Shown: one piece after another, positions 1-64,000 of the stretch
Position numbering within the stretch: the stretch's first letter is position 1
Layout: each line of letters begins with the position of its first letter
NCBI RefSeq assembly: GCF_017743735.1
Contig: NZ_JAGHRO010000007.1
Span: 124,001 to 188,000 of the forward strand
Direction of reading: 5' to 3'
Length of the DNA stretch: 64,000 nt
DNA from: Shimia sp. R9_2
Lineage (GTDB): Bacteria; Pseudomonadota; Alphaproteobacteria; Rhodobacterales; Rhodobacteraceae
The notes under the pieces: generated by a model
What the model was told of the DNA's origin: nothing
What the model saw: only the letters and a program-made list of their open reading frames with translations
Database searches by the model: none
Translations under genes and position numbers: made by a program

Positions 1-856
1 AATTTGGCGAGTACGATGCGAGTTTATCGGAGTTGGCAATCTCGCAGTAGGCCCAAAGAAGCCCAGCATCTCCTCCGAAGTCTATTCTGGATGTGAGATG
101 ATCAGAGTAATTATACCCACCCGACGAAGTGGTAATTGATTGTATGCCTCGAGGAATGTGCCCATTAAATGTATGCGAGTACTTTACATCGAATTCTACA
201 ACTCTACTAACCACGTATAAGAACACTTTGTTTATTGCTCGGGAACCATTTGACTGGACTTCGTAAGGCACGATTGTATGCAGAACGATCAAAGGTACCA
301 AACCTGAACCGACTGCATTGCCAACATCACCATTGATTTCTGCGCCAAGTTTGCTCAACCAGAGCAAATCGTCCTTGGATGTTATACCTCTGTAAGAGAC
401 CTCCAATAAAGTGCAACCTTTTCTGAAAGCGTTCATGCTCTCCAATGCTAGTGGTATATGGCCGCTATCGTTACTTAGCCCTCGTGATCTGACCAAGCAA
501 AGAAGATCATCTCTCGAAAGGTCCAATGGTCGGATCTTAGATAAGAGTTTTAGCGCTTCGGGACCGCGTTTGAAGAACGAACTTTCAGATGCGCGTCCAA
601 GAGAAGAATTAGGGTTTCGAGGAGCATGTGAAGCCAACACGAAAACGCTTTCCCAGTCGTAGTCCGTTGGCAATAAGCCGTTGTCAATGTAGTATTCTGC
701 AGAAGAAAAATCGATATCGTCATTATACCAATACGAAAATGCCTTATCTATTTCGGCGATGAACCCATTAATATACTTGGTATCCGATGTAGCCGAATGA
801 GCCACACCCGAAGAAAACAAATACAGCATAGAAATAATAGAAAAAAAACGCTTCAC
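1..856 (-). CDS. Secreted hypothetical protein, truncated by window edge
   Basis: An open frame runs from a GTG at 856 to base 1 without a stop (about 285 codons), so the C-terminus is outside the window. An AGGAG box at about 865-869 sits 8 nt before the GTG. The N-terminus (VKRFFSIISMLYLFSSGVAHSA) looks like a Sec signal peptide: basic start, hydrophobic core and an Ala cleavage region near residue 22. The mature part is rich in Ser, Asn, Asp and aromatic residues. No family is recognised. Base use is clearly more AT-rich than the core genes further right, which fits acquired DNA. The left end of an IS element lies about 85 bp upstream of the start, so the native promoter may have been replaced. 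Confidence 0.6.
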   Translation of the reverse strand, partial: MKRFFSIISMLYLFSSGVAHSATSDTKYINGFIAEIDKAFSYWYNDDIDFSSAEYYIDNGLLPTDYDWESVFVLASHAPRNPNSSLGRASESSFFKRGPEALKLLSKIRPLDLSRDDLLCLVRSRGLSNDSGHIPLALESMNAFRKGCTLLEVSYRGITSKDDLLWLSKLGAEINGDVGNAVGSGLVPLIVLHTIVPYEVQSNGSRAINKVFLYVVSRVVEFDVKYSHTFNGHIPRGIQSITTSSGGYNYSDHLTSRIDFGGDAGLLWAYCEIANSDKLASYSPN

Positions 857-939
857 AATTACAACTCCTAAAATTAACCGCGTCGATTCTGTGCCACGCA
901 ATGGATTTACGTAATATTGGTTGCATCTCAAGATTGTTA

Positions 940-2613
940 ACCCGACATTCCCCAAGTAGCGTGCCGTCTGACGTCAAGATCGCCTGATTTTGCCAGTTGA
1001 ACAAGCGTTTTTCACCCTGAGCGGTGTCTGTGGTCGCGCAAACGCCTTGAGCTTCGCGGATTGGGCCGCGAACCCGCCTCTTCCTGGCCAGGTGGTGCCG
1101 TTTTTCAGCGCTGCGGACAGACCTGTCCTGCGGCTTTCGTTCAGTTTGGGTCGGGATGGTTGTCACGCACATGACGGAGGCGCTCGAAGGCGGCCGATGG
1201 CGGCGAGGATGGCGCGCTCCATCGGGCCGGTGACGGCCACCTCGGCCAGCTGGAAGGTTATGGCACGGGCGTGGCGGACAACGCGAGCACCGATTTTGAT
1301 CAGTTTCAGCTGGAGGCTGGTAAGTGACCAGTCGGCCATCGCCTCGGGCAACTCGATGCAGCGCAGGAAGGTCGCCAGATTGTAGGCCAGCGCATGCAGT
1401 TGCAGCCGGACCTCGTTGTCGCGGAACCGCTTGCACGAAAGCCGTGTCCATCGGAAGGCATACTTTCCTTCTTTGATGTGCTGCTCTGCCGTGCCGCGCT
1501 GGTTGTAAAACCGCACGACCCAGTCGGGCTCCATTGGTAGGTTGGTAACGATGAAGCCCACGCGGGGAAACAACTCGCCCGGATGCCATTCGATCTTCGC
1601 GATCACGCGGCGTGGCTTGTCCCAACTCTGAGCCTGATACTGGAAGTCCTCATAGAACCGCTTCACCTTGGTCAGTGAAGGCCGCCCCACTGGCCGCGTC
1701 AGCCGATGCACGATCTTCTCGCGCAGGACAGTGTTGGCGGGCAGCCGGATAGCGTAGAAGTAGCCCGCCTCTTCCAGCCGCGCATAGATCGAAGGGATCG
1801 CGTAGGCGGCGTCGGCCCGGAAGAACCGCCCCCCAAGCTCGCGCTCAGCATATCTGGCAATGACGGGGTCGAGGACGTCCCTCCAGCCATCGGCACTGTG
1901 GACGTTGCCATTGCGCAGGGCGCAGCGTTCCAGCATGCCGAACTGGTTGAACAGGAAGTTAGGGTGATAGCAGGTGCAGTCGAAATGCCCGTTCCATGCT
2001 GACCCTTCCTAATCACCGTGGGTGGGGCTGACCGAGCTGTCCATGTCCAGCACGATATACTTGAGCCCGCTGCGGTCATGGAACCGGTCGATCCATTGAC
2101 CGTTCAGATCGGCCAGCGCGGCCCGGTTCTCGGGCAAGGCCAGCGTCTCGGTCTCGAACCGCCCCATCTGCGATGTCGAGGCAGCCTGCGCATCGACGGC
2201 GCGCCCACCCACGACCTGGCGCATGACCGGATCGACGGCGAGACGGTCGGCGTCGTTGACGTCCTCGTAGCCCGCCAGCCGCCCGAACACCGACTGCCGA
2301 AACAGCCCGTCGAGCCGATGGACGGTGTTCTTGCCCCTGCGGTTGTCGCACAGCGCAGCAGACGCCAGATCGGACAGTCCAAGCGCGTCATCCAACTCGC
2401 GCATCACCAGAAGGCCGCCGTCGGAACTGAGCTGAGTGCCGCGAAATTCCAGTCGCACGCGAAGGCCAAAATCCACCCGATCTACCCGCTGCAATCCCGC
2501 ACCCTCTGGGTGATCCATGAAGCACGCCCCTCGCAGCCATCAACACTATGATTTATATGGGTAATGTCGAGTTCAGGACAGCGAAATCAGCGATTTACTT
2601 GGGGAAGGCGGGT
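940..2613 (-). mobile_element. IS1380-family insertion sequence
   Basis: One transposase frame is flanked by imperfect terminal inverted repeats. The left repeat at about 941-958 contains TTCCCCAAGTA (948-958); the right repeat at about 2596-2613 contains its exact complement TACTTGGGGAA (2596-2606). Similarity continues outward to CCCG on the left and CGGG on the right. TTAA occurs just outside both ends (937-940 and 2614-2617) and may be the target duplication; this makes the exact ends uncertain by 1-2 bases. About 200 bp of non-coding sequence separates the transposase stop from the left end. The family assignment rests on the transposase. Confidence 0.75.
1163..2518 (-). pseudogene. IS1380-family transposase interrupted by an in-frame amber codon
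   Basis: Two pieces in one frame, 2518-2009 and 2008-1163, would form a 451-residue transposase but for a TAG at 2009-2011 (codon 170). The reading before and after it (SPTHGD, stop, EGSAWNGHF) is continuous, so a single CAG-to-TAG change explains the break. DDE-type features are present: D160 in VLDMDSS, a later FRADAAY motif, and FYNQRGTAEQHIKEGK, which fits the Y(2)R(3)E(6)K signature around the catalytic Glu of IS4/IS1380-type enzymes. The downstream half alone lacks the first catalytic Asp, so the copy is probably inactive unless the stop is suppressed or read through. Confidence 0.85.
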
Positions 2614-2646
2614 TTAAGCTAATTGTTTCAGCGGGGTTAAGTTGAA

Positions 2647-2985
2647 ATGTCGTCACAGTCACCACACTCAGGAGGCCATGCGCTCCATTCCGCTTTCTGG
2701 CTTTTGCCTGCCGCAATGCTTGTTGTGGCCATCTTCCCTCTGCCCTACGGGTACTACCAGCTCCTGCGCTTGGTCGTCTACCTATGCGCAATTGCGCTTT
2801 CAATTTCCCAGTTTCGCGACAAGGGGCGAATATCCGTTCCGCTCATTCTGTTCGTTTTTTTGGCGACACTCTTTAACCCTGTTTTGCCTATCCATCTTAA
2901 CCGCGCGATTTGGCTGCCGGTCGATTTGATTGCGGCGGCCGTCTTTATTCTTAACTGGCGAAGTGTAAGAAGTAGCAAATTTTGA
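2647..2985 (+). CDS. Small integral membrane protein, DUF6804-like
   Basis: A 112-residue protein with about four hydrophobic segments (roughly residues 16-32, 38-53, 64-82 and 86-104). The spacing LPYGYYQLLR, then LFNPVLPIHLNRAIW, then a last helix matches what I know of the DUF6804 small membrane family, whose function is unknown. The ATG at 2647 lacks a strong ribosome-binding site. It lies only 34 bp from the right end of the IS element, so the original upstream region may have been displaced. It stands alone in the accessory block and is followed by an unrelated orphan. Confidence 0.65.
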   Translation: MSSQSPHSGGHALHSAFWLLPAAMLVVAIFPLPYGYYQLLRLVVYLCAIALSISQFRDKGRISVPLILFVFLATLFNPVLPIHLNRAIWLPVDLIAAAVFILNWRSVRSSKF

Positions 2986-3065
2986 TCTTGCCCGATGCCT
3001 CAGCACGTTTGCGGGCCGAAGCCTTCACCCCCCGACGATAGCTCCAACTCGGCCAATAGGAGGCG

Positions 3066-3485
3066 TTGTGTGCCGACCTGTCCAAGTTCATCGCCTATGC
3101 GGTCCCTGCGGCGGCTGCGGACAGTAAGACCATGATGCTGGTGGAGAACCTGCCAGACGGCGCGGCGTGGGTATTTGACCAGTGCGGGGAGGCCAGCGCG
3201 TTTGCGGAACGCAAGTATCTGACGATTGCCGAAGTCGCAGATGCAGCGCAAATGTCGGGTCAAGGCCGGTTGTCGGCCAACGTGGTACGCGAGGGCCTGA
3301 AAGCGGCGGGTTGTCATAACCACGCGCAAGTCCGGGCAGGGCGGGGCCGCATGTCGGTTTGGTTTGGTCCCGGCATGGATCAGGCGGAGCGCGACGTGGC
3401 GAAAGGGCTCAAACCGGCAGAGATCGGACGACAGGCCCAGAAGGAACGCGAGGCGGCGGCGGCTGTTGCCGAGGCCGTAGGCTGA
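3066..3485 (+). CDS. Hypothetical protein, possibly a truncated gene
   Basis: A 139-residue frame opening right after a TAG at 3057-3059. The first possible start is a TTG at 3066, only 2 nt after an AGGAGG, which is too close for normal initiation. An ATG pair at 3132-3137 is the next option. The middle (AERKYLTIAEVADAAQMSGQGR) looks helical, and the last 45 residues are Ala/Glu/Arg-rich and probably coiled coil. No family is recognised. The poor start suggests the C-terminal piece of a longer protein, perhaps of phage or plasmid origin. A strong GC hairpin follows the stop. Confidence 0.45.
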   Translation: MCADLSKFIAYAVPAAAADSKTMMLVENLPDGAAWVFDQCGEASAFAERKYLTIAEVADAAQMSGQGRLSANVVREGLKAAGCHNHAQVRAGRGRMSVWFGPGMDQAERDVAKGLKPAEIGRQAQKEREAAAAVAEAVG

Positions 3486-4649
3486 TAATCCCGCGCCGCC
3501 CCGGTCGATCTGGGGCGGTGCAACGCTGTGAGGTTGAGGCACGTTTTGGCCCTCACTAGGTAGCCCATGAGGCGGTTAAGCCCGGAGCCGAACAAAGACG
3601 GGTGAGTGACGGTCACTTTCACTAGGAGACCCGCGCGGGGTGAGAGGCCCGCGACCCCGGCAAAAGCTTCCTATTCGGAGCCTTGCCGCCGTCCTGACGC
3701 AAGACAAACCCCTTTTTTCATTGGCTAACGTCTAGGCTAAATTCCTGGCAATTTTTGCCTGTTTTGCTTAGCCGCCGTCCAGACGTCGCTAGACGTCAGA
3801 TATGTTGTCTGACTGGTTTTGTTGAAAATCGACCCCGCTAGACGGGGTTAAGTGATTGATCTAGCTAATCAATTTAGTGTGTCTAACGGAATAACTACTA
3901 TAAAAGTATATAGTTAAAAATAGGGCACCCTAGTCTCTCTAGGCACCCCTCCTATATCTCCAGAGTTTTCAGGCCGAAAATAGCGTTTCGCAAGACGGGA
4001 CAAAACAGTCAGAAACCGTGGGCTTGCGCCTTGGCCACGGCGGCTTGCCACGGGTTGTGATCGCCATGCTCAGCCAGCATGATGTGGCTGTGACGAATTC
4101 GAGAGACCAGCATACCCTCCCTTCGATCCGCGCCACCTCTGCTGCGAATTCGCGGGTGCCGTGCTTCACCTCAAACGGGACGCGAAAGAAGGCCGCGCCC
4201 AGCCGTCCCCCGGAAAGCGTCAATCTGGATCAACTCGCGCCGGATAGCGCCCTCACGCACGACAAGACGAAGTTCACGTCGCTGAGCTCTATCGCCTGCG
4301 AACCGACGGGGGTATTCTCAGAATTGAGCCCGGCGGCAGCCTGTCAAGCCTCGCCAATAGCTTCAACCGGCGCGCGCCGCTCCCCTTCTCACTTCCGGCG
4401 GGTATTGGTCAGTAAGAAACGACGTCAATCACGTCCGAATTCGCAATCGTCGGTCTGTTCGACCGGCTCACTTCGGTATTGCCGATGGTGGACCCGGTAA
4501 GTTCACGTCCATTCGTTTCCCCTTCTTCCTCGCGTCCGCTGTTATCAATTTTCAAAACGGTCGCGCCTCGGCTGGCTAGGGGCAAGAGATAAGAAGGACT
4601 GGACGACGTGCTAGCGCTTTGACTACATCGCCCCCCCTTGTAAGCCGCT
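3486..4649. other. Long stretch without a supportable gene
   Basis: After the hairpin at 3493-3521, bases 3540-3660 contain several short self-complementary segments. Bases 3700-3960 are AT-rich and carry six CTAG tetranucleotides in about 220 bp, three of them as CTAGACG or its complement, plus small hairpins (ACCCCG-CTAGA-CGGGGT at 3832-3848 and CCTAG-TCTCT-CTAGG near 3930). From about 3970 to 4330 the minus strand has broken protein-like stretches, for example GGRLGAAFFRVPFEVKHG, interrupted by stops, and a possible 34-codon ORF (about 4112-4008) with a GGAGGG before its ATG. This looks like gene remains; I cannot support a full gene. Confidence 0.5.
3493..3521 (+). terminator. GC-rich hairpin after the 3066-3485 gene
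   Basis: A 10-bp stem with one G-T pair (arms 3493-3502 and 3512-3521) encloses a 9-nt loop, 7 nt after the stop codon. No T-run follows, so it may stabilise the transcript end or pause polymerase rather than act as a classic intrinsic terminator. Confidence 0.4.
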
Positions 4650-5564
4650 CTACAAACTGCGGCTTGGGTTCATGGGCGGCACAATCGTGGCCTGAACGAG
4701 CGCAAGCCAACGCTGGTGCGCTCCCGCGTCCTGCGGCGCGTTCAAATGGGCCCGTAGCGTCCGCAGTACGGCCCATTGCCTCGCCTCGCCCACGGTCAAC
4801 CCCATAATCGGACGCAAAACGCTGACATGGTCGCGATAGAGGTCCATAAGTTCTTGTTGCTCGTCCGCACTCACCGGCTGGACGCGCGGACGTCCAGCGA
4901 GCGCGACAACGCCCCTGCGCGTGGGCTTGGGAATGCGCGGGCGGTCCGGCAGGCTACGGCGCGCTGAAGCCCCTGAAGCACCCCTTGAAGGCTGCCACAC
5001 GGCCCGCGAGCGGTGGCGCTCCCCTGCACCCCCTACGACGGCTTCTGAGTACTGTGCGGCGCGCTCCACGCGGGCCGGAAGCTTATTTAGTCGCACATCC
5101 ATCCAAGCCGCGTCGTTTCTGGTGTCGATTTGTAGTCGTTGGTAACGCCAGCGCAGCCAATCTGCGACCGCAGGGGCGAGACTGGCCACATCAATGCCGC
5201 CCAGGGCCTCCACAAACATCGCCTCGTGCTCGCCAAGGTCAATGGTACTGCCGGGCTGCCAAGGGTTCTTCTTCCAGGCATGGCCAAGGCGGTTGGCCGT
5301 TCGCCGCGCTTCGGCCCGGTTCCACTCCTCTGCGGAAACCTGCCCCGCCTCAAAGCGGCGTTTTTGGCGCTCGCGGAAGGCTTTGGCTGCCTTGGGGCCG
5401 CAGTGGCTTAAGCAGCGCCCCTTTCCCTCCTTTATCGGCGGGTTGGCACACTCGCCACCGTTTCGGGTGCGAGCGCCGCAAGCTGGAGCCAGCGGCCCGC
5501 CGCGCTGAAACAGCTTGGCAGCCGCTTGGAATATCTCGGTTTGGATCGGTACCGTCATGGTCAC
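4650..5564 (-). CDS. Orphan protein with a Cys/His cluster near the N-terminus
   Basis: A 304-residue protein. Residues about 29-56 contain a CGARTR...C...CLSHCG pattern, resembling the small CGAKTR...C...HGG putative zinc-binding motif often seen in phage and plasmid proteins of proteobacteria. The next segment (EVSAEEW-type helices with Trp-rich WLRWRYQRLQ) is mixed helix; residues about 180-235 are Arg/Pro/Ser-rich and probably disordered; the C-terminal 60 residues are helical. The start may be GTG 5564 or ATG 5558; neither has a strong ribosome-binding site. The function is unknown and the position within the accessory block supports a mobile origin. Confidence 0.6.
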   Translation of the reverse strand: MTMTVPIQTEIFQAAAKLFQRGGPLAPACGARTRNGGECANPPIKEGKGRCLSHCGPKAAKAFRERQKRRFEAGQVSAEEWNRAEARRTANRLGHAWKKNPWQPGSTIDLGEHEAMFVEALGGIDVASLAPAVADWLRWRYQRLQIDTRNDAAWMDVRLNKLPARVERAAQYSEAVVGGAGERHRSRAVWQPSRGASGASARRSLPDRPRIPKPTRRGVVALAGRPRVQPVSADEQQELMDLYRDHVSVLRPIMGLTVGEARQWAVLRTLRAHLNAPQDAGAHQRWLALVQATIVPPMNPSRSL

Positions 5565-5744
5565 GCACTCACTATAGCCACGCCGCCGCTCATGGGTGTT
5601 ACAATATAACGCAACAGTTTCACTCCGTCCACTTCACCTCACCCCGCTCGACTTCGAAAACAACATGAAAAGCGTGCAACTTTTGAGTAGATTGCCGAAG
5701 CCAATTTCCAATAGGTTCGTGACGAGAAAAAGAGGAAAATCAAA

Positions 5745-6128
5745 TTGGTACTAGAAATACGAAACTACTTAATCGCGAGCATCTTAGTCGTGTTTTGCTA
5801 TGTGCTGGGCAATGTCATAGTCTTTTTTTTGTGGGGATTTCAGGCCCCATTCGATACGTGGCGGGGAGGGCTTCGAGCGCTGCTTGGTCTTGGCGCTGGC
5901 CTCGGTCTCTACTTTGCCGCCATCGGCTCATTCAGTTTTTTGGAGGATAGGCACGCGGCACTTCCGCCAATAGTAATTTCTGTTGTTTGGGCAACCGTGA
6001 TCGTTCTGATCTACATTCTCGCGGCAGAACAGGCGGCGCAAGTGTTTCAGAATGGTTGGGAGGCTATGGCAGTGGTAATCCCTCCATTGGGGTGGGCGAT
6101 TTTCGGATTTCGAATACTCCGAGGTTAG
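5745..6128 (+). CDS. Small integral membrane protein, unknown function
   Basis: A 127-residue protein starting at TTG 5745, preceded by GAGG (5732-5735) at a workable distance. It has about four hydrophobic segments: residues 8-30, 42-65, 75-95 and 106-122. No cysteine cluster or other recognisable motif is present. It sits alone between the Cys-motif orphan (opposite strand) and the tRNA-Ser. The 5' flank (5640-5740) is AT-rich compared with the core genes further right. I do not recognise a family. Confidence 0.55.
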   Translation: MVLEIRNYLIASILVVFCYVLGNVIVFFLWGFQAPFDTWRGGLRALLGLGAGLGLYFAAIGSFSFLEDRHAALPPIVISVVWATVIVLIYILAAEQAAQVFQNGWEAMAVVIPPLGWAIFGFRILRG

Positions 6129-6436
6129 TCAACAGGCCACATCGCAGACAAATGTAGAAACGGCCAATTTTTTCAATTCGACCCCTTAGTTTGACTGCAC
6201 TGTCCAAAAGTCCAGAAATGCCCCGCTTTGCAGGTGGGGCATATACAACTAACCAGAGCGTTGTCGGGTGAGGATGGGGGGGGAGGAGCACCTGGCGCGG
6301 CAGGATGGCACACTTTGAGAGAGCGTTTAGCCAATGTTCAAACCAAGGCAATCCAAGCATAGCGCTGCTCGCAAGGGGGCACGGCAGGGGGCAGAGGGCG
6401 CAAGCAAAGGCCAAGCCATTGATTTTCCACAAAATG
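6129..6436. other. Intergenic region on the 3' side of tRNA-Ser
   Basis: No gene is supported. A hairpin with 7-bp arms (6218-6224 and 6236-6242) encloses an 11-nt loop. A G-run (about 6274-6281) precedes a short GC-rich stretch. If an element integrated into the tRNA, its attachment-site repeat would lie at the right edge of this interval; I did not find an obvious second copy of the tRNA 3' end within 1-6400. Confidence 0.4.
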
Positions 6437-6526
6437 TGGCGGAGGAGGTGGGATTCGAACCCACGGAGGGCGTTAACCCTCGTCGGTTTTCAAGACCGGT
6501 GCATTCGACCACTCTGCCACTCCTCC
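6437..6526 (-). tRNA. tRNA-Ser (anticodon UGA)
   Basis: A 90-nt class II tRNA read on the minus strand. The acceptor stem GGAGGAG pairs with CTCCTCC, the discriminator is G and the CCA end is encoded (6437-6439). The anticodon loop CTTGAAA gives UGA. A long variable arm (around CGAGGGTTAACGCCCTCG) and a T-arm with GGTTCGAATCC are present. The 3' end faces the accessory block to the left. Confidence 0.95.
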
Positions 6527-6725
6527 GACGCCCTCTCCCTAATTGGCCCAGCGCATGGTTTCAAGCGAAAAACCTGCGCAAAAACTCGCAGAGCACTTTG
6601 CTCAGACTTTCCATGCAAGGAACCGCAGGCTACACTCCCCCAAAGCGCTCCGGCATCTAACAAAGGAATGGTTACATTCCGCGATGCAACCGGAGCTACA
6701 GGCGTGAGCGGGCAGAGGACACAAG

Positions 6726-7607
6726 ATGCATACACAAAAGAGCGTTTTGCGCGACAATTCAAAACGTTGGCTTATTGGCCTCGGCTTAGCCGGAGCGGTA
6801 TTCTTGTCCGCTTGCTCTGAAATAGAAAACCCTTTCGCTAAGGGCGAGGAAGCGGTATCACCCTCAGACGCTGCGGGGCAGACCACCAAGCTGGTTGAAC
6901 GCGATGTTGAAGCCCCCGAAGTCTTTTCAGCTTCCGAAGCTGGCCTATGGGATGGTCGCCCTTCACTTGGCGGTGTGTGGGCTGCACACCCCGCCGTGGG
7001 AGATCCTGAACGCGTGATCATCCGCAATCAATCCAATGGGAAATTTGTGATCGGTGCTTTGTTCCGTAGGGAGCGAGAAATACCAGGCCCGCGCATCCAA
7101 GTGTCATCAGATGCGGCAGAAGCGCTTGGCATGATCGCAGGGCAACCTGTCGAATTAAACGTCACCGCATTGCGCCGTGAAGAGGTGGCTGAGGAACTCC
7201 CCGCGCCCGCTCCTGAAGAGGCTAGTGCGGAGCCAAGTGAAATTGCTGAGGTGCCTTTAGAGCCCATCGCTGCAGCAACTGCAGCCATCGCAGCGGCGGA
7301 AGCAAGCGCGTCTCCCGCTGCTCCAGAAACAACAGCCCGTTCAGAGGTAGCGCCGCCCCCATCCTCATCGACCCTTGCCAAACCATACGTGCAGATCGGT
7401 ATCTTTTCCGTGCAAGACAACGCCAAGCGCGCCGCGTCTCAAATGGAATCGGCCGGATTGCCATCACTCGTGCGCAAGACCACATCTGGCGAAAAGACAT
7501 TCTGGCGCGTCCTCGTTGGTCCTGCGAGCAGCAAATCAGGCCTGAAGACGATGACAGATACTGTGCATGGCATTGGCTTCACCGACGCCTATGCAGTGAC
7601 GAACTAA
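6726..7607 (+). CDS. SPOR-domain lipoprotein with an RlpA-like region
   Basis: A 293-residue envelope protein. Residues about 15-31 form a signal sequence ending in the lipobox LSAC, so Cys30 or so should be lipidated. Residues about 75-145 (GGVWAAHP...VIIRNQSNGK...) resemble the double-psi beta barrel of RlpA-type proteins. An Ala/Glu/Pro-rich linker covers about 145-215. The C-terminal 75 residues (YVQIGIFSVQDNAKRA...RVLVGP) are a SPOR domain, which binds denuded septal peptidoglycan. It is the first gene of an operon with a D,D-carboxypeptidase 14 nt downstream, consistent with cell-wall turnover at division. The exact role (lytic enzyme or adaptor) is inferred. Confidence 0.85.
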   Translation: MHTQKSVLRDNSKRWLIGLGLAGAVFLSACSEIENPFAKGEEAVSPSDAAGQTTKLVERDVEAPEVFSASEAGLWDGRPSLGGVWAAHPAVGDPERVIIRNQSNGKFVIGALFRREREIPGPRIQVSSDAAEALGMIAGQPVELNVTALRREEVAEELPAPAPEEASAEPSEIAEVPLEPIAAATAAIAAAEASASPAAPETTARSEVAPPPSSSTLAKPYVQIGIFSVQDNAKRAASQMESAGLPSLVRKTTSGEKTFWRVLVGPASSKSGLKTMTDTVHGIGFTDAYAVTN

Positions 7608-7621
7608 GGGAGACCAAGCAT

Positions 7622-8791
7622 TTGTTTCGATCGGCTCTAAAACTCCTATCCGCCAGTGCATTGGCTCTTGGCATCGCCACCTCGATCCATGCCTTCGAAA
7701 CCAAAGCGAAAGCAGCCTTTGTGATTGACCACACAACAGGCACAGTCCTGATGGCAAAGAATGCGGATGACGCTTTGCCTCCTGCTTCGATGTCCAAACT
7801 CATGACGCTTTACATGGCGTTTGAAGCTGTGCGCGACGGTCGTTTGAGCATGACCGAAAAATTGCCGGTCTCTCAACACGCTATGAACTATGGCGGATCG
7901 ACCATGTTTCTTGACACCACCGATCGGGTATCTGTCGAAGATCTGCTCCGCGGCATTATCGTGCTGTCTGGCAATGATGCCTGTGCTGTGATTGCGGAAA
8001 CTCTGAGCCCGGATGGCACCGAGGCGGGGTTCGCACGCCTGATGACACGGCGTGCCCGCCAGATGGGCATGACCAATTCCACTTTTGCGAACTCAAACGG
8101 TTGGCCAGCGCCTGGTCACCGTATGAGCATGCGCGACCTTGCCTTGCTCGCGAACCATCTGATCACGGATTTCCCTGAATTTTATCCGATGTTTTCAGAG
8201 ACGGAGTTTGCGTTTGATGGCCGTGCGCCAAAGAACACGCAAAACCGCAACCCTTTGCTTAAGCTGGATATCGGTGCCGACGGTTTGAAAACCGGCCATA
8301 CCGTTGAGGCTGGCTATGGTTTGGTCGGCTCCGCCAAACAGGAAAACCGTCGCGTGATTTTCGCCTTCTCAGGCCTGGACACTGTTCAGGAAAGAGCCGA
8401 GATTTCGGAACAAATTGTCAACTGGGCCTTTCGCCAGTTTTCAGAAACGACGCTGATCCGTCAAGGTGAACGCTTGGCTGAGGCGGATGTCTGGATGGGT
8501 AAAATACCGCGCGTTGGCCTCGTACCCGCGGAAGACGTGGAAGTTCTCCTGCCAGTCCTGTCTCGCGGCAAGGTCGAAGGCGAAGTGATTTACAATGGCC
8601 CGATAGAAGCCCCCATCGCACAAGGCCAGCGCCTTGCCGAATTGGTTCTCAGCCCCGAAGGACTTCCCAAAATGCGCATTCCGCTCGTCGCAGAAACCGA
8701 CGTGCCTGAAGGCGGATTCGGAGTGCGCCTACGTGCAGCATCGAGCGTGTTGATGTCTCAGTTTGGCCTTCTGGTTGAGGAAGCGTCGTGA
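7622..8791 (+). CDS. dacC: D-alanyl-D-alanine carboxypeptidase (PBP5/6 family)
   Basis: A 389-residue periplasmic enzyme that trims the terminal D-Ala of peptidoglycan pentapeptides. The signal peptide spans about residues 1-25. The serine-protease S11 motifs are all visible: SMSK (SxxK nucleophile) near residue 57, SGN near 117 and KTG near 223. The last 100 residues form the beta-rich PBP5 C-terminal domain and end in a likely amphipathic anchor helix. The start is TTG 7622 with AGGGAGA upstream. The stop overlaps the GTG of tmk, so the genes are translationally coupled. The gene could equally be named dacA or dacF. Confidence 0.93.
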   Translation: MFRSALKLLSASALALGIATSIHAFETKAKAAFVIDHTTGTVLMAKNADDALPPASMSKLMTLYMAFEAVRDGRLSMTEKLPVSQHAMNYGGSTMFLDTTDRVSVEDLLRGIIVLSGNDACAVIAETLSPDGTEAGFARLMTRRARQMGMTNSTFANSNGWPAPGHRMSMRDLALLANHLITDFPEFYPMFSETEFAFDGRAPKNTQNRNPLLKLDIGADGLKTGHTVEAGYGLVGSAKQENRRVIFAFSGLDTVQERAEISEQIVNWAFRQFSETTLIRQGERLAEADVWMGKIPRVGLVPAEDVEVLLPVLSRGKVEGEVIYNGPIEAPIAQGQRLAELVLSPEGLPKMRIPLVAETDVPEGGFGVRLRAASSVLMSQFGLLVEEAS

Positions 8792-9423
8792 CCACTGGCT
8801 GCTTTATCACCTTTGAGGGCATTGATGGGTCGGGAAAATCAACCCAGGCCAAAAAGCTCGCGGAAACTCTGAGATCTCAGGGGTTTGAAGTTGTGCTGAC
8901 CCGTGAACCAGGTGGCTCGGAAGGGGCCGAGCAAATCCGCTCATTGGTGCTGGAAGGAGACCCCGACCGGTGGTCTGCTGAAACAGAGATCCTGCTTTTC
9001 ACCGCAGCCCGCCGCGACCATTTGGAACGGACAATTTTGCCCGCTATCGCTGCAGGCAAAGTGGTGATCTGTGATCGCTTTGCAGACAGCACCCGGATGT
9101 ACCAAGGCCTGTCACGCGGCGACCTGCGTGCGTTGGTCGACAAGCTGCACAGTTTGATGATTGGCCGTGAGCCAGACATGACCATTCTTATCGACATGGA
9201 CCCTTCGGAAGGGTTGAAACGGGCAAAATCGCGAAACACCTCAGAGGAGCGGTTTGAGGACTTCGGCGAAGGCCTGCAACGGCAAATGCGTCAGGGTTTT
9301 TTAGAGCTGTCAAAGGAATATGCTGAGCGTTTCATCGTGATTGACGGTGCACGCAGCCAAGATGAAGTGGCTGCTGATGTGCTGAACCACACCACCAACC
9401 AGCTTAAAGGTCTGGCCGCGTGA
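8788..9423 (+). CDS. tmk: Thymidylate kinase
   Basis: A 211-residue enzyme phosphorylating dTMP to dTDP with ATP. The P-loop GIDGSGKST (residues 10-18), the DR of CDRFADS (about 93-99) with the TMP-binding motif, and the LID segment RAKSRN are all present. The start is a GTG overlapping the dac stop by 4 nt; the stop overlaps the GTG of holB the same way. Pairing tmk with holB is a conserved arrangement in many bacteria. Length is normal for the family. Confidence 0.96.
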   Translation: MTTGCFITFEGIDGSGKSTQAKKLAETLRSQGFEVVLTREPGGSEGAEQIRSLVLEGDPDRWSAETEILLFTAARRDHLERTILPAIAAGKVVICDRFADSTRMYQGLSRGDLRALVDKLHSLMIGREPDMTILIDMDPSEGLKRAKSRNTSEERFEDFGEGLQRQMRQGFLELSKEYAERFIVIDGARSQDEVAADVLNHTTNQLKGLAA

Positions 9424-10571
9424 GCGACGAACAAGCGCCGGAACCTGATCGCGTTGAGGGCGCGCCGCATCCGCGCGAGACACTTGCGCTTTTTGGACAG
9501 GAGAGCGCGGAGACTGATTTTCTCACGGCGGTGAATTCGCAAAGACTGCATCACGGGTGGCTGATCAGCGGCCCCAAAGGTGTGGGCAAAGCGACCCTTG
9601 CCTGGCGGATCGCACGCTTCTTGCTGACGCTGCCACTTGAGGCAGAAGGCGGCCTGTTTGGTGATGCCCCGCCAGAGCACACCTCTTTGAACGTAGACCC
9701 CGAACACCCGGTATCACATCGTATCCGAGCTCTGTCTGAACCTGGCGTGTTCCTTCTGCGCCGCGGTTGGGCAGGCAGCACAGACAGCGCACGCGACAAA
9801 TCCCGACAAGAGGGCAAATTTGCTTCTGAAATCCGCGTAAACGAAGTCCGCGAGCTGACCGGCTTCCTGCACATGTCCATGGCAGATGGCGGCCGTCGGG
9901 TTGTGATCGTCGACAGCGCTGACGAGCTGAACGTAAACGCAGCCAACGCTCTTTTGAAAATGCTGGAAGAGCCACCCGCGCGCGCAGTGATGTTGTTGAT
10001 ATCCCATCAACCTTCACGCCTTCTGCCGACGATCCGTTCCCGCTGTCGCGAACTACGCCTAAATCCGCTCACGCCAGAGGATATGCACTCTGCTCTCACT
10101 CAAGCAGGGTTTGAGGCCGCAGAGTCTCCGGCACTCTCCGAACTGGCCGGCGGTTCGGTTGGAGAAGCATTGCGGCTGCTGCAGCAGGATGGGCTGACGC
10201 TTTACTCCGAACTGCTTGCATTGTTTTCCGCACGACAGGGCTTTGATCGCCCACGTGCTCTAAATCTTGCCAACACGATGGTCGGACGTGGGGCTGAGGC
10301 GCGCTTTGAGATGCTGTTGACGCTGCTGGATCTATTTTTGCTGCGCTTGGCGCGCACTGGCGCACTCGGACAACCACCAATGGTCGAAGCAGTACCCAAC
10401 GAGGCCCAAATCTTGAGCCAACTGGCCCACTCCCCTTACAAAGCGCGCCAATGGGCGCAGGTCGCGCAAGAAATATCAGACAGAACACAACACGGAAAAT
10501 CTGTGAACCTTGACCCCGCCTCTTTGGTACTCGATACGGTCTTTAAGATTCACGAAACAGCGGTTGCTTGA
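9420..10571 (+). CDS. holB: DNA polymerase III delta' subunit
   Basis: A 383-residue clamp-loader subunit of the AAA+ family. The Walker-type GPKGVGKATLAWRIA is at about 44-58, where Ala replaces the usual Ser/Thr after the Lys. VDSADELNVNAANALLKMLEEPP (the Walker B region through sensor 1) lies around 164-186, followed by SRCRELRLNPL. No zinc-finger cysteines are seen in the first domain, as in several alphaproteobacterial delta' subunits. The start is GTG 9420, overlapping tmk. TatD follows 3 nt later. Confidence 0.93.
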   Translation: MSDEQAPEPDRVEGAPHPRETLALFGQESAETDFLTAVNSQRLHHGWLISGPKGVGKATLAWRIARFLLTLPLEAEGGLFGDAPPEHTSLNVDPEHPVSHRIRALSEPGVFLLRRGWAGSTDSARDKSRQEGKFASEIRVNEVRELTGFLHMSMADGGRRVVIVDSADELNVNAANALLKMLEEPPARAVMLLISHQPSRLLPTIRSRCRELRLNPLTPEDMHSALTQAGFEAAESPALSELAGGSVGEALRLLQQDGLTLYSELLALFSARQGFDRPRALNLANTMVGRGAEARFEMLLTLLDLFLLRLARTGALGQPPMVEAVPNEAQILSQLAHSPYKARQWAQVAQEISDRTQHGKSVNLDPASLVLDTVFKIHETAVA

Positions 10572-10574
10572 GTT

Positions 10575-11381
10575 TTGACTGACCTAACTAAGATCACCGA
10601 CAGCCATTGCCATCTCGATTTCCCCGATTTTGAGGGCCAGATCGACGACATCATCACGCGCGCCGCCGACGCGGGTGTGACACGCATGGTGACAATCTGC
10701 ACCAAGCTGCGCAATGAACCTACCGTCCGTGCAATTGCCGAGGCACACGCGCCAATCTTCTATGCCGCAGGCACCCATCCCATGAGTGCAGCGGATGAAC
10801 CCATGGCAACGGTTGATGAGCTGGTCGCCATCGCGCAACACCCCAAAATGGTGGGTATTGGTGAAACCGGTCTCGACTATCACTACACCGCCGAGAGCAA
10901 AGAGGTGCAGCAGGTCTCGTTGCGCATACATATCGAAGCCGCGCGCCAAACTGGTTTGCCTCTCATTATCCACAGCCGCGACGCAGACGAGGACATGGCG
11001 CAGATCCTCACGGAGGAGCACAAAACCGGCAGTTTTGGCTGCGTGATGCATTGCTACAGTTCTGGGCCGAAACTCGCGCAGCAGATGCTTGACCTCGGCT
11101 TTTATCTTTCCATGTCGGGCATTGCCGCCTTCCCGCGCTCACAAGAAGTTCGAGATATTTTTGCGGCAGCACCCGTCGACCGCATTTTGGTGGAAACCGA
11201 CGCACCTTACCTTGCGCCCCCACCCTATCGCGGCAAGCGCAACGAGCCGGCATATGTAGAGAAAACGGCCCGTGTTGGGGCCGAGGTTTTTGGCATGGAC
11301 TATGCCGATTTCGCAGCCCAAACGCAGGCGAACTTTGAACGCCTTTTCAGCAAAGTCTTTCAGAAAGCCAACGCCGCATGA
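10575..11381 (+). CDS. tatD: TatD-family metal-dependent DNase
   Basis: A 268-residue TIM-barrel hydrolase (YcfH/TatD type). Metal-ligand motifs are visible: SHCHLDF (11-17), GETGLDYHY (95-103), IHSRDAD (about 135-141), MHCYSSG (about 157-163) and ETDAPYLAPPPYRGKRNEP (about 207-225). The start is TTG 10575, 3 nt after holB. The stop overlaps the ATG of the next gene (ATGA), so the run tmk-holB-tatD-MBL is one transcription unit. The family shows DNase or D-aminoacyl-tRNA deacylase activity; the substrate is not set by the sequence. Confidence 0.92.
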   Translation: MTDLTKITDSHCHLDFPDFEGQIDDIITRAADAGVTRMVTICTKLRNEPTVRAIAEAHAPIFYAAGTHPMSAADEPMATVDELVAIAQHPKMVGIGETGLDYHYTAESKEVQQVSLRIHIEAARQTGLPLIIHSRDADEDMAQILTEEHKTGSFGCVMHCYSSGPKLAQQMLDLGFYLSMSGIAAFPRSQEVRDIFAAAPVDRILVETDAPYLAPPPYRGKRNEPAYVEKTARVGAEVFGMDYADFAAQTQANFERLFSKVFQKANAA

Positions 11382-12181
11382 GCGCAACGCTGACCTTCAC
11401 CATCCTCGGATGTGGCAGCTCAGGGGGAGTGCCGCGCATTGGTGGCCATTGGGGGGACTGCGACCCCAAAAATCCAAAAAACCGCCGCCGCCGCTGCTCT
11501 ATGCTGGTTGAGAAGCAAACATCCGAGGGCAAGACGACCGTATTGATCGACACATCCCCTGACATGCGTGATCAGCTATTGTCGGAGAATGTCGGCGCTT
11601 TGGACGGGGTCGTTTATACCCATTCTCACGCAGACCATGTGCATGGCATAGATGATCTGCGCATGGTGGTCTTTAACATGCGCAAACGGATTTCGGTCTG
11701 GGCGGATGGAGCTACACAAAACGATCTGCTTTCGCGCTTTGGCTACGCCTTTGTTCAGCCAAAAGATTCGCCCTACCCCCCAATCCTTGAGATGCACACC
11801 ATTGGTGATGAGCCCTTTAGCGTCAGCGGCGCTGGTGGTGATATCACATTTGAACCGGTACGCGTAGACCACGGCAGCATCGATGCACTGGCATTTCGCA
11901 TAAACGACGTTGTCTATATGCCAGACGTCTCTCAAATCTATGAGACATCATGGGGCCAACTCAAAGGCCTCGACTGCCTGATCGTGGACGCCTTACGCAG
12001 AGCTCCGCACCCCACACACGCGCATTTGGATCAAGCTCTCGCCTGGATCGAACAGCTTGCCCCCAAGCGTGCTGTCCTCACAAACATGCACATCGATCTG
12101 GACTTCGAAACGATCGCCGCCGAAACCGCAGACCACATCGCGCCGGCATATGACGGAATGAAAATTACCGTCGATCTTTAG
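11378..12181 (+). CDS. MBL-fold metallohydrolase (PhnP-like)
   Basis: A 267-residue metallo-beta-lactamase-fold phosphodiesterase-like protein. It starts with the ILGCGSSGGVPRIG signature, carries the metal motif THSHADHVHGID (residues about 74-85), further ligands VDHGS and PDVS, and a final MHIDLDF. This layout matches PhnP-type cyclic phosphodiesterases, although no phn genes are nearby. It overlaps tatD by 4 nt, as in many alphaproteobacteria, so it is the last gene of the dac-tmk-holB operon. A tRNA- or nucleotide-related role is possible but inferred. Confidence 0.88.
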   Translation: MSATLTFTILGCGSSGGVPRIGGHWGDCDPKNPKNRRRRCSMLVEKQTSEGKTTVLIDTSPDMRDQLLSENVGALDGVVYTHSHADHVHGIDDLRMVVFNMRKRISVWADGATQNDLLSRFGYAFVQPKDSPYPPILEMHTIGDEPFSVSGAGGDITFEPVRVDHGSIDALAFRINDVVYMPDVSQIYETSWGQLKGLDCLIVDALRRAPHPTHAHLDQALAWIEQLAPKRAVLTNMHIDLDFETIAAETADHIAPAYDGMKITVDL

Positions 12182-12208
12182 CGACCTCACCGCCCAAAGG
12201 CTCTCACG

Positions 12209-13138
12209 ATGCAAACTTTGATATCGGTGATCATGCCGGTCTTCATCCTGATTGGCTTTGGGTACTTGGCTGCATGGCGCGGCTATTTCAGCGCATCCAA
12301 CGTCGATGGTCTGATGCGCTTTGCCACGAACTTTGCGGTCCCCGTACTTCTGTTTCGCGCCATCTCAACTCTTGACCTGGCGGCAGAGTACAATCTCAAC
12401 CTGCTCGGCAGCTTCTATGGTGCAGCGTTTATCTGTTTCACCACCGGCATGCTGGGGGCAAAGTTCCTTTTTGGCCGCGATTGGGAAGACGCCACAGCGA
12501 TTGCATTTGTTTGCCTATTCTCAAACTCTCTGCTTCTTGGGCTCGCCATTATGGAGCGGGCCTATGGTGCTAACAGCCTGACGGGGAACTACGCTATCAT
12601 CTCCATCCACGCGCCCTTCTGCTACGGGCTTGGCATTGCCACCATGGAGATCATGCGCGCACGGCGCACAAGCAAGGCGCGGATCGTGCCAACTGTGTTG
12701 AAAGCGATGTTCTCCAATGCGCTGATATTGGGCATCGCATTGGGATTTATCGTCAACCTTGGCAATGTCCCAGTGCCTGCACCTGCCATGCACGCCGTGA
12801 ACCTGTTGGCATCCTCCGCGTTGCCTGCAGCACTCTTTGGGATGGGTGGTGTGCTTTATCGCTATCGCCCGGAGGGAGACATGCGCACAATCCTGTTTTG
12901 CTGCGCTGTCTCATTGGGCCTGCACCCAGCGCTCACGTTCCTATTTGGCTCTCTGTCCTCTATCTCCGTCGAAAATATGCGGTCGGCTATTGTCACCGCC
13001 TCTATGGCACCAGGCATCAATGCCTATCTCTTTGCCAATATGTATGGCCGCGCGATGAGAGTCGCCGCCTCAACAGTGCTGATCGGCACCGCCTTCTCCG
13101 TGCTTACCGTATGGCTGTGGCTCGGCCTTTTGCCCTAA
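12209..13138 (+). CDS. AEC-family (auxin efflux carrier-type) transporter
   Basis: A 309-residue inner-membrane protein with about ten hydrophobic segments in two halves, matching the AEC/PIN-like family of secondary transporters. Typical features are the N-terminal VIMPVFILIGFGYLAAWRG and the polar-interrupted helix near NAPF/FSNSLLLG. Family members export or import carboxylates such as malate; the substrate cannot be read from sequence. The gene starts 27 nt after the MBL gene and may be co-transcribed or have its own weak promoter. Confidence 0.85.
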   Translation: MQTLISVIMPVFILIGFGYLAAWRGYFSASNVDGLMRFATNFAVPVLLFRAISTLDLAAEYNLNLLGSFYGAAFICFTTGMLGAKFLFGRDWEDATAIAFVCLFSNSLLLGLAIMERAYGANSLTGNYAIISIHAPFCYGLGIATMEIMRARRTSKARIVPTVLKAMFSNALILGIALGFIVNLGNVPVPAPAMHAVNLLASSALPAALFGMGGVLYRYRPEGDMRTILFCCAVSLGLHPALTFLFGSLSSISVENMRSAIVTASMAPGINAYLFANMYGRAMRVAASTVLIGTAFSVLTVWLWLGLLP

Positions 13139-13210
13139 GTCCACCTTCAACTCTTGCATACCAGCACAGGAGCCACCAATTCCTAAGATGTTAAGGAATA
13201 GGAAGCGCTC

Positions 13211-13852
13211 ATGACCCAAACTCCCATCCGTATAGACATCGTATCTGATGTCGTTTGCCCTTGGTGCATCGTTGGCTATCGCCAACTTATGAAGGCGGCC
13301 GAAACCACGGGAGTTGAGATTGAAACATACTGGCATCCGTTTGAGCTCAACCCAGACATGGTGCCAGAAGGCGAAAACCTTCGAGACCATATCATGCGAA
13401 AATATGGATCATCGGCCGAGCAATCCGAGGACTCTCGCAAGCGCTTGTCCGATATTGGCTCTGAGTTGGACATTGCGTTTGCTTGGTCTGAAACCAACCG
13501 CATCTACAACACCTTCGATGCGCACCAGCTCATTCACTGGGCCAGTGAACAAGGAAAAGCACAATCCCTAAAGCTCGCGCTCTTTGAGGCCTATTTTGTA
13601 GATGGGCGGGACGTGAGCGATAGAAGTTTGCTTATTGAGGTCGCTCAAAGCCTTGGCCTAGACGGCGAAGAAGCGAAAGCCGTGTTGGAGGATCAAAGAT
13701 TTTCCGATGTGGTGCGCGAGAAAGAACGTTTTTGGACCTCGCGCGGTGTGTCAGGCGTCCCCACGATGATCTTTGACGCCAAACACGCGACATCCGGAGC
13801 CCAGGGAGTGGCTGCTTTCGCAAACATCCTCACCCAACTTGCGGCACGTTGA
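13211..13852 (+). CDS. DsbA-family oxidoreductase (FrnE-like)
   Basis: A 213-residue thioredoxin-fold protein without a signal peptide, so cytoplasmic. The CPWC active site is near residue 18 in the context DVVCPWCIVGYRQL; the helical insert covers about 60-140 and the cis-Pro region is GVSGVPTMIF (about 178-187). This is the FrnE/2-hydroxychromene isomerase-like branch of the DsbA family. Length is normal. The start follows GGAAG by 8 nt. A strong intrinsic terminator lies about 100 bp downstream and ends the transcription unit. Confidence 0.9.
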   Translation: MTQTPIRIDIVSDVVCPWCIVGYRQLMKAAETTGVEIETYWHPFELNPDMVPEGENLRDHIMRKYGSSAEQSEDSRKRLSDIGSELDIAFAWSETNRIYNTFDAHQLIHWASEQGKAQSLKLALFEAYFVDGRDVSDRSLLIEVAQSLGLDGEEAKAVLEDQRFSDVVREKERFWTSRGVSGVPTMIFDAKHATSGAQGVAAFANILTQLAAR

Positions 13853-13949
13853 ACGGCCTATTTACAGACAGCAAAACCTCTTCAGCCTCAGCCCCAAATG
13901 CATCCGGCAGAACAATCCGAGCCGGCCCACTTCCATGCAAAATTTGACA

Positions 13950-13979
13950 CGCCGGAATCAGCGATTCCGGCGTTTTTAT
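13950..13979 (+). terminator. Intrinsic terminator after the DsbA-family gene
   Basis: A perfect 10-bp stem (CGCCGGAATC / GATTCCGGCG, 13950-13959 and 13963-13972) with a 3-nt loop, followed by TTTTTATT. Confidence 0.9.
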
Positions 13980-14269
13980 TTGGCAGCTCATGCTGCCCCA
14001 TTCCCCAAAAATTCGATTTTTTTCCTTGAGACTTGTTTCATGCACTAAGGTGCAGAAGGCCAAACGAACCAGCGCAGATCAGGCCGAAAATCCGTCCTTT
14101 TTCAAGCTGTTGCCCAGCTCCCTGTCGAACTCTCGCCACCCTGACCGCAGATGTTTCGCATTGTTCAGAAACGCCTCATCCGGACTGTTTCGGGGTAACG
14201 CGGTGTTAAGGCCTCCCAGCATAGGTTGCCTTCAATCAGCCAGTCCGAAAACGGTATCGAACCAAACCC
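13980..14269. other. Upstream region of the chemotaxis operon
   Basis: No gene is supported. The interval should hold the che promoter. A TTGAGA at about 14027 is a possible -35 element but I see no convincing -10 at normal spacing, so I do not mark a promoter. Confidence 0.4.
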
Positions 14270-14572
14270 ATGAACACAGCAAACTCTTCCCCCCAACCAG
14301 ACTGCATAGCGCTTCCGCAGCAGCTGGATTTCGCCCATTGCTCAGAACTACGCCAGGCTATTGAGGCTTCCCGTGGTCAACCTTTGGCCTTGGATGCGCT
14401 CCACGTGGAGTTTCTTGGAGGCGCCGGTGCCGAGCTTTTGCTGGCCACACGTGCCGAATGGGCCGCACGCGGCCTGGCATTCGAAGTCAAACAACCATCC
14501 GATGATTTTCTAAAAGGTATGGAGCGGCTCGGCCTGCCCCATTCCAGTCTTCTTGAAAGGGGCAACGCATGA
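14270..14572 (+). CDS. STAS-domain protein heading the chemotaxis operon
   Basis: A 100-residue single-domain STAS protein (MlaB/anti-anti-sigma-like fold). Residues 17-50 (LPQQLDFAHCSELRQAIEA...LALDALHVEFLGGAGAELLL) follow the STAS pattern, but the usual phosphorylatable Ser of the D-S-S/T-G motif is replaced by FLGGAG, so phospho-regulation of the SpoIIAA type is unlikely. Its stop overlaps the cheY start (ATGA), implying coupled expression with cheY-cheA. STAS genes at the head of alphaproteobacterial che operons are common; their role is poorly known. Confidence 0.82.
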   Translation: MNTANSSPQPDCIALPQQLDFAHCSELRQAIEASRGQPLALDALHVEFLGGAGAELLLATRAEWAARGLAFEVKQPSDDFLKGMERLGLPHSSLLERGNA

Positions 14573-14934
14573 CAACCAAGATTCTTGCAGTTGATGATTC
14601 CCGCACGATGCGAGCGATGATTCAAACCGCTCTTACCGACGCTGGATTTGACGTGGACTTGGCCGAAGACGGTATCGACGGACTGGACAAACTGTCTGGT
14701 TCCGATCCTGATCTGGTGATCACCGACATCAACATGCCACGCCTCGACGGTTTCGGCATGATCGAAGGTGTCCGTGAGCGCCCTGAGTGTGCTTCGCTGC
14801 CAATTCTCGTTCTGACCACCGAGAGCGGTGAAGAGCTGAAACAACGTGCCCGCACCGCCGGTGCAACTGGCTGGATCGTCAAACCATTTGATGCCGAAAA
14901 GCTGGTTGCCATCATCAATCGTCTGGTTGTCTGA
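14569..14934 (+). CDS. cheY: Chemotaxis response regulator CheY (first copy)
   Basis: A 121-residue single receiver domain. The acidic pair DD (9-10), phospho-acceptor Asp53 in ITDINMPRLDG, Thr in LTTESG (about 83) and Lys in IVKPFDAEK (about 103) are all in place. It is phosphorylated by CheA and either acts on the flagellar switch or serves as a phosphate sink. It is coupled to the STAS gene upstream and lies 10 nt before cheA. It is closer to the classic CheY than the second copy at 18508. Confidence 0.95.
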   Translation: MTTKILAVDDSRTMRAMIQTALTDAGFDVDLAEDGIDGLDKLSGSDPDLVITDINMPRLDGFGMIEGVRERPECASLPILVLTTESGEELKQRARTAGATGWIVKPFDAEKLVAIINRLVV

Positions 14935-14944
14935 AAGGAACTGA

Positions 14945-17143
14945 GTGATGTCCGATCTTCGTGACATGTTCTTTGAGGAATGCGACGACCTTCTTGAGGT
15001 TCTGTCGACCGGTCTGGATGATCTCCAGAACGGCAATTCAGACGCGGAAACCATCAACGCGATGTTCCGCTCTGTGCATTCCATCAAAGGCGGCGCCGGC
15101 GCATTTGGCCTGGATCGCCTGATCAAATTTGCCCACGCATTCGAAAACGTGTTGGACGATTTGCGTTCAAACAAAATCGATGTCGACCCTAACATCACCG
15201 CACTGATGTTCTCGGGTTTCGACCACCTGAGCGATCTTGTGGACGCCGCGCGGGAAGACAACGACATGCCAGAGAGCGAAGGCGCGTCAGTGCTTTCCGA
15301 CCTGAAGCTTGTCACCCAAAATGCCAATGGTGGCGTTGCGGAAGAAGACGACGCCGCAGAAGTGTCCTCTGACGATTTCGTAGCGGTGACGCTGGACATG
15401 GGGCTGGACCTCGATCTCGGCGGCGATGGCCCCGGTGATCTTCCGGGCCTGCCTTCCCTTGAGCCAGTCGCAGAAGGCGCCACTCACTTCGTGGTAAAAT
15501 TCTCTGCAGAACCAGTGCTCTACGCACGTGGGCACGATCCAGCGCTGCTATTCCGTGCCTTGGGTGAAATGGGTGAAATGACCGTTGAGGCTGACACCTC
15601 AACAGTTGCACCTCTGGAAAGCCTGCAAGACGCACCTGCGGCCATCGCATGGACGCTTACGCTGCGCCCAGACGACGGGATTGACGAAAGCACGATCCGC
15701 GAGATTTTCGAATTTGTGGAAGGCCAATGCAAGCTCGACATCACCGAAGTTGCCGCTGAAGCCGCACCTGTGGTTGAAGCTGCCCCTGTTGTAGAAGAGA
15801 TCGCCGCTGTGCCGGAAGCTGCCCCTAAGCCTGCAAGCCGTGCAAAGCCCGAACCTGCTGACAAGGAAGCGAAACAGGAGGCCAAAGGCGGAGACGGCGG
15901 AAAAAAGTCCTCTGAACCGCGCAACAGCACAATCCGTGTGGATCTGAATCGTGTCGACCGTTTGATTAACCTCGTCGGCGAGCTTGTGATCAGCGAAGCG
16001 ATGTTGCGCCAGTCGATGAACGAGCTACCGGTTTCGGCCAACAGCGCGGTCAGCGAAGCCATTGGTCAGCTCAAGACGCTCTCCGGCGTTCTTCAGGAAA
16101 GCGTTATGGCAATCCGTGCGCAACCTGTACGCGGCCTGTTCCAACGTATGAGCCGCATCGTTCGAGAATCCTCTCGTCAGGCAGGTAAGACCTCTCGTCT
16201 GGTCATGGTTGGCGAAGCGACCGAGGTCGACAAGACCGTGACCGAGCGCTTGGTTGAGCCACTGACCCACATGATCCGGAACTCCGTGGACCACGGTCTT
16301 GAAAAGGCGGAAGATCGGGTCGCTGCGGGCAAGCCGGAAATGGGCACCATCAAACTGGAAGCTGCACACCGCTCTGGCCGTGTTGTCATCTCCCTGTCTG
16401 ATGACGGTGCTGGCGTAAACCGCGAGAAAGTGCGTCGCAAAGCTGAAGAAAAGGGTTTGGTACGTCCTGAGGATGACCTGACCGACAGCGATATCGACAA
16501 CCTGCTCTTCCGTCCGGGCTTCTCCACAGCAGATGAGATCTCTCAGCTGTCTGGCCGTGGCGTTGGTATGGATGTTGTGCGCTCTGAAATTCAGGCGCTT
16601 GGCGGCCGCATCAACCTGCAATCCGAACCTGGTAAAGGCACCACGATCACAATCTCCCTGCCGCTCACACTTGCGGTCATGGAGGGCATGCTGATTGAAG
16701 TGGCTGGCGAGTCTCTTGTTGTGCCAACTGTGGCGCTGCGGGAAACGCTGCAACCGGGTCAGGCCAATATCCATGACTTCTGCGACGGTGACCGTGGTCT
16801 TTCCGTGAACGACTCAATGTTGCCGATTGTGGATCTTGGGGAGGCCTTGGGCTTCCGGACACCGCTGGAAGATCTCAGTGACCAATCGTTGCTGCTGATC
16901 GAAGGTGAATCCGGGCGACGCTCCGCTCTTGCCGTGGACGGTATCGTCGAGCAGCGCGAAGTCGTGATCAAAGGTCTGGAGCAGAACTATCACTCCATTC
17001 CCGGCATCGCAGCGGCCACCATCCTCGGCAACGGCAAAATCGCCCTGATCGTGGACACCGACCAAATGATCCCCTCACCGGGTAATGGCAACCCAGGACT
17101 GCGCAAAGGGTCCGAACTTGTAGAGGTGAACTCCTATGTCTGA
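14945..17143 (+). CDS. cheA: Chemotaxis histidine kinase CheA
   Basis: A 732-residue cytoplasmic kinase. The P1/HPt domain (1-105) carries His45 in SVHSIKGGAGAFG; residues about 175-260 form a small alpha/beta region typical of P2 or P2-like segments; an Ala/Pro/Lys-rich linker follows. P3 dimerisation starts at IRVDLNRVDRLINLVGELVI. The catalytic domain shows the N box LTHMIRNSVDHGLE, the G1 box SDDGAGV and the G2 box GRGVGMDVV. A CheW-like P5 domain ends the protein. The frame opens with GTG 14945 followed by ATG 14948; the ATG is the likelier start given GGA at about 14938. The stop overlaps the cheW start. Confidence 0.97.
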   Translation: MMSDLRDMFFEECDDLLEVLSTGLDDLQNGNSDAETINAMFRSVHSIKGGAGAFGLDRLIKFAHAFENVLDDLRSNKIDVDPNITALMFSGFDHLSDLVDAAREDNDMPESEGASVLSDLKLVTQNANGGVAEEDDAAEVSSDDFVAVTLDMGLDLDLGGDGPGDLPGLPSLEPVAEGATHFVVKFSAEPVLYARGHDPALLFRALGEMGEMTVEADTSTVAPLESLQDAPAAIAWTLTLRPDDGIDESTIREIFEFVEGQCKLDITEVAAEAAPVVEAAPVVEEIAAVPEAAPKPASRAKPEPADKEAKQEAKGGDGGKKSSEPRNSTIRVDLNRVDRLINLVGELVISEAMLRQSMNELPVSANSAVSEAIGQLKTLSGVLQESVMAIRAQPVRGLFQRMSRIVRESSRQAGKTSRLVMVGEATEVDKTVTERLVEPLTHMIRNSVDHGLEKAEDRVAAGKPEMGTIKLEAAHRSGRVVISLSDDGAGVNREKVRRKAEEKGLVRPEDDLTDSDIDNLLFRPGFSTADEISQLSGRGVGMDVVRSEIQALGGRINLQSEPGKGTTITISLPLTLAVMEGMLIEVAGESLVVPTVALRETLQPGQANIHDFCDGDRGLSVNDSMLPIVDLGEALGFRTPLEDLSDQSLLLIEGESGRRSALAVDGIVEQREVVIKGLEQNYHSIPGIAAATILGNGKIALIVDTDQMIPSPGNGNPGLRKGSELVEVNSYV

Positions 17144-17606
17144 ACAAGCAACCATTGAAAAGACCGATAACCGCATCGAGATCGTGTCTTTCACCATCGG
17201 TGAACAGGCGTTCTGCCTCGACATCGGGCACGTCCTGGAAATCCGCGGCTGGACAAGCACAACCACGCTTCCACATGCCCCCGACTATGTTGTGGGTATG
17301 ATGAACCTGCGCGGCGCCGTGCTGCCAGTGATTGACCTTTCCATGCGCCTTGGCCTTGGCAAAACCATCCCGGAATCGCGTCACGTGATCATCATCGCGC
17401 ATATCGATGAGAAGAGCGTGGGCTTCCTGGTGGACGCCGTATCCAACATCATCACGGTCAACACCGAAGAGATGAAGCCAACACCTGAAGTGTCTTCGTC
17501 CAAGACTTCGGCCTTCATTCGCGGCGTCTACACTCTTGAAGAGACAATCGTACGCGCAATCGATGTGCACCAGATCATGCCTCAGGAAGCTCTGTCAGCG
17601 GCATGA
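17136..17606 (+). CDS. cheW: Chemotaxis coupling protein CheW
   Basis: A 156-residue CheW-domain scaffold linking CheA to receptors. The conserved lines are VSFTIGEQAFCLDI, the IRGW...LPHAPDYVVGMMNLRGAVLPVIDL segment (about 40-68) and GFLVDAVSNIITV (about 98-110). It overlaps cheA by 8 nt and cheR by 4 nt, so the proteins are made from one coupled message. Length is normal. Confidence 0.96.
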   Translation: MSEQATIEKTDNRIEIVSFTIGEQAFCLDIGHVLEIRGWTSTTTLPHAPDYVVGMMNLRGAVLPVIDLSMRLGLGKTIPESRHVIIIAHIDEKSVGFLVDAVSNIITVNTEEMKPTPEVSSSKTSAFIRGVYTLEETIVRAIDVHQIMPQEALSAA

Positions 17607-18511
17607 ACCAGATGGCGCAACATACCCTTGAAGAGGGAACGATCAGCGATGCGGACTTCACCCGTATTGCGCAGCTTGTGCGGGAAATGATGGGCATCGA
17701 CCTGCAACCACACAAGCGTACGATGGTTGCCTCTCGATTGTCTAAGCGCCTGCGCGCCACCGGTTTTGAGACCGTTGACGCATACATCGACTATATGCTG
17801 TCCCCGCAGGGCAAAGACGAACAATCGCGCTTTGTAAGCGCCTATACGACCAACATGACGCGCTTCAATCGCGAAGGGCATCATTTCGAGCAACTGGCGG
17901 AAGAGTTTCTGCCTGATCTCATGGACAAGGCGCGCCGCGGCAAAAGAGTAAGGATTTGGTCTGCTGGATGTTCCAGCGGCGAAGAGCCCTATGGTTTGGC
18001 ATTCCATGTTTTGGATGCTTGCCCAGAGGCCGCAAGCTTGGATGTGAAAATTTTGGCGACGGATATCGACACCGAAATTCTGGCGACCGCCAAGCAGGGT
18101 GTCTATCCGACATCCTCAACCACCGCCCTGCCAAATGGACAGGCAGAGAAATATTTCTCCCCTCACGAAGGGGTGAGAGACCGTAGTTCAGTCAGCGACA
18201 AAGCACGCGACCTGATCAGCTTTAGGCGTCTTAACCTGCATGGTGAGTGGCCGTTCAAAGGCAAGTTTGACATCATCATGTGTCGCAATGTTGCGATCTA
18301 TTTTGATGCACCAACCCAAAGCCGCCTATGGCGCCGGTTTGGTGAACAACTTTGCGACGACGGGCTGCTCTTCTTGGGCCATTCCGAAGGGATCGGTCCG
18401 GAACATGCCGAACTGTTTCACACAGTAGGTCGAGGCGTCTTTTCGACAAGCACCTCCCGCGTCGGCGGCACGAACGCTCACGCATCAATGCACATGGGGA
18501 ACCCAAAATGA
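17603..18511 (+). CDS. cheR: Chemoreceptor methyltransferase CheR
   Basis: A 302-residue SAM-dependent enzyme that methylates glutamates on receptors. The N-terminal helical domain (about 10-80) includes LQPHKRTMVASRLSKRLR; the SAM motif WSAGCSSGEEPYGLAF is at about 119-134; DIDTEIL and IIMCRNVAIYF follow. The loop region that in some CheR proteins binds the receptor C-terminal pentapeptide is present, and the operon's receptor ends in such a pentapeptide. Expression is coupled on both sides. No cheB partner lies in the operon. Confidence 0.95.
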   Translation: MNQMAQHTLEEGTISDADFTRIAQLVREMMGIDLQPHKRTMVASRLSKRLRATGFETVDAYIDYMLSPQGKDEQSRFVSAYTTNMTRFNREGHHFEQLAEEFLPDLMDKARRGKRVRIWSAGCSSGEEPYGLAFHVLDACPEAASLDVKILATDIDTEILATAKQGVYPTSSTTALPNGQAEKYFSPHEGVRDRSSVSDKARDLISFRRLNLHGEWPFKGKFDIIMCRNVAIYFDAPTQSRLWRRFGEQLCDDGLLFLGHSEGIGPEHAELFHTVGRGVFSTSTSRVGGTNAHASMHMGNPK

Positions 18512-18894
18512 GCTTGAAAGATAAGCTACATGTCCTGGTAGTGGACGATATGTCCACCAGCCGTGGTCTAATCACGCAGGCGCTCGATGAAATCGGGGTC
18601 GTCAACTACCGCACAGAAAACGATGGTGCAAATGCTTGGCGCAGCCTGGCATCGAAACCTGTCCACCTGATCCTGTCAGACTACAACATGCCTGGCATGG
18701 ATGGTCTTCAGCTTCTCGAAGGTATCCGCTCCAACAAGGCGACTGCGCGTACAGGCTTCATCCTGATCACCGGCCGTGCAGACCCCGAAACCATCAACAA
18801 AGGCGTCAAACTTGGGATGAACAACTTCATCAAAAAGCCATTCCAAACCGCCCAGCTTAAGGCCTGCATCGAAAAGGTCGTGGGGCCCCTGTAA
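18508..18894 (+). CDS. CheY-like response regulator (second copy)
   Basis: A 128-residue receiver domain beginning at ATG 18508, which overlaps the cheR stop; longer upstream readings in this frame overlap cheR and are not needed. DD at 13-14, Asp58 in ILSDYNMPGMDG, Thr/Ala in ITGRAD and Lys in FIKKPF are present. It differs from the first copy (VDDMSTSRGLITQAL), resembling the alphaproteobacterial pattern of two CheY proteins, where one controls the motor and the other drains phosphate from CheA. Which is which cannot be told here. Confidence 0.92.
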   Translation: MSLKDKLHVLVVDDMSTSRGLITQALDEIGVVNYRTENDGANAWRSLASKPVHLILSDYNMPGMDGLQLLEGIRSNKATARTGFILITGRADPETINKGVKLGMNNFIKKPFQTAQLKACIEKVVGPL

Positions 18895-18917
18895 GGGGCT
18901 ACCATAGAGGATCGCGT

Positions 18918-19262
18918 ATGACAACTCGTACCACCGCAGATGTTTTGGCCACGATTTCCAAGGATGTGGCTGATCTCGCTTCCATCGCTCATGCGTTGGA
19001 CAATCTGACCAGTGAGTTGGATTTGAGCGGCGCTGATCAGTCAAAAATTCGGGATTTACAGCGCGTGGATGCCTTGTTTCAGCATCTCGATGACATCGCG
19101 GTTTTGCTCGGCAACATGTCCAATATGATTGGCGCTGGCCCAGATCTCAATGTGCAGGATCTGAAGGACAGCGTCCGCTTGGACTACCTCAAATCTCGTC
19201 TCGCCAACGCGGACCAATCCATCGAAATGTCGCCTGATGCAGGCGCTGTAAACCTCTTCTGA
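18918..19262 (+). CDS. Small helical orphan in the chemotaxis operon
   Basis: A 114-residue protein, predicted almost all helical, acidic, without signal or membrane segments. Heptad-like leucines run through DVADLASIAHALDNLTSEL and VDALFQHLDDIAVLLGN. It lies 23 nt after the second cheY, with an AGAGGA box about 8 nt before the ATG. No known chemotaxis protein (CheZ, CheS, CheU or CheT) is matched with confidence; the size and helicity would suit a small CheA- or CheY-binding partner. Function inferred only from position. Confidence 0.8.
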   Translation: MTTRTTADVLATISKDVADLASIAHALDNLTSELDLSGADQSKIRDLQRVDALFQHLDDIAVLLGNMSNMIGAGPDLNVQDLKDSVRLDYLKSRLANADQSIEMSPDAGAVNLF

Positions 19263-19301
19263 TCCACTAAGACTCAGCAACGAATTATTGGGATAACAAC
19301 C

Positions 19302-20513
19302 ATGAACGCCATGACCAAGATCGCCAACACCGGCGCAGACTCTGCGGAAACAGAGGTCCGTTTTCCAGCTGAAAAAATTCTTGTTTCTGCAACAGATCAG
19401 CGTGGCGTTATCACCTGTGTAAGCGAGTCATTTTGCGAAATCGCCGGCTACAGCAGCGATGAGCTCATGGGCGCTCCACACAAGATTGTTCGCCATCCAG
19501 ACATGCCAAAGGGCGTTTTCTATCTGGTTTGGGAAACACTCAAAGCTGGTCGTCCAATCTGCACCTACGTGAAAAACCAGACCAAATCCGGCGACTACTA
19601 CTGGGTTTTGGCGGTGATGACAATCACTGAAAACGGCTTCCTCTCTTCCCGGATCAAGCCTGAAGCCGAGCTTTTTGAAAAAACCAAAAAGATTTATTCC
19701 ACGCTTCTGCGCGAGGAAGCTCAAGGGCTCACTCCAGAGCAAAGTGCGGCAAAGTTCAAGGAAATGCTTGCAGAGGAGGGTTTCCCAAATCTCGAAGCTT
19801 ATAGCGGATTTGCCCTCAACGCTGAGTTCAAAAGCCGTAACATCATCAGCCCTGAACTTGCCCAGTCGTTCGCATCCATGGATGACTTGGAACTCCTGAT
19901 CCGCGATATGCAGAATCTTGTCGACAACATCGAACAAGGCTTCGAACGCGTGCGCGGCGAACCGGTTAACCTGCGCATCCTCGCAGGCCGGCTGGAAGGC
20001 GCAGGCGCGGCACTTGGGACTATTTCGCAAAACTACGATGCGATGGCCAAAGAGATGCACGGATTGGTCGGACGCCTCCATGACCCTGAAACCGGCGCTC
20101 TGCAACAGATGTACAAGGCCGTTGTCTACGGGCGATCAACGCTACAAACATCTCAGCTGTTTGATGAAGCCTTCAAAGCAGCTCAAGCGCAAGAGAACCA
20201 ATCCGAAGCTGATGCGCGAATGCTCCAAGAGCATGGAGAAAAGCTTCAATCGCTCTGCCGCTCCCGCATCATTGAAATTTCCTCCATTGGCAAATCCATC
20301 CCTGATATCTGCCGCAGCCTCCGCCGCCGGATCAACGGTCTCGATGTAGTGAAGCTCCTTTGCAAAGTGGAAAGCGGCCGGATGCGCGATGTCGACAGTG
20401 GTCTGGACGGGATCATCGCCCGTTTGGAGAACTTCCACGACAACACCGACCGCCATCTGGCGGAGCTGTCCGGAAAAGCCTCACAGGTCACACAGAAAGG
20501 GGCGACGATCTAA
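19302..20513 (+). CDS. PAS-domain protein (Aer-like) lacking an MCP signalling domain
   Basis: A 403-residue soluble protein. Residues about 27-125 form a PAS domain with the Aer-type landmarks [44 protein letters not shown]. After it come helical regions (about 130-400) with no transmembrane helices, no HAMP and none of the conserved MCP hairpin seen in the neighbouring receptor. The C-terminal 120 residues look like coiled coil. In Aer the PAS domain binds FAD and senses redox or energy state; a cofactor here is inferred. It probably feeds the same CheA/CheW complex or a receptor as an accessory sensor. Confidence 0.85.
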
Positions 20514-20557
20514 CAGTCACCCTTTTCTCGATTAGGATTTACCATCAGGGCGCGCAC

Positions 20558-22681
20558 ATGATCGGCTTCAAGAAGAAAAACTCCAAGACTGCCAACACGA
20601 GCATCAAAACCAAACTTCTGGTCGCTGTTGGCGTTTGCGCCTTGCTGGGATTGGGCGCTGGGACGGTATTTGAGTACTATCTTGAGCAGGGCAACACCGA
20701 ACGGCGTTTGAGCCAGCGTTATGACTTGGTCGCCGATCTTTTCGCAACGCAGCTCATTGCGCCGACGCAGTTCCAAGATCCTGATCGTATTCGGGCGACG
20801 GTCGCCAAACTTCTGGAAAAAGACCCTCAAGTCTCTGCAGTAGATGTACACGCACCTTCAGGCGAGTTGCTCTACAGCTATGATGTTTCAGGTACGCGGG
20901 ATCAGGCAACAACTGATGCCATCAACGGACTTGACGCGGTCTCTGACACCGCCTCTGGCAAAGCAACTGTTCTTAAGGCTGACGTATACGCGGCTCAACT
21001 GCCCATTCAGGCGCCAGGCGCGCGTGGCATCGTGGGGCAACTGAGCTACGCCGTCGACATCTCCGCAGATCGCGCAGCGACGTTACAGGAAGTCATTCTC
21101 GACATGGTCCGCACTGCGGTTGCTTCCCTGCTCGCTGTTGGGCTGATCATCTTCCAGCTCGGCAGACTTGTCAGTCGCCCGCTCAAGGACCTCGGAGAGT
21201 CCGTCGAGGAAATCGCGAATACAAATTTTGACGCAGAAATATCTCACACCAACCGCGCTGACGAAATCGGTGTAATTGCGCAAAAGCTCGAAACCTTCCG
21301 AGATCGCCTAGCAGACGACCAAAAGGCCCGCAAAGAACGCGCCCAAGAAGATGAAACTCAAAAGAAGGTCTTCAACCGTCTGGCCGAAGGGCTTGCAGAA
21401 ATTGCAAATGGCCAGGTTGGTTGCTCGATCAACAGTTCAGAGTTCGGCGCCCTCAAGGAGGAGCAACTCCGGATCTGTGAAGACTACAATGCATTGCAAG
21501 TAAACCTGCACAAGGTGCTGTCAGCGGCTTCGCAGACCGCTGAATCTGTCCGCGCCAGCGCACAGGAGATTTCTGAGAGCGTGGTGGACCAATCCAAACG
21601 GTCGGAAGCGCAAGCTGTGACCCTTGAGGAATCTGCAGCAGCCATCGAAACGCTGAGCGCTTCTGTCGAGCAAACTGCTGAAAATGCCGCCGAGGCCAGT
21701 GAACGCATTGTGAACAACCGCCATCAGGCGCAGGCCGGTGGCGAAGTGGTCGAGCTCACTGTGGAAGCGATGCGCAACATTGAGCAAAGCTCGGAGCAAA
21801 TCACAGCCATCATTGGGGTGATTGACGATATCGCCTTTCAAACCAACCTTCTCGCGCTCAATGCCGGCGTTGAAGCCGCACGCGCAGGCGAAGCCGGCCG
21901 TGGTTTCGCGGTGGTCGCCTCAGAAGTGCGCGCCCTCGCGCAGCGTGCATCAGAGTCAGCAAACGAAATCAAAGACCTTATCCATCGCTCTGGAGAGCAG
22001 GTCACCAAGGGCAGTGAGCTGGTCAACAAAGCCGGTGTGGCCCTGCAGGAGATCATCACCGGCGTGAACCATGCATCCGATCTGGTCGCCCAAATCGCAA
22101 CGGGGTCGCGTGATCAGGCCGACAATCTCATCGAGATCAAGGAAAGCGTGACAGAGCTGGATCGCGTCACGCAACGCAATGCTGCGATGATTGAAGAAGC
22201 CTCGGCCGCAAGCCGCAACCTTTCCGAAGAGGCCAACCGCATGGCCGATGTACTCCAGACCTTCAAACTTTCCGGCGAAGCTGTTGCAACCGCAAGCGCT
22301 CCAAAAACTGCAGTGAAAAAACCGCAACAACAGCCCGAACCAGCTCCAGAAGCTGCTAACAAGATGAAGTCCAAAGAGCCGGCCGCTCCAAAACCCGCAA
22401 AAGACGCCGAAGCCAAGGCAAAAGAATGGGATGAGGACGCAGCGCGTGATGCGGTTGAGGTCAAATCAAAGGTAAAGAACCCCGCTTCAGCCAAGGCCAA
22501 ACCGGCCCAAAAGGCCAAAGTGAAAAAGGCGCCGGCGCCAGTTCCCGAAACGAAAACCGATCCAAAGCCCCATAACGTCGCAGCTGCAACGCAGGTCGCG
22601 CCCCCAACCTCAACGACAAAGGCCGCGGTTGTGAACCAATCGCCCAACGATCTCTCAAGCGAAGACTGGGAAGACTTTTGA
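20558..22681 (+). CDS. Methyl-accepting chemotaxis protein
   Basis: A 707-residue receptor, started at ATG 20558 (AGGG 9 nt upstream) because upstream sequence in this frame overlaps the PAS gene. TM1 is about residues 19-37, the periplasmic domain about 38-186, TM2 about 187-205, then HAMP ([15 protein letters not shown]) and a second HAMP-like stretch. The signalling hairpin [22 protein letters not shown] is diagnostic. A Lys/Ala/Pro-rich linker of about 130 residues precedes the C-terminal DWEDF, which fits the xWxxF pentapeptide that tethers CheR or CheB. The ligand is unknown. Confidence 0.95.
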
Positions 22682-22757
22682 CAATCCGTGAGCTGAAAAT
22701 CAGCACAAATTCCAGGACCGAAACCCTGACACACCAATTAATAGAACGGAACGCGCC

Positions 22758-23324
22758 ATGAGCCTAGCTGAAGCAGAAGCGATCAAAGGATTTAACGTGC
22801 AACCCCTGTTGCAGGGCGATGTACAGGTGTCCGATGATAACCAGCTGGTGATGACCACAATCCTTGGCTCTTGTGTCGCCGCATGTATGTGGGACGAAGT
22901 CGCAGGTGTCGGTGGCATGAACCATTTCCTCCTGCCGGGTACCGAAAATGACTCCTCCGGCGGCATGAGCCACGGTGTTCATGCGATGGAACTCTTGGTG
23001 AACGGCCTCATTCAGGCAGGCGCCCGCCGTGATCGGCTGCGTGTGAAGTTGCTAGGCGGCGCGAAAATGTTCAACAGCCGCATCGACATCGGTACCAAGA
23101 ACGCGGAATTTGCGACTTGGTTTGTCAAAAACGAAGGCTTTGAGCTGGTGGATTGCTGCCTTGGCGGACAACGCGGCCGCAACTTGCGGTTCTGGCCCGT
23201 TGGCGGCCGGATCCAGCGGCGTTTCATGAAAGACACCCGACTTGTCGAAGAAGAAAGCGCACAGCGTATGGCCGCCAAAAAGCCAAAGGTCGACAAAAGC
23301 GTTGGCGACGTGCAGCTGTTCTAA
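22758..23324 (+). CDS. cheD: Chemoreceptor glutamine deamidase CheD
   Basis: A 188-residue enzyme that deamidates Gln to Glu on receptors. The catalytic Cys is in LGSCVAACMWD (near residue 39), the His in GGMNHFLLPG (about 56), and the third conserved region is KLLGGAKMF. The C-terminal tail is Lys-rich. It closes the chemotaxis operon and is followed within about 30 bp by an intrinsic terminator. In some bacteria CheD works with CheC; no cheC is present here. Confidence 0.93.
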   Translation: MSLAEAEAIKGFNVQPLLQGDVQVSDDNQLVMTTILGSCVAACMWDEVAGVGGMNHFLLPGTENDSSGGMSHGVHAMELLVNGLIQAGARRDRLRVKLLGGAKMFNSRIDIGTKNAEFATWFVKNEGFELVDCCLGGQRGRNLRFWPVGGRIQRRFMKDTRLVEEESAQRMAAKKPKVDKSVGDVQLF

Positions 23325-23354
23325 ACACCGTTTCAAACACATATCTGACTTTGG

Positions 23355-23382
23355 TTGCCGCCTTTCTGGCGGCAATTTTTTA
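23355..23382 (+). terminator. Intrinsic terminator of the chemotaxis operon
   Basis: An 8-bp stem TTGCCGCC / GGCGGCAA (23355-23362 and 23368-23375) with a 5-nt loop, then TTTTTTA. It lies 30 nt after cheD. Confidence 0.9.
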
Positions 23383-23413
23383 TTGAACTCCAGTCAGTTC
23401 GAAGTCGAAGGGA

Positions 23414-24145
23414 TCAGAGCACTCGGGAAAGAAACGCCTTGGTGCGCTCTTCGCGCGGAGCAGAAAACAACTGATCTGGCGGGCCTTGCTCCAAAATGCG
23501 CCCTGCCTCAAGAAAACAGACCTTGTCTGCCAGCTCCCGCGCAAAACCCATCTCATGGGTGGCCAGCACCATGGTCATCCCCTGCTTCCTAAGGTCTCGC
23601 AGAACGTCCAGCACCTCGCCAACCAATTCGGGGTCAAGCGCGCTTGTGATCTCGTCAAACAGCATGATCTGCGGCTCCATCGCCAAGGCGCGAATGATGG
23701 CCACGCGCTGTTGCTGCCCACCCGACAACTGGTCAGGATAGTGGTCCGTGCGATCCCCAAGCCCAAAACGCTCAAACATTTGAGCGACTTTGGGACGAAG
23801 TTCTTCTCGCCCATGTCCATGCACGCGACGCGGCGCGAGCATCACATTCTCCAGTGCGGTCATATGCGGAAACAGATTATAGCTCTGAAAAACGATACCG
23901 ATTTTCTGGCGAATGGGCTGCGGATCCAACCCCGGCTCTGCAATGTCCACGCCATCCAGAAAAATCGCGCCGTCATCAATCGGCTCCAAAAGATTCATAC
24001 AACGCAGAAGTGTTGATTTTCCGGAGCCCGACGCCCCGATCAAGCAGACCATCTCCCCATCAGCGACATCCAGGTCGATGCCTTTGCAGACCTCGTTTTC
24101 TCCAAACCACTTGCGCACACCGCGCAAGGACAACTTTCCCGTCAT
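23414..24145 (-). CDS. Amino-acid ABC importer, ATP-binding protein
   Basis: A 243-residue ATPase of the polar amino-acid (GlnQ/HisP) type. The Walker [10 protein letters not shown] (about 36-44), Q-loop [10 protein letters not shown], signature LSGGQQQR, Walker [14 protein letters not shown] and switch His in ATHEM are intact. It overlaps the permease by 4 nt and is the last gene of the three-gene operon reading leftward toward the che terminator. The substrate is probably a polar amino acid but cannot be fixed from the ATPase. Confidence 0.95.
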
Positions 24146-25002
24146 GTACGCGCCCTATTCTGCTTGTTCATCAGATAATCCGCATATCTGGTGGCCGGTA
24201 TGGTGAGCGCCAGAAAGATAAGTGCGGCTCCAACATAGGGCGTAAAATTCGCATAAAGCGACTTATAGACACCTGCTTGTCTAAAAATCTCTACCGGCCC
24301 AATGAACGACAGCAACGCCACGTCTTTTTGCAAAGCAATGAACAGGTTCATATTCGCAGGCACCACATTGCGAATGGCCTGCGGCAACACCACAAAACGC
24401 ATGATGTCTCGATCACTCAGCCCCAAAGACGCTGCGGCTGAGCGCTGCGAATGATGAATGGAGTCAATGCCCGAGCGGATGACTTCTGCCACATAGGCCG
24501 AGTAAACCAGTACCAGCGCCAAAGTGCCCCAAATGTATGGGCTGTTCCAAGGCCTCGGCAGCCCCAATCCTGGCACCCCAAAGCCTATGATATAAATCAC
24601 CAAGACAACCGGCAGACCGCGAAAAACATCCGTGTAGGCCATCCCAAACAGGCGTAGCGGAAAGAGCGCAGGCGCGCGCGTGTCCCGGCACAGCGCAATC
24701 GCAAGACCTGTCACCGCGATTAGCGGGGCGGACCACGCGAAGATCATCACATTCAGCAAAAAGGCTTCAACAAGGCCGGGAAATGTCGCGGCAAAGACCC
24801 GGCCGTTGAAAAACGACCTTTGAACCGCCTCCCACCCCGGTGCCAACGGCACAAGAAAAAAGATGGCCAGCCCCACGCTGATCGTGGAGATGAGCGCAAT
24901 GCGGGTGGCACGCCGCCGTACATTCGCTTCATAAAGCTCTCGACGTGTTGGCGCTTTGGCGCGACTACTCACCGCGCCGTTGCCGACCTTGGAGGTAGTC
25001 AT
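24142..25002 (-). CDS. Amino-acid ABC importer, permease
   Basis: A 286-residue inner-membrane permease of the HisM/GlnP type with about six membrane segments. The EAA loop is at about residues 195-215 ([26 protein letters not shown]). The N-terminal 35 residues are basic and cytoplasmic. Its ATG abuts the stop of the binding-protein gene, and its stop overlaps the ATPase start, so all three are translated together. Only one permease is encoded, implying a homodimer. Confidence 0.94.
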
Positions 25003-25827
25003 TTACTTGATGACCGGAACGCCAGTGGCTTCGGCAAGCCATTCCGCCTCAATCGCAGCCAGCGCTCCACTTTCGGAAAGGTCCGTGATTGCAGCATCCA
25101 CGCATTCCCGAAGCGGGTTACCCTCTTCCATCAGCAAGCCAAACTTATCAGGGTTTTCAGACTGCTCCGGCGGAAACTGCCCAAGCAGCGTGCCACCATC
25201 AACAACCACGGCAGACAGATAAAGCGCTGTCGGCAGGTCATAAAGCGCTGCATCAATCTGTCCCGCCATAATCGCGGCATTCACGTCAGCATTGTCATTG
25301 TAAAGCAAGGGATCACTTGCCGGCTTGACCACTTCGGCCAGGATCGGAAGCGCCGTGGTGGTGGCCACAGCCCCCCATTTGAGGCCTTGCAAACTGTCCA
25401 AAGTTGCTTCTGCACCTGCATCCACCACGCTCTGTGTGGTCAGAACAGCCATTGAGGAGACATAGTACGGCAGGCTGAAATCCACCATTTCCTCACGCTC
25501 CGGCGTGATGGAATATTGCTGCATGTTGAAATCAAAGTTTTTTGCACCAGGTTGGATTGCCTCATCAAAACTTGTTCGCACCCAGGTTACCTGATCCGCA
25601 CTGAACCCCATTTTGTCCGCAATGGCATAGGCAACAGCGGCCTCAAACCCTTCGCCGCTCTCAGGAGCGTCGTTCATAACCCAAGGATAATAAGCCGGGT
25701 TGCCAGTCGCGATTGTCAGCGTGCCCTCAGAAAGCGTCTTGCCCGCAGCACAGGTGCCCTCCCCCATTGCGAAGGCTGCAACCGACGTGCACATCAACGC
25801 CAAAGCTGAACTTGCTATCAATTTCAT
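25003..25827 (-). CDS. Amino-acid ABC importer, periplasmic binding protein
   Basis: A 274-residue family-3 solute-binding protein. I take the ATG at 25827, preceded by GGAGA about 8 nt upstream; a longer frame adds 31 residues that do not fit. The signal peptide MKLIASSALALMCTSVAAFA is cleaved near residue 20. Motifs include EGFEAAVAYAIADKMGF and FDFNMQQYSITPEREEMVDFSLPYYVS, where the Arg binds the ligand carboxylate in this family. It is the first gene of the operon. The ligand is not determined. Confidence 0.94.
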   Translation of the reverse strand: MKLIASSALALMCTSVAAFAMGEGTCAAGKTLSEGTLTIATGNPAYYPWVMNDAPESGEGFEAAVAYAIADKMGFSADQVTWVRTSFDEAIQPGAKNFDFNMQQYSITPEREEMVDFSLPYYVSSMAVLTTQSVVDAGAEATLDSLQGLKWGAVATTTALPILAEVVKPASDPLLYNDNADVNAAIMAGQIDAALYDLPTALYLSAVVVDGGTLLGQFPPEQSENPDKFGLLMEEGNPLRECVDAAITDLSESGALAAIEAEWLAEATGVPVIK

Positions 25828-26040
25828 CAAACATCTCCACGAATTTCTATTTGGCGACAGGTTCTTACGCGCGAAGGGAATTGTCCAGACCAGCACGGGA
25901 TCAATCGCCCCGACCTGCACTCAACTTCACAACCCGAAAAAATATGCGTCAAAAATCTAAAGATGCGCCATGGACAGCAGAAAACCAAGGGTTCCAAACC
26001 CAGCCAAGTACGCACTACTGTCTAGAATGTCTTGTAAGAT

Positions 26041-26068
26041 ATTTAGCTGACGACATTTTCAGCTAAAT
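26041..26068 (-). other. Perfect hairpin just 3' of tRNA-Leu
   Basis: A 10-bp stem (ATTTAGCTGA / TCAGCTAAAT, 26041-26050 and 26059-26068) with an 8-nt loop touches the CCA end of the tRNA. No T-run follows on the minus strand. It may guide 3' processing or termination of the tRNA transcript. Confidence 0.5.
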
Positions 26069-26154
26069 GGTGCGGTCGAGAAGACTCGAACTTCCACTCC
26101 GGTTAAGGAACAGCGACCTCAACGCTGCGCGTCTACCAATTCCGCCACGACCGC
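26068..26154 (-). tRNA. tRNA-Leu (anticodon GAG)
   Basis: An 87-nt class II tRNA. The acceptor GCGGTCG pairs with CGACCGC, the discriminator is A and CCA is encoded at 26068-26070. The anticodon stem-loop CAGCGTTGAGGTCGCTG gives GAG. The D-arm (GGCGGAATTGGTAGACGC) and a variable arm typical of leucine tRNAs are present. Confidence 0.95.
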
Positions 26155-26364
26155 ACTTGCCCTGGTGGGTGAGGGGCTAATACCTAGGCTCGCCGGGGAA
26201 GTGAAGCGAAAAATGCCCTTCTTCAGATATTTTTTTGGCTGCCTCTCAGAGCACCAAAAAAGGCGCAGGCCTCAAAGGCCAAACGGTGTGGTTCGCCAAT
26301 CCTCAATTGAAGCCGAGCCCAAAAACACTTAGGTGCCTATCAACAGCATAGACGGCAGGTTCAC

Positions 26365-27027
26365 ATGGTAGAATGGATCCACAGCGACGGTTTGGTTGAC
26401 TACGAAACCGCTCTTGAATTTATGGAGCAACGCGCAACAGCCATTGCCGCCGGTGAGGCTGAGGAGTGCATCTGGCTGTTGGAACATGCCCCGCTCTATA
26501 CGGCTGGTACCTCTGCAAAAATTGATGATTTGGTCGATCCAGAGCGCTTTCCTGTGTATCAGGCCAGACGCGGCGGCGAGTACACCTACCATGGCCCAGG
26601 TCAGCGTGTGGTTTATGTGATGCTCGATCTCAGCAAACGTGGCAGAGACGTCCGCGCCTTTGTGAAACAGCTTGAGACCTGGGTGATTCAGACCCTCGCG
26701 GAATTCAATCTGAAAGGCGAAATTCGCGAAGGCCGCGTGGGCGTCTGGATCGAACGCGATGACAAACCATTGCGCGCTGACGGCTCAAAATCCGAAGACA
26801 AGATCGCAGCAATTGGTATCCGCCTCCGGCGCTGGGTCAGCTTTCACGGCATTTCGATCAACGTTGAGCCGGATCTTTCCCACTTTGGTGGTATCGTGCC
26901 CTGCGGCATCACTGAACATGGGGTCACCTCACTTGTCGACCTCGGCCTGCCAGTCACGATGGACGATGTCGACGTTGCTTTGAAACGCAATTTTGAGTTG
27001 GCGTTCCCCTCCCCTGCAGAAGTTTAA
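26365..27027 (+). CDS. lipB: Octanoyl-[acyl-carrier-protein]:protein transferase
   Basis: A 220-residue enzyme that moves octanoate from ACP onto lipoyl domains of oxo-acid dehydrogenases. The motif [12 protein letters not shown] (about 72-83), the conserved [17 protein letters not shown] (about 148-164) with its Lys, and the catalytic Cys in GIVPCGI (about 179) are present. Length is normal. It is a single gene; no lipA is in the window. Confidence 0.96.
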
Positions 27028-27277
27028 GAGCCTCACACCTCCTTGATCTGAGACCATTGTCGGGATTGCTGCTGAGCCTTTTCTAAGGCCCGCTAGGGGC
27101 GCTCGCGGCTCAACAAACGCGATGCCCCACAAAGGCATTAGAAAGCGCGCCGGATCGTCGCGGGTGCTGGAAATAGGGCTTTTTCGCCCCATTTTCAGTT
27201 GCACTTGGTCGTCCCTTGCTTGAGAAATTTATCTTGCGCAACGCGTCGAACACCCATTCATCAACGAGGTTACTCTC

Positions 27278-27688
27278 ATGAAATTCCTAGCAGCAGCAAC
27301 AGCGGCACTTCTCGTCGCTTCGCCAGTTCTCGCAGAAGGCGACGTGGAGGCGGGCGAAAAAGGCTTCAAGAAATGCAAAGCATGCCACACAATCGCTTCT
27401 CCTGATGGAGAGGTGATCTTCAAGGGCGGCAAAACCGGTCCGAATCTTTACGGCGTGATCGGCCGCGCGGTTGGCTCTGAAGACTTCAAGTACGGCGCAG
27501 GGTTGCAATCCGCCAATGAAGCCGGTGCGGTTTGGACAGAAGAGATGCTGGCGGCTTATGTGGTCGATCCAAAAGCGTGGCTGTCAGACAATGGCTACGA
27601 AACCAAGTCCAAGATGACCTTCAAACTCAAAAAGGGTGGCGAAGACGTTGCCGCGTATCTGGCGTCTGTCGCGCCTGCTGCTGAGTAA
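27278..27688 (+). CDS. Periplasmic c-type cytochrome (cytochrome c2/c550 type)
   Basis: A 136-residue class I cytochrome c. The signal peptide MKFLAAATAALLVASPVLA ends near residue 19. The heme site CKACH is at about residues 34-38 and the axial Met lies in KSKMTFKL near 112. The size and the GKTGPNLYGVIGRA segment match soluble electron carriers of Rhodobacterales that link bc1 to oxidases. An aa3 oxidase gene is in the same window but not adjacent. A good ribosome-binding site (GAGG) precedes the ATG and a strong terminator follows. Confidence 0.92.
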   Translation: MKFLAAATAALLVASPVLAEGDVEAGEKGFKKCKACHTIASPDGEVIFKGGKTGPNLYGVIGRAVGSEDFKYGAGLQSANEAGAVWTEEMLAAYVVDPKAWLSDNGYETKSKMTFKLKKGGEDVAAYLASVAPAAE

Positions 27689-27730
27689 TTCGGAGCACAT
27701 TGCCACCGGCAACGTCCCCAACTTAACAGA

Positions 27731-27766
27731 AAGCCCCATGTCAGACCGCTGACATGGGGCTTTTTT
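27731..27766 (+). terminator. Intrinsic terminator after the cytochrome c gene
   Basis: A 14-bp perfect stem (27731-27744 and 27749-27762, AAGCCCCATGTCAG and complement) with a 4-nt loop and a following T-run. It may also end the convergent pyruvate carboxylase transcript. Confidence 0.93.
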
Positions 27767-27807
27767 GATGTGGTGGCTGAGGCAAATCCCGCCAGCCTGA
27801 CCGAGAA

Positions 27808-30800
27808 TTACTCGAGTTCTACTAGCAGATCTTTCGCATCGATCTGACCACCTGCAGAGACATGAACGGCTTTGATCACCGCGTCACGTTCAGCATGGAT
27901 ACCGGTTTCCATCTTCATCGCCTCAATGGTCAGCAGAAGGTCGCCCTCTTTGACCTGAGCCCCCGTTACTGCCGCAACAGAGGCAACGACACCCGGCATG
28001 GGCGCGCCGATGTGGTTGGCATTGCCAACTTCAGCTTTAGGGCGCGATGCGGTCGACGATTTGACCAGACGGTTTGGCACGCGAATCACACGAGGCTGAC
28101 CGTTCAGCTCAAAGAACACCTTCACTTCGCCGTTCTCGTCTGTCTCGCCGATGGCTTGCAGACGGATCTCAAGCGTCTTGCCTGGATCGATTTCCGCCGT
28201 GATTTCTTCGCCAGGTTCCATGCCATAGAAGAACGTGCGGGTTGGCAGCGACCGAACCGGCCCATACTGACGGTGACGCCCCATGTAATCAAGGAACACC
28301 TTGGGATACATCAGGTAGCCGTTCAGATCCTCATCATCCACTTTGAAGCCCTCAAGCTCCGCCGACAGATCTGAGCGGGTTGCCTCCAGATCAATCGGCT
28401 TCAGATGCTTTCCGGGACGCTCGGTGTTGGGCTTTTCGCCTTTCAGCACCTTGTCAATGATCGCGGACGGGAAGCCGCCGTGTGGCTGGCCAAGATTGCC
28501 GCGCATCATGTCCACAACGCTATCCGGGAAGGCCAGCTCGACGCTTGGATCCTCGACTTCTTCGCGGGTCAGGCCTTGGCTTACCATCATCAGTGCCATG
28601 TCACCCACAACCTTTGACGATGGGGTCACTTTCACGATATCGCCAAACATCTGGTTGACGTCCGCATAGGTCTGAGCGACCTCATGCCAGCGCTCCTCGA
28701 GACCAAGGCTGCGCGCCTGGGCCTTCAAGTTGGTGAACTGGCCACCAGGCATCTCGTGCAGATAGACTTCCGACGCAGGTGCCGCGAGACCGCTTTCAAA
28801 GGCGGTGTACTGCGCACGTACACCTTCCCAGTAAGCGCTGATTTCGCGGATCGCACCAATGTCCAGCCCCGTATCGCGATCAGTGTTGCGTGTCGCCTCC
28901 ACGATGGAGCCAAGGCATGGCTGCGAGGTGCCGCCAGAGAAGGCATCCATAGCCGCATCAACCGCATCAACACCCGCTTCTGCCGCGGCCAGAATGGTTG
29001 CGCCAGCAATGCCGGAAGTATCATGCGTGTGGAAGTGGATCGGCAGGCCGACCTCTTCTTTCAGCGCCTTCACAAGCATGCGCGCAGAGGCTGGCTTCAG
29101 CAGGCCGGCCATATCTTTCAGACCCAGCACATGCGCGCCTGCAGCCTCAAGCTCTTTGGCCATACCAACATAGTAGTTCAGGTCATATTTGCTCCGCGCC
29201 GGATCAAGCAGATCACCCGTGTAACAAATCGTGCCTTCACAAATCTTGCCGCTTTCAACCACTGCGTCCATGGCGACACGCATGTTTTCAACCCAGTTGA
29301 GGCTGTCAAACACGCGGAAAACGTCAACGCCGGTTTCAGCCGCCTGCTTCACAAAGGCCTGCACCACATTGTCCGGATAGTTGGTATACCCAACACCGTT
29401 GGACGCACGCAACAGCATCTGTGTCAGCACGTTTGGCATGCCTGTGCGCAGATCGCGCAGACGCTGCCATGGACATTCCTGCAGGAAGCGGTAAGCCACA
29501 TCAAAGGTCGCCCCGCCCCAGCATTCAACAGAGAACAGCTCTGGCAGGTTGGCCGCGTAGCTTGGCGCGACTTTGATCATGTCGATGGAGCGCATCCGCG
29601 TTGCCAGCAGCGATTGGTGACCATCACGCATGGTGGTGTCGGTCAGCAACAGCTTGCTTTGCGCTTTCATCCAGTCAGCAACAGCCTGTGCGCCCTGCTC
29701 TTCCAGCAAATTGCGCGTACCCGGCTGCACATCACCGCGCTTCTCTGGCGGCAGCGGTGCTTTCAGATCGGCAGGCGGCATTGGCCGATCCGTTGTTTCC
29801 GGGTGGCCGTTGACAGAGATATCAGCGATATACGTCAACACCTTAGTGCCTCGGTCGCGGCGCTTGGCAAATTGGAACAGATCCGGTGTCTCATCAATAA
29901 ACTTGGTGGTGTATTGATTGGACAGGAAGGTCGGGTGCTTTAGCAGGTTTTCAACAAAAGCGATGTTGGTCGACACGCCGCGCACACGGAACTCGCGCAG
30001 CGCGCGGTCCATCCGCTTGATGGCCTTCTCTGGTGTTGGCGCCCAGGCGGTCACCTTGGTCAACAGGCTGTCGTAGTAGCGCGTGATCACGCCGCCTGCA
30101 TAAGCCGTACCACCATCAAGACGGATGCCCATACCGGTGGCTGAGCGATAGGCCGTGATCCGGCCATAGTCCGGGATGAAGTTGTTCTGTGGGTCCTCGG
30201 TTGTCACGCGGGTTTGCAGCGCATGACCATTGAGGCGGATGTCGTACTGGCTCGATTTACCGGTCGCCTCAGAAAGGGATTTGCCTTCCGCGATCAGGAT
30301 TTGCGCCTGCACGATATCGATGCCGGTGACCTCTTCGGTCACGGTGTGCTCCACCTGAACACGCGGGTTCACTTCGATGAAGTAGAACTTGCCGGTTTCC
30401 ATATCCATCAGGAATTCAACGGTGCCAGCGCATTCGTAGTTCACATGCGCACAGATCTTACGGCCAAGCTCGCATAGCACCTCGCGCTGAGCTTCAGACA
30501 GATAAGGCGCAGGCGCGCGCTCAACCACTTTCTGGTTACGGCGCTGAACCGAGCAATCCCGCTCATAGAGGTGATAGATATTACCTTGCTGGTCACCAAG
30601 GATCTGCACCTCGACGTGGCGGGCGCGGGTGATCATCTTTTCCAGATACCCTTCGCCATTGCCAAAGGCGGCCTCAGCTTCACGGCGCCCTTCCAGCACC
30701 TTCTCTTCCAGCTCATCTTCGCCGTGGATCGGGCGCATGCCGCGACCGCCGCCGCCCCAAGAGGCTTTGAGCATCAGAGGATAGCCGATCTCGGCTGCCT

Positions 30801-31248
30801 CTGTCTTGATGGCTTCCATGTCATCGCCAAGCACTTCGGTCGCCGGGATAACTGGCACACCGGCCGCAATCGCCACTTTCCGTGCAGAAGCTTTGTCGCC
30901 CAGCGCGCGCATGGTTTCAGCCTTGGGGCCGATGAAGGTGATTCCGTTGGCTGCACAGGCATCCACAAAATCCGGGTTCTCCGACAGCAGACCGTAGCCC
31001 GGGTGGATCGCATCTGCGCCGCACTCTTTGGCGACACGGATGATCTCGTCGATGCTCAGATAGGCCGCGACAGGCCCCATCCCTTCGCCGATCCGATAGG
31101 CTTCGTCCGCTTTGAAGCGGTGCAGGCCAAGTTTGTCCTCTTCGGCAAACACGGCCACAGTTTTCTTGCCCATCTCATTGGCAGCGCGCATCACACGGAT
31201 CGCGATCTCGCCACGGTTGGCAATTAGGATTTTGGAAAATTCGGTCAT
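27808..31248 (-). CDS. pyc: Pyruvate carboxylase
   Basis: A 1146-residue biotin enzyme making oxaloacetate from pyruvate, bicarbonate and ATP. I choose ATG 31248 (MTEFSKILIANRGEIAIRV), with GGGGAG 8 nt upstream; the longer frame has no family-like N-terminus. Domains in order: biotin carboxylase with ATP-grasp (1-450), carboxyltransferase TIM barrel (about 530-800, beginning LLTDTTMRDGHQSL), a PC-specific tetramerisation region, and the biotinyl domain with EAMKMETG near the C-terminus. It is a single gene and the main anaplerotic enzyme visible in the window. Confidence 0.97.
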   Translation of the reverse strand: MTEFSKILIANRGEIAIRVMRAANEMGKKTVAVFAEEDKLGLHRFKADEAYRIGEGMGPVAAYLSIDEIIRVAKECGADAIHPGYGLLSENPDFVDACAANGITFIGPKAETMRALGDKASARKVAIAAGVPVIPATEVLGDDMEAIKTEAAEIGYPLMLKASWGGGGRGMRPIHGEDELEEKVLEGRREAEAAFGNGEGYLEKMITRARHVEVQILGDQQGNIYHLYERDCSVQRRNQKVVERAPAPYLSEAQREVLCELGRKICAHVNYECAGTVEFLMDMETGKFYFIEVNPRVQVEHTVTEEVTGIDIVQAQILIAEGKSLSEATGKSSQYDIRLNGHALQTRVTTEDPQNNFIPDYGRITAYRSATGMGIRLDGGTAYAGGVITRYYDSLLTKVTAWAPTPEKAIKRMDRALREFRVRGVSTNIAFVENLLKHPTFLSNQYTTKFIDETPDLFQFAKRRDRGTKVLTYIADISVNGHPETTDRPMPPADLKAPLPPEKRGDVQPGTRNLLEEQGAQAVADWMKAQSKLLLTDTTMRDGHQSLLATRMRSIDMIKVAPSYAANLPELFSVECWGGATFDVAYRFLQECPWQRLRDLRTGMPNVLTQMLLRASNGVGYTNYPDNVVQAFVKQAAETGVDVFRVFDSLNWVENMRVAMDAVVESGKICEGTICYTGDLLDPARSKYDLNYYVGMAKELEAAGAHVLGLKDMAGLLKPASARMLVKALKEEVGLPIHFHTHDTSGIAGATILAAAEAGVDAVDAAMDAFSGGTSQPCLGSIVEATRNTDRDTGLDIGAIREISAYWEGVRAQYTAFESGLAAPASEVYLHEMPGGQFTNLKAQARSLGLEERWHEVAQTYADVNQMFGDIVKVTPSSKVVGDMALMMVSQGLTREEVEDPSVELAFPDSVVDMMRGNLGQPHGGFPSAIIDKVLKGEKPNTERPGKHLKPIDLEATRSDLSAELEGFKVDDEDLNGYLMYPKVFLDYMGRHRQYGPVRSLPTRTFFYGMEPGEEITAEIDPGKTLEIRLQAIGETDENGEVKVFFELNGQPRVIRVPNRLVKSSTASRPKAEVGNANHIGAPMPGVVASVAAVTGAQVKEGDLLLTIEAMKMETGIHAERDAVIKAVHVSAGGQIDAKDLLVELE

Positions 31249-31425
31249 GGGCAGGCTCCCCCTCGCTGGTGTCTGTCCGAGTGTGTGTGAAGGCCTTAAG
31301 TCACGCGACCGGGGCCGCGCAATACCAAGGACTGCGTAAACATGTAAGATTTGTGAAAGGATGTGTTCACGAAAACGCCTCAAAATCCGGCAGATTTTTC
31401 TGCACCTGCGACACGGAGGGGTCGT

Positions 31426-32556
31426 CTAGAGGAGATTCTTCGTCACATCCCGCAAATCACTGATCCCAAGTTGGCCCATATTCGCCTCCAAATCCTTGGA
31501 GAGAATCTCCAAGAGATGGGCAGGGCCCCGGCTTCCCAATGCGGCCAACGCATGGTGAAAACCGCTTCCCATAAAGACAAAATCGGCTCCAAGTGCGATT
31601 GCGCGCAAAATATCGAGACCGGTCTCAACGCCGCTGTCCAGAATGATGGGCAGGTCGCAAGCTGCGCGAATTTTTGGCAGCACATCTATTGTTGCAGGTG
31701 CAGCATCAAATTGGCGTCCGGCGTGGTTGGAAATCCAAATAGCGTCCACTCCGGCCTCTTTGAGGCGCGTGGCGTCCTCAGCGCGCATGACGCCCTTAAC
31801 GACCAATTTGCCGGGCCAATGCTCTCTCAGCCAATGGAAGTAATCCCAATCAGGTGAGGTGCGCAGCAAGTATCCTGCATGGGCCGTGGAGCTGAGACCC
31901 GTCACATTGCCTGCATACTCATCAATCAGGCGCATCCGCGGCATGCCCCGCTGCGCCATTCCCAAGGCCCATGTCGGGCGCATCGCCACCTGCGCCAGCA
32001 ACCTTGGTGTCAATCTGGGCGGTGTCGTGAGGCCGGAGCGCACCTGCCGTTCGCGCCGACTGGCAACCGGCACATCCACCGTAAGCACCAATGTGGTGTA
32101 TCCGGCCTCCCCGACCCGCTTCAGCATGTCTTTGCGAATCCCTTCATCGCGCGGCGGATAAAGCTGAAACCAGCCGTTCCCATTCAAATGCGGAGCGACC
32201 TCTTCAGGTGTCTGCGTGGCCACTGTCGACAAGCAATAGGGAATTTGCGCCTTGGTCGCGGCCTGCGCCAGCAGCCTTTCTGCGTCGGGCCACATAAGAC
32301 CTGACATACCCACAGGCGCTACCCCGACCGGCAGCGCATATGTCTGGCCCATCAGTGTCGTTTTCAAAGAGGGCGCTATCTCACCATGTAGAATCGACGG
32401 CATGAGCTGTACCGCATCAAACTGAGCACGGTTGCGATGCTTGGTACGCTCCTTCCCCGTCGCACTGTCCAAGTACTCCCAAACAAACTTGGGCAAACGC
32501 TGTTTTGCGCGTTTCTTCAGGTCACTCAGGGCTGGGTATCTGGCATGTAAGTCCAT
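31426..32556 (-). CDS. FMN-dependent alpha-hydroxy-acid dehydrogenase (LldD-like)
   Basis: A 376-residue TIM-barrel flavoprotein of the lactate dehydrogenase/glycolate oxidase family. I take ATG 32556 (MDLHARYPALSDLKKRAKQR); a GTG at 32580 is possible. The active-site His and Arg occur in SNHAGRQFDAAPATI, where the family usually has SNHGGRQLD; the Lys in LVVKGVM and the phosphate-binding LDSGVETGLDI are present. It probably oxidises L-lactate or a related 2-hydroxy acid and passes electrons to the respiratory chain. It is divergent from uvrD. Confidence 0.88.
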   Translation of the reverse strand: MDLHARYPALSDLKKRAKQRLPKFVWEYLDSATGKERTKHRNRAQFDAVQLMPSILHGEIAPSLKTTLMGQTYALPVGVAPVGMSGLMWPDAERLLAQAATKAQIPYCLSTVATQTPEEVAPHLNGNGWFQLYPPRDEGIRKDMLKRVGEAGYTTLVLTVDVPVASRRERQVRSGLTTPPRLTPRLLAQVAMRPTWALGMAQRGMPRMRLIDEYAGNVTGLSSTAHAGYLLRTSPDWDYFHWLREHWPGKLVVKGVMRAEDATRLKEAGVDAIWISNHAGRQFDAAPATIDVLPKIRAACDLPIILDSGVETGLDILRAIALGADFVFMGSGFHHALAALGSRGPAHLLEILSKDLEANMGQLGISDLRDVTKNLL

Positions 32557-32626
32557 GATATTTGTGTCTGACGTCTCCACTCAAAAGTCCAGAACAACCT
32601 GTGAAAGAAACTGCGTTTCGCCTTTG

Positions 32627-32641
32627 GAACATAAGCGGAAC
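32627..32641 (+). promoter_or_regulatory. Putative LexA (SOS) box upstream of uvrD
   Basis: GAAC, seven bases, GAAC (32627-32630 and 32638-32641). This equals the direct-repeat GTTC-N7-GTTC operator known for alphaproteobacterial LexA, here 40 bp before the uvrD start. Confidence 0.65.
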
Positions 32642-32681
32642 AGACCTTTTGCATCCTGCCGCTTTGCGGTAAGTTGGCACC

Positions 32682-35258
32682 ATGAGCAGTTTTGACGAAT
32701 TTGACGCCTTTGAAGGCGCGTCGCTTTCGGCGCGCGCGATGATGGCGCGCGGCGGTGCCCGCCGCGTACCCAGCGAAGATTACCTTAAAGGTTTGAACAC
32801 CGCGCAACGGGATGCCGTATTGCACATTGATGGCCCGTTACTTTTGCTGGCCGGCGCTGGTACAGGTAAAACAAGAGCGCTAATCTCTCGCATCGCGAAT
32901 TTGCTCTTCACTGGAGCAGCCCAGTCGAACGAAATATTAGCAGTCACATTTACCAACAAGGCTGCGCGCGAAATGAAGGATCGGATCGCCGAGTATCCAG
33001 TCAACCTTCAAGACGGCATGCCTTGGATGGGAACTTTTCATTCCATTTGCGTTAAGTTGCTAAGACGTCATGCGGAGCTGATCAGCGCCCCAACTGCCGA
33101 TCATTCGAATAATAAAGCGGTGAATTTTGGTGACACCGCATTTGACCAAGGTTCCGTTCCAAATCCAAATTTGGAAAAACCTGTAGAAACACGTGATCTG
33201 CACCTGAAGTCGAATTTTACCATTCTAGATACCGACGACCAAATCCGGCTTCTAAAACAGCTGATAAAGATCAACAATCTAGACGAAAAACGATGGCCCC
33301 CAAGGCTACTAGCAGGCCTCATTGACGAGTGGAAAAATAAAGCACTGACACCCGAAAAACTGTCGCTGTCTGAAGCGGCAAAGTTCAACAACATTGGGGG
33401 TGAACTATACGCTCAGTATCAGCGCCGACTACTGGAACTAAACGCAGTCGATTTTGGCGACCTCATCCTCCACATGGTCACAATTTTCCAGAGCTACCCC
33501 GATGTTTTGGCAAGATACCAAAGATGGTTCCGATACATTCTAGTCGACGAGTATCAAGACACCAACGTTGCGCAATATCTCTGGCTTCGGCTACTGGCCC
33601 AAGAACACAAGAACATCTGTTGCGTAGGCGACGACGACCAGTCGATCTACGGGTGGCGTGGTGCGGAAGTCGACAACATTCTGAACTTTGAAAAACACTT
33701 TCCCGGCGCGCATGTGGTGCGACTGGAGCAGAATTACCGCTCAACCGGCAATATTCTGGCCGCAGCGTCCAACGTGATCCGCGGCAATGAAAACCGCCTT
33801 GGAAAGGAACTTTGGACCGAAGCCGACATGGGCGAAAAGGTGCGCCTGATCGGCCATTGGGACGGCGACGAAGAGGCGCGCTGGGTTGGTGAAGAAGTGG
33901 AAGCCATGCAGCGCGGCACACGTGGCAGCGCCCCAAAGTCGTTGGAGGACATGGCGATTCTCGTGCGAGCCTCCCATCAGATGCGCGCCTTTGAAGACCG
34001 CTTCCTGACCATCGGCCTGCCCTACCGCGTGATTGGTGGCCCGCGATTCTATGAGCGATTGGAGATTCGCGATGCCATGGCCTATTTCCGGCTGGTGGTC
34101 AGCCCGGAGGATGATCTGGCCTTTGAGCGCATTGTGAACACCCCCAAACGTGGGCTTGGCAATGTGGCGCAGCAAAAGATCCAGACCTGCGCCCGTGCCA
34201 ATGGGGTGAGCCTCGTGGAGGGCGCCCGTATCCTACTGGAAGAAAAGGGCATTGGCGGCAAAGGTGCGAAGGAACTTGGCATCCTGCTGGAGGGGCTTGA
34301 TCGTTGGCGGCGACAAGGCACCCCACCTCAGGTGGAAGTTGCCTTAGACGATGACGCGGTGATTGATGACGGCGCCACCCAGACCGCAATGCGCCTGCAA
34401 GAGGGGCATACGGAACTGAGCCACGTGGAACTGGCGCAGGTGATTCTGGATGAATCAGGCTACACCGCGATGTGGCAAAATGACAAAACACCCGAGGCGC
34501 CGGGGCGCTTGGAAAACCTCAAGGAACTGGTCAAGGCACTGGAAAGCTTTGACAACCTTCAGGGCTTTCTGGAGCACGTCAGCCTGATCATGGACAATGA
34601 AAGCGAGGATGCGGAGCAGAAGATCTCGATCATGACTCTGCACGCCGCCAAAGGCTTGGAATTCCCAGCTGTTTTCCTGCCCGGCTGGGAGGATGGGCTG
34701 TTCCCGTCGCAACGCTCCATGGACGAAAACGGCCTCAAGGGCTTGGAGGAAGAGCGACGGCTGGCCTATGTGGGAATCACCCGTGCGGAGGAAATTTGCA
34801 CGATTTCCTTTGCCGGCAATCGCCGTGTGTTTGGCCAATGGCAAAGCCAGATGCCCTCGCGCTTTATCGATGAGCTGTCTGACGAGAATGTCGAAGTGCT
34901 GACCCCACCCGGGCTTTATGGGCACAGCGGCAATACACGGGACAGCGGCGGGTTTGGCACCTCAGGGCTTGAGCAATCGGCCATGCGGGCTGACGGCTAC
35001 AACTCTCCGGGCTGGAAGCGCCTGCAATCACGCTCGGGTCAGTATGGCACAAGCCAGCCGAAAGAGACCAAAGCCTCCGCCATCGACATGCAAGCCATCT
35101 CAAGCTTTATGGTTGGCGATCGCGTGTTCCACCAAAAGTTCGGCTATGGCCATGTGGCTGATATCGAAGGCGACAAGCTGACCGTGGATTTTGAGAAAGC
35201 GGGGCAGAAGAAGGTTGTGGCGCGGTTTGTTTCCGCACCAAACGACATCCCGTTCTGA
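32682..35258 (+). CDS. uvrD: UvrD/PcrA-type DNA helicase
   Basis: An 858-residue superfamily 1 helicase for excision and mismatch repair. The motifs are complete: Q-motif and Walker A (GAGTGKT, 58-64), VTFTNKAAREM, GTFHS, VDEYQDTN, CVGDDDQSIYGWRGA, QNYRS, MTLHAAKGLEF and VGITRAEE. The C-terminal tail ends in a short Tudor-like region (VGDRVFHQKFGYGHV). Residues about 136-175 form an extra Asn/Pro-rich segment between LLRRHAELIS and LKSNFTIL that is not usual in the family. The 5' third is AT-rich compared with the rest (see findings). An SOS-type box lies upstream. Confidence 0.95.
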   Translation: MSSFDEFDAFEGASLSARAMMARGGARRVPSEDYLKGLNTAQRDAVLHIDGPLLLLAGAGTGKTRALISRIANLLFTGAAQSNEILAVTFTNKAAREMKDRIAEYPVNLQDGMPWMGTFHSICVKLLRRHAELISAPTADHSNNKAVNFGDTAFDQGSVPNPNLEKPVETRDLHLKSNFTILDTDDQIRLLKQLIKINNLDEKRWPPRLLAGLIDEWKNKALTPEKLSLSEAAKFNNIGGELYAQYQRRLLELNAVDFGDLILHMVTIFQSYPDVLARYQRWFRYILVDEYQDTNVAQYLWLRLLAQEHKNICCVGDDDQSIYGWRGAEVDNILNFEKHFPGAHVVRLEQNYRSTGNILAAASNVIRGNENRLGKELWTEADMGEKVRLIGHWDGDEEARWVGEEVEAMQRGTRGSAPKSLEDMAILVRASHQMRAFEDRFLTIGLPYRVIGGPRFYERLEIRDAMAYFRLVVSPEDDLAFERIVNTPKRGLGNVAQQKIQTCARANGVSLVEGARILLEEKGIGGKGAKELGILLEGLDRWRRQGTPPQVEVALDDDAVIDDGATQTAMRLQEGHTELSHVELAQVILDESGYTAMWQNDKTPEAPGRLENLKELVKALESFDNLQGFLEHVSLIMDNESEDAEQKISIMTLHAAKGLEFPAVFLPGWEDGLFPSQRSMDENGLKGLEEERRLAYVGITRAEEICTISFAGNRRVFGQWQSQMPSRFIDELSDENVEVLTPPGLYGHSGNTRDSGGFGTSGLEQSAMRADGYNSPGWKRLQSRSGQYGTSQPKETKASAIDMQAISSFMVGDRVFHQKFGYGHVADIEGDKLTVDFEKAGQKKVVARFVSAPNDIPF

Positions 35259-35337
35259 CCACGTGTTGGCAGGCGGCCCCCGCCATTGACAGGGCCGCGC
35301 ACGCGCCATTGAGTGGGCATCAGACAGGAGGATGCAC

Positions 35338-35967
35338 ATGATTTTCTATGATTGCAGCACAGCGCCCAGCCCACGCCGGGCCAGAATGTTCATTGCGGAA
35401 AAAAGACTTAGCGTCGAGACACGGCAAGTGGATCTGCGCAATGATGCCCACCGAGCGCCGGAGTTTTTGGCGATCAACCCCTGGGGTACGGTGCCTGTTC
35501 TGGTGACAGACAGCGGGCAAAGCCTCACCGAGAACATCGCGATCGCCACCTATCTGGAAGCGGCGCATCCGGAGCCGCCTTTGATGGGACGGACGCCAGA
35601 GGAAAAGGGGGCGGTGTCGATGTGGAATGCGGTGTGTGAGTTTCATGCCGGGCTCTCCATTGCCGAAGCATTGCGCAACGCCACCCCTGCGCTGAAGGGG
35701 CGTGCGCTGCCCGGTGCGGTAGACTATGAGCAGATCCCAGAACTCGCGGCGCGCGGCGCAAAGCGGTTGGGGTTGTTTTATGAGACGCTGGAAACCCGCC
35801 TGCAGGACAGCCCATGGCTCGCTGGCGATGCCTTCACCCTGGCGGACATCACGGCCTTTGTGTTCTGCGATTTTGCCCGAATCGTGAAACTCTCTCCTCC
35901 GGTAGAGAACACGGCGACACAGGCCTGGTATGCCAAGGTGCAAGCAAGGCCCAGTGCGGCGCTCTGA
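35338..35967 (+). CDS. Glutathione S-transferase family protein
   Basis: A 209-residue soluble protein. AGGAGG (35326-35331) sits 6 nt before ATG 35338, so this ATG is preferred over the one at 35332. The N-terminal thioredoxin-like half has NPWGTVPVLV with the cis-Pro and the glutathione-binding LTENIAIATYLE; the C-terminal half is helical with the DITAFVF motif. The usual catalytic Ser/Tyr/Cys position falls near YDCSTAPSP. The substrate is unknown. An intrinsic terminator follows. Confidence 0.88.
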   Translation: MIFYDCSTAPSPRRARMFIAEKRLSVETRQVDLRNDAHRAPEFLAINPWGTVPVLVTDSGQSLTENIAIATYLEAAHPEPPLMGRTPEEKGAVSMWNAVCEFHAGLSIAEALRNATPALKGRALPGAVDYEQIPELAARGAKRLGLFYETLETRLQDSPWLAGDAFTLADITAFVFCDFARIVKLSPPVENTATQAWYAKVQARPSAAL

Positions 35968-35992
35968 AATCGCCCTCAAGACAAAAACATCC

Positions 35993-36016
35993 AAGCGCCC
36001 TCAGGGGCGCTTTTTT
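35993..36016 (+). terminator. Intrinsic terminator of the GST gene
   Basis: An 8-bp stem AAGCGCCC / GGGCGCTT (35993-36000 and 36005-36012) with a 4-nt loop runs into six Ts. Confidence 0.88.
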
Positions 36017-36048
36017 CATGCCTTACAATGCTTTGAAGGGAGAATGCA

Positions 36049-36123
36049 GCGGCGACATCAGGGAGGAGGAGAGATGTCGCCGCGCTTCACACAAAACGCT
36101 CAGGGAGGAGGAGAGAGCGCCTT
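36049..36123 (-). ncRNA. Cuckoo/CcsR-like sRNA unit 4
   Basis: A weak hairpin (about 36093-36123; 5 firm pairs around the loop) and a perfect 11-bp hairpin (36049-36083). This is the last unit. Downstream on the minus strand the region 35993-36012 can fold again and may end the transcript. Confidence 0.86.
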
Positions 36124-36155
36124 GATACCGGTGAGCCGCGTGGCTCGAATTTCGA

Positions 36156-36234
36156 GGCGGCAGCACCAGGGAGGAGGAGAGGTGCTGCCGCTCTAGTCAC
36201 AAGCGCCCTCAGGGAGGAGGAGAGAGAGTGCTTG
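36156..36234 (-). ncRNA. Cuckoo/CcsR-like sRNA unit 3
   Basis: Hairpins at 36200-36234 (11-position stem with one mismatch and one G-T pair) and 36156-36192 (11 Watson-Crick pairs plus a terminal G-T pair). Same loops. The second hairpin is again the stronger. Confidence 0.88.
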
Positions 36235-36266
36235 ATCTCGCTGGGCTATCGGAGCCCGAATTTTGT

Positions 36267-36344
36267 GGCGACGACGCCAGGGAGGAGGAGAGGCGCCGTC
36301 GCTATGTTCAAGTCCCTCCAGGGAGGAGGAGAGGAGAGACTTGA
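36267..36344 (-). ncRNA. Cuckoo/CcsR-like sRNA unit 2
   Basis: Two hairpins 4 nt apart: 36308-36344 (12-position stem, one mismatch) and 36267-36303 (12-position stem, one mismatch and one G-T pair, GC-rich). Both carry the 13-nt loop with CUCCUCCC on the minus strand. Confidence 0.88.
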
Positions 36345-36375
36345 GCTCTTCGGACCATTTGGTCCGTTGTTCGCC

Positions 36376-36444
36376 GCGACGATACCAGGGAGGAGGAGAG
36401 GCATCGTCGCAGAATTGGAAAGCCTGAGGGAGGAGATGGCTTCC
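36376..36444 (-). ncRNA. Cuckoo/CcsR-like sRNA unit 1
   Basis: The first two-hairpin unit after the DUF1127 gene. Its 5' hairpin (36417-36444) has a GGAA...GCC stem with one bulge and the variant loop. Its 3' hairpin (36376-36410) has an 11-position stem with one mismatch and the standard loop. The 5' hairpin begins 9 nt after the DUF1127 stop, so this unit must be cut out of the shared transcript or overlap its end. By analogy with CcsR RNAs, the C-rich loops may pair with G-rich ribosome-binding sites. Confidence 0.85.
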
Positions 36445-36453
36445 CGAAACTAT

Positions 36454-36669
36454 TTAAGCGTCTTGGCTGGCATCGATGGCCAGACGACGGATCATGGAAC
36501 GGCTCAGACCGAGGTCGTTCAGTTCACGATCAGACAGCGCGCTCAACTCGTTATAAGTCTCGCGGTAAACGCGGTATTGGCGCAGGCGCTCTGCCAAGTT
36601 TGCGATAAAAGCCGAAAAGCCAGAAGCCTTAGGGGCTGCCACCGGGGCGCTGTTTGCTGCATATGCCAT
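36454..36669 (-). CDS. ccaF1: DUF1127 small protein (CcaF1-like)
   Basis: A 71-residue basic protein whose C-terminal half (YRETYNELSALSDRELNDLGLSRSMIRRLA) is the DUF1127 helix pair. The N-terminus is Ala/Pro-rich. In R. sphaeroides the DUF1127 protein CcaF1 is co-transcribed with the CcsR sRNAs, binds RNA and affects their processing; that the same holds here is inferred from the gene order. AAGAG precedes the ATG by about 9 nt. A second DUF1127 gene lies at 49632. Confidence 0.88.
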   Translation of the reverse strand: MAYAANSAPVAAPKASGFSAFIANLAERLRQYRVYRETYNELSALSDRELNDLGLSRSMIRRLAIDASQDA

Positions 36670-36714
36670 AATCGTTACTCTTGCGTTTGAGTGTGTTCGT
36701 TCGCTTGTGGAGTT

Positions 36715-36742
36715 TATATGGGAGCATGCTGCAGATGCACAA
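36715..36742 (-). promoter_or_regulatory. Candidate promoter of the DUF1127-sRNA transcript
   Basis: On the minus strand TTGTGC (36737-36742), 16 nt, then CATATA (36715-36720), about 45 bp before the DUF1127 start. The -10 sits in CCCATATAA, which also resembles the CCAT-type -10 of RpoH promoters; stress-sigma control is known for the R. sphaeroides locus. Assignment is tentative. Confidence 0.4.
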
Positions 36743-36913
36743 TAGACAGGTCCGCAATGCAGTTATGCGCGGACGGAATATCAGACGCCACGTCACGAAC
36801 CGCCGCACAAGAATTGTGCAAATCGCCGAAAACCTTGAAGAAATATGAAGGTTTTACTACATGATCAAAATCATAAGTGCCTGCATTGTGCACTTGCAGC
36901 ATAGGAGTTCAGC

Positions 36914-37990
36914 ATGCCAGTGACCAAAGCAGATGTGCAGGCCGTATTGTCAAAAATTGCCTTACCGGACGGGAGCGATCTGGTGTCGCGCGATTTTTTG
37001 CGGGCCCTTGTGATTGACGGTGAGTCGGTGCGTTTTGTTCTTGAAGCGCCCAACGCAGATATAGCACGGATGATGGAACCGTTGCGCAAAGCCGCGGAAG
37101 CGTCCGTTGCACAGCTGCCCGGCGTGTCGCAAGTGCAGGTGGCGCTGACCGCGCATGAGGCCTCCCCTGCCCCAAAACAAGCCGCACCGAATCTCAAGAT
37201 CGGGGGGCACCCCAAACCACAGGCGGGTCCGATGAAAGTGGCCGGTGTGAAGCGCATTCTGGCGGTGGGGTCCGGCAAGGGCGGCGTGGGCAAATCCACC
37301 GTCTCCTCCAACCTCGCCGTGGCGCTGGCCAAACAGGGGCGCAAGGTGGGCTTGCTGGATGCAGATATCTACGGCCCAAGCCAGCCCCGTATGATGGGGG
37401 TCAACAAACGCCCGGCCAGCCCGGACGGGAAGACCATTATTCCCCTGCACGCCCATGGGGTTACCATCATGTCGCTCGGCTTTATGCTGGAGGAAGACAA
37501 ACCCGTGGTCTGGCGCGGGCCGATGTTGATGGGCGCGCTGCAGCAGATGCTGACACAGGTGCAATGGGGCGAGCTGGATGTGCTGATCGTGGATCTGCCG
37601 CCGGGCACTGGGGATGTGCAGCTGACGCTGTGCCAGAAAACTGAACTGACCGGTGCCATTGTGGTGAGCACGCCGCAGGATGTCGCCCTGTTGGACGCGC
37701 GCAAGGCGCTTGGCATGTTTGATCAATTGAAGACGCCGGTGCTGGGACTCATTGAAAACATGAGCCTTTTCCACTGTCCGAACTGTGGGCATGAGGCCCA
37801 TATCTTTGGCCATGGTGGTGTGGCCGCAGAGGCGGAGAAACTGGGTGTGCCGCTGCTGGGCGCGCTGCCGATTGATCTGGACACCCGGTTGGCCGGAGAC
37901 GGTGGCACCCCGATTGCGGCCGGGGAAAGCGATATGGCCAAGGCCTATGGTCAGATCGCAGAGGGCCTTGTGAAAGGTGGGATGGCCTGA
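36914..37990 (+). CDS. mrp: Mrp/ApbC-family iron-sulfur cluster carrier ATPase
   Basis: A 358-residue protein. The N-terminal DUF59/MIP18-like domain spans about 1-80. After a Pro-rich linker, the deviant Walker A GSGKGGVGKST is at about 119-129, then LLDADIYGPSQPRMMG, VDLPPGTGDVQLT and the cluster-binding CPNC (about 287-290) in FHCPNCGHE. It carries Fe-S clusters to apoproteins in the cytoplasm. It is a single gene, divergent from the DUF1127-sRNA locus across 240 bp. Length is normal. Confidence 0.95.
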   Translation: MPVTKADVQAVLSKIALPDGSDLVSRDFLRALVIDGESVRFVLEAPNADIARMMEPLRKAAEASVAQLPGVSQVQVALTAHEASPAPKQAAPNLKIGGHPKPQAGPMKVAGVKRILAVGSGKGGVGKSTVSSNLAVALAKQGRKVGLLDADIYGPSQPRMMGVNKRPASPDGKTIIPLHAHGVTIMSLGFMLEEDKPVVWRGPMLMGALQQMLTQVQWGELDVLIVDLPPGTGDVQLTLCQKTELTGAIVVSTPQDVALLDARKALGMFDQLKTPVLGLIENMSLFHCPNCGHEAHIFGHGGVAAEAEKLGVPLLGALPIDLDTRLAGDGGTPIAAGESDMAKAYGQIAEGLVKGGMA

Positions 37991-38034
37991 GTCATCCCTA
38001 CCCCACACTAAGCCCCAAGACTCGGCCCACACGC

Positions 38035-38342
38035 TCAGCTCATGACCTCACCAATCATGATCTGGGGCTGCACATTGGTGAAATTCGGAATGTCCGCCAT
38101 CACCGGGCCGGCTGCGCCCATGGCGGCATCCATAGCCGCTTGATCTTCAAAGAGAATCGTCGCGATGGCGTGAAACGGGCTGGGCACATTGGGCCCACCT
38201 GCAAGCCCCTTGCTGGCCTGCGCGGAGACCATATGCGGCCCATATGCTCGCCAACCAGATCCAAATGTGTGCTGGCATAATATGCGTGGTCAAATGTGGT
38301 GCCTTCCCCAACCGGATAGAGCACCTGCAGTGAAACAGCCAT
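38035..38342 (-). pseudogene. EthD-family small protein with a frameshift
   Basis: Two frames together give one EthD-like protein of about 100 residues. The N-terminal part (38342 to about 38237) reads MAVSLQVLYPVGEGTTFDHA...GEHMG; the rest (about 38236-38035) reads HMVSAQASKGLAGGP...IGEVMS. Adding one base in the GGCC run near 38239 restores GEHMGPHMVSAQ. So there is a one-base deletion: either a true pseudogene or an assembly error. EthD-type ferredoxin-like dimers have unclear roles. Confidence 0.75.
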
Positions 38343-38580
38343 AACAACCTCCCAATGTTCAACTGTGTCGCCCCAGCCTAGCGTCTGCGCGCGACTCGGC
38401 GAGCGTCTTGTTGGGGCATTAACGTTTTGGGACGCGGCGGAAGGCGCAAAACATCAACGTCGGTATTGCGTCTGTATCGCGGCTGCATTGCGGAGGTGCA
38501 ATTTTTGACCCTTTGGAAAAACGCCCGCCTTAATGGCCCGCGCGCCGCAACGTGGTGCAGGGCAACGCGAATCGGGTCGA

Positions 38581-39090
38581 TCAGACGCTAGGATTTTGAG
38601 TGGCCACCGTGCGGGCCAGAAAATCGCTGAGCTCCGCATAAAGCGTCTTGCGCTCCTCCTCGGACAGGAAGCTGCCAATCTCCACCGTGCGGCCGTTGCC
38701 TGACAAAGTCACATAATGGGGCACGGGGCCGCCATGCACATGCATGTCGGCACGCGCCCAATAGACATTGCAGGACCACTCCTGCACCGCGCCACGGGCC
38801 GGTTTGTGGCTAAGCGAGAGCGTATCTGCGCGCAGCGACAGCGCCTCAAACACATCACCGTCCTTGTAGGACCTTTGCAAACCAAACCAGAGCGCGCCGA
38901 CCACCAGCAGGATGAAGGGCAGCAGGCCCCAGAACAGCACCGTGCCAATCAGCCCATAGAGGGGGATGGTGCCTGCGGTGAAGGCAAAGAGCACCATGGC
39001 CGCGAATCCCCGGCGCGGCAGGGAGCGGTGCGGCCAGAGGGTGAGCACCGGTTGATCGGGCGCGGCGGGGTCTGTCCAGCGGTGGGGCAT
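38581..39090 (-). CDS. DUF2244 membrane protein
   Basis: A 169-residue protein from ATG 39090; an earlier start at 39141 adds 17 unlikely residues. Two adjacent hydrophobic segments (about 31-50 and 53-73) are followed by a soluble beta-rich domain with W-C-N-V-Y-W and PHYVTLSGNGRTVEIGSFLSEEER, the DUF2244 pattern. DUF2244 genes often lie near cytochrome c oxidase genes, and ctaD is about 840 bp upstream on the same strand. Function unknown. Confidence 0.85.
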   Translation of the reverse strand: MPHRWTDPAAPDQPVLTLWPHRSLPRRGFAAMVLFAFTAGTIPLYGLIGTVLFWGLLPFILLVVGALWFGLQRSYKDGDVFEALSLRADTLSLSHKPARGAVQEWSCNVYWARADMHVHGGPVPHYVTLSGNGRTVEIGSFLSEEERKTLYAELSDFLARTVATQNPSV

Positions 39091-39204
39091 CAGCGGGGGC
39101 CTTTGGGTTGCAGGGGCCAGCCCCTCTTGCCCTGCGGGCAATTCACCCCGGGATATTGAGGGAATGAGAAGCTTGTGGTTGGGAGACTCATCGCGGGCGG
39201 GGTC

Positions 39205-39834
39205 TCACTTCATGCCTTTGCCGCAGGCCAGCAGGACATAGCGGCCCAGAACGGTGGGATCATTTGGGGTGTAACGCGCATGCGCGAATCCGGCACCTTC
39301 CAAAATTTCGAGGTATTCCGAGGGATCAAGGCTGCCGTGATAGACAGGCTCCCCCGCCACCCTGCCTGCGACCTCGCCTTCGCCGTGTCCCACTGTCAGC
39401 AACAGGTTGCCGCCCGGGCGGAGCAGAGAGAGCATCTTTGGGAGTGCCACGCGCTGTTCTTCCGGGCTGAGATGAAAGAAAGCGTCCCAGCTTAGGAGGA
39501 CGTCAAAGCCTTCTTCAAGCGTCAGCGCGCGCATGTCCATCACATGGAAGGTGGCCGCCGGCACATTGCTCTGAGCAAGGGTGATCATGGCGGGGCTTGC
39601 ATCAATGCCGGTGACACGATGGCCCAGCGCCACCAGATGCGCCGCAAGCGGGCGACCAGCGCCGCAGCCAAGATCCAGCACATCCGCCGGCTGGGGCAGG
39701 CCCGCCATGACCTTCGCCAGCCAATCGGCTTCGCGCAGGGACAGATCGCGCTGAGCATCCCAATGGGCGGCATTGCGGTCATAGACCGCGTGCATGTTGG
39801 CTTTGACGGTTGAGAGATCTTGGGGGCTGGGCAT
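39205..39834 (-). CDS. Class I SAM-dependent methyltransferase
   Basis: A 209-residue Rossmann-fold methyltransferase. Motif I VLDLGCGAGRPLAAHL is at about 51-66, the acidic motif II GIDASPAM at about 74-81, and the post-motifs FDVLLSWDAFFHL and LRPGGNLLLTVGHGEGE. The substrate is unknown. It lies downstream of ctaD behind a terminator, on the same strand. Confidence 0.88.
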   Translation of the reverse strand: MPSPQDLSTVKANMHAVYDRNAAHWDAQRDLSLREADWLAKVMAGLPQPADVLDLGCGAGRPLAAHLVALGHRVTGIDASPAMITLAQSNVPAATFHVMDMRALTLEEGFDVLLSWDAFFHLSPEEQRVALPKMLSLLRPGGNLLLTVGHGEGEVAGRVAGEPVYHGSLDPSEYLEILEGAGFAHARYTPNDPTVLGRYVLLACGKGMK

Positions 39835-39871
39835 CGCGGGGATCTGGTATGTATGGCGGCGCGGATAGAAA

Positions 39872-39899
39872 AGGCCCCGGAGCGGATGCGCCGGGGCCT
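39872..39899 (-). terminator. Intrinsic terminator of ctaD
   Basis: A 9-bp stem AGGCCCCGG / CCGGGGCCT (39891-39899 with 39872-39880), 10-nt loop, followed by TTTTC on the minus strand, about 30 nt after the ctaD stop. Confidence 0.85.
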
Positions 39900-39927
39900 C
39901 TTTGGTTAGGTCAGTGCCGACGCCATG

Positions 39928-41601
39928 TTAGTGGCTGTGGCCTTTGTCCCAGTCTTCCTGCTTTGGCAGGATTTCAAAGGTGTGCTCTGGCGGCGGGCTC
40001 GGGAGGGTCCATTCCAGAGTGTCTGCGTATTCGTTCCAGTAGTTGTTCTCGGTCACTTTCGCGCCGCGGAACAGGGAGTAGAACACCACACCGAAGAAGA
40101 ACAGGAAGGAGGCAAAGGACAGGAACGCGCCGTAGGAGCTGATCTTGTTCCAATATGCAAAGGCTTCCGGATAGTCGATGTAGCGACGTGGCATGCCCTG
40201 ACGCCCCAAGAAGTGCTGTGGGAAGAAGGTCAGGTTGGCGCCGATGAAGAACAGCCAAAAGTGCAGCTTGCCCGCCCATTCAGGGTACTGACGGCCGGTC
40301 ATTTTGCCGAAGTAGAAGTAAATCCCGGCAAAGATCGCAAAGACCGCACCCAAGCTCATCACGTAGTGGAAGTGCGCCACCACGTAGTAGGTGTCGTGGT
40401 AGTAGCGGTCCACCGAGGCCTGCGACAGCACGATGCCGGTCACGCCGCCCAGGGTGAAGAGGAAGAGGAAACCCAGCGCCCAGAGCATCGGGGTTTTGAA
40501 CTCGATTGAGCCGCCCCACATGGTCGCAATCCAGCTGAAGATCTTCACACCGGTTGGCACCGCGATCACCATGGTGGCGAGCATGAAGTAGGACTGCTGT
40601 GTCAGGGACATGCCCACGGTGTACATGTGGTGTGCCCAGACAACGAAGCCCAGCGCGCCGATGGCGATGATCGCCCAGACCATTGGCAGATAGCCAAAGA
40701 CCGGCTTACGCGAGAAGGTGGCAATCACGTGAGAGATAATGCCAAAGCCCGGCAGGATCACGATGTACACCTCCGGGTGGCCGAAGAACCACAGGATGTG
40801 CTGATAGAGGATCGGGTCGCCGCCGCCTGCTGGATCAAAGAAGGTGGTGCCGAAGTTCCGGTCGGTGAGCAGCATGGTGATTGCGCCTGCCAGAACCGGC
40901 AGCGCCAGAAGGATCAGCCATGCGGTGACAAAGATCGACCAGCTGAACAGCGGCACTTTGAAGAGCGTCATGCCCGGGGCACGCATGTTCAGGAAGGTGG
41001 TGATCATGTTGATCGCACCGAGGATCGAGGAGGCACCAGAGACGTGCACCGCGAAGATCGCGAGGTCCATGGACATGCCGCCTTCGCCGGTGGAGAGCGG
41101 TGGATAGAGCACCCAGCCCACACCGGAGCCAAGCTGGTCATTGCCGCCCGGGGCCAGCATGGAGGCCACACCCAGCGATGTGCCGGCCACATAGAGCCAG
41201 AAGCTGAGGTTGTTCATGCGCGGGAAGGCCATATCCGGTGCACCGATCTGCAGCGGCATGAAGTAGTTGCCAAAGCCGCCAAACAGCGCCGGAATCACCA
41301 CGAAGAACATCATCAGGACGCCGTGGTAGGTGATCAGCACGTTCCAGAGGTGGCCGTTTGGTGTACAGGGTCCGTCTCCTCCTCCAAGGAAACGTGCGCC
41401 TTCCAGACACATATACTGTACGCCGGGCTCCATGAGCTCCATGCGCATCAGAACGGTGAAGAAGACCGCGATAAAGCCGGCCAGCGCCGAAACGATCAGA
41501 TAAAGCAGACCAATGTCTTTGTGGTTGGTGGACATGAACCACCGGGTAAAGAACCCTCTATCGTCATGGTGCTCGTGGCCTTGTAGGGCTGCGTCTGCCA
41601 T
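39928..41601 (-). CDS. ctaD: Cytochrome c oxidase (aa3) subunit I
   Basis: A 557-residue integral membrane protein with about 12 helices, the catalytic subunit reducing O2 to water and pumping protons. The heme and CuB ligands are visible: His in [11 protein letters not shown], the GHPEVYI motif with its cross-linked Tyr, HHMYTVG, and [12 protein letters not shown]. The N-terminus ([21 protein letters not shown]) is typical of Rhodobacter-type CtaD. An AGGAGGAG box precedes the ATG. Subunits II and III are not in the window; a solitary ctaD locus is usual in Rhodobacter. Confidence 0.97.
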
Positions 41602-41700
41602 GCCGCTCCTCCTGTTGTATTATTAGAGTGTGCGGAATCTCGCTGAAACCGCCGTCACCGCAGTTGTAGAACCCCGCAGGCGGTGTCGCAACTTTCCTAT

Positions 41701-41714
41701 TTGACATAGATCAA
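41701..41714. promoter_or_regulatory. Putative FnrL/CRP-FNR box
   Basis: TTGAC-ATAG-ATCAA is a one-mismatch fit to TTGAT-N4-ATCAA. It lies 100 bp upstream of ctaD (minus) and 143 bp upstream of the PEP-mutase-like gene (plus). Oxygen control of ctaD by an FNR-type protein is plausible but inferred. Confidence 0.5.
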
Positions 41715-41856
41715 AATAAATTGTCGCACCCTAGCCCGGCGATCCGGCGGCAAAATTCCGGTCTGGTCCAAGAAAACAGTGGTTTTTGAGGCGCGCTGCG
41801 CGAAGACTGGCACAATCAAAAGACGACAAAAACGCTTTGCAAGCGGGGACCGCGCC

Positions 41857-42699
41857 ATGACACGTGCCGAGAAATTTTCCAAGTTTTGCCAATTACATAG
41901 CCGCGAAGGTGCCTTTGTGATGCCCAATCCATGGGATGCGGGCACGGCGCGGCTGTTTGCGGATGTGGGTTTTGAGGCGCTGGCGACCACCAGTGCGGGC
42001 TGCGCGGTGTCGGCCGGATTGCGCGATGGCACCGCCGCAGTCACGCGGGCGCGGCTTTTGCAGAACGCGCGCGAGATTGTGGCGGCAACCGCGTTGCCGG
42101 TCTCTGCTGATCTGGAGGATGGATTCGGCCTCACGCCCGAGACCTGTGCGGAGACCATAGAGATGGCCGTTGAGGTGGGGCTCGTGGGAGGCTCGATTGA
42201 GGATGCGACCGGCGGGCCGGAGGGCGGCGTGCATGAGATCGCGCTGGCGGCAGAGCGGGTGCGCGCGGCGGCAGAGGCGGCCAAGGGGCGGCACTTCCTG
42301 CTGACCGGTCGAGCAGAGAATTACCTATGGGGCCGTCCCGACCTCAAAGATACGATTGCGCGGCTGCAGGCCTATGAGGAGGCCGGTGCGGATGTGCTGT
42401 ATGCGCCGGGGTTGCCGGATCTGGAGGCGATCCGCACGGTTTGCGCCGAGGTGGGCAAGCCTGTAAATGTGGTCATGGGGCTGCGCCCGCCGTTTTATTC
42501 GGTGCAGGATCTGGCGGAGGCGGGGGTGAAGCGGATCAGCGTGGGCGGCTCGCTGGTGCGGCTGGCGTATGAGACCTTGCAGAAAGCCACGGCAGAGATT
42601 TTGCGCACGGGACGGTTTGATTATGCAGAGGGTTTGATGCCGGGGGCGGAGTTGATGGGCCTCATGCGGGATGCGCCGCTTGAGCAGCGGGACGGGTAA
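41857..42699 (+). CDS. Isocitrate lyase/PEP mutase superfamily protein
   Basis: A 280-residue TIM-barrel enzyme from ATG 41857 (MTRAEKFSKF); the earlier start adds an Arg/Lys-rich, family-unlike stretch. The motifs NPWDAGTARLF, TTSAGCAVSAG, VSADLEDGFG (Mg-binding acidic residues) and GGSIEDATGG match the superfamily. The KKCGH-type isocitrate lyase motif is absent, so it is more like the 2,3-dimethylmalate or phosphonopyruvate lyase branch. The substrate is unknown. It stands alone, divergent from ctaD. Confidence 0.85.
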   Translation: MTRAEKFSKFCQLHSREGAFVMPNPWDAGTARLFADVGFEALATTSAGCAVSAGLRDGTAAVTRARLLQNAREIVAATALPVSADLEDGFGLTPETCAETIEMAVEVGLVGGSIEDATGGPEGGVHEIALAAERVRAAAEAAKGRHFLLTGRAENYLWGRPDLKDTIARLQAYEEAGADVLYAPGLPDLEAIRTVCAEVGKPVNVVMGLRPPFYSVQDLAEAGVKRISVGGSLVRLAYETLQKATAEILRTGRFDYAEGLMPGAELMGLMRDAPLEQRDG

Positions 42700-42735
42700 G
42701 CGCAGGCACGAAGCCCCTGCCCACCCACCCCATGG

Positions 42736-43635
42736 TCAGCGCCGTTTGGAAAAACTGCTGTCAGCCTTGCCCTTGTGGCAACGTGGAATGGCAGGGAAGG
42801 TCTCGGTCAGGAAATAGGCGTAGGTGCCGTTTGGATATTCCGCCGTTTTGACAACAGCACCGTTGCATTCATCCAGACCGCCGGCGCCTGCGACATAGGT
42901 GTAGTCCTGCACAAAGGTGCCGTCATGTTTGCCACCGGGACCGCCTGATCGGGCGCCGGATTTGAGACGATAAGAGCTTGTCATCTCGACCACTTTTCCG
43001 TTCACGGGTGCGGTGATCGCATAGATCGGAAAGCCGTCAGCCGCATAGCCGATCAGCGGGGACGCGGCTTTGGAAGACCAGCCAAGGCTCTGCAAAAGGC
43101 CAATTGGCAAGCCGTGATAGTGGTACGCCCCTGTGGGCTGCACATGCGCGTAGTTGGCATCCAGACCAAGGGGCACCGCGCCGCCCAATGCCTCATATTG
43201 CCAGCCGGAGCGGCGGTTGCCCTGCCAGAACTCGGCGGCGCCGGGATCAAATGGCACGCCATTCACTGCGACGCCAAACAGGTTCCTCTCGTTGTAGGTG
43301 GCGCGGGAGCTGGCTTTGGGGGCCAAGGACACCGTGAAGCGATAGTTTTGTGCCCTGATGCTGTGCGGATTGCCGCGATTGGGGAAGCGGCCAACCTTAT
43401 GCGCCGGTATGCCATTGGCAGCGATCACACGGCGGTTTCCCTCGGTGATGATCGAGATTTGATTGCGCCCAGCAGATTGATTGGCCCGCGCCAGAGACAG
43501 CGGCTCTGTGCTTGTTGCGGTATGTTTGCGCATTGGCGGGCGGCCCTGCGCTTCGCAATATGCAGCGCCGCCGATAAAAATGGTCATGGCCAACAAAGCC
43601 ATCTTTAGATTCTCAAGTTGCGTTGGTCTGACCAT
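42736..43635 (-). CDS. YHYH-domain secreted protein
   Basis: A 299-residue protein from ATG 43635; the longer frame overlaps the upstream gene. Residues about 7-30 are a signal peptide. The hallmark YHYHGLP lies near residue 175, with a DGFPIYA motif and paired cysteines later, as in bacterial YHYH proteins of unknown function that occur near copper or metal genes. The upstream gene begins with an AHEGHG-rich mature protein, so the pair may handle a metal in the periplasm. The two genes are 29 nt apart on one strand. Confidence 0.8.
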   Translation of the reverse strand: MVRPTQLENLKMALLAMTIFIGGAAYCEAQGRPPMRKHTATSTEPLSLARANQSAGRNQISIITEGNRRVIAANGIPAHKVGRFPNRGNPHSIRAQNYRFTVSLAPKASSRATYNERNLFGVAVNGVPFDPGAAEFWQGNRRSGWQYEALGGAVPLGLDANYAHVQPTGAYHYHGLPIGLLQSLGWSSKAASPLIGYAADGFPIYAITAPVNGKVVEMTSSYRLKSGARSGGPGGKHDGTFVQDYTYVAGAGGLDECNGAVVKTAEYPNGTYAYFLTETFPAIPRCHKGKADSSFSKRR

Positions 43636-43664
43636 GCCGATGCCCTTTGTTCCTGTGGTGCGAT

Positions 43665-44015
43665 TTAGAGTTTCACCACCACCGGCCCATGTCCTGCGTC
43701 GCCAAAATCCAGCATCAAAGTAAAAATGCCCGGAACGGGACCGGAGAACTGCAACGCAAGCGGCATATCTTCCAAAGCCCCTGACGGTATTTGGGCCCAA
43801 TAGGCGTTGAGCACTTCTGCGCCCTCAACACTTATGTCTTTCAGCATTGCGGTGTGGGTGCCCTTGTTCAGCATTGTCAGCAGGAGATGTACGGTATTGT
43901 CGCGACGTTTAATGACTTCGACACTGACAGATACCTGAGATGCGCCATGACCTTCATGTGCGAAGGCAAATCCTGGCGTGGCCAAAAGGCCCAAGATAAA
44001 ATTACGTTTCTTCAT
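43665..44015 (-). CDS. Small periplasmic His-rich protein (PCu(A)C-like shape)
   Basis: A 116-residue protein with signal peptide MKKRNFILGLLATPGFAFA and a mature N-terminus HEGHG. The rest is beta-rich (VEVIKRRDNTVHLLLTMLNKGTHTAMLKDISVEGAEV...), recalling the cupredoxin-like PCu(A)C copper chaperones, but the H(M)X10MX21HXM copper motif is not complete. It is the first gene of a pair with the YHYH protein. Metal binding is a suggestion only. Confidence 0.65.
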   Translation of the reverse strand: MKKRNFILGLLATPGFAFAHEGHGASQVSVSVEVIKRRDNTVHLLLTMLNKGTHTAMLKDISVEGAEVLNAYWAQIPSGALEDMPLALQFSGPVPGIFTLMLDFGDAGHGPVVVKL

Positions 44016-44166
44016 AGGTTAACTGTGTGCCGACCGGAGGTGGAATTTTAAACTGAAACGTCGTGGGATTTGGATTCCGTCGCGAAAATGAACTTTTTTT
44101 GTCACAGGTGCATTTTCCACTTGCAGCCTTCGGTGAGTCTTTATATTCCACGCCTCACCCAAGGAT

Positions 44167-44241
44167 GCGGGCGTAGCTCAGGGGTAGAGCATAACCTTGC
44201 CAAGGTTAGGGTCGTGAGTTCGAATCTCATCGCCCGCTCCA
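44167..44241 (+). tRNA. tRNA-Gly (anticodon GCC), copy 1
   Basis: A 75-nt tRNA including CCA. The acceptor is GCGGGCG / CGCCCGC, the anticodon loop CTTGCCAAG gives GCC, and the T-arm is GTGAG-TTCGAAT-CTCAT. Confidence 0.96.
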
Positions 44242-44267
44242 ATTTCTCCCAATCGGGAGTGCTGAAG

Positions 44268-44293
44268 AAGGCGCGGATTTATCCGCGCCTTTT
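44268..44293 (+). terminator. Intrinsic terminator after tRNA-Gly copy 1
   Basis: A 10-bp stem AAGGCGCGGA / TCCGCGCCTT with a 4-nt loop, followed by TTC. Confidence 0.75.
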
Positions 44294-44420
44294 CGCGTTT
44301 CCGGGTCAAATTTTCGCAAAATCACCGCCTGAAAAATTATCTGCGCCGCGGCGCATTTTTCTCACTTTTTGCTCTTGCAGTCCCCCGGTGGGATCGCTAA
44401 ATCACGGCCATCCAAACGGT

Positions 44421-44495
44421 GCGGGCGTAGCTCAGGGGTAGAGCATAACCTTGCCAAGGTTAGGGTCGGGCGTTCGAATCGCCTCGCCCGCTCCA
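44421..44495 (+). tRNA. tRNA-Gly (anticodon GCC), copy 2
   Basis: Same as copy 1 apart from the T-stem, GGGCG-TTCGAAT-CGCCT. CCA is encoded. A leader of about 180 bp separates the two genes. Confidence 0.96.
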
Positions 44496-44507
44496 ATTGG
44501 ACAGCCA

Positions 44508-44540
44508 AAAAGGCGCGAAGGTTTTTCCTTCGCGCCTTTT
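44508..44540. terminator. Bidirectional intrinsic terminator
   Basis: A 14-bp perfect stem (44508-44521 and 44527-44540) with a T5 loop and T/A tracts on both sides; serves tRNA-Gly copy 2 (plus) and the deaminase gene (minus). Confidence 0.9.
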
Positions 44541-44561
44541 GCTTTTCAAACCCTCATAGAT

Positions 44562-45911
44562 TTACGGCGCGAGCGCGCGGGCCAGCTGGTTCTGACGCAC
44601 AATGGCGCTTTGCAGATCAATCGTGGTGATCTGGCCATCGCGCACAATCTGGCGCCCCTCAACAAAGAGATCGCGCACGGTGGTCGGCCCGGCCAGTAGA
44701 ATCGCCGCCGGATCCCAGCTGCCCGCGCTTTCGATGCCGGACACATCCCAGAGCGCGAGATCGGCGCGTTTGCCCACGGCGATCTGGCCACAATCCGGAC
44801 GGCCCAGCACCTCTGCCCCGCCGCGCGTGGCAATTTCCAGCGCTTCGCGCGCACTCATCGCGTCCGCACCATTGGCGACACGCTGCAGCAACATGGCCTG
44901 ACGCGCCTCAAGCACCAGATTGCCCGCATCGTTTGAGGCGGAACCATCGACGCCAAGACCAACCGGTACGCCAGCGTCGCGCATGGCGCGCACTGGTGCA
45001 ATGCCACTGCCAAGGCGACAGTTGGAACACGGGCAATGGGCCACACCGGTTTTGGTACGGGCAAAGAGCGCGATTTCCGAAGCGTCCAACTTCACACAAT
45101 GGGCGTGCCAGACATCTTCGCCGACCCAGCCAAGCTCCTCGGCGTATTGCCCCGGACGGCAGCCGAAGTTTTCCAGTGAATAGGCGATGTCTTCTTCGTT
45201 TTCGGCCAGATGGGTGTGCAGCATCACGCCTTTGTCGCGCGCGAGCAGCGCCGCATCGCGCATCAGCTCGCGACTGACCGAGAAAGGCGAACACGGGGCC
45301 ACGCCGACGCGCAGCATACTGCCCTCGGCAGCGTCATGGTGGGTGTCGATCAGGCGAATGGCGTCTTTGAGAATGGTGTCTTCGCGCTCCACCAGCGCAT
45401 CGGGCGGCAAGCCGCCGTCGCTTTCGCCAATGCTCATGGCGCCCCGTGTGGGGTGAAAGCGCATCCCAAGGCTTTGCGCGGCGGCGATGGTGTCATCCAG
45501 ACGTGCGCCATTGGGGTAGAGATAAAGATGATCGGAGGTCAGGGTGCAGCCCGACAGGGCCAGCTCGGCCAGACCGATTTGCGCGGAGACATACATCTCC
45601 TCAGGGCCAAAGCGGGACCAGATCGGATAGAGCGTTTTGAGCCAGCCAAAAAGCAGCGCATCCTGCCCACCCGGCACGGCGCGGGTGAGGGTCTGGTAAA
45701 GATGGTGGTGGGTGTTCACGAGGCCCGGTGTGATCACGCAGTCCTGGGCAAAAACCACCTCTTCCCCGTCAGCGGCTACAAGATCGGGGCCGATCTCAGA
45801 AACCACCCCATCCTGAATACGAATGTCCTGCCCCGCCAGCTCGCGGCGGGCATCATCCATCGTCAGGATGGTCTGGGCAGATTTGATCAAATAGCGGCTG
45901 TTTGCCGACAT
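44562..45911 (-). CDS. 8-oxoguanine deaminase (amidohydrolase family)
   Basis: A 449-residue metal-dependent amidohydrolase from ATG 45911, with GGGAG about 8 nt upstream. Metal motifs: VNTHHHLYQ (about 66-74), HTHLAENEED (about 235-244), HAHCVKL, and D in GLGVDGSASND (about 320). The SDHLYLYPNGA and HCPCSNCRLGSG segments are those I associate with 8-oxoguanine deaminases (EC 3.5.4.32), giving urate; related TRZ/ATZ enzymes deaminate other heterocycles. It acts in the cytoplasm. No xanthine or urate genes are nearby. Confidence 0.82.
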   Translation of the reverse strand: MSANSRYLIKSAQTILTMDDARRELAGQDIRIQDGVVSEIGPDLVAADGEEVVFAQDCVITPGLVNTHHHLYQTLTRAVPGGQDALLFGWLKTLYPIWSRFGPEEMYVSAQIGLAELALSGCTLTSDHLYLYPNGARLDDTIAAAQSLGMRFHPTRGAMSIGESDGGLPPDALVEREDTILKDAIRLIDTHHDAAEGSMLRVGVAPCSPFSVSRELMRDAALLARDKGVMLHTHLAENEEDIAYSLENFGCRPGQYAEELGWVGEDVWHAHCVKLDASEIALFARTKTGVAHCPCSNCRLGSGIAPVRAMRDAGVPVGLGVDGSASNDAGNLVLEARQAMLLQRVANGADAMSAREALEIATRGGAEVLGRPDCGQIAVGKRADLALWDVSGIESAGSWDPAAILLAGPTTVRDLFVEGRQIVRDGQITTIDLQSAIVRQNQLARALAP

Positions 45912-46070
45912 GTGCACACTCCCTTGGCCATTTCAGTGGCCCGATTCGGTGCAAGGTCTGAGGCATGGCGACAGAAAGCGGGCAAAGGACTCGTCATGCG
46001 CCACGACCCTAACGGCTGTGGCGCACCGGTTTCAAGCCTGAGAAAGCAAGCGAGAGGTGACGCCGCAGCG

Positions 46071-46865
46071 TCAGCCTGCTGACAAGAGCGCAAGCGCCTG
46101 TTCGTGCAGCACTTTATTGGAGGCCGCGAGCACCTGACCACCCTCATGCGCAGGGCCACCCTGCCAGTTTGTGACGATGCCCCCTGCGGCCTCGATCACC
46201 GCAATCGGCCCCTGAATGTCATAGGCATTTAGGCCCGCCTCAATCACCAGATCAACCTGACCGGCGGCCAGCAGCGCATAAGCGTAGCAATCCATGCCGT
46301 AGCGGGTGAGCTTGACCTCAGGCACCACACGCTCAAAGGCGGCGCGCTCAGCCGGGGTGCCCACTTCGGGGAAGGTGGTGAAAAGGATCGCCTCTGACAG
46401 CGCAGCGGTCGCGCGGGTTTTCAGCGGGGTGGCGCCATGCGGGCCATGGGCTTCGGCGACACCAAAGCCGCCTTTGAAGCGCTCCCCGATATAGGGTTGA
46501 TCGACAATGCCAAAGATCGGGCCGGTTTCGTCAGACACGGCGATCAGCACCCCCCATGTGGGCGTGCCGGAGATAAACCCGCGGGTGCCGTCAATCGGAT
46601 CCAGCACCCAGGTCAGATCGCTGGTGCCGGATTTCTCGCCAAATTCCTCGCCCAAGATCGCATCCTGCGGACGCATCTGCGCAAGAACAGACCGCATGGC
46701 CTCTTCGGCCGCGCGGTCCGCTACAGTGACCGGGTCAAACCCGCCATCCAACTTGTTGTCCGCAGTGAGGGCGTGATGCCGAAAATGGGGAAGAATAGCC
46801 CGTCTTGCGGCATCGGCCATGGCATCTGCCACGGCCATCAACTGCGTTTGGTCCTGTGGGGTCAT
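46071..46865 (-). CDS. hisN: Inositol-monophosphatase-family phosphatase, probably histidinol-phosphatase
   Basis: A 264-residue Mg-dependent phosphatase. The motifs GEEFGEKSG (about 72-80), WVLDPIDGTRGFISG (about 87-101) with the metal-binding DPIDGT, and the C-terminal YDIQGPIAVIEAAGG (about 216-230) are complete. FISGTPTWGVLIA favours the HisN group, which dephosphorylates histidinol phosphate, over inositol monophosphatase. It stands alone. Length is normal. Confidence 0.85.
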   Translation of the reverse strand: MTPQDQTQLMAVADAMADAARRAILPHFRHHALTADNKLDGGFDPVTVADRAAEEAMRSVLAQMRPQDAILGEEFGEKSGTSDLTWVLDPIDGTRGFISGTPTWGVLIAVSDETGPIFGIVDQPYIGERFKGGFGVAEAHGPHGATPLKTRATAALSEAILFTTFPEVGTPAERAAFERVVPEVKLTRYGMDCYAYALLAAGQVDLVIEAGLNAYDIQGPIAVIEAAGGIVTNWQGGPAHEGGQVLAASNKVLHEQALALLSAG

Positions 46866-46922
46866 TTGGGTCTTGCCTCCGCCCTGAATTCGCCCATTGG
46901 CTAACTCAGAGCGGGACCGGAC

Positions 46923-47291
46923 TCAAGCGACGTCGCTGAGAACGCGCGCCAGCTCGAACAGGCGGCGGCGCTGGTTCTCCGGAATGGCGTAGTAGCTGCG
47001 GATCAGATCCAGCGCTTCTTTGTCTGCCATGATGTCGGAAGGAACGGATTGAGTGGTGCCGTCCTCTTTGTCTGTTTCCAAGCCTTCGAAGAAAAAGCTC
47101 ACAGGCACATCAAGTGCATCCGAGATGTCCCAAAGACGAGACGCGCTGACGCGGTTGGCGCCCGTTTCGTACTTCTGGATCTGCTGGAACTTGATACCAA
47201 CCTGCTCGGCCAGCTGCTGCTGGGTCATCCCCGTCAGCCAGCGACGCTGCCGTATCTTCTTACCAACATGCACATCCACCGGGTGTGTCAT
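46923..47291 (-). CDS. XRE-family helix-turn-helix regulator
   Basis: A 122-residue DNA-binding protein from ATG 47291, with GGAG about 8 nt upstream. The HTH domain spans about 9-65 (KKIRQRRWLTGMTQQQLAEQVGIKFQQIQKYETGANRVSASRL). The C-terminal half (FFFEGLETDKEDG...LFELARVL) is helical and likely dimerises. This form is highly conserved in Rhodobacterales. A near-palindrome in its upstream region may be its own operator. Confidence 0.9.
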   Translation of the reverse strand: MTHPVDVHVGKKIRQRRWLTGMTQQQLAEQVGIKFQQIQKYETGANRVSASRLWDISDALDVPVSFFFEGLETDKEDGTTQSVPSDIMADKEALDLIRSYYAIPENQRRRLFELARVLSDVA

Positions 47292-47622
47292 GACTCGTCT
47301 CCTTCGAATAAAATTGCCAAGCCACAGACAATCCCTGAGCGGAAGCTCAGACGCGGCTCCAGTTAAATAGTGCAACTATCGCGCATCCCATTCGCGATTG
47401 TTTAAGCTTAACAGTTTTCCCCTTATAATCAAGGGATAGAATGTGTTGGTCTCCTAAACATAAAGGCGAACGGATGCCCAAAGGGGTAGGTCCATTCGGA
47501 TAGGTATGGTGGTAAAATACTCTCATTACGTGATGTTTCATTCCAAATTACCCGTTTCCCAGCGTCAGCTTTGACTTGATTGTGAACCCATGTGAATGCT
47601 CGCCAAACAGAGGAGAAGAGAC
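47292..47622. other. Divergent intergenic region between XRE regulator and oxidoreductase
   Basis: No gene. A near-perfect 15-bp palindrome TGTTTAAGCTTAACA lies at 47399-47413, and ATCGCG (47378-47383) with CGCGAT (47393-47398) forms a second inverted repeat. Both could be regulator sites for either divergent gene. Confidence 0.45.
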
Positions 47623-48585
47623 ATGCGCGCCTTTCAGGTAGTTTCCCACGACACCGCCCCCCGTTTGGTGGACTTGCCCACGCCGGAACCCGCAGCCGGG
47701 CAGATTCGGGTGAAGATCCGCGCCTGCGCTCTGAACTTCGGCGATCTCCTTATGATCAAGGGCACCTATCAGGCAACGCCGCCGGTGCCTTTCACCCTTG
47801 GCATGGAAGTCGCTGGCGTGGTCGATGCGCTTGGCCCGGACACCAAAGGCCCTGCAATTGGCACACGTGTGCTGGTGTTTGGCGGCAGCGGCGGATTGGC
47901 GGAGTTTGGCGTTTATGATGCGGCCAGCGCGGTGCCAATCCCGGATATGATGAGCTTTGAGGACGCGGCGGCCTTCCCTGTGGCCTATGGCACAAGCCAT
48001 GTGGCGCTGGATTACCGCGCGCGCCTGCAGCCCGGTGAGAACCTGCTGGTGCTGGGCGCGGCGGGCGGCGTTGGCCTGACGGCGGTGGAGCTTGGCAAGC
48101 TGATGGGCGCCAATGTGATTGCCTGTGCGCGCGGCGCGGACAAGCTCGCGGTGGCGCAAAAGGCCGGGGCGGATCACCTGATTGATGCCACCGATGCGGA
48201 CATTCGCGCGGAGGTCAAAGCGCTGGGTGGGGCTGATGTGGTTTATGATCCCGTGGGCGGCGAACAATTCAAAGCAGCCTTCCGCGCCTGCCGACCAGAA
48301 GCGCGCCTGTTGCCGATCGGCTTTGCATCCGGTGACATTCCACAGATCCCGGCTAACCACCTGCTGGTGAAAAACCTCACGGTGATGGGGCTCTATTGGG
48401 GCGGGTATCTGGCATTTAGACCAGAGGTGATTGTTGGCAGCATGAAAACCCTGTTTGGCTGGTACGGGGAAGGCAAGCTGTCCCCGCATGTGAGCCATGT
48501 TCTGCCGCTTGAGGAATCGGCAGAAGCTTATGAGCTGCTGCGCAGCCGTAAATCCACCGGCAAGGTGGTGGTGGCCATCAACTGA
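47623..48585 (+). CDS. NADPH:quinone oxidoreductase (zinc-free MDR family)
   Basis: A 320-residue medium-chain dehydrogenase/reductase-like enzyme from ATG 47623, with AGGAG upstream. It has the GroES-like N-domain (ALNFGDLLMIKGTYQATPPVPFTLGMEVAGVV) and the NADPH motif VLGAAGGVGLTAVELGKLMGA (about 141-161). Zinc ligands are absent, as in quinone or enoyl reductases. Its 3' end overlaps the convergent LysR gene by 8 bp. Confidence 0.9.
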   Translation: MRAFQVVSHDTAPRLVDLPTPEPAAGQIRVKIRACALNFGDLLMIKGTYQATPPVPFTLGMEVAGVVDALGPDTKGPAIGTRVLVFGGSGGLAEFGVYDAASAVPIPDMMSFEDAAAFPVAYGTSHVALDYRARLQPGENLLVLGAAGGVGLTAVELGKLMGANVIACARGADKLAVAQKAGADHLIDATDADIRAEVKALGGADVVYDPVGGEQFKAAFRACRPEARLLPIGFASGDIPQIPANHLLVKNLTVMGLYWGGYLAFRPEVIVGSMKTLFGWYGEGKLSPHVSHVLPLEESAEAYELLRSRKSTGKVVVAIN

Positions 48586-49471
48586 CCACCCCAAGTCGCA
48601 CAGGGGGCTCCGCCTGCGCATGCATGGGCTGGAACCCTTTGCGAATAAGATTAGCCAATTGGGCGATGACGTCGCCCTTGGCCTGATCCGCCCCATACAT
48701 ATTGATGTGCTGCTCTCCGAGATCGGGCAGCGATCCGCCGTGGTCGATCACCTCCAAATGGCGCGGCTCAGTGCCAAGCAACATCTCCCCAATCCCCAGA
48801 TCAGCGGTGATTGTCGCCTCAACGGTGCGATCAGAATCTGTCTCAAGCGCCGAGTCCCACTCAATCCCCGCACGGTCCAGCGCCGCAATGGCGCGCGGAC
48901 GGAAGAGGCAGTGGCGGGCAGAGGCAAACTGAATGGGGCGGCGGCGCCAGCTTGCCCCGCCGGGCGCACCGATCCAGACCAAAGGCAGGGTGCAGAGCCC
49001 CTCTGCTCCGTCCGGCGTGCTGGATTCCGTGGTCAGGATCAGATCAATCTCGCCCTTCTCAAACATCTGCTTGAGCTCAAGCGTGTAGGAGGAGACCAGA
49101 TTGACCTTCACACGTGGAAAGGCGCTGCTGAATTGCTGCATCACGCGCGGAATGGCCGGGTAGACAATGTCGTGCGGCACGCCAAGCGTCACCGTGCCCT
49201 CAAATTCATCATGGGACAGGCGGCGCATGATTTCATCATTCAATGTCACCATCCGGCGGGCATAGCCAAGCATCTGCTCCCCGTCCGGCGTCAGCGCGAT
49301 CCCGCGGCCTGAGCGATCCAGCAAGGCAACACCGATCAACTCTTCAAGGCGCTTGAGCTGCATCGACACCGCCGATTGCGTGAGATGCAGAAAGCCTGCG
49401 GCCTTGGTGACGCCGCCCATATCGGCCACAGCCACAAAACTGCGCAACGTGGTTACATCAAGATTTCGCAT
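48578..49471 (-). CDS. LysR-family transcriptional regulator
   Basis: A 297-residue regulator from ATG 49471. The winged HTH (LDVTTLRSFVAVADMGGVTKAAGFLHLTQSAVSMQLKRLEELIG) is at residues 3-46 and the effector domain follows from about 90. It is convergent with the quinone oxidoreductase and divergent from the DUF1127 gene at 49632. A 10-bp inverted repeat at 49488-49522, just upstream of the start, is a candidate autoregulatory site. Ligand unknown. Confidence 0.9.
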   Translation of the reverse strand: MRNLDVTTLRSFVAVADMGGVTKAAGFLHLTQSAVSMQLKRLEELIGVALLDRSGRGIALTPDGEQMLGYARRMVTLNDEIMRRLSHDEFEGTVTLGVPHDIVYPAIPRVMQQFSSAFPRVKVNLVSSYTLELKQMFEKGEIDLILTTESSTPDGAEGLCTLPLVWIGAPGGASWRRRPIQFASARHCLFRPRAIAALDRAGIEWDSALETDSDRTVEATITADLGIGEMLLGTEPRHLEVIDHGGSLPDLGEQHINMYGADQAKGDVIAQLANLIRKGFQPMHAQAEPPVRLGVVS

Positions 49472-49487
49472 GCCATTCCCCCTATAA

Positions 49488-49522
49488 ATCACGGATTTCG
49501 ATATATCATCAGAATCTGTGAT
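49488..49522. promoter_or_regulatory. Inverted repeat upstream of the LysR gene
   Basis: ATCACGGATT (49488-49497) and AATCTGTGAT (49513-49522), 9 of 10 paired, 15-bp spacer. The position, 17 bp upstream of the LysR start, fits an autoregulatory LysR site, though the T-N11-A core is not certain. Confidence 0.45.
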
Positions 49523-49631
49523 GCAATACCTCACAAACATTCGCTTTCAAGATATACCCCGCCTCCCATATACATCAAGTAATTTGATGCAGAGCACGAA
49601 ATCAATCGCAATTTAAGAAAGGATCGACTCA

Positions 49632-49841
49632 ATGGCCTTCATCACCACCTCCGCAGCTGCCTCCGGCACATCCAAATCCCTTTTCTCCCGCGTCGCGAAA
49701 GTGTTTGCCGTGCGCCGTCAGCGCCGCCAGCTTGCGCAGCTCGACAAAGCCGCGCTGTTTGACATGGGGCTGACCGAAGCCGATGTGCAGGCAGAGCTGA
49801 AACGGTCGGCTTGGGATGTGCCCGCGCATTGGAAAGGCTGA
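49632..49841 (+). CDS. DUF1127 small protein (second copy)
   Basis: A 69-residue basic protein. Residues about 25-60 (VRRQRRQLAQLDKAALFDMGLTEADVQAEL) match DUF1127 (YjiS-like). AAGGA precedes the ATG by about 10 nt. Unlike the copy at 36454, no CUCCUCCC-loop hairpins follow; instead a 13-bp palindromic hairpin lies about 90 bp downstream. Possible RNA-binding or stress role by family analogy. Confidence 0.82.
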   Translation: MAFITTSAAASGTSKSLFSRVAKVFAVRRQRRQLAQLDKAALFDMGLTEADVQAELKRSAWDVPAHWKG

Positions 49842-50201
49842 CCTTTAGACCGACACCGACAACATCTGGCACCCTTTGGGCCTTGCCCCATTTCGCCAGA
49901 TCCGCCCCTCACACGAGGCGCATCATCACAACGCTGTGAGCGCAAAACAGCCCCGTGCTTTGCGCTCACAGAGGCTAACCTCCGCCAGCTAGGACCGAAT
50001 CCATGCTCAAGGCGGAAAGCACGTCACGCAGGCCAGCAAACCGCAGGCCCCGCTTATTAAAAAAGCACCGCAAAAATGCGTCGGATTTCCGCGTCTCTGA
50101 CACCGGAAATCCTTGAATTCGCTTCAATGCTCACCGATATTTAGTACGGACATCCCGGCAACAGCCGTTGTGGGGAGGGAACGTATTATTCGGAGGCTGA
50201 G
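49842..50201. other. Intergenic region with a long perfect inverted repeat
   Basis: CTGTGAGCGCAAA (49934-49946) is exactly repeated in inverse at 49959-49971 around a 12-nt loop. No T-run follows. The rest (50000-50200) is the leader of the BAX inhibitor-like gene; I see no gene in it. Confidence 0.55.
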
Positions 50202-50978
50202 ATGGCTGAATTTGAAACACTGCGCGGCGCTGTTGGCGCACGTTCAGCGGAAATTGACGCGGGCCTGCGCGCCCATATGAACAAAGTCTACGGCACGATG
50301 TCCGTGGGCATGCTGATCACCTTTGCCGCGGCATGGGCCATTTCCGGCCTGGCCGTGACCACGGATCCGTCCGGTGCGACTGCGCAGATCAGCGCTGACA
50401 AATATCTGACCTCTTTTGGTTACGCGATCTATGGCTCCCCGCTGAAGTGGGTGATCATGTTTGCGCCGCTGCTGTTTGTCTTTGGCTTTGGCGCCGCGAT
50501 CAACCGCATGTCCGCCTCTGCGGCACAGCTGGTGTTCTACGTATTCGCAGCCGTGATGGGTCTGTCGATCAGCTCGATCTTCCTGGTGTTCACCGGCGAA
50601 TCCATCATTCAGGTCTTCCTGATCACCGCCATCGCCTTTGCTGGCCTGTCGCTCTATGGCTACACCACAAAGCGTGACCTTGGCCCAATCGGCACCTTCC
50701 TGATCATGGGTCTGATCGGCCTGATCATCGCGTCCATCGTGAACATCTTTCTGGCGTCTTCCGCCATGGCGTTTGCGATCTCCGTGATCGGCGTTTTGAT
50801 CTTTGCTGGCCTGACCGCCTATGACACGCAGAACATCAAGAACACCTACCTCGCACACGCCCACCACGGCGACAGCGAGTGGCTGAGCAAATCCGCCATC
50901 ATGGGGTCCCTGAGCCTGTATCTGAACTTCATCAACATGTTCATGATGCTGCTGCAGCTGTTCGGCAACCGCGAGTAA
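50202..50978 (+). CDS. BAX inhibitor-1/YccA-family membrane protein
   Basis: A 258-residue inner-membrane protein with seven or so hydrophobic helices after a 45-residue soluble start. The family motifs are visible in MNKVYGTMSVGMLITFAAAW, GLTAYDTQNIK (the conserved Asp of the UPF0005/BI-1 pore) and LSLYLNFINMFMMLLQLFG. Roles proposed for the family are calcium leak and modulation of membrane proteolysis. It is a single gene with its own terminator. Confidence 0.93.
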   Translation: MAEFETLRGAVGARSAEIDAGLRAHMNKVYGTMSVGMLITFAAAWAISGLAVTTDPSGATAQISADKYLTSFGYAIYGSPLKWVIMFAPLLFVFGFGAAINRMSASAAQLVFYVFAAVMGLSISSIFLVFTGESIIQVFLITAIAFAGLSLYGYTTKRDLGPIGTFLIMGLIGLIIASIVNIFLASSAMAFAISVIGVLIFAGLTAYDTQNIKNTYLAHAHHGDSEWLSKSAIMGSLSLYLNFINMFMMLLQLFGNRE

Positions 50979-50999
50979 GCCGAGCGACAGTTCAAAATG

Positions 51000-51030
51000 A
51001 AGGGCCGGTCACAGCGACCGGCCCTTTTCT
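51000..51030 (+). terminator. Intrinsic terminator after the BI-1 family gene
   Basis: An 11-bp stem AAGGGCCGGTC / GACCGGCCCTT (51000-51010 and 51016-51026) with a 5-nt loop and trailing Ts. Confidence 0.9.
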
Positions 51031-51052
51031 TTTGCCCGAAGATGATCGCGCT

Positions 51053-51580
51053 TTATGCCAGCGCAGGGTCCGCCAGTGTACGGGTCATCTGGATGGCGGG
51101 GAAATGCACGCCCGGCGCCAGCGTAAGCTCAATCTCAGCGGCCTCCTGAAAGCCCATAGAGGCGTAGAAATCGCGCGCGGTATAGGTGCTGAGGCAGCTC
51201 ATCTGGCGCATGCCGTGGGCCTCTGCGGAAGCGAGCGTCACGTCAATCAGCGCCCGCGCCACGCCGCGGCGTAGCCAGTCAGGCCGCGTGGCCACATGGC
51301 GCACATGACCAAGGTCGATGCCGCTGACACCCCGCGAAGGCGACAGATCGGTCCAGCCCCCTGCCCCAACGATGGCGTCGGTCTCTGCACATTCTGCAAG
51401 AAAATAGGTGCCGCAGGCCAAGAGCGATCCGCGTGCCCGCGTGATCAGGGGCAGCGCATCCTGCAACACATCGGCGCTGTAATCATTGGGCAGCAGATCC
51501 GGATAGGACTGGCCAAACAGCGCGGTCACGGCCTGACGGTCGTCAAGCGTGGCGGGGCGGATAAAGAATGGGTGGGGCAT
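51053..51580 (-). CDS. GNAT-family N-acetyltransferase
   Basis: A 175-residue acetyltransferase. The acetyl-CoA motif A HVRHVATRPDWLRRGVARALIDVTLASAEA spans about 90-120 and motif B YTARDFYASMGFQEAAEIEL about 132-151. The substrate is unknown. It is convergent with the BI-1 family gene. Confidence 0.88.
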   Translation of the reverse strand: MPHPFFIRPATLDDRQAVTALFGQSYPDLLPNDYSADVLQDALPLITRARGSLLACGTYFLAECAETDAIVGAGGWTDLSPSRGVSGIDLGHVRHVATRPDWLRRGVARALIDVTLASAEAHGMRQMSCLSTYTARDFYASMGFQEAAEIELTLAPGVHFPAIQMTRTLADPALA

Positions 51581-51645
51581 TGGGGACCCTCCTGAAGGAA
51601 ACAGTTTTTTTGTTCTTTCAGGCGCGGCTCCCCTAAAGCAAAAAA

Positions 51646-51665
51646 CCGCGCCTGGTGTGGCGCGG
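51646..51665 (-). terminator. Intrinsic terminator of rpmG
   Basis: A 7-bp GC stem CCGCGCC / GGCGCGG (51646-51652 and 51659-51665) extended by A/T pairs, followed on the minus strand by TTTTTT. Confidence 0.85.
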
Positions 51666-51692
51666 CTTTTGCATGTGTCTCAGAGGGGGATC

Positions 51693-51860
51693 TTACTTGA
51701 TCTTGCCTTCTTTGTACTCGACATGCTTGCGCACCACCGGGTCGTATTTGCGTACGACCATCTTTTCGGTCATGGTACGTGCGTTTTTCTTGGTCACGTA
51801 GAAATGGCCCGTGCCCGCGGTCGAGTTCAGACGGATCTTGATGGTCGTCGGCTTCGCCAT
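51693..51860 (-). CDS. rpmG: Ribosomal protein L33
   Basis: A 55-residue ribosomal protein: [20 protein letters not shown] at the start, then [10 protein letters not shown]...[18 protein letters not shown]. The start ATG is at 51858-51860 with GGAG upstream and the stop TAA at 51693-51695. It belongs to the cysteine-free form of L33. It is monocistronic with its own terminator. Confidence 0.96.
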
Positions 51861-52080
51861 TGTGCTTCTCCTGCGCCGGGGTACAGCTACCCCGTGAAAA
51901 TCTCTTGAAGCCCGCCTTTTACTGATGGTCTGGCCTGAGTCAATGGGCTTTCCCGAGAATCCTCAAAGAAAGTTGGGCTGCGCGGAAAATTCCCTCCCAG
52001 AACGGCTTTGCAGCCCGTCAACGAATGGGTAATTTCGCGCAATTACAGAGAGCGCGCGCTCTTTGATGGGGAAAGATGAC

Positions 52081-53112
52081 ATGGTTTGGTTCTGGATCGC
52101 AACAACGATTCCCGTGGTCCTGCTGGCGCTGGCCGGGATGCTCGGCGGCCTGTGGGCGGTGGCAGCACTGGTTTACATGGGCACGCTGGTGCATGTGATG
52201 GACCGTCTGGTGCGCGGCGCGGCGGCGAAGGCCGGTGCGGACGGTGAATTCCCCTCAGGCCTGCGACTGTCCCTGCTGCTGGGTGTGCTGCATTTTCCCC
52301 TGATGGCCATTGGCGTTGCCGCGCTGGCCGGGATCACGGATTTGAGCCATGGCGCCAGGATCTGTGTCTTCATTGCCTTTGGGCTGTTCTTTGGACAGGT
52401 CAGCAACGCCAACGCCCATGAGCTGATCCACAAGCCTGCGCGGCTGCCGCGTCTGATTGGCATGTGGGTCTATATCTCGCTGCTGTTTGGGCATCACACG
52501 TCAGCCCACACCAAGGTGCATCACGTCTGGGTGGCCACCAACAAAGACCCCAATTCGGCGCGCGATGGCGAGAGCTTTTATCACTTCTGGCCGCGCGCCT
52601 GGCTGGGCTCTTTCCGGGCCGGGCTGCGGGCGGAGACCGACATGCGCGCCAGAGCCAAAGGCCGCGCCAAGGGGATGCACCCCTATGTGGCCTATGTGGC
52701 GGGTGGCGCGCTGATGCTGGCTTTGGCGGCGATCTATGCCGGCCCCAAGGGGGCGATCGCCTATGTTGGGCTGGCGAGTTACAGCACCATGCAGCTTTTG
52801 CTGTCTGATTATGTGCAGCACTACGGCCTGCGCCGCGCCAAGAGGGCCAATGGCAAGCCCGAGCCCGTGGGGCCGCAGCACAGCTGGAATGCGCCGCAGC
52901 TCTACACCTCGGCTCTGATGCTCAATGCGCCGCGCCATTCCGATCACCATATGACCCCGACACGCGATTATCCGGCGCTGCGGCTCGACCGCCACGAAAT
53001 GCCCATCCTGCCGCACTCTCTGCCGCTGATGGCCACGCTGGCGCTTTGGCCGCGCATGTGGCGGCGGGTAATGGACCCGCGCGTGGCAAAACTGCGCGCA
53101 ACACGGCATTGA
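52081..53112 (+). CDS. alkB: AlkB-type membrane di-iron monooxygenase
   Basis: A 343-residue enzyme. ATG 52081 is preferred because GGGGAA lies 7 nt upstream; TTG/ATG codons 5-6 codons earlier have no such box. About six membrane helices surround the histidine clusters HELIHK, HTKVHH and HSDHH; DYVQHYGLRR matches the NYxEHYG signature with small changes. The family hydroxylates terminal carbons of alkanes or related chains. No rubredoxin gene is adjacent, and the protein is about 50 residues shorter than Pseudomonas AlkB, so the substrate may differ. Confidence 0.88.
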   Translation: MVWFWIATTIPVVLLALAGMLGGLWAVAALVYMGTLVHVMDRLVRGAAAKAGADGEFPSGLRLSLLLGVLHFPLMAIGVAALAGITDLSHGARICVFIAFGLFFGQVSNANAHELIHKPARLPRLIGMWVYISLLFGHHTSAHTKVHHVWVATNKDPNSARDGESFYHFWPRAWLGSFRAGLRAETDMRARAKGRAKGMHPYVAYVAGGALMLALAAIYAGPKGAIAYVGLASYSTMQLLLSDYVQHYGLRRAKRANGKPEPVGPQHSWNAPQLYTSALMLNAPRHSDHHMTPTRDYPALRLDRHEMPILPHSLPLMATLALWPRMWRRVMDPRVAKLRATRH

Positions 53113-53151
53113 GACTGGATTGGGCAGCGGTTGTCAGGCAGCATTGCTTTC

Positions 53152-53559
53152 ATGAAACGCCTTGCCCTGATCGCCACCGCCTTCTCCCTTGCACTGCCCC
53201 ACCCCGCGCAGGCGCAAAGCGCCATGTCAGGCGCGGAATTTGAAGCCTATGTCACCGGCAAGACGCTGTTCTTTGAGGCGGACGGGCAGCGCTATGGCGT
53301 GGAGGAATACCTGCCCAACCGCCGTGTGCGCTGGTCCTTTCTGGACGGGCAATGCAAAGAGGGAGAGTGGTTTGAGCAGGGCGCGCAGATCTGCTTTGTC
53401 TATGAGGACAATCCCAGCCCGCAATGCTGGAGCTTTTTTGAAAGCGCGCGCGGGCTGACCGCCACGTTTGAGAATGAGCCAAATGGCACGGTGCTCTATG
53501 AGATCGACCCGGCAGCGGGTGAAGAGATGCTGTGCCTTGGCCCGGAGGTGGGTGTGTAG
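53152..53559 (+). CDS. Small secreted protein, unknown
   Basis: A 135-residue protein from ATG 53152 with signal peptide MKRLALIATAFSLALPHPAQA. The mature part (FEAYVTGKTLFFEADGQRYGVEEYLPNRRVRWSF...) is acidic, rich in aromatic residues, and has four Cys that could form two disulfides. It lies 39 nt after alkB and is probably co-transcribed. I do not recognise a characterised family. Confidence 0.8.
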   Translation: MKRLALIATAFSLALPHPAQAQSAMSGAEFEAYVTGKTLFFEADGQRYGVEEYLPNRRVRWSFLDGQCKEGEWFEQGAQICFVYEDNPSPQCWSFFESARGLTATFENEPNGTVLYEIDPAAGEEMLCLGPEVGV

Positions 53560-53562
53560 TGT

Positions 53563-55101
53563 TTAAAACAAGCTGCCCTGCTCCGGCGTGTCAGGCTTCT
53601 TGGGTTTTGGCTTGGCCGCAGCTTTTGGCACGGGTTTGACCGGCTCAGCCGCTGTTGCGGATGTGGGCGCTGCAGTCCCCTCGCCCACGGTGACACGCCC
53701 GTCTGCAAACTCGATCTCAAGCGATTTAGCCGCACTGGCGGCGGCGGAGGTTTTCACCAGTGCCCCATCGCCGCGCACCACGGCATAGCCGCGCTCAAGT
53801 GTGGCGGTGTAGCTCAGGGTTTCGCGCATGCGATCCAGCGAGGCCAGACGGTCCTTCAGGGTTTGCACCTGACGAGTGCCTGCATCGGTCAGGCGGCGCG
53901 ACAGCTCAGTGACTTTCTCACGGCGGCGGGTGATGTCGCGCTGCAAGCCCACCGGCGTGAGGCGGTCGGCACGGCGGCCCAGCGCTTCGCGGCGGTTTTC
54001 GATCATGCGGGTCAGGGTGGAGGCGCGCAGGCTGCCGGATTTCTCAGACAGCGTCACGCGGCGGGTCTGTACACCGGCTTGCAGCGCGCGGGGCAATGCG
54101 TCTGCCGCCGCATCCAGCCGCTGGCGCGGGGTTTGCAGCAGCATATCGGCACGCGGCAGAGCGCGGGAGAGATCGCGCAGGCGTTGATCGCGTTGGCGCA
54201 GGCCTTGCTCCAGCCCGCGTGTCAGCCGTGCGCCCTGCTCCTCAACCCAAGCCAACAGCTCCAGCCGCACAGGCACAGCAAGTTCGGCGGCGGCGGTCGG
54301 CGTGGGCGCGCGTTTGTCAGACACAAAGTCGATCAGCGTCGTATCCGTTTCGTGGCCCACGGCGGAGATCAGCGGAATGTCAGAATCTGCGGCGGCGCGG
54401 GCCACCACCTCTTCGTTGAAGCCCCAGAGGTCTTCGATACTGCCCCCGCCCCGCGCAACGATAATCAGGTCGGGGCGTGGCATGGCACCACCGGGGGTGA
54501 GCTTGTTGAAGCCCTCAATCGCGTTGGCAACCTGCGGCGCGCATTGCTCGCCCTGCACGGCAACCGGCCAGATCAGCACCTTGCGCGGGAAACGATCGCG
54601 CAGACGGTGGAGAATGTCGCGGATCACCGCGCCACTGGGCGAAGTCACCACGCCAATGATTTCTGGCAGATAAGGCAGCGGCTTTTTGCGCTCAGGTGCA
54701 AACAGGCCCTCGGCCTGTAGCATCGCCTTGCGCTTTTCCAGCATCGCCATGAGCGCGCCAACGCCCGCAGGCTTCAGATCCTCGATCACCAACTGGTATT
54801 TGGATTGGCCCGGAAAGGTGGTGAGCCGCCCGGTGGCGACCACTTCCATGCCTTCTTCGGGCCGGGTGGAGATGCGCGCGGCGACGCCTTTCCACATCAC
54901 GGCGGCAATCACCGAGCGGTCGTCTTTCAGATCAAGATAGACATGGCCTGAGCGGGGAAAAGACACGCGGCCAATCTCGCCTTTGATGCGGACATGGGCG
55001 AACTCGCCCTCGATCATGCGTTTGATCGCGCCGGAGAGCTCTGAGACGCTGAATTCCGGGGCGTTTTCGCCTTCTCTTGGATCGTCGATGAGGTCAGACA
55101 T
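53563..55101 (-). CDS. xseA: Exodeoxyribonuclease VII large subunit
   Basis: A 512-residue nuclease subunit. The N-terminal OB-fold (FSVSELSGAIKRMIEGEFAHVRIKGEIG) is at about 17-100. The catalytic domain contains GVVTSPSGAVIRDI, RGGGSIEDLWGFNEE, SAVGHETDTTLIDFVSDKRAPTPTAAAE, and a long coiled coil covers about 300-440. The last 60 residues are an Ala/Pro/Lys-rich tail. It is divergent from purD. No xseB is in the window. Confidence 0.96.
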   Translation of the reverse strand: MSDLIDDPREGENAPEFSVSELSGAIKRMIEGEFAHVRIKGEIGRVSFPRSGHVYLDLKDDRSVIAAVMWKGVAARISTRPEEGMEVVATGRLTTFPGQSKYQLVIEDLKPAGVGALMAMLEKRKAMLQAEGLFAPERKKPLPYLPEIIGVVTSPSGAVIRDILHRLRDRFPRKVLIWPVAVQGEQCAPQVANAIEGFNKLTPGGAMPRPDLIIVARGGGSIEDLWGFNEEVVARAAADSDIPLISAVGHETDTTLIDFVSDKRAPTPTAAAELAVPVRLELLAWVEEQGARLTRGLEQGLRQRDQRLRDLSRALPRADMLLQTPRQRLDAAADALPRALQAGVQTRRVTLSEKSGSLRASTLTRMIENRREALGRRADRLTPVGLQRDITRRREKVTELSRRLTDAGTRQVQTLKDRLASLDRMRETLSYTATLERGYAVVRGDGALVKTSAAASAAKSLEIEFADGRVTVGEGTAAPTSATAAEPVKPVPKAAAKPKPKKPDTPEQGSLF

Positions 55102-55184
55102 GGGGCGGCGGCTCAGTTCTCTTGTTTCCTGCGTCGACGCACCTTAGAACGCCCCAAAGCGAAGGCCAAGCGGAAGGCGGCGAC

Positions 55185-56447
55185 ATGAACATTCTTATTC
55201 TCGGCAGCGGCGGACGTGAACATGCGTTGGCATGGGCAGTGATGCAGAACCCGAAGTGTGACAAGCTGATTGTGGCGCCGGGGAATGCCGGGATTGCACA
55301 GATCGCCGATTGTGCGGATTTTGACACCGAAGACGGTGGCGCGGTGGCGGATTTTGTGGCGCAGAATGCGATTGATTTTGTGATCATCGGCCCGGAAGCG
55401 CCGTTGGCCGCAGGCGTTGCGGATCGTCTACGCGAAGCGGGTGTGCTGGTGTTTGGCCCCTCCCAAGCGGCGGCGAAGCTCGAAGCCTCCAAGAGCTTCA
55501 CCAAAGAGATTTGTGATGCGGCGCAGGCTCCGACGGCGGGCTATGGCCATTTCACCGATGCCGAGGCCGCCAAAGCCTATATCCGCGAACAGGGCGCGCC
55601 GATTGTGGTGAAGGCCGATGGGCTTGCTGCCGGCAAAGGCGTGATCGTCGCAATGGACGAGCAAACCGCGCTGGACGCGGTAGACGATATGTTTGGCGGT
55701 GCCTTTGGTGGCGCAGGCGCGGAAGTGGTGATCGAAGAGTTCATGGAGGGCGAAGAGGCCTCCTTCTTCATCCTGTGTGACGGCAAGACCGCACTGCCGG
55801 TGGGCACCGCGCAGGACCACAAGCGCGTTGGCGAAGGCGACACCGGGCCGAACACGGGCGGCATGGGCGCTTACTCCCCCGCGCCGGTTCTGTCTGATGA
55901 GATCGCCCAAAAGGCGCTGGATGAGATCATTCAGCCAACCATTGATGAGATGGCCAAGCGCGGCACGCCGTATCAGGGCGTGCTGTATGCGGGCTTGATG
56001 ATCAAGGACGGCCAGCCGCGTCTGGTGGAATACAATGTGCGCTTTGGCGATCCGGAGTGTCAGGTGCTGATGATGCGCCTTGGCGGGCAGGCGCTGGACC
56101 TGATGCATGCGGCAGCTGAAGAGCGCCTGCATGAAGCGCAGGTGAACTGGGCGGATGACCATGCAATCACCGTGGTGATGGCGGCCAATGGCTATCCCGG
56201 CTCTTATGAAAAAGGTTCGGTGATTGGCGGGCTTGAGGCGCTGACCTCTGACAGCAAGAACATGGTGTTTCACGCAGGCACCACCAAAGCGGATGGGCAG
56301 ATCACCGCAACCGGTGGCCGCGTGCTGAACGTGACCGCGCGCGGGGCAAGCCTGCAGGAAGCGCGGGATCGGGCCTATGCCATGGTGGATGGCATCAACT
56401 GGCCCGGTGGGTTCTTCCGCAAGGATATCGGCTGGCGCGCGCTGTAA
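55185..56447 (+). CDS. purD: Phosphoribosylamine-glycine ligase
   Basis: A 420-residue ATP-grasp enzyme of purine synthesis. ATG 55185 (MNILILGSGGREHALAW) gives the canonical start; the longer frame is not family-like. The ATP-grasp core includes VKADGLAAGKGVIVA, EEFMEGEEASFF, TGPNTGGMGAYSPAP and YNVRFGDPECQ. It is a single gene ended by a strong bidirectional terminator. Confidence 0.97.
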   Translation: MNILILGSGGREHALAWAVMQNPKCDKLIVAPGNAGIAQIADCADFDTEDGGAVADFVAQNAIDFVIIGPEAPLAAGVADRLREAGVLVFGPSQAAAKLEASKSFTKEICDAAQAPTAGYGHFTDAEAAKAYIREQGAPIVVKADGLAAGKGVIVAMDEQTALDAVDDMFGGAFGGAGAEVVIEEFMEGEEASFFILCDGKTALPVGTAQDHKRVGEGDTGPNTGGMGAYSPAPVLSDEIAQKALDEIIQPTIDEMAKRGTPYQGVLYAGLMIKDGQPRLVEYNVRFGDPECQVLMMRLGGQALDLMHAAAEERLHEAQVNWADDHAITVVMAANGYPGSYEKGSVIGGLEALTSDSKNMVFHAGTTKADGQITATGGRVLNVTARGASLQEARDRAYAMVDGINWPGGFFRKDIGWRAL

Positions 56448-56471
56448 GCGCGGGCGGTTTTGAGAAACACA

Positions 56472-56503
56472 AAAGGCGGTGCAGAGGATGCACCGCCTTT
56501 TTC
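56472..56503. terminator. Bidirectional intrinsic terminator between purD and the aminotransferase
   Basis: A 12-bp perfect stem (56472-56483 and 56489-56500) around a 5-nt loop, with T/A tracts on both sides. Confidence 0.9.
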
Positions 56504-56521
56504 GTGTGAAGCTTTTGCCTC

Positions 56522-57640
56522 TTAAAGAACCGTGTCGAGCACAGCCTTCAGCCGCGCGGTGGTGGCGGGCACGTCATAAAGCTTGTCCAGACCAAAGAGG
56601 CCAAGGCGGAAGGTCATGAAGCCCTCAGGCTCATCACAGGCGAGCGGCACACCGGCGGCGATCTGCATGCCTTCGGCCATGAACTTGCTGCCGTTCCGAA
56701 TGGCCGGATCAGCGGTGTAGCTGACCACCACGCCCGGTGCGCCAAAACCTTCTGCGGCGACGGATTGGATGCCTTTGTCCTTGAGCAGCGCACGCACGCC
56801 GTTGCCCAGCGCCCATTGCGCCTCGCGCAGCTTGTCAAAGCCATAGTCGCGTGTTTCCAGCATGGTGTCGCGGAAGGCGCGCAGGGCATCGGTGGGCATG
56901 GTGGCGTGATAGGCGTGGCCGCCGTTTTCATAGGCCACCATGATGTCGCGCCATTTCTTCAGATCGAGCGCGAAGCTGTCAGACTGTGTTTCCTCCAAAC
57001 GGTTCAGCGCGCGTTCTGACATCATCACAAGGCCCGCTGAGGGCGAGGCGCTCCAGCCTTTTTGCGGGGCAGAACACAGCACATCGACACCCAGCGCTTT
57101 CATGTCGACCCAGACACAGCCCGAGGCGATGCAATCCAGCACCATCAGCGCGCCAACTTCATGGGCGGCAGCGGCCATGGCGGCGATATAGTCATCGGGC
57201 AGGATCACACCGGCGCTGGTTTCCACATGGGGTGCAAAGACCACCTGAGGTTTTTCTGCGCGGATCTTGGCCACCACATCGTCGATCGGGGCTGGTGCAA
57301 AGGGTGCGGTGGCATCGTTGCCGGTCTGGCGCGCTTTCATGACGGTGCTTTCCGCAGCAAAGCCGCCCGCCTCAAAGATCTGGCTCCAGCGGTAGGAGAA
57401 CCAGCCGTTGCGCACCACGAGGGTTTTCTGACCTGCCGCGAACTGACGCGCGACGGCCTCCATGCCATAGGTGCCGCCACCGGGCACAAGCGCCACGCCA
57501 TCTGCGTTATAGACCTCTTTCAGCAGATCGGAGATGTCGCGCATCACCTGCTGAAAGGTCTTGGACATGTGGTTGAGGGAGCGGTCGGTAAAGACCACGG
57601 AAAATTCACTCAGCCCACCGGGATCAATGTCATGTGCCAT
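56522..57640 (-). CDS. Class V aminotransferase (alanine-glyoxylate/serine-type)
   Basis: A 372-residue PLP enzyme from ATG 57640, with AGGAG 7 nt upstream. GGGTYGMEAVARQF binds the PLP phosphate, LDCIASGCVWVDMKALGVDV is the Asp-containing cofactor strand, and the Schiff-base Lys is in CSAPQKGWSASPS. This matches the alanine-glyoxylate or serine-pyruvate branch. The substrate pair is inferred. Two Lrp genes lie upstream on the same strand. Confidence 0.87.
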   Translation of the reverse strand: MAHDIDPGGLSEFSVVFTDRSLNHMSKTFQQVMRDISDLLKEVYNADGVALVPGGGTYGMEAVARQFAAGQKTLVVRNGWFSYRWSQIFEAGGFAAESTVMKARQTGNDATAPFAPAPIDDVVAKIRAEKPQVVFAPHVETSAGVILPDDYIAAMAAAAHEVGALMVLDCIASGCVWVDMKALGVDVLCSAPQKGWSASPSAGLVMMSERALNRLEETQSDSFALDLKKWRDIMVAYENGGHAYHATMPTDALRAFRDTMLETRDYGFDKLREAQWALGNGVRALLKDKGIQSVAAEGFGAPGVVVSYTADPAIRNGSKFMAEGMQIAAGVPLACDEPEGFMTFRLGLFGLDKLYDVPATTARLKAVLDTVL

Positions 57641-57731
57641 ATGCACTCTCCTATATCTGTTGCCCCGGATGTATCCTGCAGCCTGTAAAAAGCAAAGTCA
57701 CATGACGGCGACGCAGCCGTTGTGCCCCCGC

Positions 57732-58187
57732 TTACAGCGGACCGGGGCGGCGCTCTTCACTGAGCAGAACATTGGCCTCCACATTGCCCACCCCGGGCAG
57801 GGTCATGACGCGGCGACGCAGGACGCGCTCAAAGTCAGAAATATCTCGCGCCGTGACGCGCAGGCGGTAGTCATACATGCCCAGCACGTGCTCGACAGTC
57901 TGCACCTCAGGAATGGCGGTCACCGCACGCTCAAAATCTTCAAGGCTGACACGGCCCTTGGTGGCCAGTTTGATGCCCAGAAAGACCGTCACCCCGAAGC
58001 CAAGCTTTTCACGATCCAAATCCAGTTTGCGCCCGGCAATGGCGCCGCTGTCCTGCAGCCGCTTGATACGACGCCATGTGGCCGGTTGCGAGAGGCCAAA
58101 GCGCCGCCCCAAGGCCCCTGCGTTCTGGGTGGCATCCTCGGCCAGCGCCTTCAGCAGCGCGCGGTCGATATCATCCAGATCAATCAT
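57732..58187 (-). CDS. Lrp/AsnC-family regulator (distal of a pair)
   Basis: A 151-residue protein. The N-terminal HTH (LDDIDRALLKALAEDATQNAGALGRRFGLSQPATWRRIKRLQDSG) is at 3-47 and the C-terminal RAM ligand/oligomer domain follows. Its ATG overlaps the stop of the next gene upstream by 4 nt. Lrp genes in this position often respond to amino acids; ilvC lies divergently upstream. Confidence 0.92.
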   Translation of the reverse strand: MIDLDDIDRALLKALAEDATQNAGALGRRFGLSQPATWRRIKRLQDSGAIAGRKLDLDREKLGFGVTVFLGIKLATKGRVSLEDFERAVTAIPEVQTVEHVLGMYDYRLRVTARDISDFERVLRRRVMTLPGVGNVEANVLLSEERRPGPL

Positions 58188-58639
58188 ATGGGCAGGCTCT
58201 CATCCGATTTGATGCGCGCCACATGCATGAGCGCCTCAATGTCTGCGATATGGGGCAACGTCAGGATGCGGCGGCGGTAGATCTCCTGATAATGGGCCAT
58301 GTCTTTGGCAATCACCGAGAGGCGCACATCAACCTGCCCCAGAAAGGTCTGTATCTCGATGACCTCGGCAATATCGCGGGCGGCCTCCAGAAAATCGTCA
58401 AAGGCGCGGGATTGGGTTTTATCAAGGGTCACACGCAGGCTGACCTCCACCGCATAGCCCAAGGTCTGCCAGTCGATCACCCCGCGCTGGCCGCGCAGAA
58501 TGCCCGCTTCGCGCAGCTTGTCGATTTTGCGCGACATGCGGGAGGTGGTGAGGCCAAGACGGTCGGCAAGCTCCGGCACCGACTGACTCGGATCGCCCTG
58601 AAGGTGGCGCAGTATGCGTCTATCGAGATCATCAAGCAT
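58184..58639 (-). CDS. Lrp/AsnC-family regulator (proximal of a pair)
   Basis: A 151-residue paralogue of the next gene, with HTH residues 1-45 (LDDLDRRILRHLQGDPSQSVPELADRLGLTTSRMSRKIDKLREAG) and a RAM domain. It is divergent from ilvC over 131 bp. The equal length and 4-nt overlap with its partner suggest the two arose by duplication or act as a heteromer. Confidence 0.92.
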   Translation of the reverse strand: MLDDLDRRILRHLQGDPSQSVPELADRLGLTTSRMSRKIDKLREAGILRGQRGVIDWQTLGYAVEVSLRVTLDKTQSRAFDDFLEAARDIAEVIEIQTFLGQVDVRLSVIAKDMAHYQEIYRRRILTLPHIADIEALMHVARIKSDESLPI

Positions 58640-58653
58640 GAAATTGACGATAA

Positions 58654-59793
<1,140 letters not shown>

Positions 59794-59811
59794 CGTCTTT
59801 TCAGAGACTTC

Positions 59812-59839
59812 AAAGGGCGCCCTTCCGGCGCCCTTTTTT
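59812..59839 (+). terminator. Intrinsic terminator of ilvC
   Basis: A 10-bp stem AAAGGGCGCC / GGCGCCCTTT (59812-59821 and 59827-59836) with a 5-nt loop and following Ts. Confidence 0.9.
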
Positions 59840-59866
59840 GTCTAAACGCCTAACTTGTGAGCCCCT

Positions 59867-60793
59867 ATGTCAGAGCAAACCAGCCCACAGATCACTGCCG
59901 CCAGCTGGCTTATGGTGGCCACGCTTGGCCTTGTTTGGGGCGGCACGTTCATGGTGCAGAAACTGGCGCTGGAGCATTTGCTGCCGCTTTGGGTGGCGGC
60001 AGGCCGCATTGGCTTTGCCGCGCTGATCACCACGGTGATCTGGCAGATGCGTGGCGGCGGGATGTTTCGCTCAGAAGAACGGGACTGGGGCCGGTTGATC
60101 TGGGTGTCGATGCTGAGCGCGGCGGTGCCGTTCATGTTCCTCGCCTGGGCGCAGCAATATGTGACCTCTGCTTTCACAGGCGTCTCGATGGCCGCCGTTG
60201 CACTGATCGTTTTGCCACTGGCGCATTTTCTGGTGCCGGGCGAGCGCATGACGCTGCGCCGGACATTGGGCTTTCTGATTGGATTTGCAGGGGTTTTGGT
60301 GCTGATCGGCCCCGCCGCTTTTGCCTCAAGCGGCAGCCCGCTTGAAGGCTGGGGGCAGCTGGCCTGCTTGTCGGCAGCCGCCTGCTATGCGGTTTCCTCG
60401 ATCCTGATGCGGCGCTTGCCCCCGCTGGATCCGGTTGGCCTGTCGGCCACCACATTGCTGTTTGGCGCAGCTTTGGTGATCCCGCTGGCCGCGCTGCAGC
60501 ACGGCTTGCCCCCGATGCCCTCGGCCGAGGGGCTGGTGATTGTCGCGGTGCTGGGCTTGGTGCCGACGGCGGCGGCGGGCCTGCTGCGCATTCTGGTGAT
60601 CCGCACGGCAGGGCCGGTGTTCATGAGCCTCACCAATTATCAGGTGCCACTGTGGTCGGTGGTCTTTGGTGTGACCGTGATGGGAGAGCCACTGCCCGGC
60701 TCTCTGATCTGGGCCACATTGCTGATCCTGTCAGGCGTCGCGCTCAGCCAATATGGCGCGTTGCGACGCCTCTTCTTCCCGCGTGGCGGCTGA
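59867..60793 (+). CDS. DMT-family (EamA) transporter
   Basis: A 308-residue inner-membrane protein with ten hydrophobic helices in two EamA repeats (about 14-145 and 160-295). TLGLVWGGTFMVQKLALEHL and the GLVPTAAAGLLRILVIRTAG segment are family-like. Such proteins export amino acids or metabolites; the substrate is unknown. It may share readthrough from ilvC but lies beyond a terminator. Convergent with glmM. Confidence 0.9.
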   Translation: MSEQTSPQITAASWLMVATLGLVWGGTFMVQKLALEHLLPLWVAAGRIGFAALITTVIWQMRGGGMFRSEERDWGRLIWVSMLSAAVPFMFLAWAQQYVTSAFTGVSMAAVALIVLPLAHFLVPGERMTLRRTLGFLIGFAGVLVLIGPAAFASSGSPLEGWGQLACLSAAACYAVSSILMRRLPPLDPVGLSATTLLFGAALVIPLAALQHGLPPMPSAEGLVIVAVLGLVPTAAAGLLRILVIRTAGPVFMSLTNYQVPLWSVVFGVTVMGEPLPGSLIWATLLILSGVALSQYGALRRLFFPRGG

Positions 60794-60796
60794 GCC

Positions 60797-62143
60797 CTAG
60801 GCGACGGCGTCCTGCACCGCATCCACCACGCTGTCCACGGTGCGCTCCAAGAGCTGCGCATCTTCGCACTCCGCCATCACACGCACCAAAGGTTCGGTGC
60901 CGGATTTGCGAATGAGCAGACGCCCTTGCCCGGCCAGCGCCTGTTCTGCCGAGGCAATGGCGGTTTGCACGGAGGAGGTCTCCAGCGGGGTCTGCCCTTC
61001 GCCGTAGCGCACGTTCTTCAGAAGTTGCGGCACGGTTTCAAAGACTTGAGAGAGCTTGCTGGCGGGGGCGTTGCTTTCCACCATCGCGGCGATGAATTGC
61101 AGACCCGCCATCAGCCCGTCGCCGGTGGTGGCATAGTCGGTCATCACGATATGGCCGGATTGCTCGCCACCGAGGTTGTAGCCGCCCTTGCGCATGGCCT
61201 CGACCACATAGCGATCCCCCACGGCGGTGCGCTCCAGCCGCAGGCCTTCGCCCTCCATGAACCGCTCCAAACCAAGGTTTGACATCACGGTGGCAACCAA
61301 AGCGCCGCCTTTCAGCTTGCCTGATTTGGCCCAGCGGGAGGCCAGAAGCCCCATGATCTGATCGCCGTCAGCCACCTTGCCGTTTTCGTCAATGATCATC
61401 ACCCGGTCCGCGTCGCCATCCAGGCAGATGCCCACATCCGCGCCGTGGGTCACCACCGCTTCCTGCGCGGTGCGGGTGCTGGTGGAGCCGCAGTTTTCAT
61501 TGATGTTGTGGCCATTGGGAGAAACCCCGATGGAGATCACCTCTGCACCAAGTTCCCAAAGCGCCTCTGGCGCGGCGCGGTAAGCTGCTCCGTTGGCGCA
61601 GTCGATCACCACTTTCACGCCGCGCAGTGGCAAGGCGCGGGGCAGCGAGCTTTTGACCCGCTCGATATAGCGGAAGCGGCCGTCATCGATCCGTTTGGCG
61701 CGCCCGATGTTCTGCGCCTGTGCGGGCTCCACCCCGGTTTCAATCAGATGCTCAATCTCGGCTTCAGCCTGATCGGACAGTTTAAACCCGTCTGGCCCGA
61801 AGAACTTGATGCCATTGTCTACGGCAGGGTTGTGGCTGGCGGAGATCATCACGCCAAGATCGGCGCGCATGGAGGTGGTCAGCAAGCCGACTGCCGGCGT
61901 TGGCACCGGGCCAAGCAACAGCACGTTCATACCGGTGGAGGTCAGACCCGCGGTGAGCGCATGTTCAAACATGTAGCCGGACAGACGGGTGTCTTTGCCG
62001 ATCACCACGCGGTGTTCCGTGCCGCCGTCGTTGCGGAAGTACCGCCCCACGGCCGCACCGATCCGCAATGCCATCTCGGCGGTCATCGGATAGGTGTTGG
62101 CGGTGCCGCGCACCCCGTCGGTTCCAAAAAACTTACGCGTCAT
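60797..62143 (-). CDS. glmM: Phosphoglucosamine mutase
   Basis: A 448-residue enzyme converting GlcN-6-P to GlcN-1-P for cell-wall precursors. The phosphoserine is Ser103 in [18 protein letters not shown]; the Mg loop DGDADRV lies near 243-249, the sugar loop GGEQSGH near 328-334, and the C-terminal [12 protein letters not shown] binds phosphate. Its start overlaps the end of folP by 11 bp, so folB-folP-glmM are translated together. Confidence 0.97.
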
Positions 62144-63152
62144 CTGCGTCTCCTGTTGTCACGGCCTGCCACAATTTCAGGGCCTGACGGGTCTCTTCTA
62201 CGTCGTGGACGCGGATAATCTGCGCGCCTTGCGCGATGCCTGCAAGGGCAACTGCGATGGATCCCGGCGCGCGCTTGTCCGCAAGCGGAGCGTTGCCGAT
62301 GGTGCCAATAAAGCGTTTGCGAGACGCGCCCAGCAAGATCGCGCAGCCAAGGCTGTGAAACAGGCTCAGACGGGCCAACAAAGCAAGGTTATGCGCCTGC
62401 GTTTTGCCAAAGCCGATGCCTGGGTCCACCACGATGTTCGCACGCGGAATGCCGAGGCTTTGCAGATGCTCAATTTGTGTTTCAAGGAAGTCGTAAACAT
62501 CCAGAAGCACGTCATCATACTGCGGGTCCTGCTGCATCGTCGCCGGATCGCCCTGCGCATGCATCACACAGACCGGCGCATTCTGCGCCGCCGCGAGGGG
62601 GGCCAGCGCGGCGTCAAAGGTGAAACCGGACACATCGTTGATCAGGGCCGCGCCTGCGGACACAGCGGCCTGAGCCACCTCAGCCTTGCGGGTGTCGATG
62701 CTGATCGGCACCGAAAGCGCAGCCGAGATTGCGGCAATGGCCGGGGCCGTGCGGGCAATCTCTTCGTTAATCGGCACAAAGGCGGCGCCGGGGCGGGTGG
62801 ATTCTCCGCCGACATCAATCATGTCAGCGCCCGCCTCTGTCATGGCACGCGCATGGTTGAGCGCGGCCGCGGCACCTTCATGGGCGCCACCATCAGAAAA
62901 GCTGTCGGGCGTGACGTTCAGAATGCCCATCAGGTTGGGGCGCGCCATCGACAGGCCGGTCACAGCGGTGCGGGGCGCCACCATACGCTGCAGCATCTCA
63001 TCAGGCACAACATCAGCAGAGACAATCTCCGCCGACTGGCCCCGGGTGAGGCGTTCAACATGGGTGAACCAGCACCAGCCATCCGCCAAGCGATGCGCGT
63101 TGGCGGGGCGGGCCACGTCATATTGCGGGATGGCTCGATAATACACAGTCAT
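62133..63152 (-). CDS. folP: Dihydropteroate synthase
   Basis: A 339-residue TIM-barrel enzyme joining pABA to the pterin. The core signature [16 protein letters not shown] (about 72-87), [13 protein letters not shown] and the C-terminal [13 protein letters not shown] (near 318-330) are complete. About 70 residues precede the core; this N-terminal extension ([23 protein letters not shown]) is longer than in E. coli FolP. Overlaps glmM; folB is 40 bp upstream on the same strand. Confidence 0.95.
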
Positions 63153-63192
63153 GCGCGCTGCATGACCAATGCGCCCTCAAAAGGCAAGCGGT

Positions 63193-64000
63193 TCAACGCG
63201 CTTCGGCATCCAGAGACTGGTGACGCACCGGAATGTCGGTCTCAAGCGCATGCGCGCTGCCTGATCCAAGCACCACAAACTCCACCGCCTGCATCTCTTC
63301 GGCGAACCAAAGCGCAAGCGCAAGCGCGTCGCTCGGGGGGGCCGTTGGGCCATCCACCGCATCGAGCACAATTTTGGACGGTGCCCAGACGCAGGTCTGG
63401 TCATTTTTCATCGCCCAATCCAGCTCGGTGCGGGTGTCGACCACCACACAGCGGGAATCACGGGCCGCCAGCATCCATGCGTTTTGCTCAATGGCGAGCA
63501 GATCCACACGGCGTTGGGTCATGGCGTGGCCGGTTTTGGGCGCTGCCAGATCAGGTGCACCCACACAGAGGATCAGCGGCACATCGGTTTGCAGGAACCC
63601 GTCGATAGAGCCCGCAAGCTGTTCGGACATGCGCGCCTCATTAGACACAAAGACAACGCGCGGCTGCGGGGCCTCTTCTTCAATGATCTCCTCAACAGGC
63701 GCGAGATGCGCCTTGCGGCTGCGGACAATCTCGACCCCCAGAGCACCGGGGCCGCGATCCAGCTTCTCGATGCGCACAAAAACCCGATGGGCCTGCGGCT
63801 CAAGCAGGATGCGGTCGGCAACGCGGGCCGCGAGGGTTTCCAGCAGGTTCAGACGCTCGGCAGAGAGTTCAAAGGCAATCGCCTCGGTGACTTTGTCATA
63901 AGACAGGATGCGATCCACATCGTCCTCGACCACCGGGCCAAGCGGCAACACCTCTACCACCACGTTGAAGCAAATCCGCTGGGTGGTGCCTCGCTCCGCC
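63193..64000 (-). CDS. folB: Dihydroneopterin aldolase with a long C-terminal extension, 5' end outside window
   Basis: An open frame from the right edge (269 codons minus stop) to 63193. The N-terminal part (FNVVVEVLPLGPVVEDDVDRILSYDKVTEAI...ERLNLLETLAARVADRILL...VRIEKLDRGPGALGVEIVR) is FolB, about the last 85 residues of the domain. It is followed by about 170 residues with no match I can name, including a stretch (LILCVGAPDLAAPKTGHAM) that looks like an alpha/beta fold. The start and catalytic N-terminal Tyr/Glu are beyond the window. Confidence 0.88.
   Translation of the reverse strand, partial: AERGTTQRICFNVVVEVLPLGPVVEDDVDRILSYDKVTEAIAFELSAERLNLLETLAARVADRILLEPQAHRVFVRIEKLDRGPGALGVEIVRSRKAHLAPVEEIIEEEAPQPRVVFVSNEARMSEQLAGSIDGFLQTDVPLILCVGAPDLAAPKTGHAMTQRRVDLLAIEQNAWMLAARDSRCVVVDTRTELDWAMKNDQTCVWAPSKIVLDAVDGPTAPPSDALALALWFAEEMQAVEFVVLGSGSAHALETDIPVRHQSLDAEAR

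Follow-up and report, generated by a model that had tools for sequence, protein, structure and literature searches.

A hairpin array behind a DUF1127 gene

The window, i.e., the whole 64,000-nt stretch of DNA analyzed here, carries on its minus strand a short DUF1127 gene followed by four pairs of hairpins, with candidate promoter-region elements upstream of the gene and a possible terminator beyond the last pair. The features are listed below in the minus-strand direction. Units and spacer hairpins were delimited by predicted folding, and bit scores refer to matches to the Rfam model RF02791 (CcsR1).

36755..36768, minus: LysR-box-like footprint GCATAACTGCATTG, located ahead of the promoter motif (pattern match)
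36729..36742, minus: conserved promoter-region motif TTGTGCATCTGCAG, a possible -35 element or regulator site
36712..36722, minus: putative -10-like element CCCATATAAAC (position assigned by script)
36454..36669, minus: ccaF1-like DUF1127 gene (71 aa) at the upstream end of the presumed operon (PF06568, E 1.2e-15)
36374..36445, minus: unit 1, hairpin 1 (36445-36417, variant loop) and hairpin 2 (36412-36374); RF02791 match at 36450-36371, 46.9 bits
36351..36366, minus: spacer hairpin 1
36268..36344, minus: unit 2, hairpin 3 (36344-36308) and hairpin 4 (36302-36268); RF02791 match at 36340-36263, 42.0 bits
36243..36257, minus: spacer hairpin 2
36157..36234, minus: unit 3, hairpin 5 (36234-36200) and hairpin 6 (36191-36157); RF02791 match at 36238-36152, 46.2 bits
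36133..36146, minus: spacer hairpin 3
36049..36124, minus: unit 4, hairpin 7 (36124-36092) and hairpin 8 (36083-36049); RF02791 match at 36128-36044, 52.9 bits
35993..36012, both strands: possible bidirectional terminator, of a GST gene on the plus strand and perhaps of the array transcript on the minus strand (terminator scan)

In the predicted fold of the array, eight hairpins with CUCCUCCC loops occupy positions 36445-36049 of the minus strand (motif starts at 36435, 36395, 36328, 36287, 36219, 36176, 36110, and 36068), the first motif starting 21 nt past the last sense codon of the DUF1127 gene. The first-pass annotation had described an eight-hairpin array lying 3' of a DUF1127 gene. Both statements hold, the folded array being one base longer than claimed and the gene lying on the same strand and being kept in all 25 arrays of the genus, where 18 to 62 nt separate the end of the DUF1127 ORF from the first motif (25/25). 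Seven of the eight hairpins have the identical 13-nt loop UCUCCUCCUCCCU and the first has the variant AUCUCCUCCCUCA, again in keeping with the initial description. The 13-mer CTCCTCCTCCCTG is found exactly seven times in the 4.47-Mb genome, every copy inside the array, which excludes a chance origin. Plus-strand ORFs that cross the array were rejected as coding sequences on inspection alone, as they read through the repeats.

The stems differ in sequence yet pair, as had been proposed. When loop borders were left flexible, 171 distinct genus hairpins had a median stem score of 27, versus 11 for randomly re-paired arms. Of these hairpins, 93 scored at or above the 95th percentile of the re-paired arms, a demanding control in that it includes related arms. 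A count at fixed geometry, which underrates stems with shifted loops, gave paired fractions of 0.713 versus 0.566 after arm shuffling for 50 distinct strong stems, and of 0.636 versus 0.470 after arm shuffling for 77 weak stems. The weak/strong alternation pointed out previously is regular in the genus, the second hairpin of the unit being the stronger fold (lower energy) in 99 of 100 units. Conservation is greater in the loop than in the stem: of 100 strong hairpins, 77 have one and the same loop, versus 50 distinct stems.

Base pairing also bears on the transcribed strand. Across 134 distinct stems, taken from the window array and the 24 other genus arrays, the minus-strand reading gives 130 G-U pairs versus 30 A-C appositions (p = 5e-16). 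Since each G-U pair becomes an A-C apposition when the complementary strand is read, this pattern identifies the minus strand as the RNA. Folding of positions 36450-36045 yielded -187.1 kcal/mol (z -9.9) for the minus strand and -176.9 kcal/mol (z -3.6) for the plus strand. Judging from the sequence, then, the minus strand is the RNA strand, and the first-pass annotation had read it correctly.

All three between-pair spacers contain a small hairpin that was absent from the earlier description. Among 71 distinct genus spacers (mean fold z -1.7), a perfect stem of at least 5 bp was present in 62, versus 27% of shuffles, and one of at least 4 bp in 70, versus 61% of shuffles. The hairpins of these 71 spacers fail the strand test (29 A-C versus 13 G-U), the bias being reversed perhaps because a conserved C-A apposition flanks many of the stems. 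An RNase-E-like core occurs in only 30 of the 71 spacers, a count that stands without a control set. At the 3' end, 12 of 25 genus arrays have TTTT after their last strong hairpin, a run seen after none of 75 internal strong hairpins; the window array has no T-run after its last hairpin. A terminator scan of both strands over 1 kb returned three sites, versus 1.1 expected in shuffles, and the minus-strand terminator at 36012-35993 is weak, with a weak T-tract (GGATGTTTTT).

Conservation, array size, and promoter region

RF02791 matches with an E value of at most 0.001 were obtained in all 25 genus genomes and in 324 of 394 sampled family genomes; the curated cut-off was passed in 0/25 and 17/394, respectively, and a subthreshold match was also seen in 1 of 14 unrelated control genomes. 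Genomes with no RF02791 match may still hold arrays, given the stricter filters used in that scan. Loss of the loop in relatives, which the first-pass annotation had named in advance as evidence against its reading, was not seen: CUCCUCCC motifs are kept downstream of DUF1127 in 25/25 genus arrays.

Beyond the genus, we examined a set of named DUF1127 loci, the best 80 of 244 from a DUF1127-alignment scan (genus members included). The motif was present on the DUF1127 strand in at least three copies in 78 of these best 80; the two loci devoid of it (L127 and L132) are short, and one locus has one extra copy on the opposite strand. At least one downstream copy passed the stem score in 73 of the best 80 of 244, and none passed in the other seven. 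Motif number ranged from 3 to 16 per locus among the 78 motif-bearing loci of this set, and from 7 to 12 in the genus arrays, with eight motifs in 18 of 25. Since nearly identical units occur in runs in L095 (the L026 contig, with twelve motifs) and L096 (sixteen motifs), the sequences suggest that arrays grow by tandem duplication.

A second set, of 40 family regions, was taken from the top RF02791 matches and is thus not a random sample; 39 were scored, the remaining entry (G262:C1:1-100) being a placeholder. DUF1127 was located at a distance of at most 120 nt in 29 of them and at 123 nt in one, and none was found in nine. Six of these nine (L164 to L169) hold solitary two-hairpin units in which the second hairpin is followed by a T-rich tail. 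Because of these T-rich tails, and because TTTT follows only the last strong hairpins of the arrays, we infer that the array unit goes back to an ancestral RNA of two hairpins, terminator included. This would explain the weak/strong alternation, the stronger second hairpin probably descending from the terminator of a solitary two-hairpin sRNA. The solitary units of L164 to L169 are found at three places in genome G118 and at four in genome G249.

Two further arrangements were observed. In L175 (positions 1146-3305, motif-strand orientation), four DUF1127-like ORFs stand in a row with a motif within 34 nt after three of them, so that the whole protein-plus-RNA module seems to be repeated. Secondary RF02791 matches in L043 to L046 are devoid of CUCCUCCC; one of them, L045:630-705, is a two-hairpin RF02791-like element with C-rich loops but no CUCCUCCC, and a crude search found no DUF1127 in L045.

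The region upstream of DUF1127 is conserved as well. A fuller version of the promoter-region pattern is present in 25/25 genus arrays, and 71 of 75 named loci have TTGTGC-N2-5-GCAG ahead of DUF1127, versus 0 of 75 control stretches, the 75 loci being those of at least 3 kb among the best 80 of 244. The LysR-box-like footprint matched a stricter pattern in 21 of 25 genus arrays and a relaxed one in 54 of the same 75 loci (from the best 80 of 244) versus 0/75 controls. In the -10 region, CCTATA is present in 20 of 25 genus arrays, and the window array has CCCATATA; the loci that score high with RF02791 (L143 to L147) have both the promoter-region motif and the LysR-like footprint but a CCCAT-like -10. 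A sigma-70 scan of the locus found no promoter. The published VtlR box (GCAT-N3-TG-N3-T, as given in the excerpts of its source) fits exactly in no more than 13 of 25 arrays and has 11 occurrences in the window, and for this reason VtlR control is not claimed. With up to two mismatches, the LysR-like box has 16 matches in its own genome versus 10 for the reversed pattern, and none of the 15 other LysR-like-box loci of that genome yielded a DUF1127 in a crude protein-motif search. A second copy of the promoter-region motif (TTGTGCACTTGCAG, 36886-36899, plus strand) lies just before an Mrp/NUBPL-type ATPase gene at 36914; the motif could serve as a regulator site and not as a -35 element. The window also contains a second DUF1127 gene (69 aa, 49632-49841, plus strand), divergent to a gene for a LysR-type regulator (48578-49540, minus strand) whose best NCBIfam match, LrhA, is far below the cut-off; the genome has six DUF1127 matches in total.

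Likeness to known RNA families and alternative readings

The covariance search proposed in the first-pass annotation matched RF02791 in all four pairs (E 5.9e-12, 3.4e-10, 5.6e-10, and 9.4e-9), though all four matches are below the gathering score (42.0 to 52.9 versus 65.3 bits). This cut-off is strict: six of ten scanned loci (L143 to L147 and L149) give eight passing matches, one or two per array despite their 6 to 14 motifs, and it is therefore the RF02791 threshold that fails, not the layout. The window units, at 42 to 53 bits, differ in this respect from L143 to L147, which reach 104 to 107 bits and have the layout, the hairpin-forming spacers, and the promoter-region motif in common with the window array.

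CcsR RNAs (RF02791) have two hairpins each with CCUCCUCCC loops. In the window, CCUCCUCCC is present in seven of eight loops, hairpin 1 holding only CUCCUCCC, and the loop is extended to CUCUCCUCCUCCCUG, unlike in the RF02791 model. The placement is CcsR-like, i.e., 3' of a short DUF1127 gene and on the same strand, and so is the promoter region, TTGTGC-N2-5-GCAG being found both in the window and in the high-scoring RF02791 loci. In R. sphaeroides, according to the excerpts of PMC10253847 and PMC8625941, ccaF1 and the CcsR RNAs are cotranscribed and processed by RNase E and CcaF1. The excerpts of PMC10253847 add that the operon has an RpoHI/RpoHII promoter and a Rho-independent terminator, and that CcaF1, the DUF1127 protein, affects CcsR maturation and levels. 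The last hairpin of the window array is devoid of a T-run, and the minus-strand terminator beyond it (36012-35993) is weak. The likeness to ccaF1-CcsR1-4 recognized in the first-pass annotation is backed both by PMC10253847 (in excerpt) and by the common promoter-region motif. As portrayed in excerpts of PMC10746234 and PMC10253847, the cuckoo RNAs (CIN1; Reinkensmeier and Giegerich 2015) combine a constant loop motif with highly variable stems, and in CIN1 CcsR-like RNAs lie beside a short DUF1127 gene. The window array has these same traits (adjacent hairpins, constant loop, variable stems, short DUF1127 neighbor), with eight motifs where named family loci have up to 16 (best 80 of 244).

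Other families resemble the array in part. NfeR1 of S. meliloti (ar14, RF02344) has CCUCCUCCC anti-Shine-Dalgarno loops, as in the window array, which gave RF02344 matches of 46.4 and 42.9 bits, below the 58.8 cut-off. NfeR1 differs in having three hairpins and its own promoter, and a DUF1127 partner is not mentioned in the excerpts of PMC10746234. The same excerpts propose that its CCUCCUCCC motif covers the ribosome-binding site of ntrB; NfeR1 in which the three motifs are mutated fails to lower an ntrB reporter. AbcR1/AbcR2, set beside the window array by description and Rfam scans alone, have similar but nonidentical anti-Shine-Dalgarno motifs and transport and metabolic targets (PMC10746234, in excerpt). 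Titles and abstract openings of the open-licence papers listed contained no report of the locus in Roseobacter-group bacteria nor of acs as a CcsR target.

We consider it very likely that the locus is a ccaF1-CcsR-type (CIN1, "cuckoo") operon, one transcript of which would give rise to four sRNAs that block selected translation starts. The stretch most likely encodes four tandem copies of a known sRNA type, made together with a small RNA-binding protein.

The array could instead be a sponge or precursor that mainly occupies the DUF1127 protein or RNase E, in a form of autoregulation, and does not pair with mRNAs. Its position directly behind DUF1127 in 25/25 genus arrays would suit such a role, as would the influence of CcaF1 on CcsR in R. 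sphaeroides (PMC10253847, in excerpt) and the variation from 3 to 16 motifs per motif-bearing named locus (best 80 of 244). We nevertheless regard this as unlikely, given that the loop is better conserved than the stems (77/100 versus 50 distinct stems), that the NfeR1 motif mutant loses its effect on ntrB (PMC10746234, in excerpt), and that 9 of 39 family loci hold motifs where no DUF1127 was found.

Less credible still, and in our estimate very improbable, is that the hairpins serve mainly as a 3' stabilizer and terminator of the DUF1127 mRNA, with loops kept alike by the copying of units. The TTTT run behind the last hairpin in 12 of 25 genus arrays and the recent copying indicated by near-identical tandem units (L095/L026 and L096) are what this explanation would predict, but copying alone hardly produces diverged stems around an unchanged loop within one array, and loops of similar sequence are seen again elsewhere in the family as well as in solitary units.

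If the plus strand were the functional RNA, its loops would read GGGAGGAGGAG and place GGA motifs in hairpin loops, as in a CsrB-like decoy for CsrA, and the plus strand does fold better than its shuffles (z -3.6). The G-U/A-C bias, the fold z scores, the strand of DUF1127, and the promoter motif all favor the minus strand, however, and a profile search of the genome for CsrA (PF02599), positive in the control species E. coli, B. subtilis, and T. maritima, gave 0 matches, which removes the main plus-strand alternative; we rejected the decoy as having only the slightest chance of being correct. Finally, a mobile palindromic repeat of the REP/BIME type that lies here by chance, as tandem palindromes with a common core might suggest, is next to impossible and was rejected, the exact 13-mer loop being confined genome-wide to this locus with no dispersed copies and the locus staying behind DUF1127 in 25/25 genomes.

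Candidate targets and proposed working

The genome has 24 sites of the form GGGAGGAG-N3-10-ATG, versus 4 for the reversed pattern. One of them falls within the array, and 18 are followed by an ORF of at least 78 aa. A Pfam scan covered 10 of these 18 candidate target proteins: four are transport parts (SBP_bac_1, Peripla_BP_6, DctP, and ABC_tran), the others being DUF4212, an acetyl-CoA synthetase, a Fer2 subunit, an acyl-CoA dehydrogenase, a ROK regulator, and an enoyl-CoA hydratase. We take DUF4212 to be the partner of an acetate-type symporter.

Because the DUF4212, acs, and Peripla_BP_6 genes were picked for GGGAGGAG in their own genome, only the other genomes count as target evidence. At the DUF4212 start, the complement to the loop is at least 8 nt long in 25/25 genus genomes and at least 9 nt in 24, and at the start of the Peripla_BP_6 gene it is at least 7 nt in 25/25 and at least 8 nt in 19. 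For acs, 29 loci were collected, three were lost at contig ends, and 16 of the 26 scored starts have a complement of at least 8 nt, the L219 start (3 nt) being doubtful. Nine starts with a 4-nt complement belong to the other acs copy, the copies having been separated by upstream and N-terminal sequence and not by a tree. In the genus, start sites complementary to the loop are thus conserved around AGGGAGGAG in one acs copy, DUF4212, and a periplasmic binding protein gene. The best match to the ribosome is AAGGAGGU; the conserved AGGGAGGAG fits the loop and departs from this optimum.

Several comparisons delimit these predictions. Among 57 family genomes with an RF02791 match, 17 have a DUF4212 complement of at least 8 nt, versus 3 of 11 with none (p = 0.76). 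Since the complement does not track RF02791 family-wide, the targets are predictions for the genus. A family comparison of the complement to the loop minus that to the anti-Shine-Dalgarno sequence gave p = 0.048 and is not relied on. None of the other 24 genus genomes gave a match to the SBP_bac_1 candidate at E 1e-100.

As a yardstick, a complement of at least 8 nt was found in 2 of 54 window ORFs, a spurious ORF of the array and the gene for cytochrome oxidase subunit I. The latter (41601-39927, minus strand), named from its sequence and not by a family search, has the 8-nt complement AGGAGGAG within ACAGGAGGAGCGGCATG at its start. The first-pass annotation had envisaged a broad titration of translation starts. 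The sequences support this only in part, with one real gene among the 54 window ORFs and 24 GGGAGGAG sites in the genome; since few genes have a complement of at least 8 nt at their start, selective binding fits better.

For the ccaF1-CcsR-type operon, the data suggest the following course. A single minus-strand transcript, starting upstream of 36669, would encode the DUF1127 protein and then the four two-hairpin units. By analogy with R. sphaeroides, RNase E, probably with the DUF1127 protein, would cut the spacers beside their small hairpins, and this cleavage would free four small RNAs of about 75 to 85 nt. Each would display two C-rich loops able to pair with purine-rich ribosome-binding sites of the GGGAGGAG type, and such pairing, at sites conserved in the genus, may block translation of selected uptake and acyl/acetyl-CoA genes.

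A more speculative extension, which we put forward as possible rather than probable, is that the array slows the uptake of acetate and organic carbon as a translational brake tunable by dosage. Tandem duplication would raise and lower the number of units (7 to 12 motifs in the genus arrays, as many as 16 in those of the family), with target starts in register with the loop, those of the acs copy, DUF4212, and the periplasmic binding protein (AGGGAGGAG) being held off the ribosome optimum.

Overall, a stress-RNA operon that has been studied in Rhodobacter emerges here as a conserved feature of a marine genus. For this locus, the analysis describes the strand, the units, the elements in the spacers, the promoter footprint, and hints that units were duplicated, and a short list of conserved candidate targets is named. 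The RNA type is already known; the new leads are the variation in array size and, for this marine genus, the probable acetate and transport targets.
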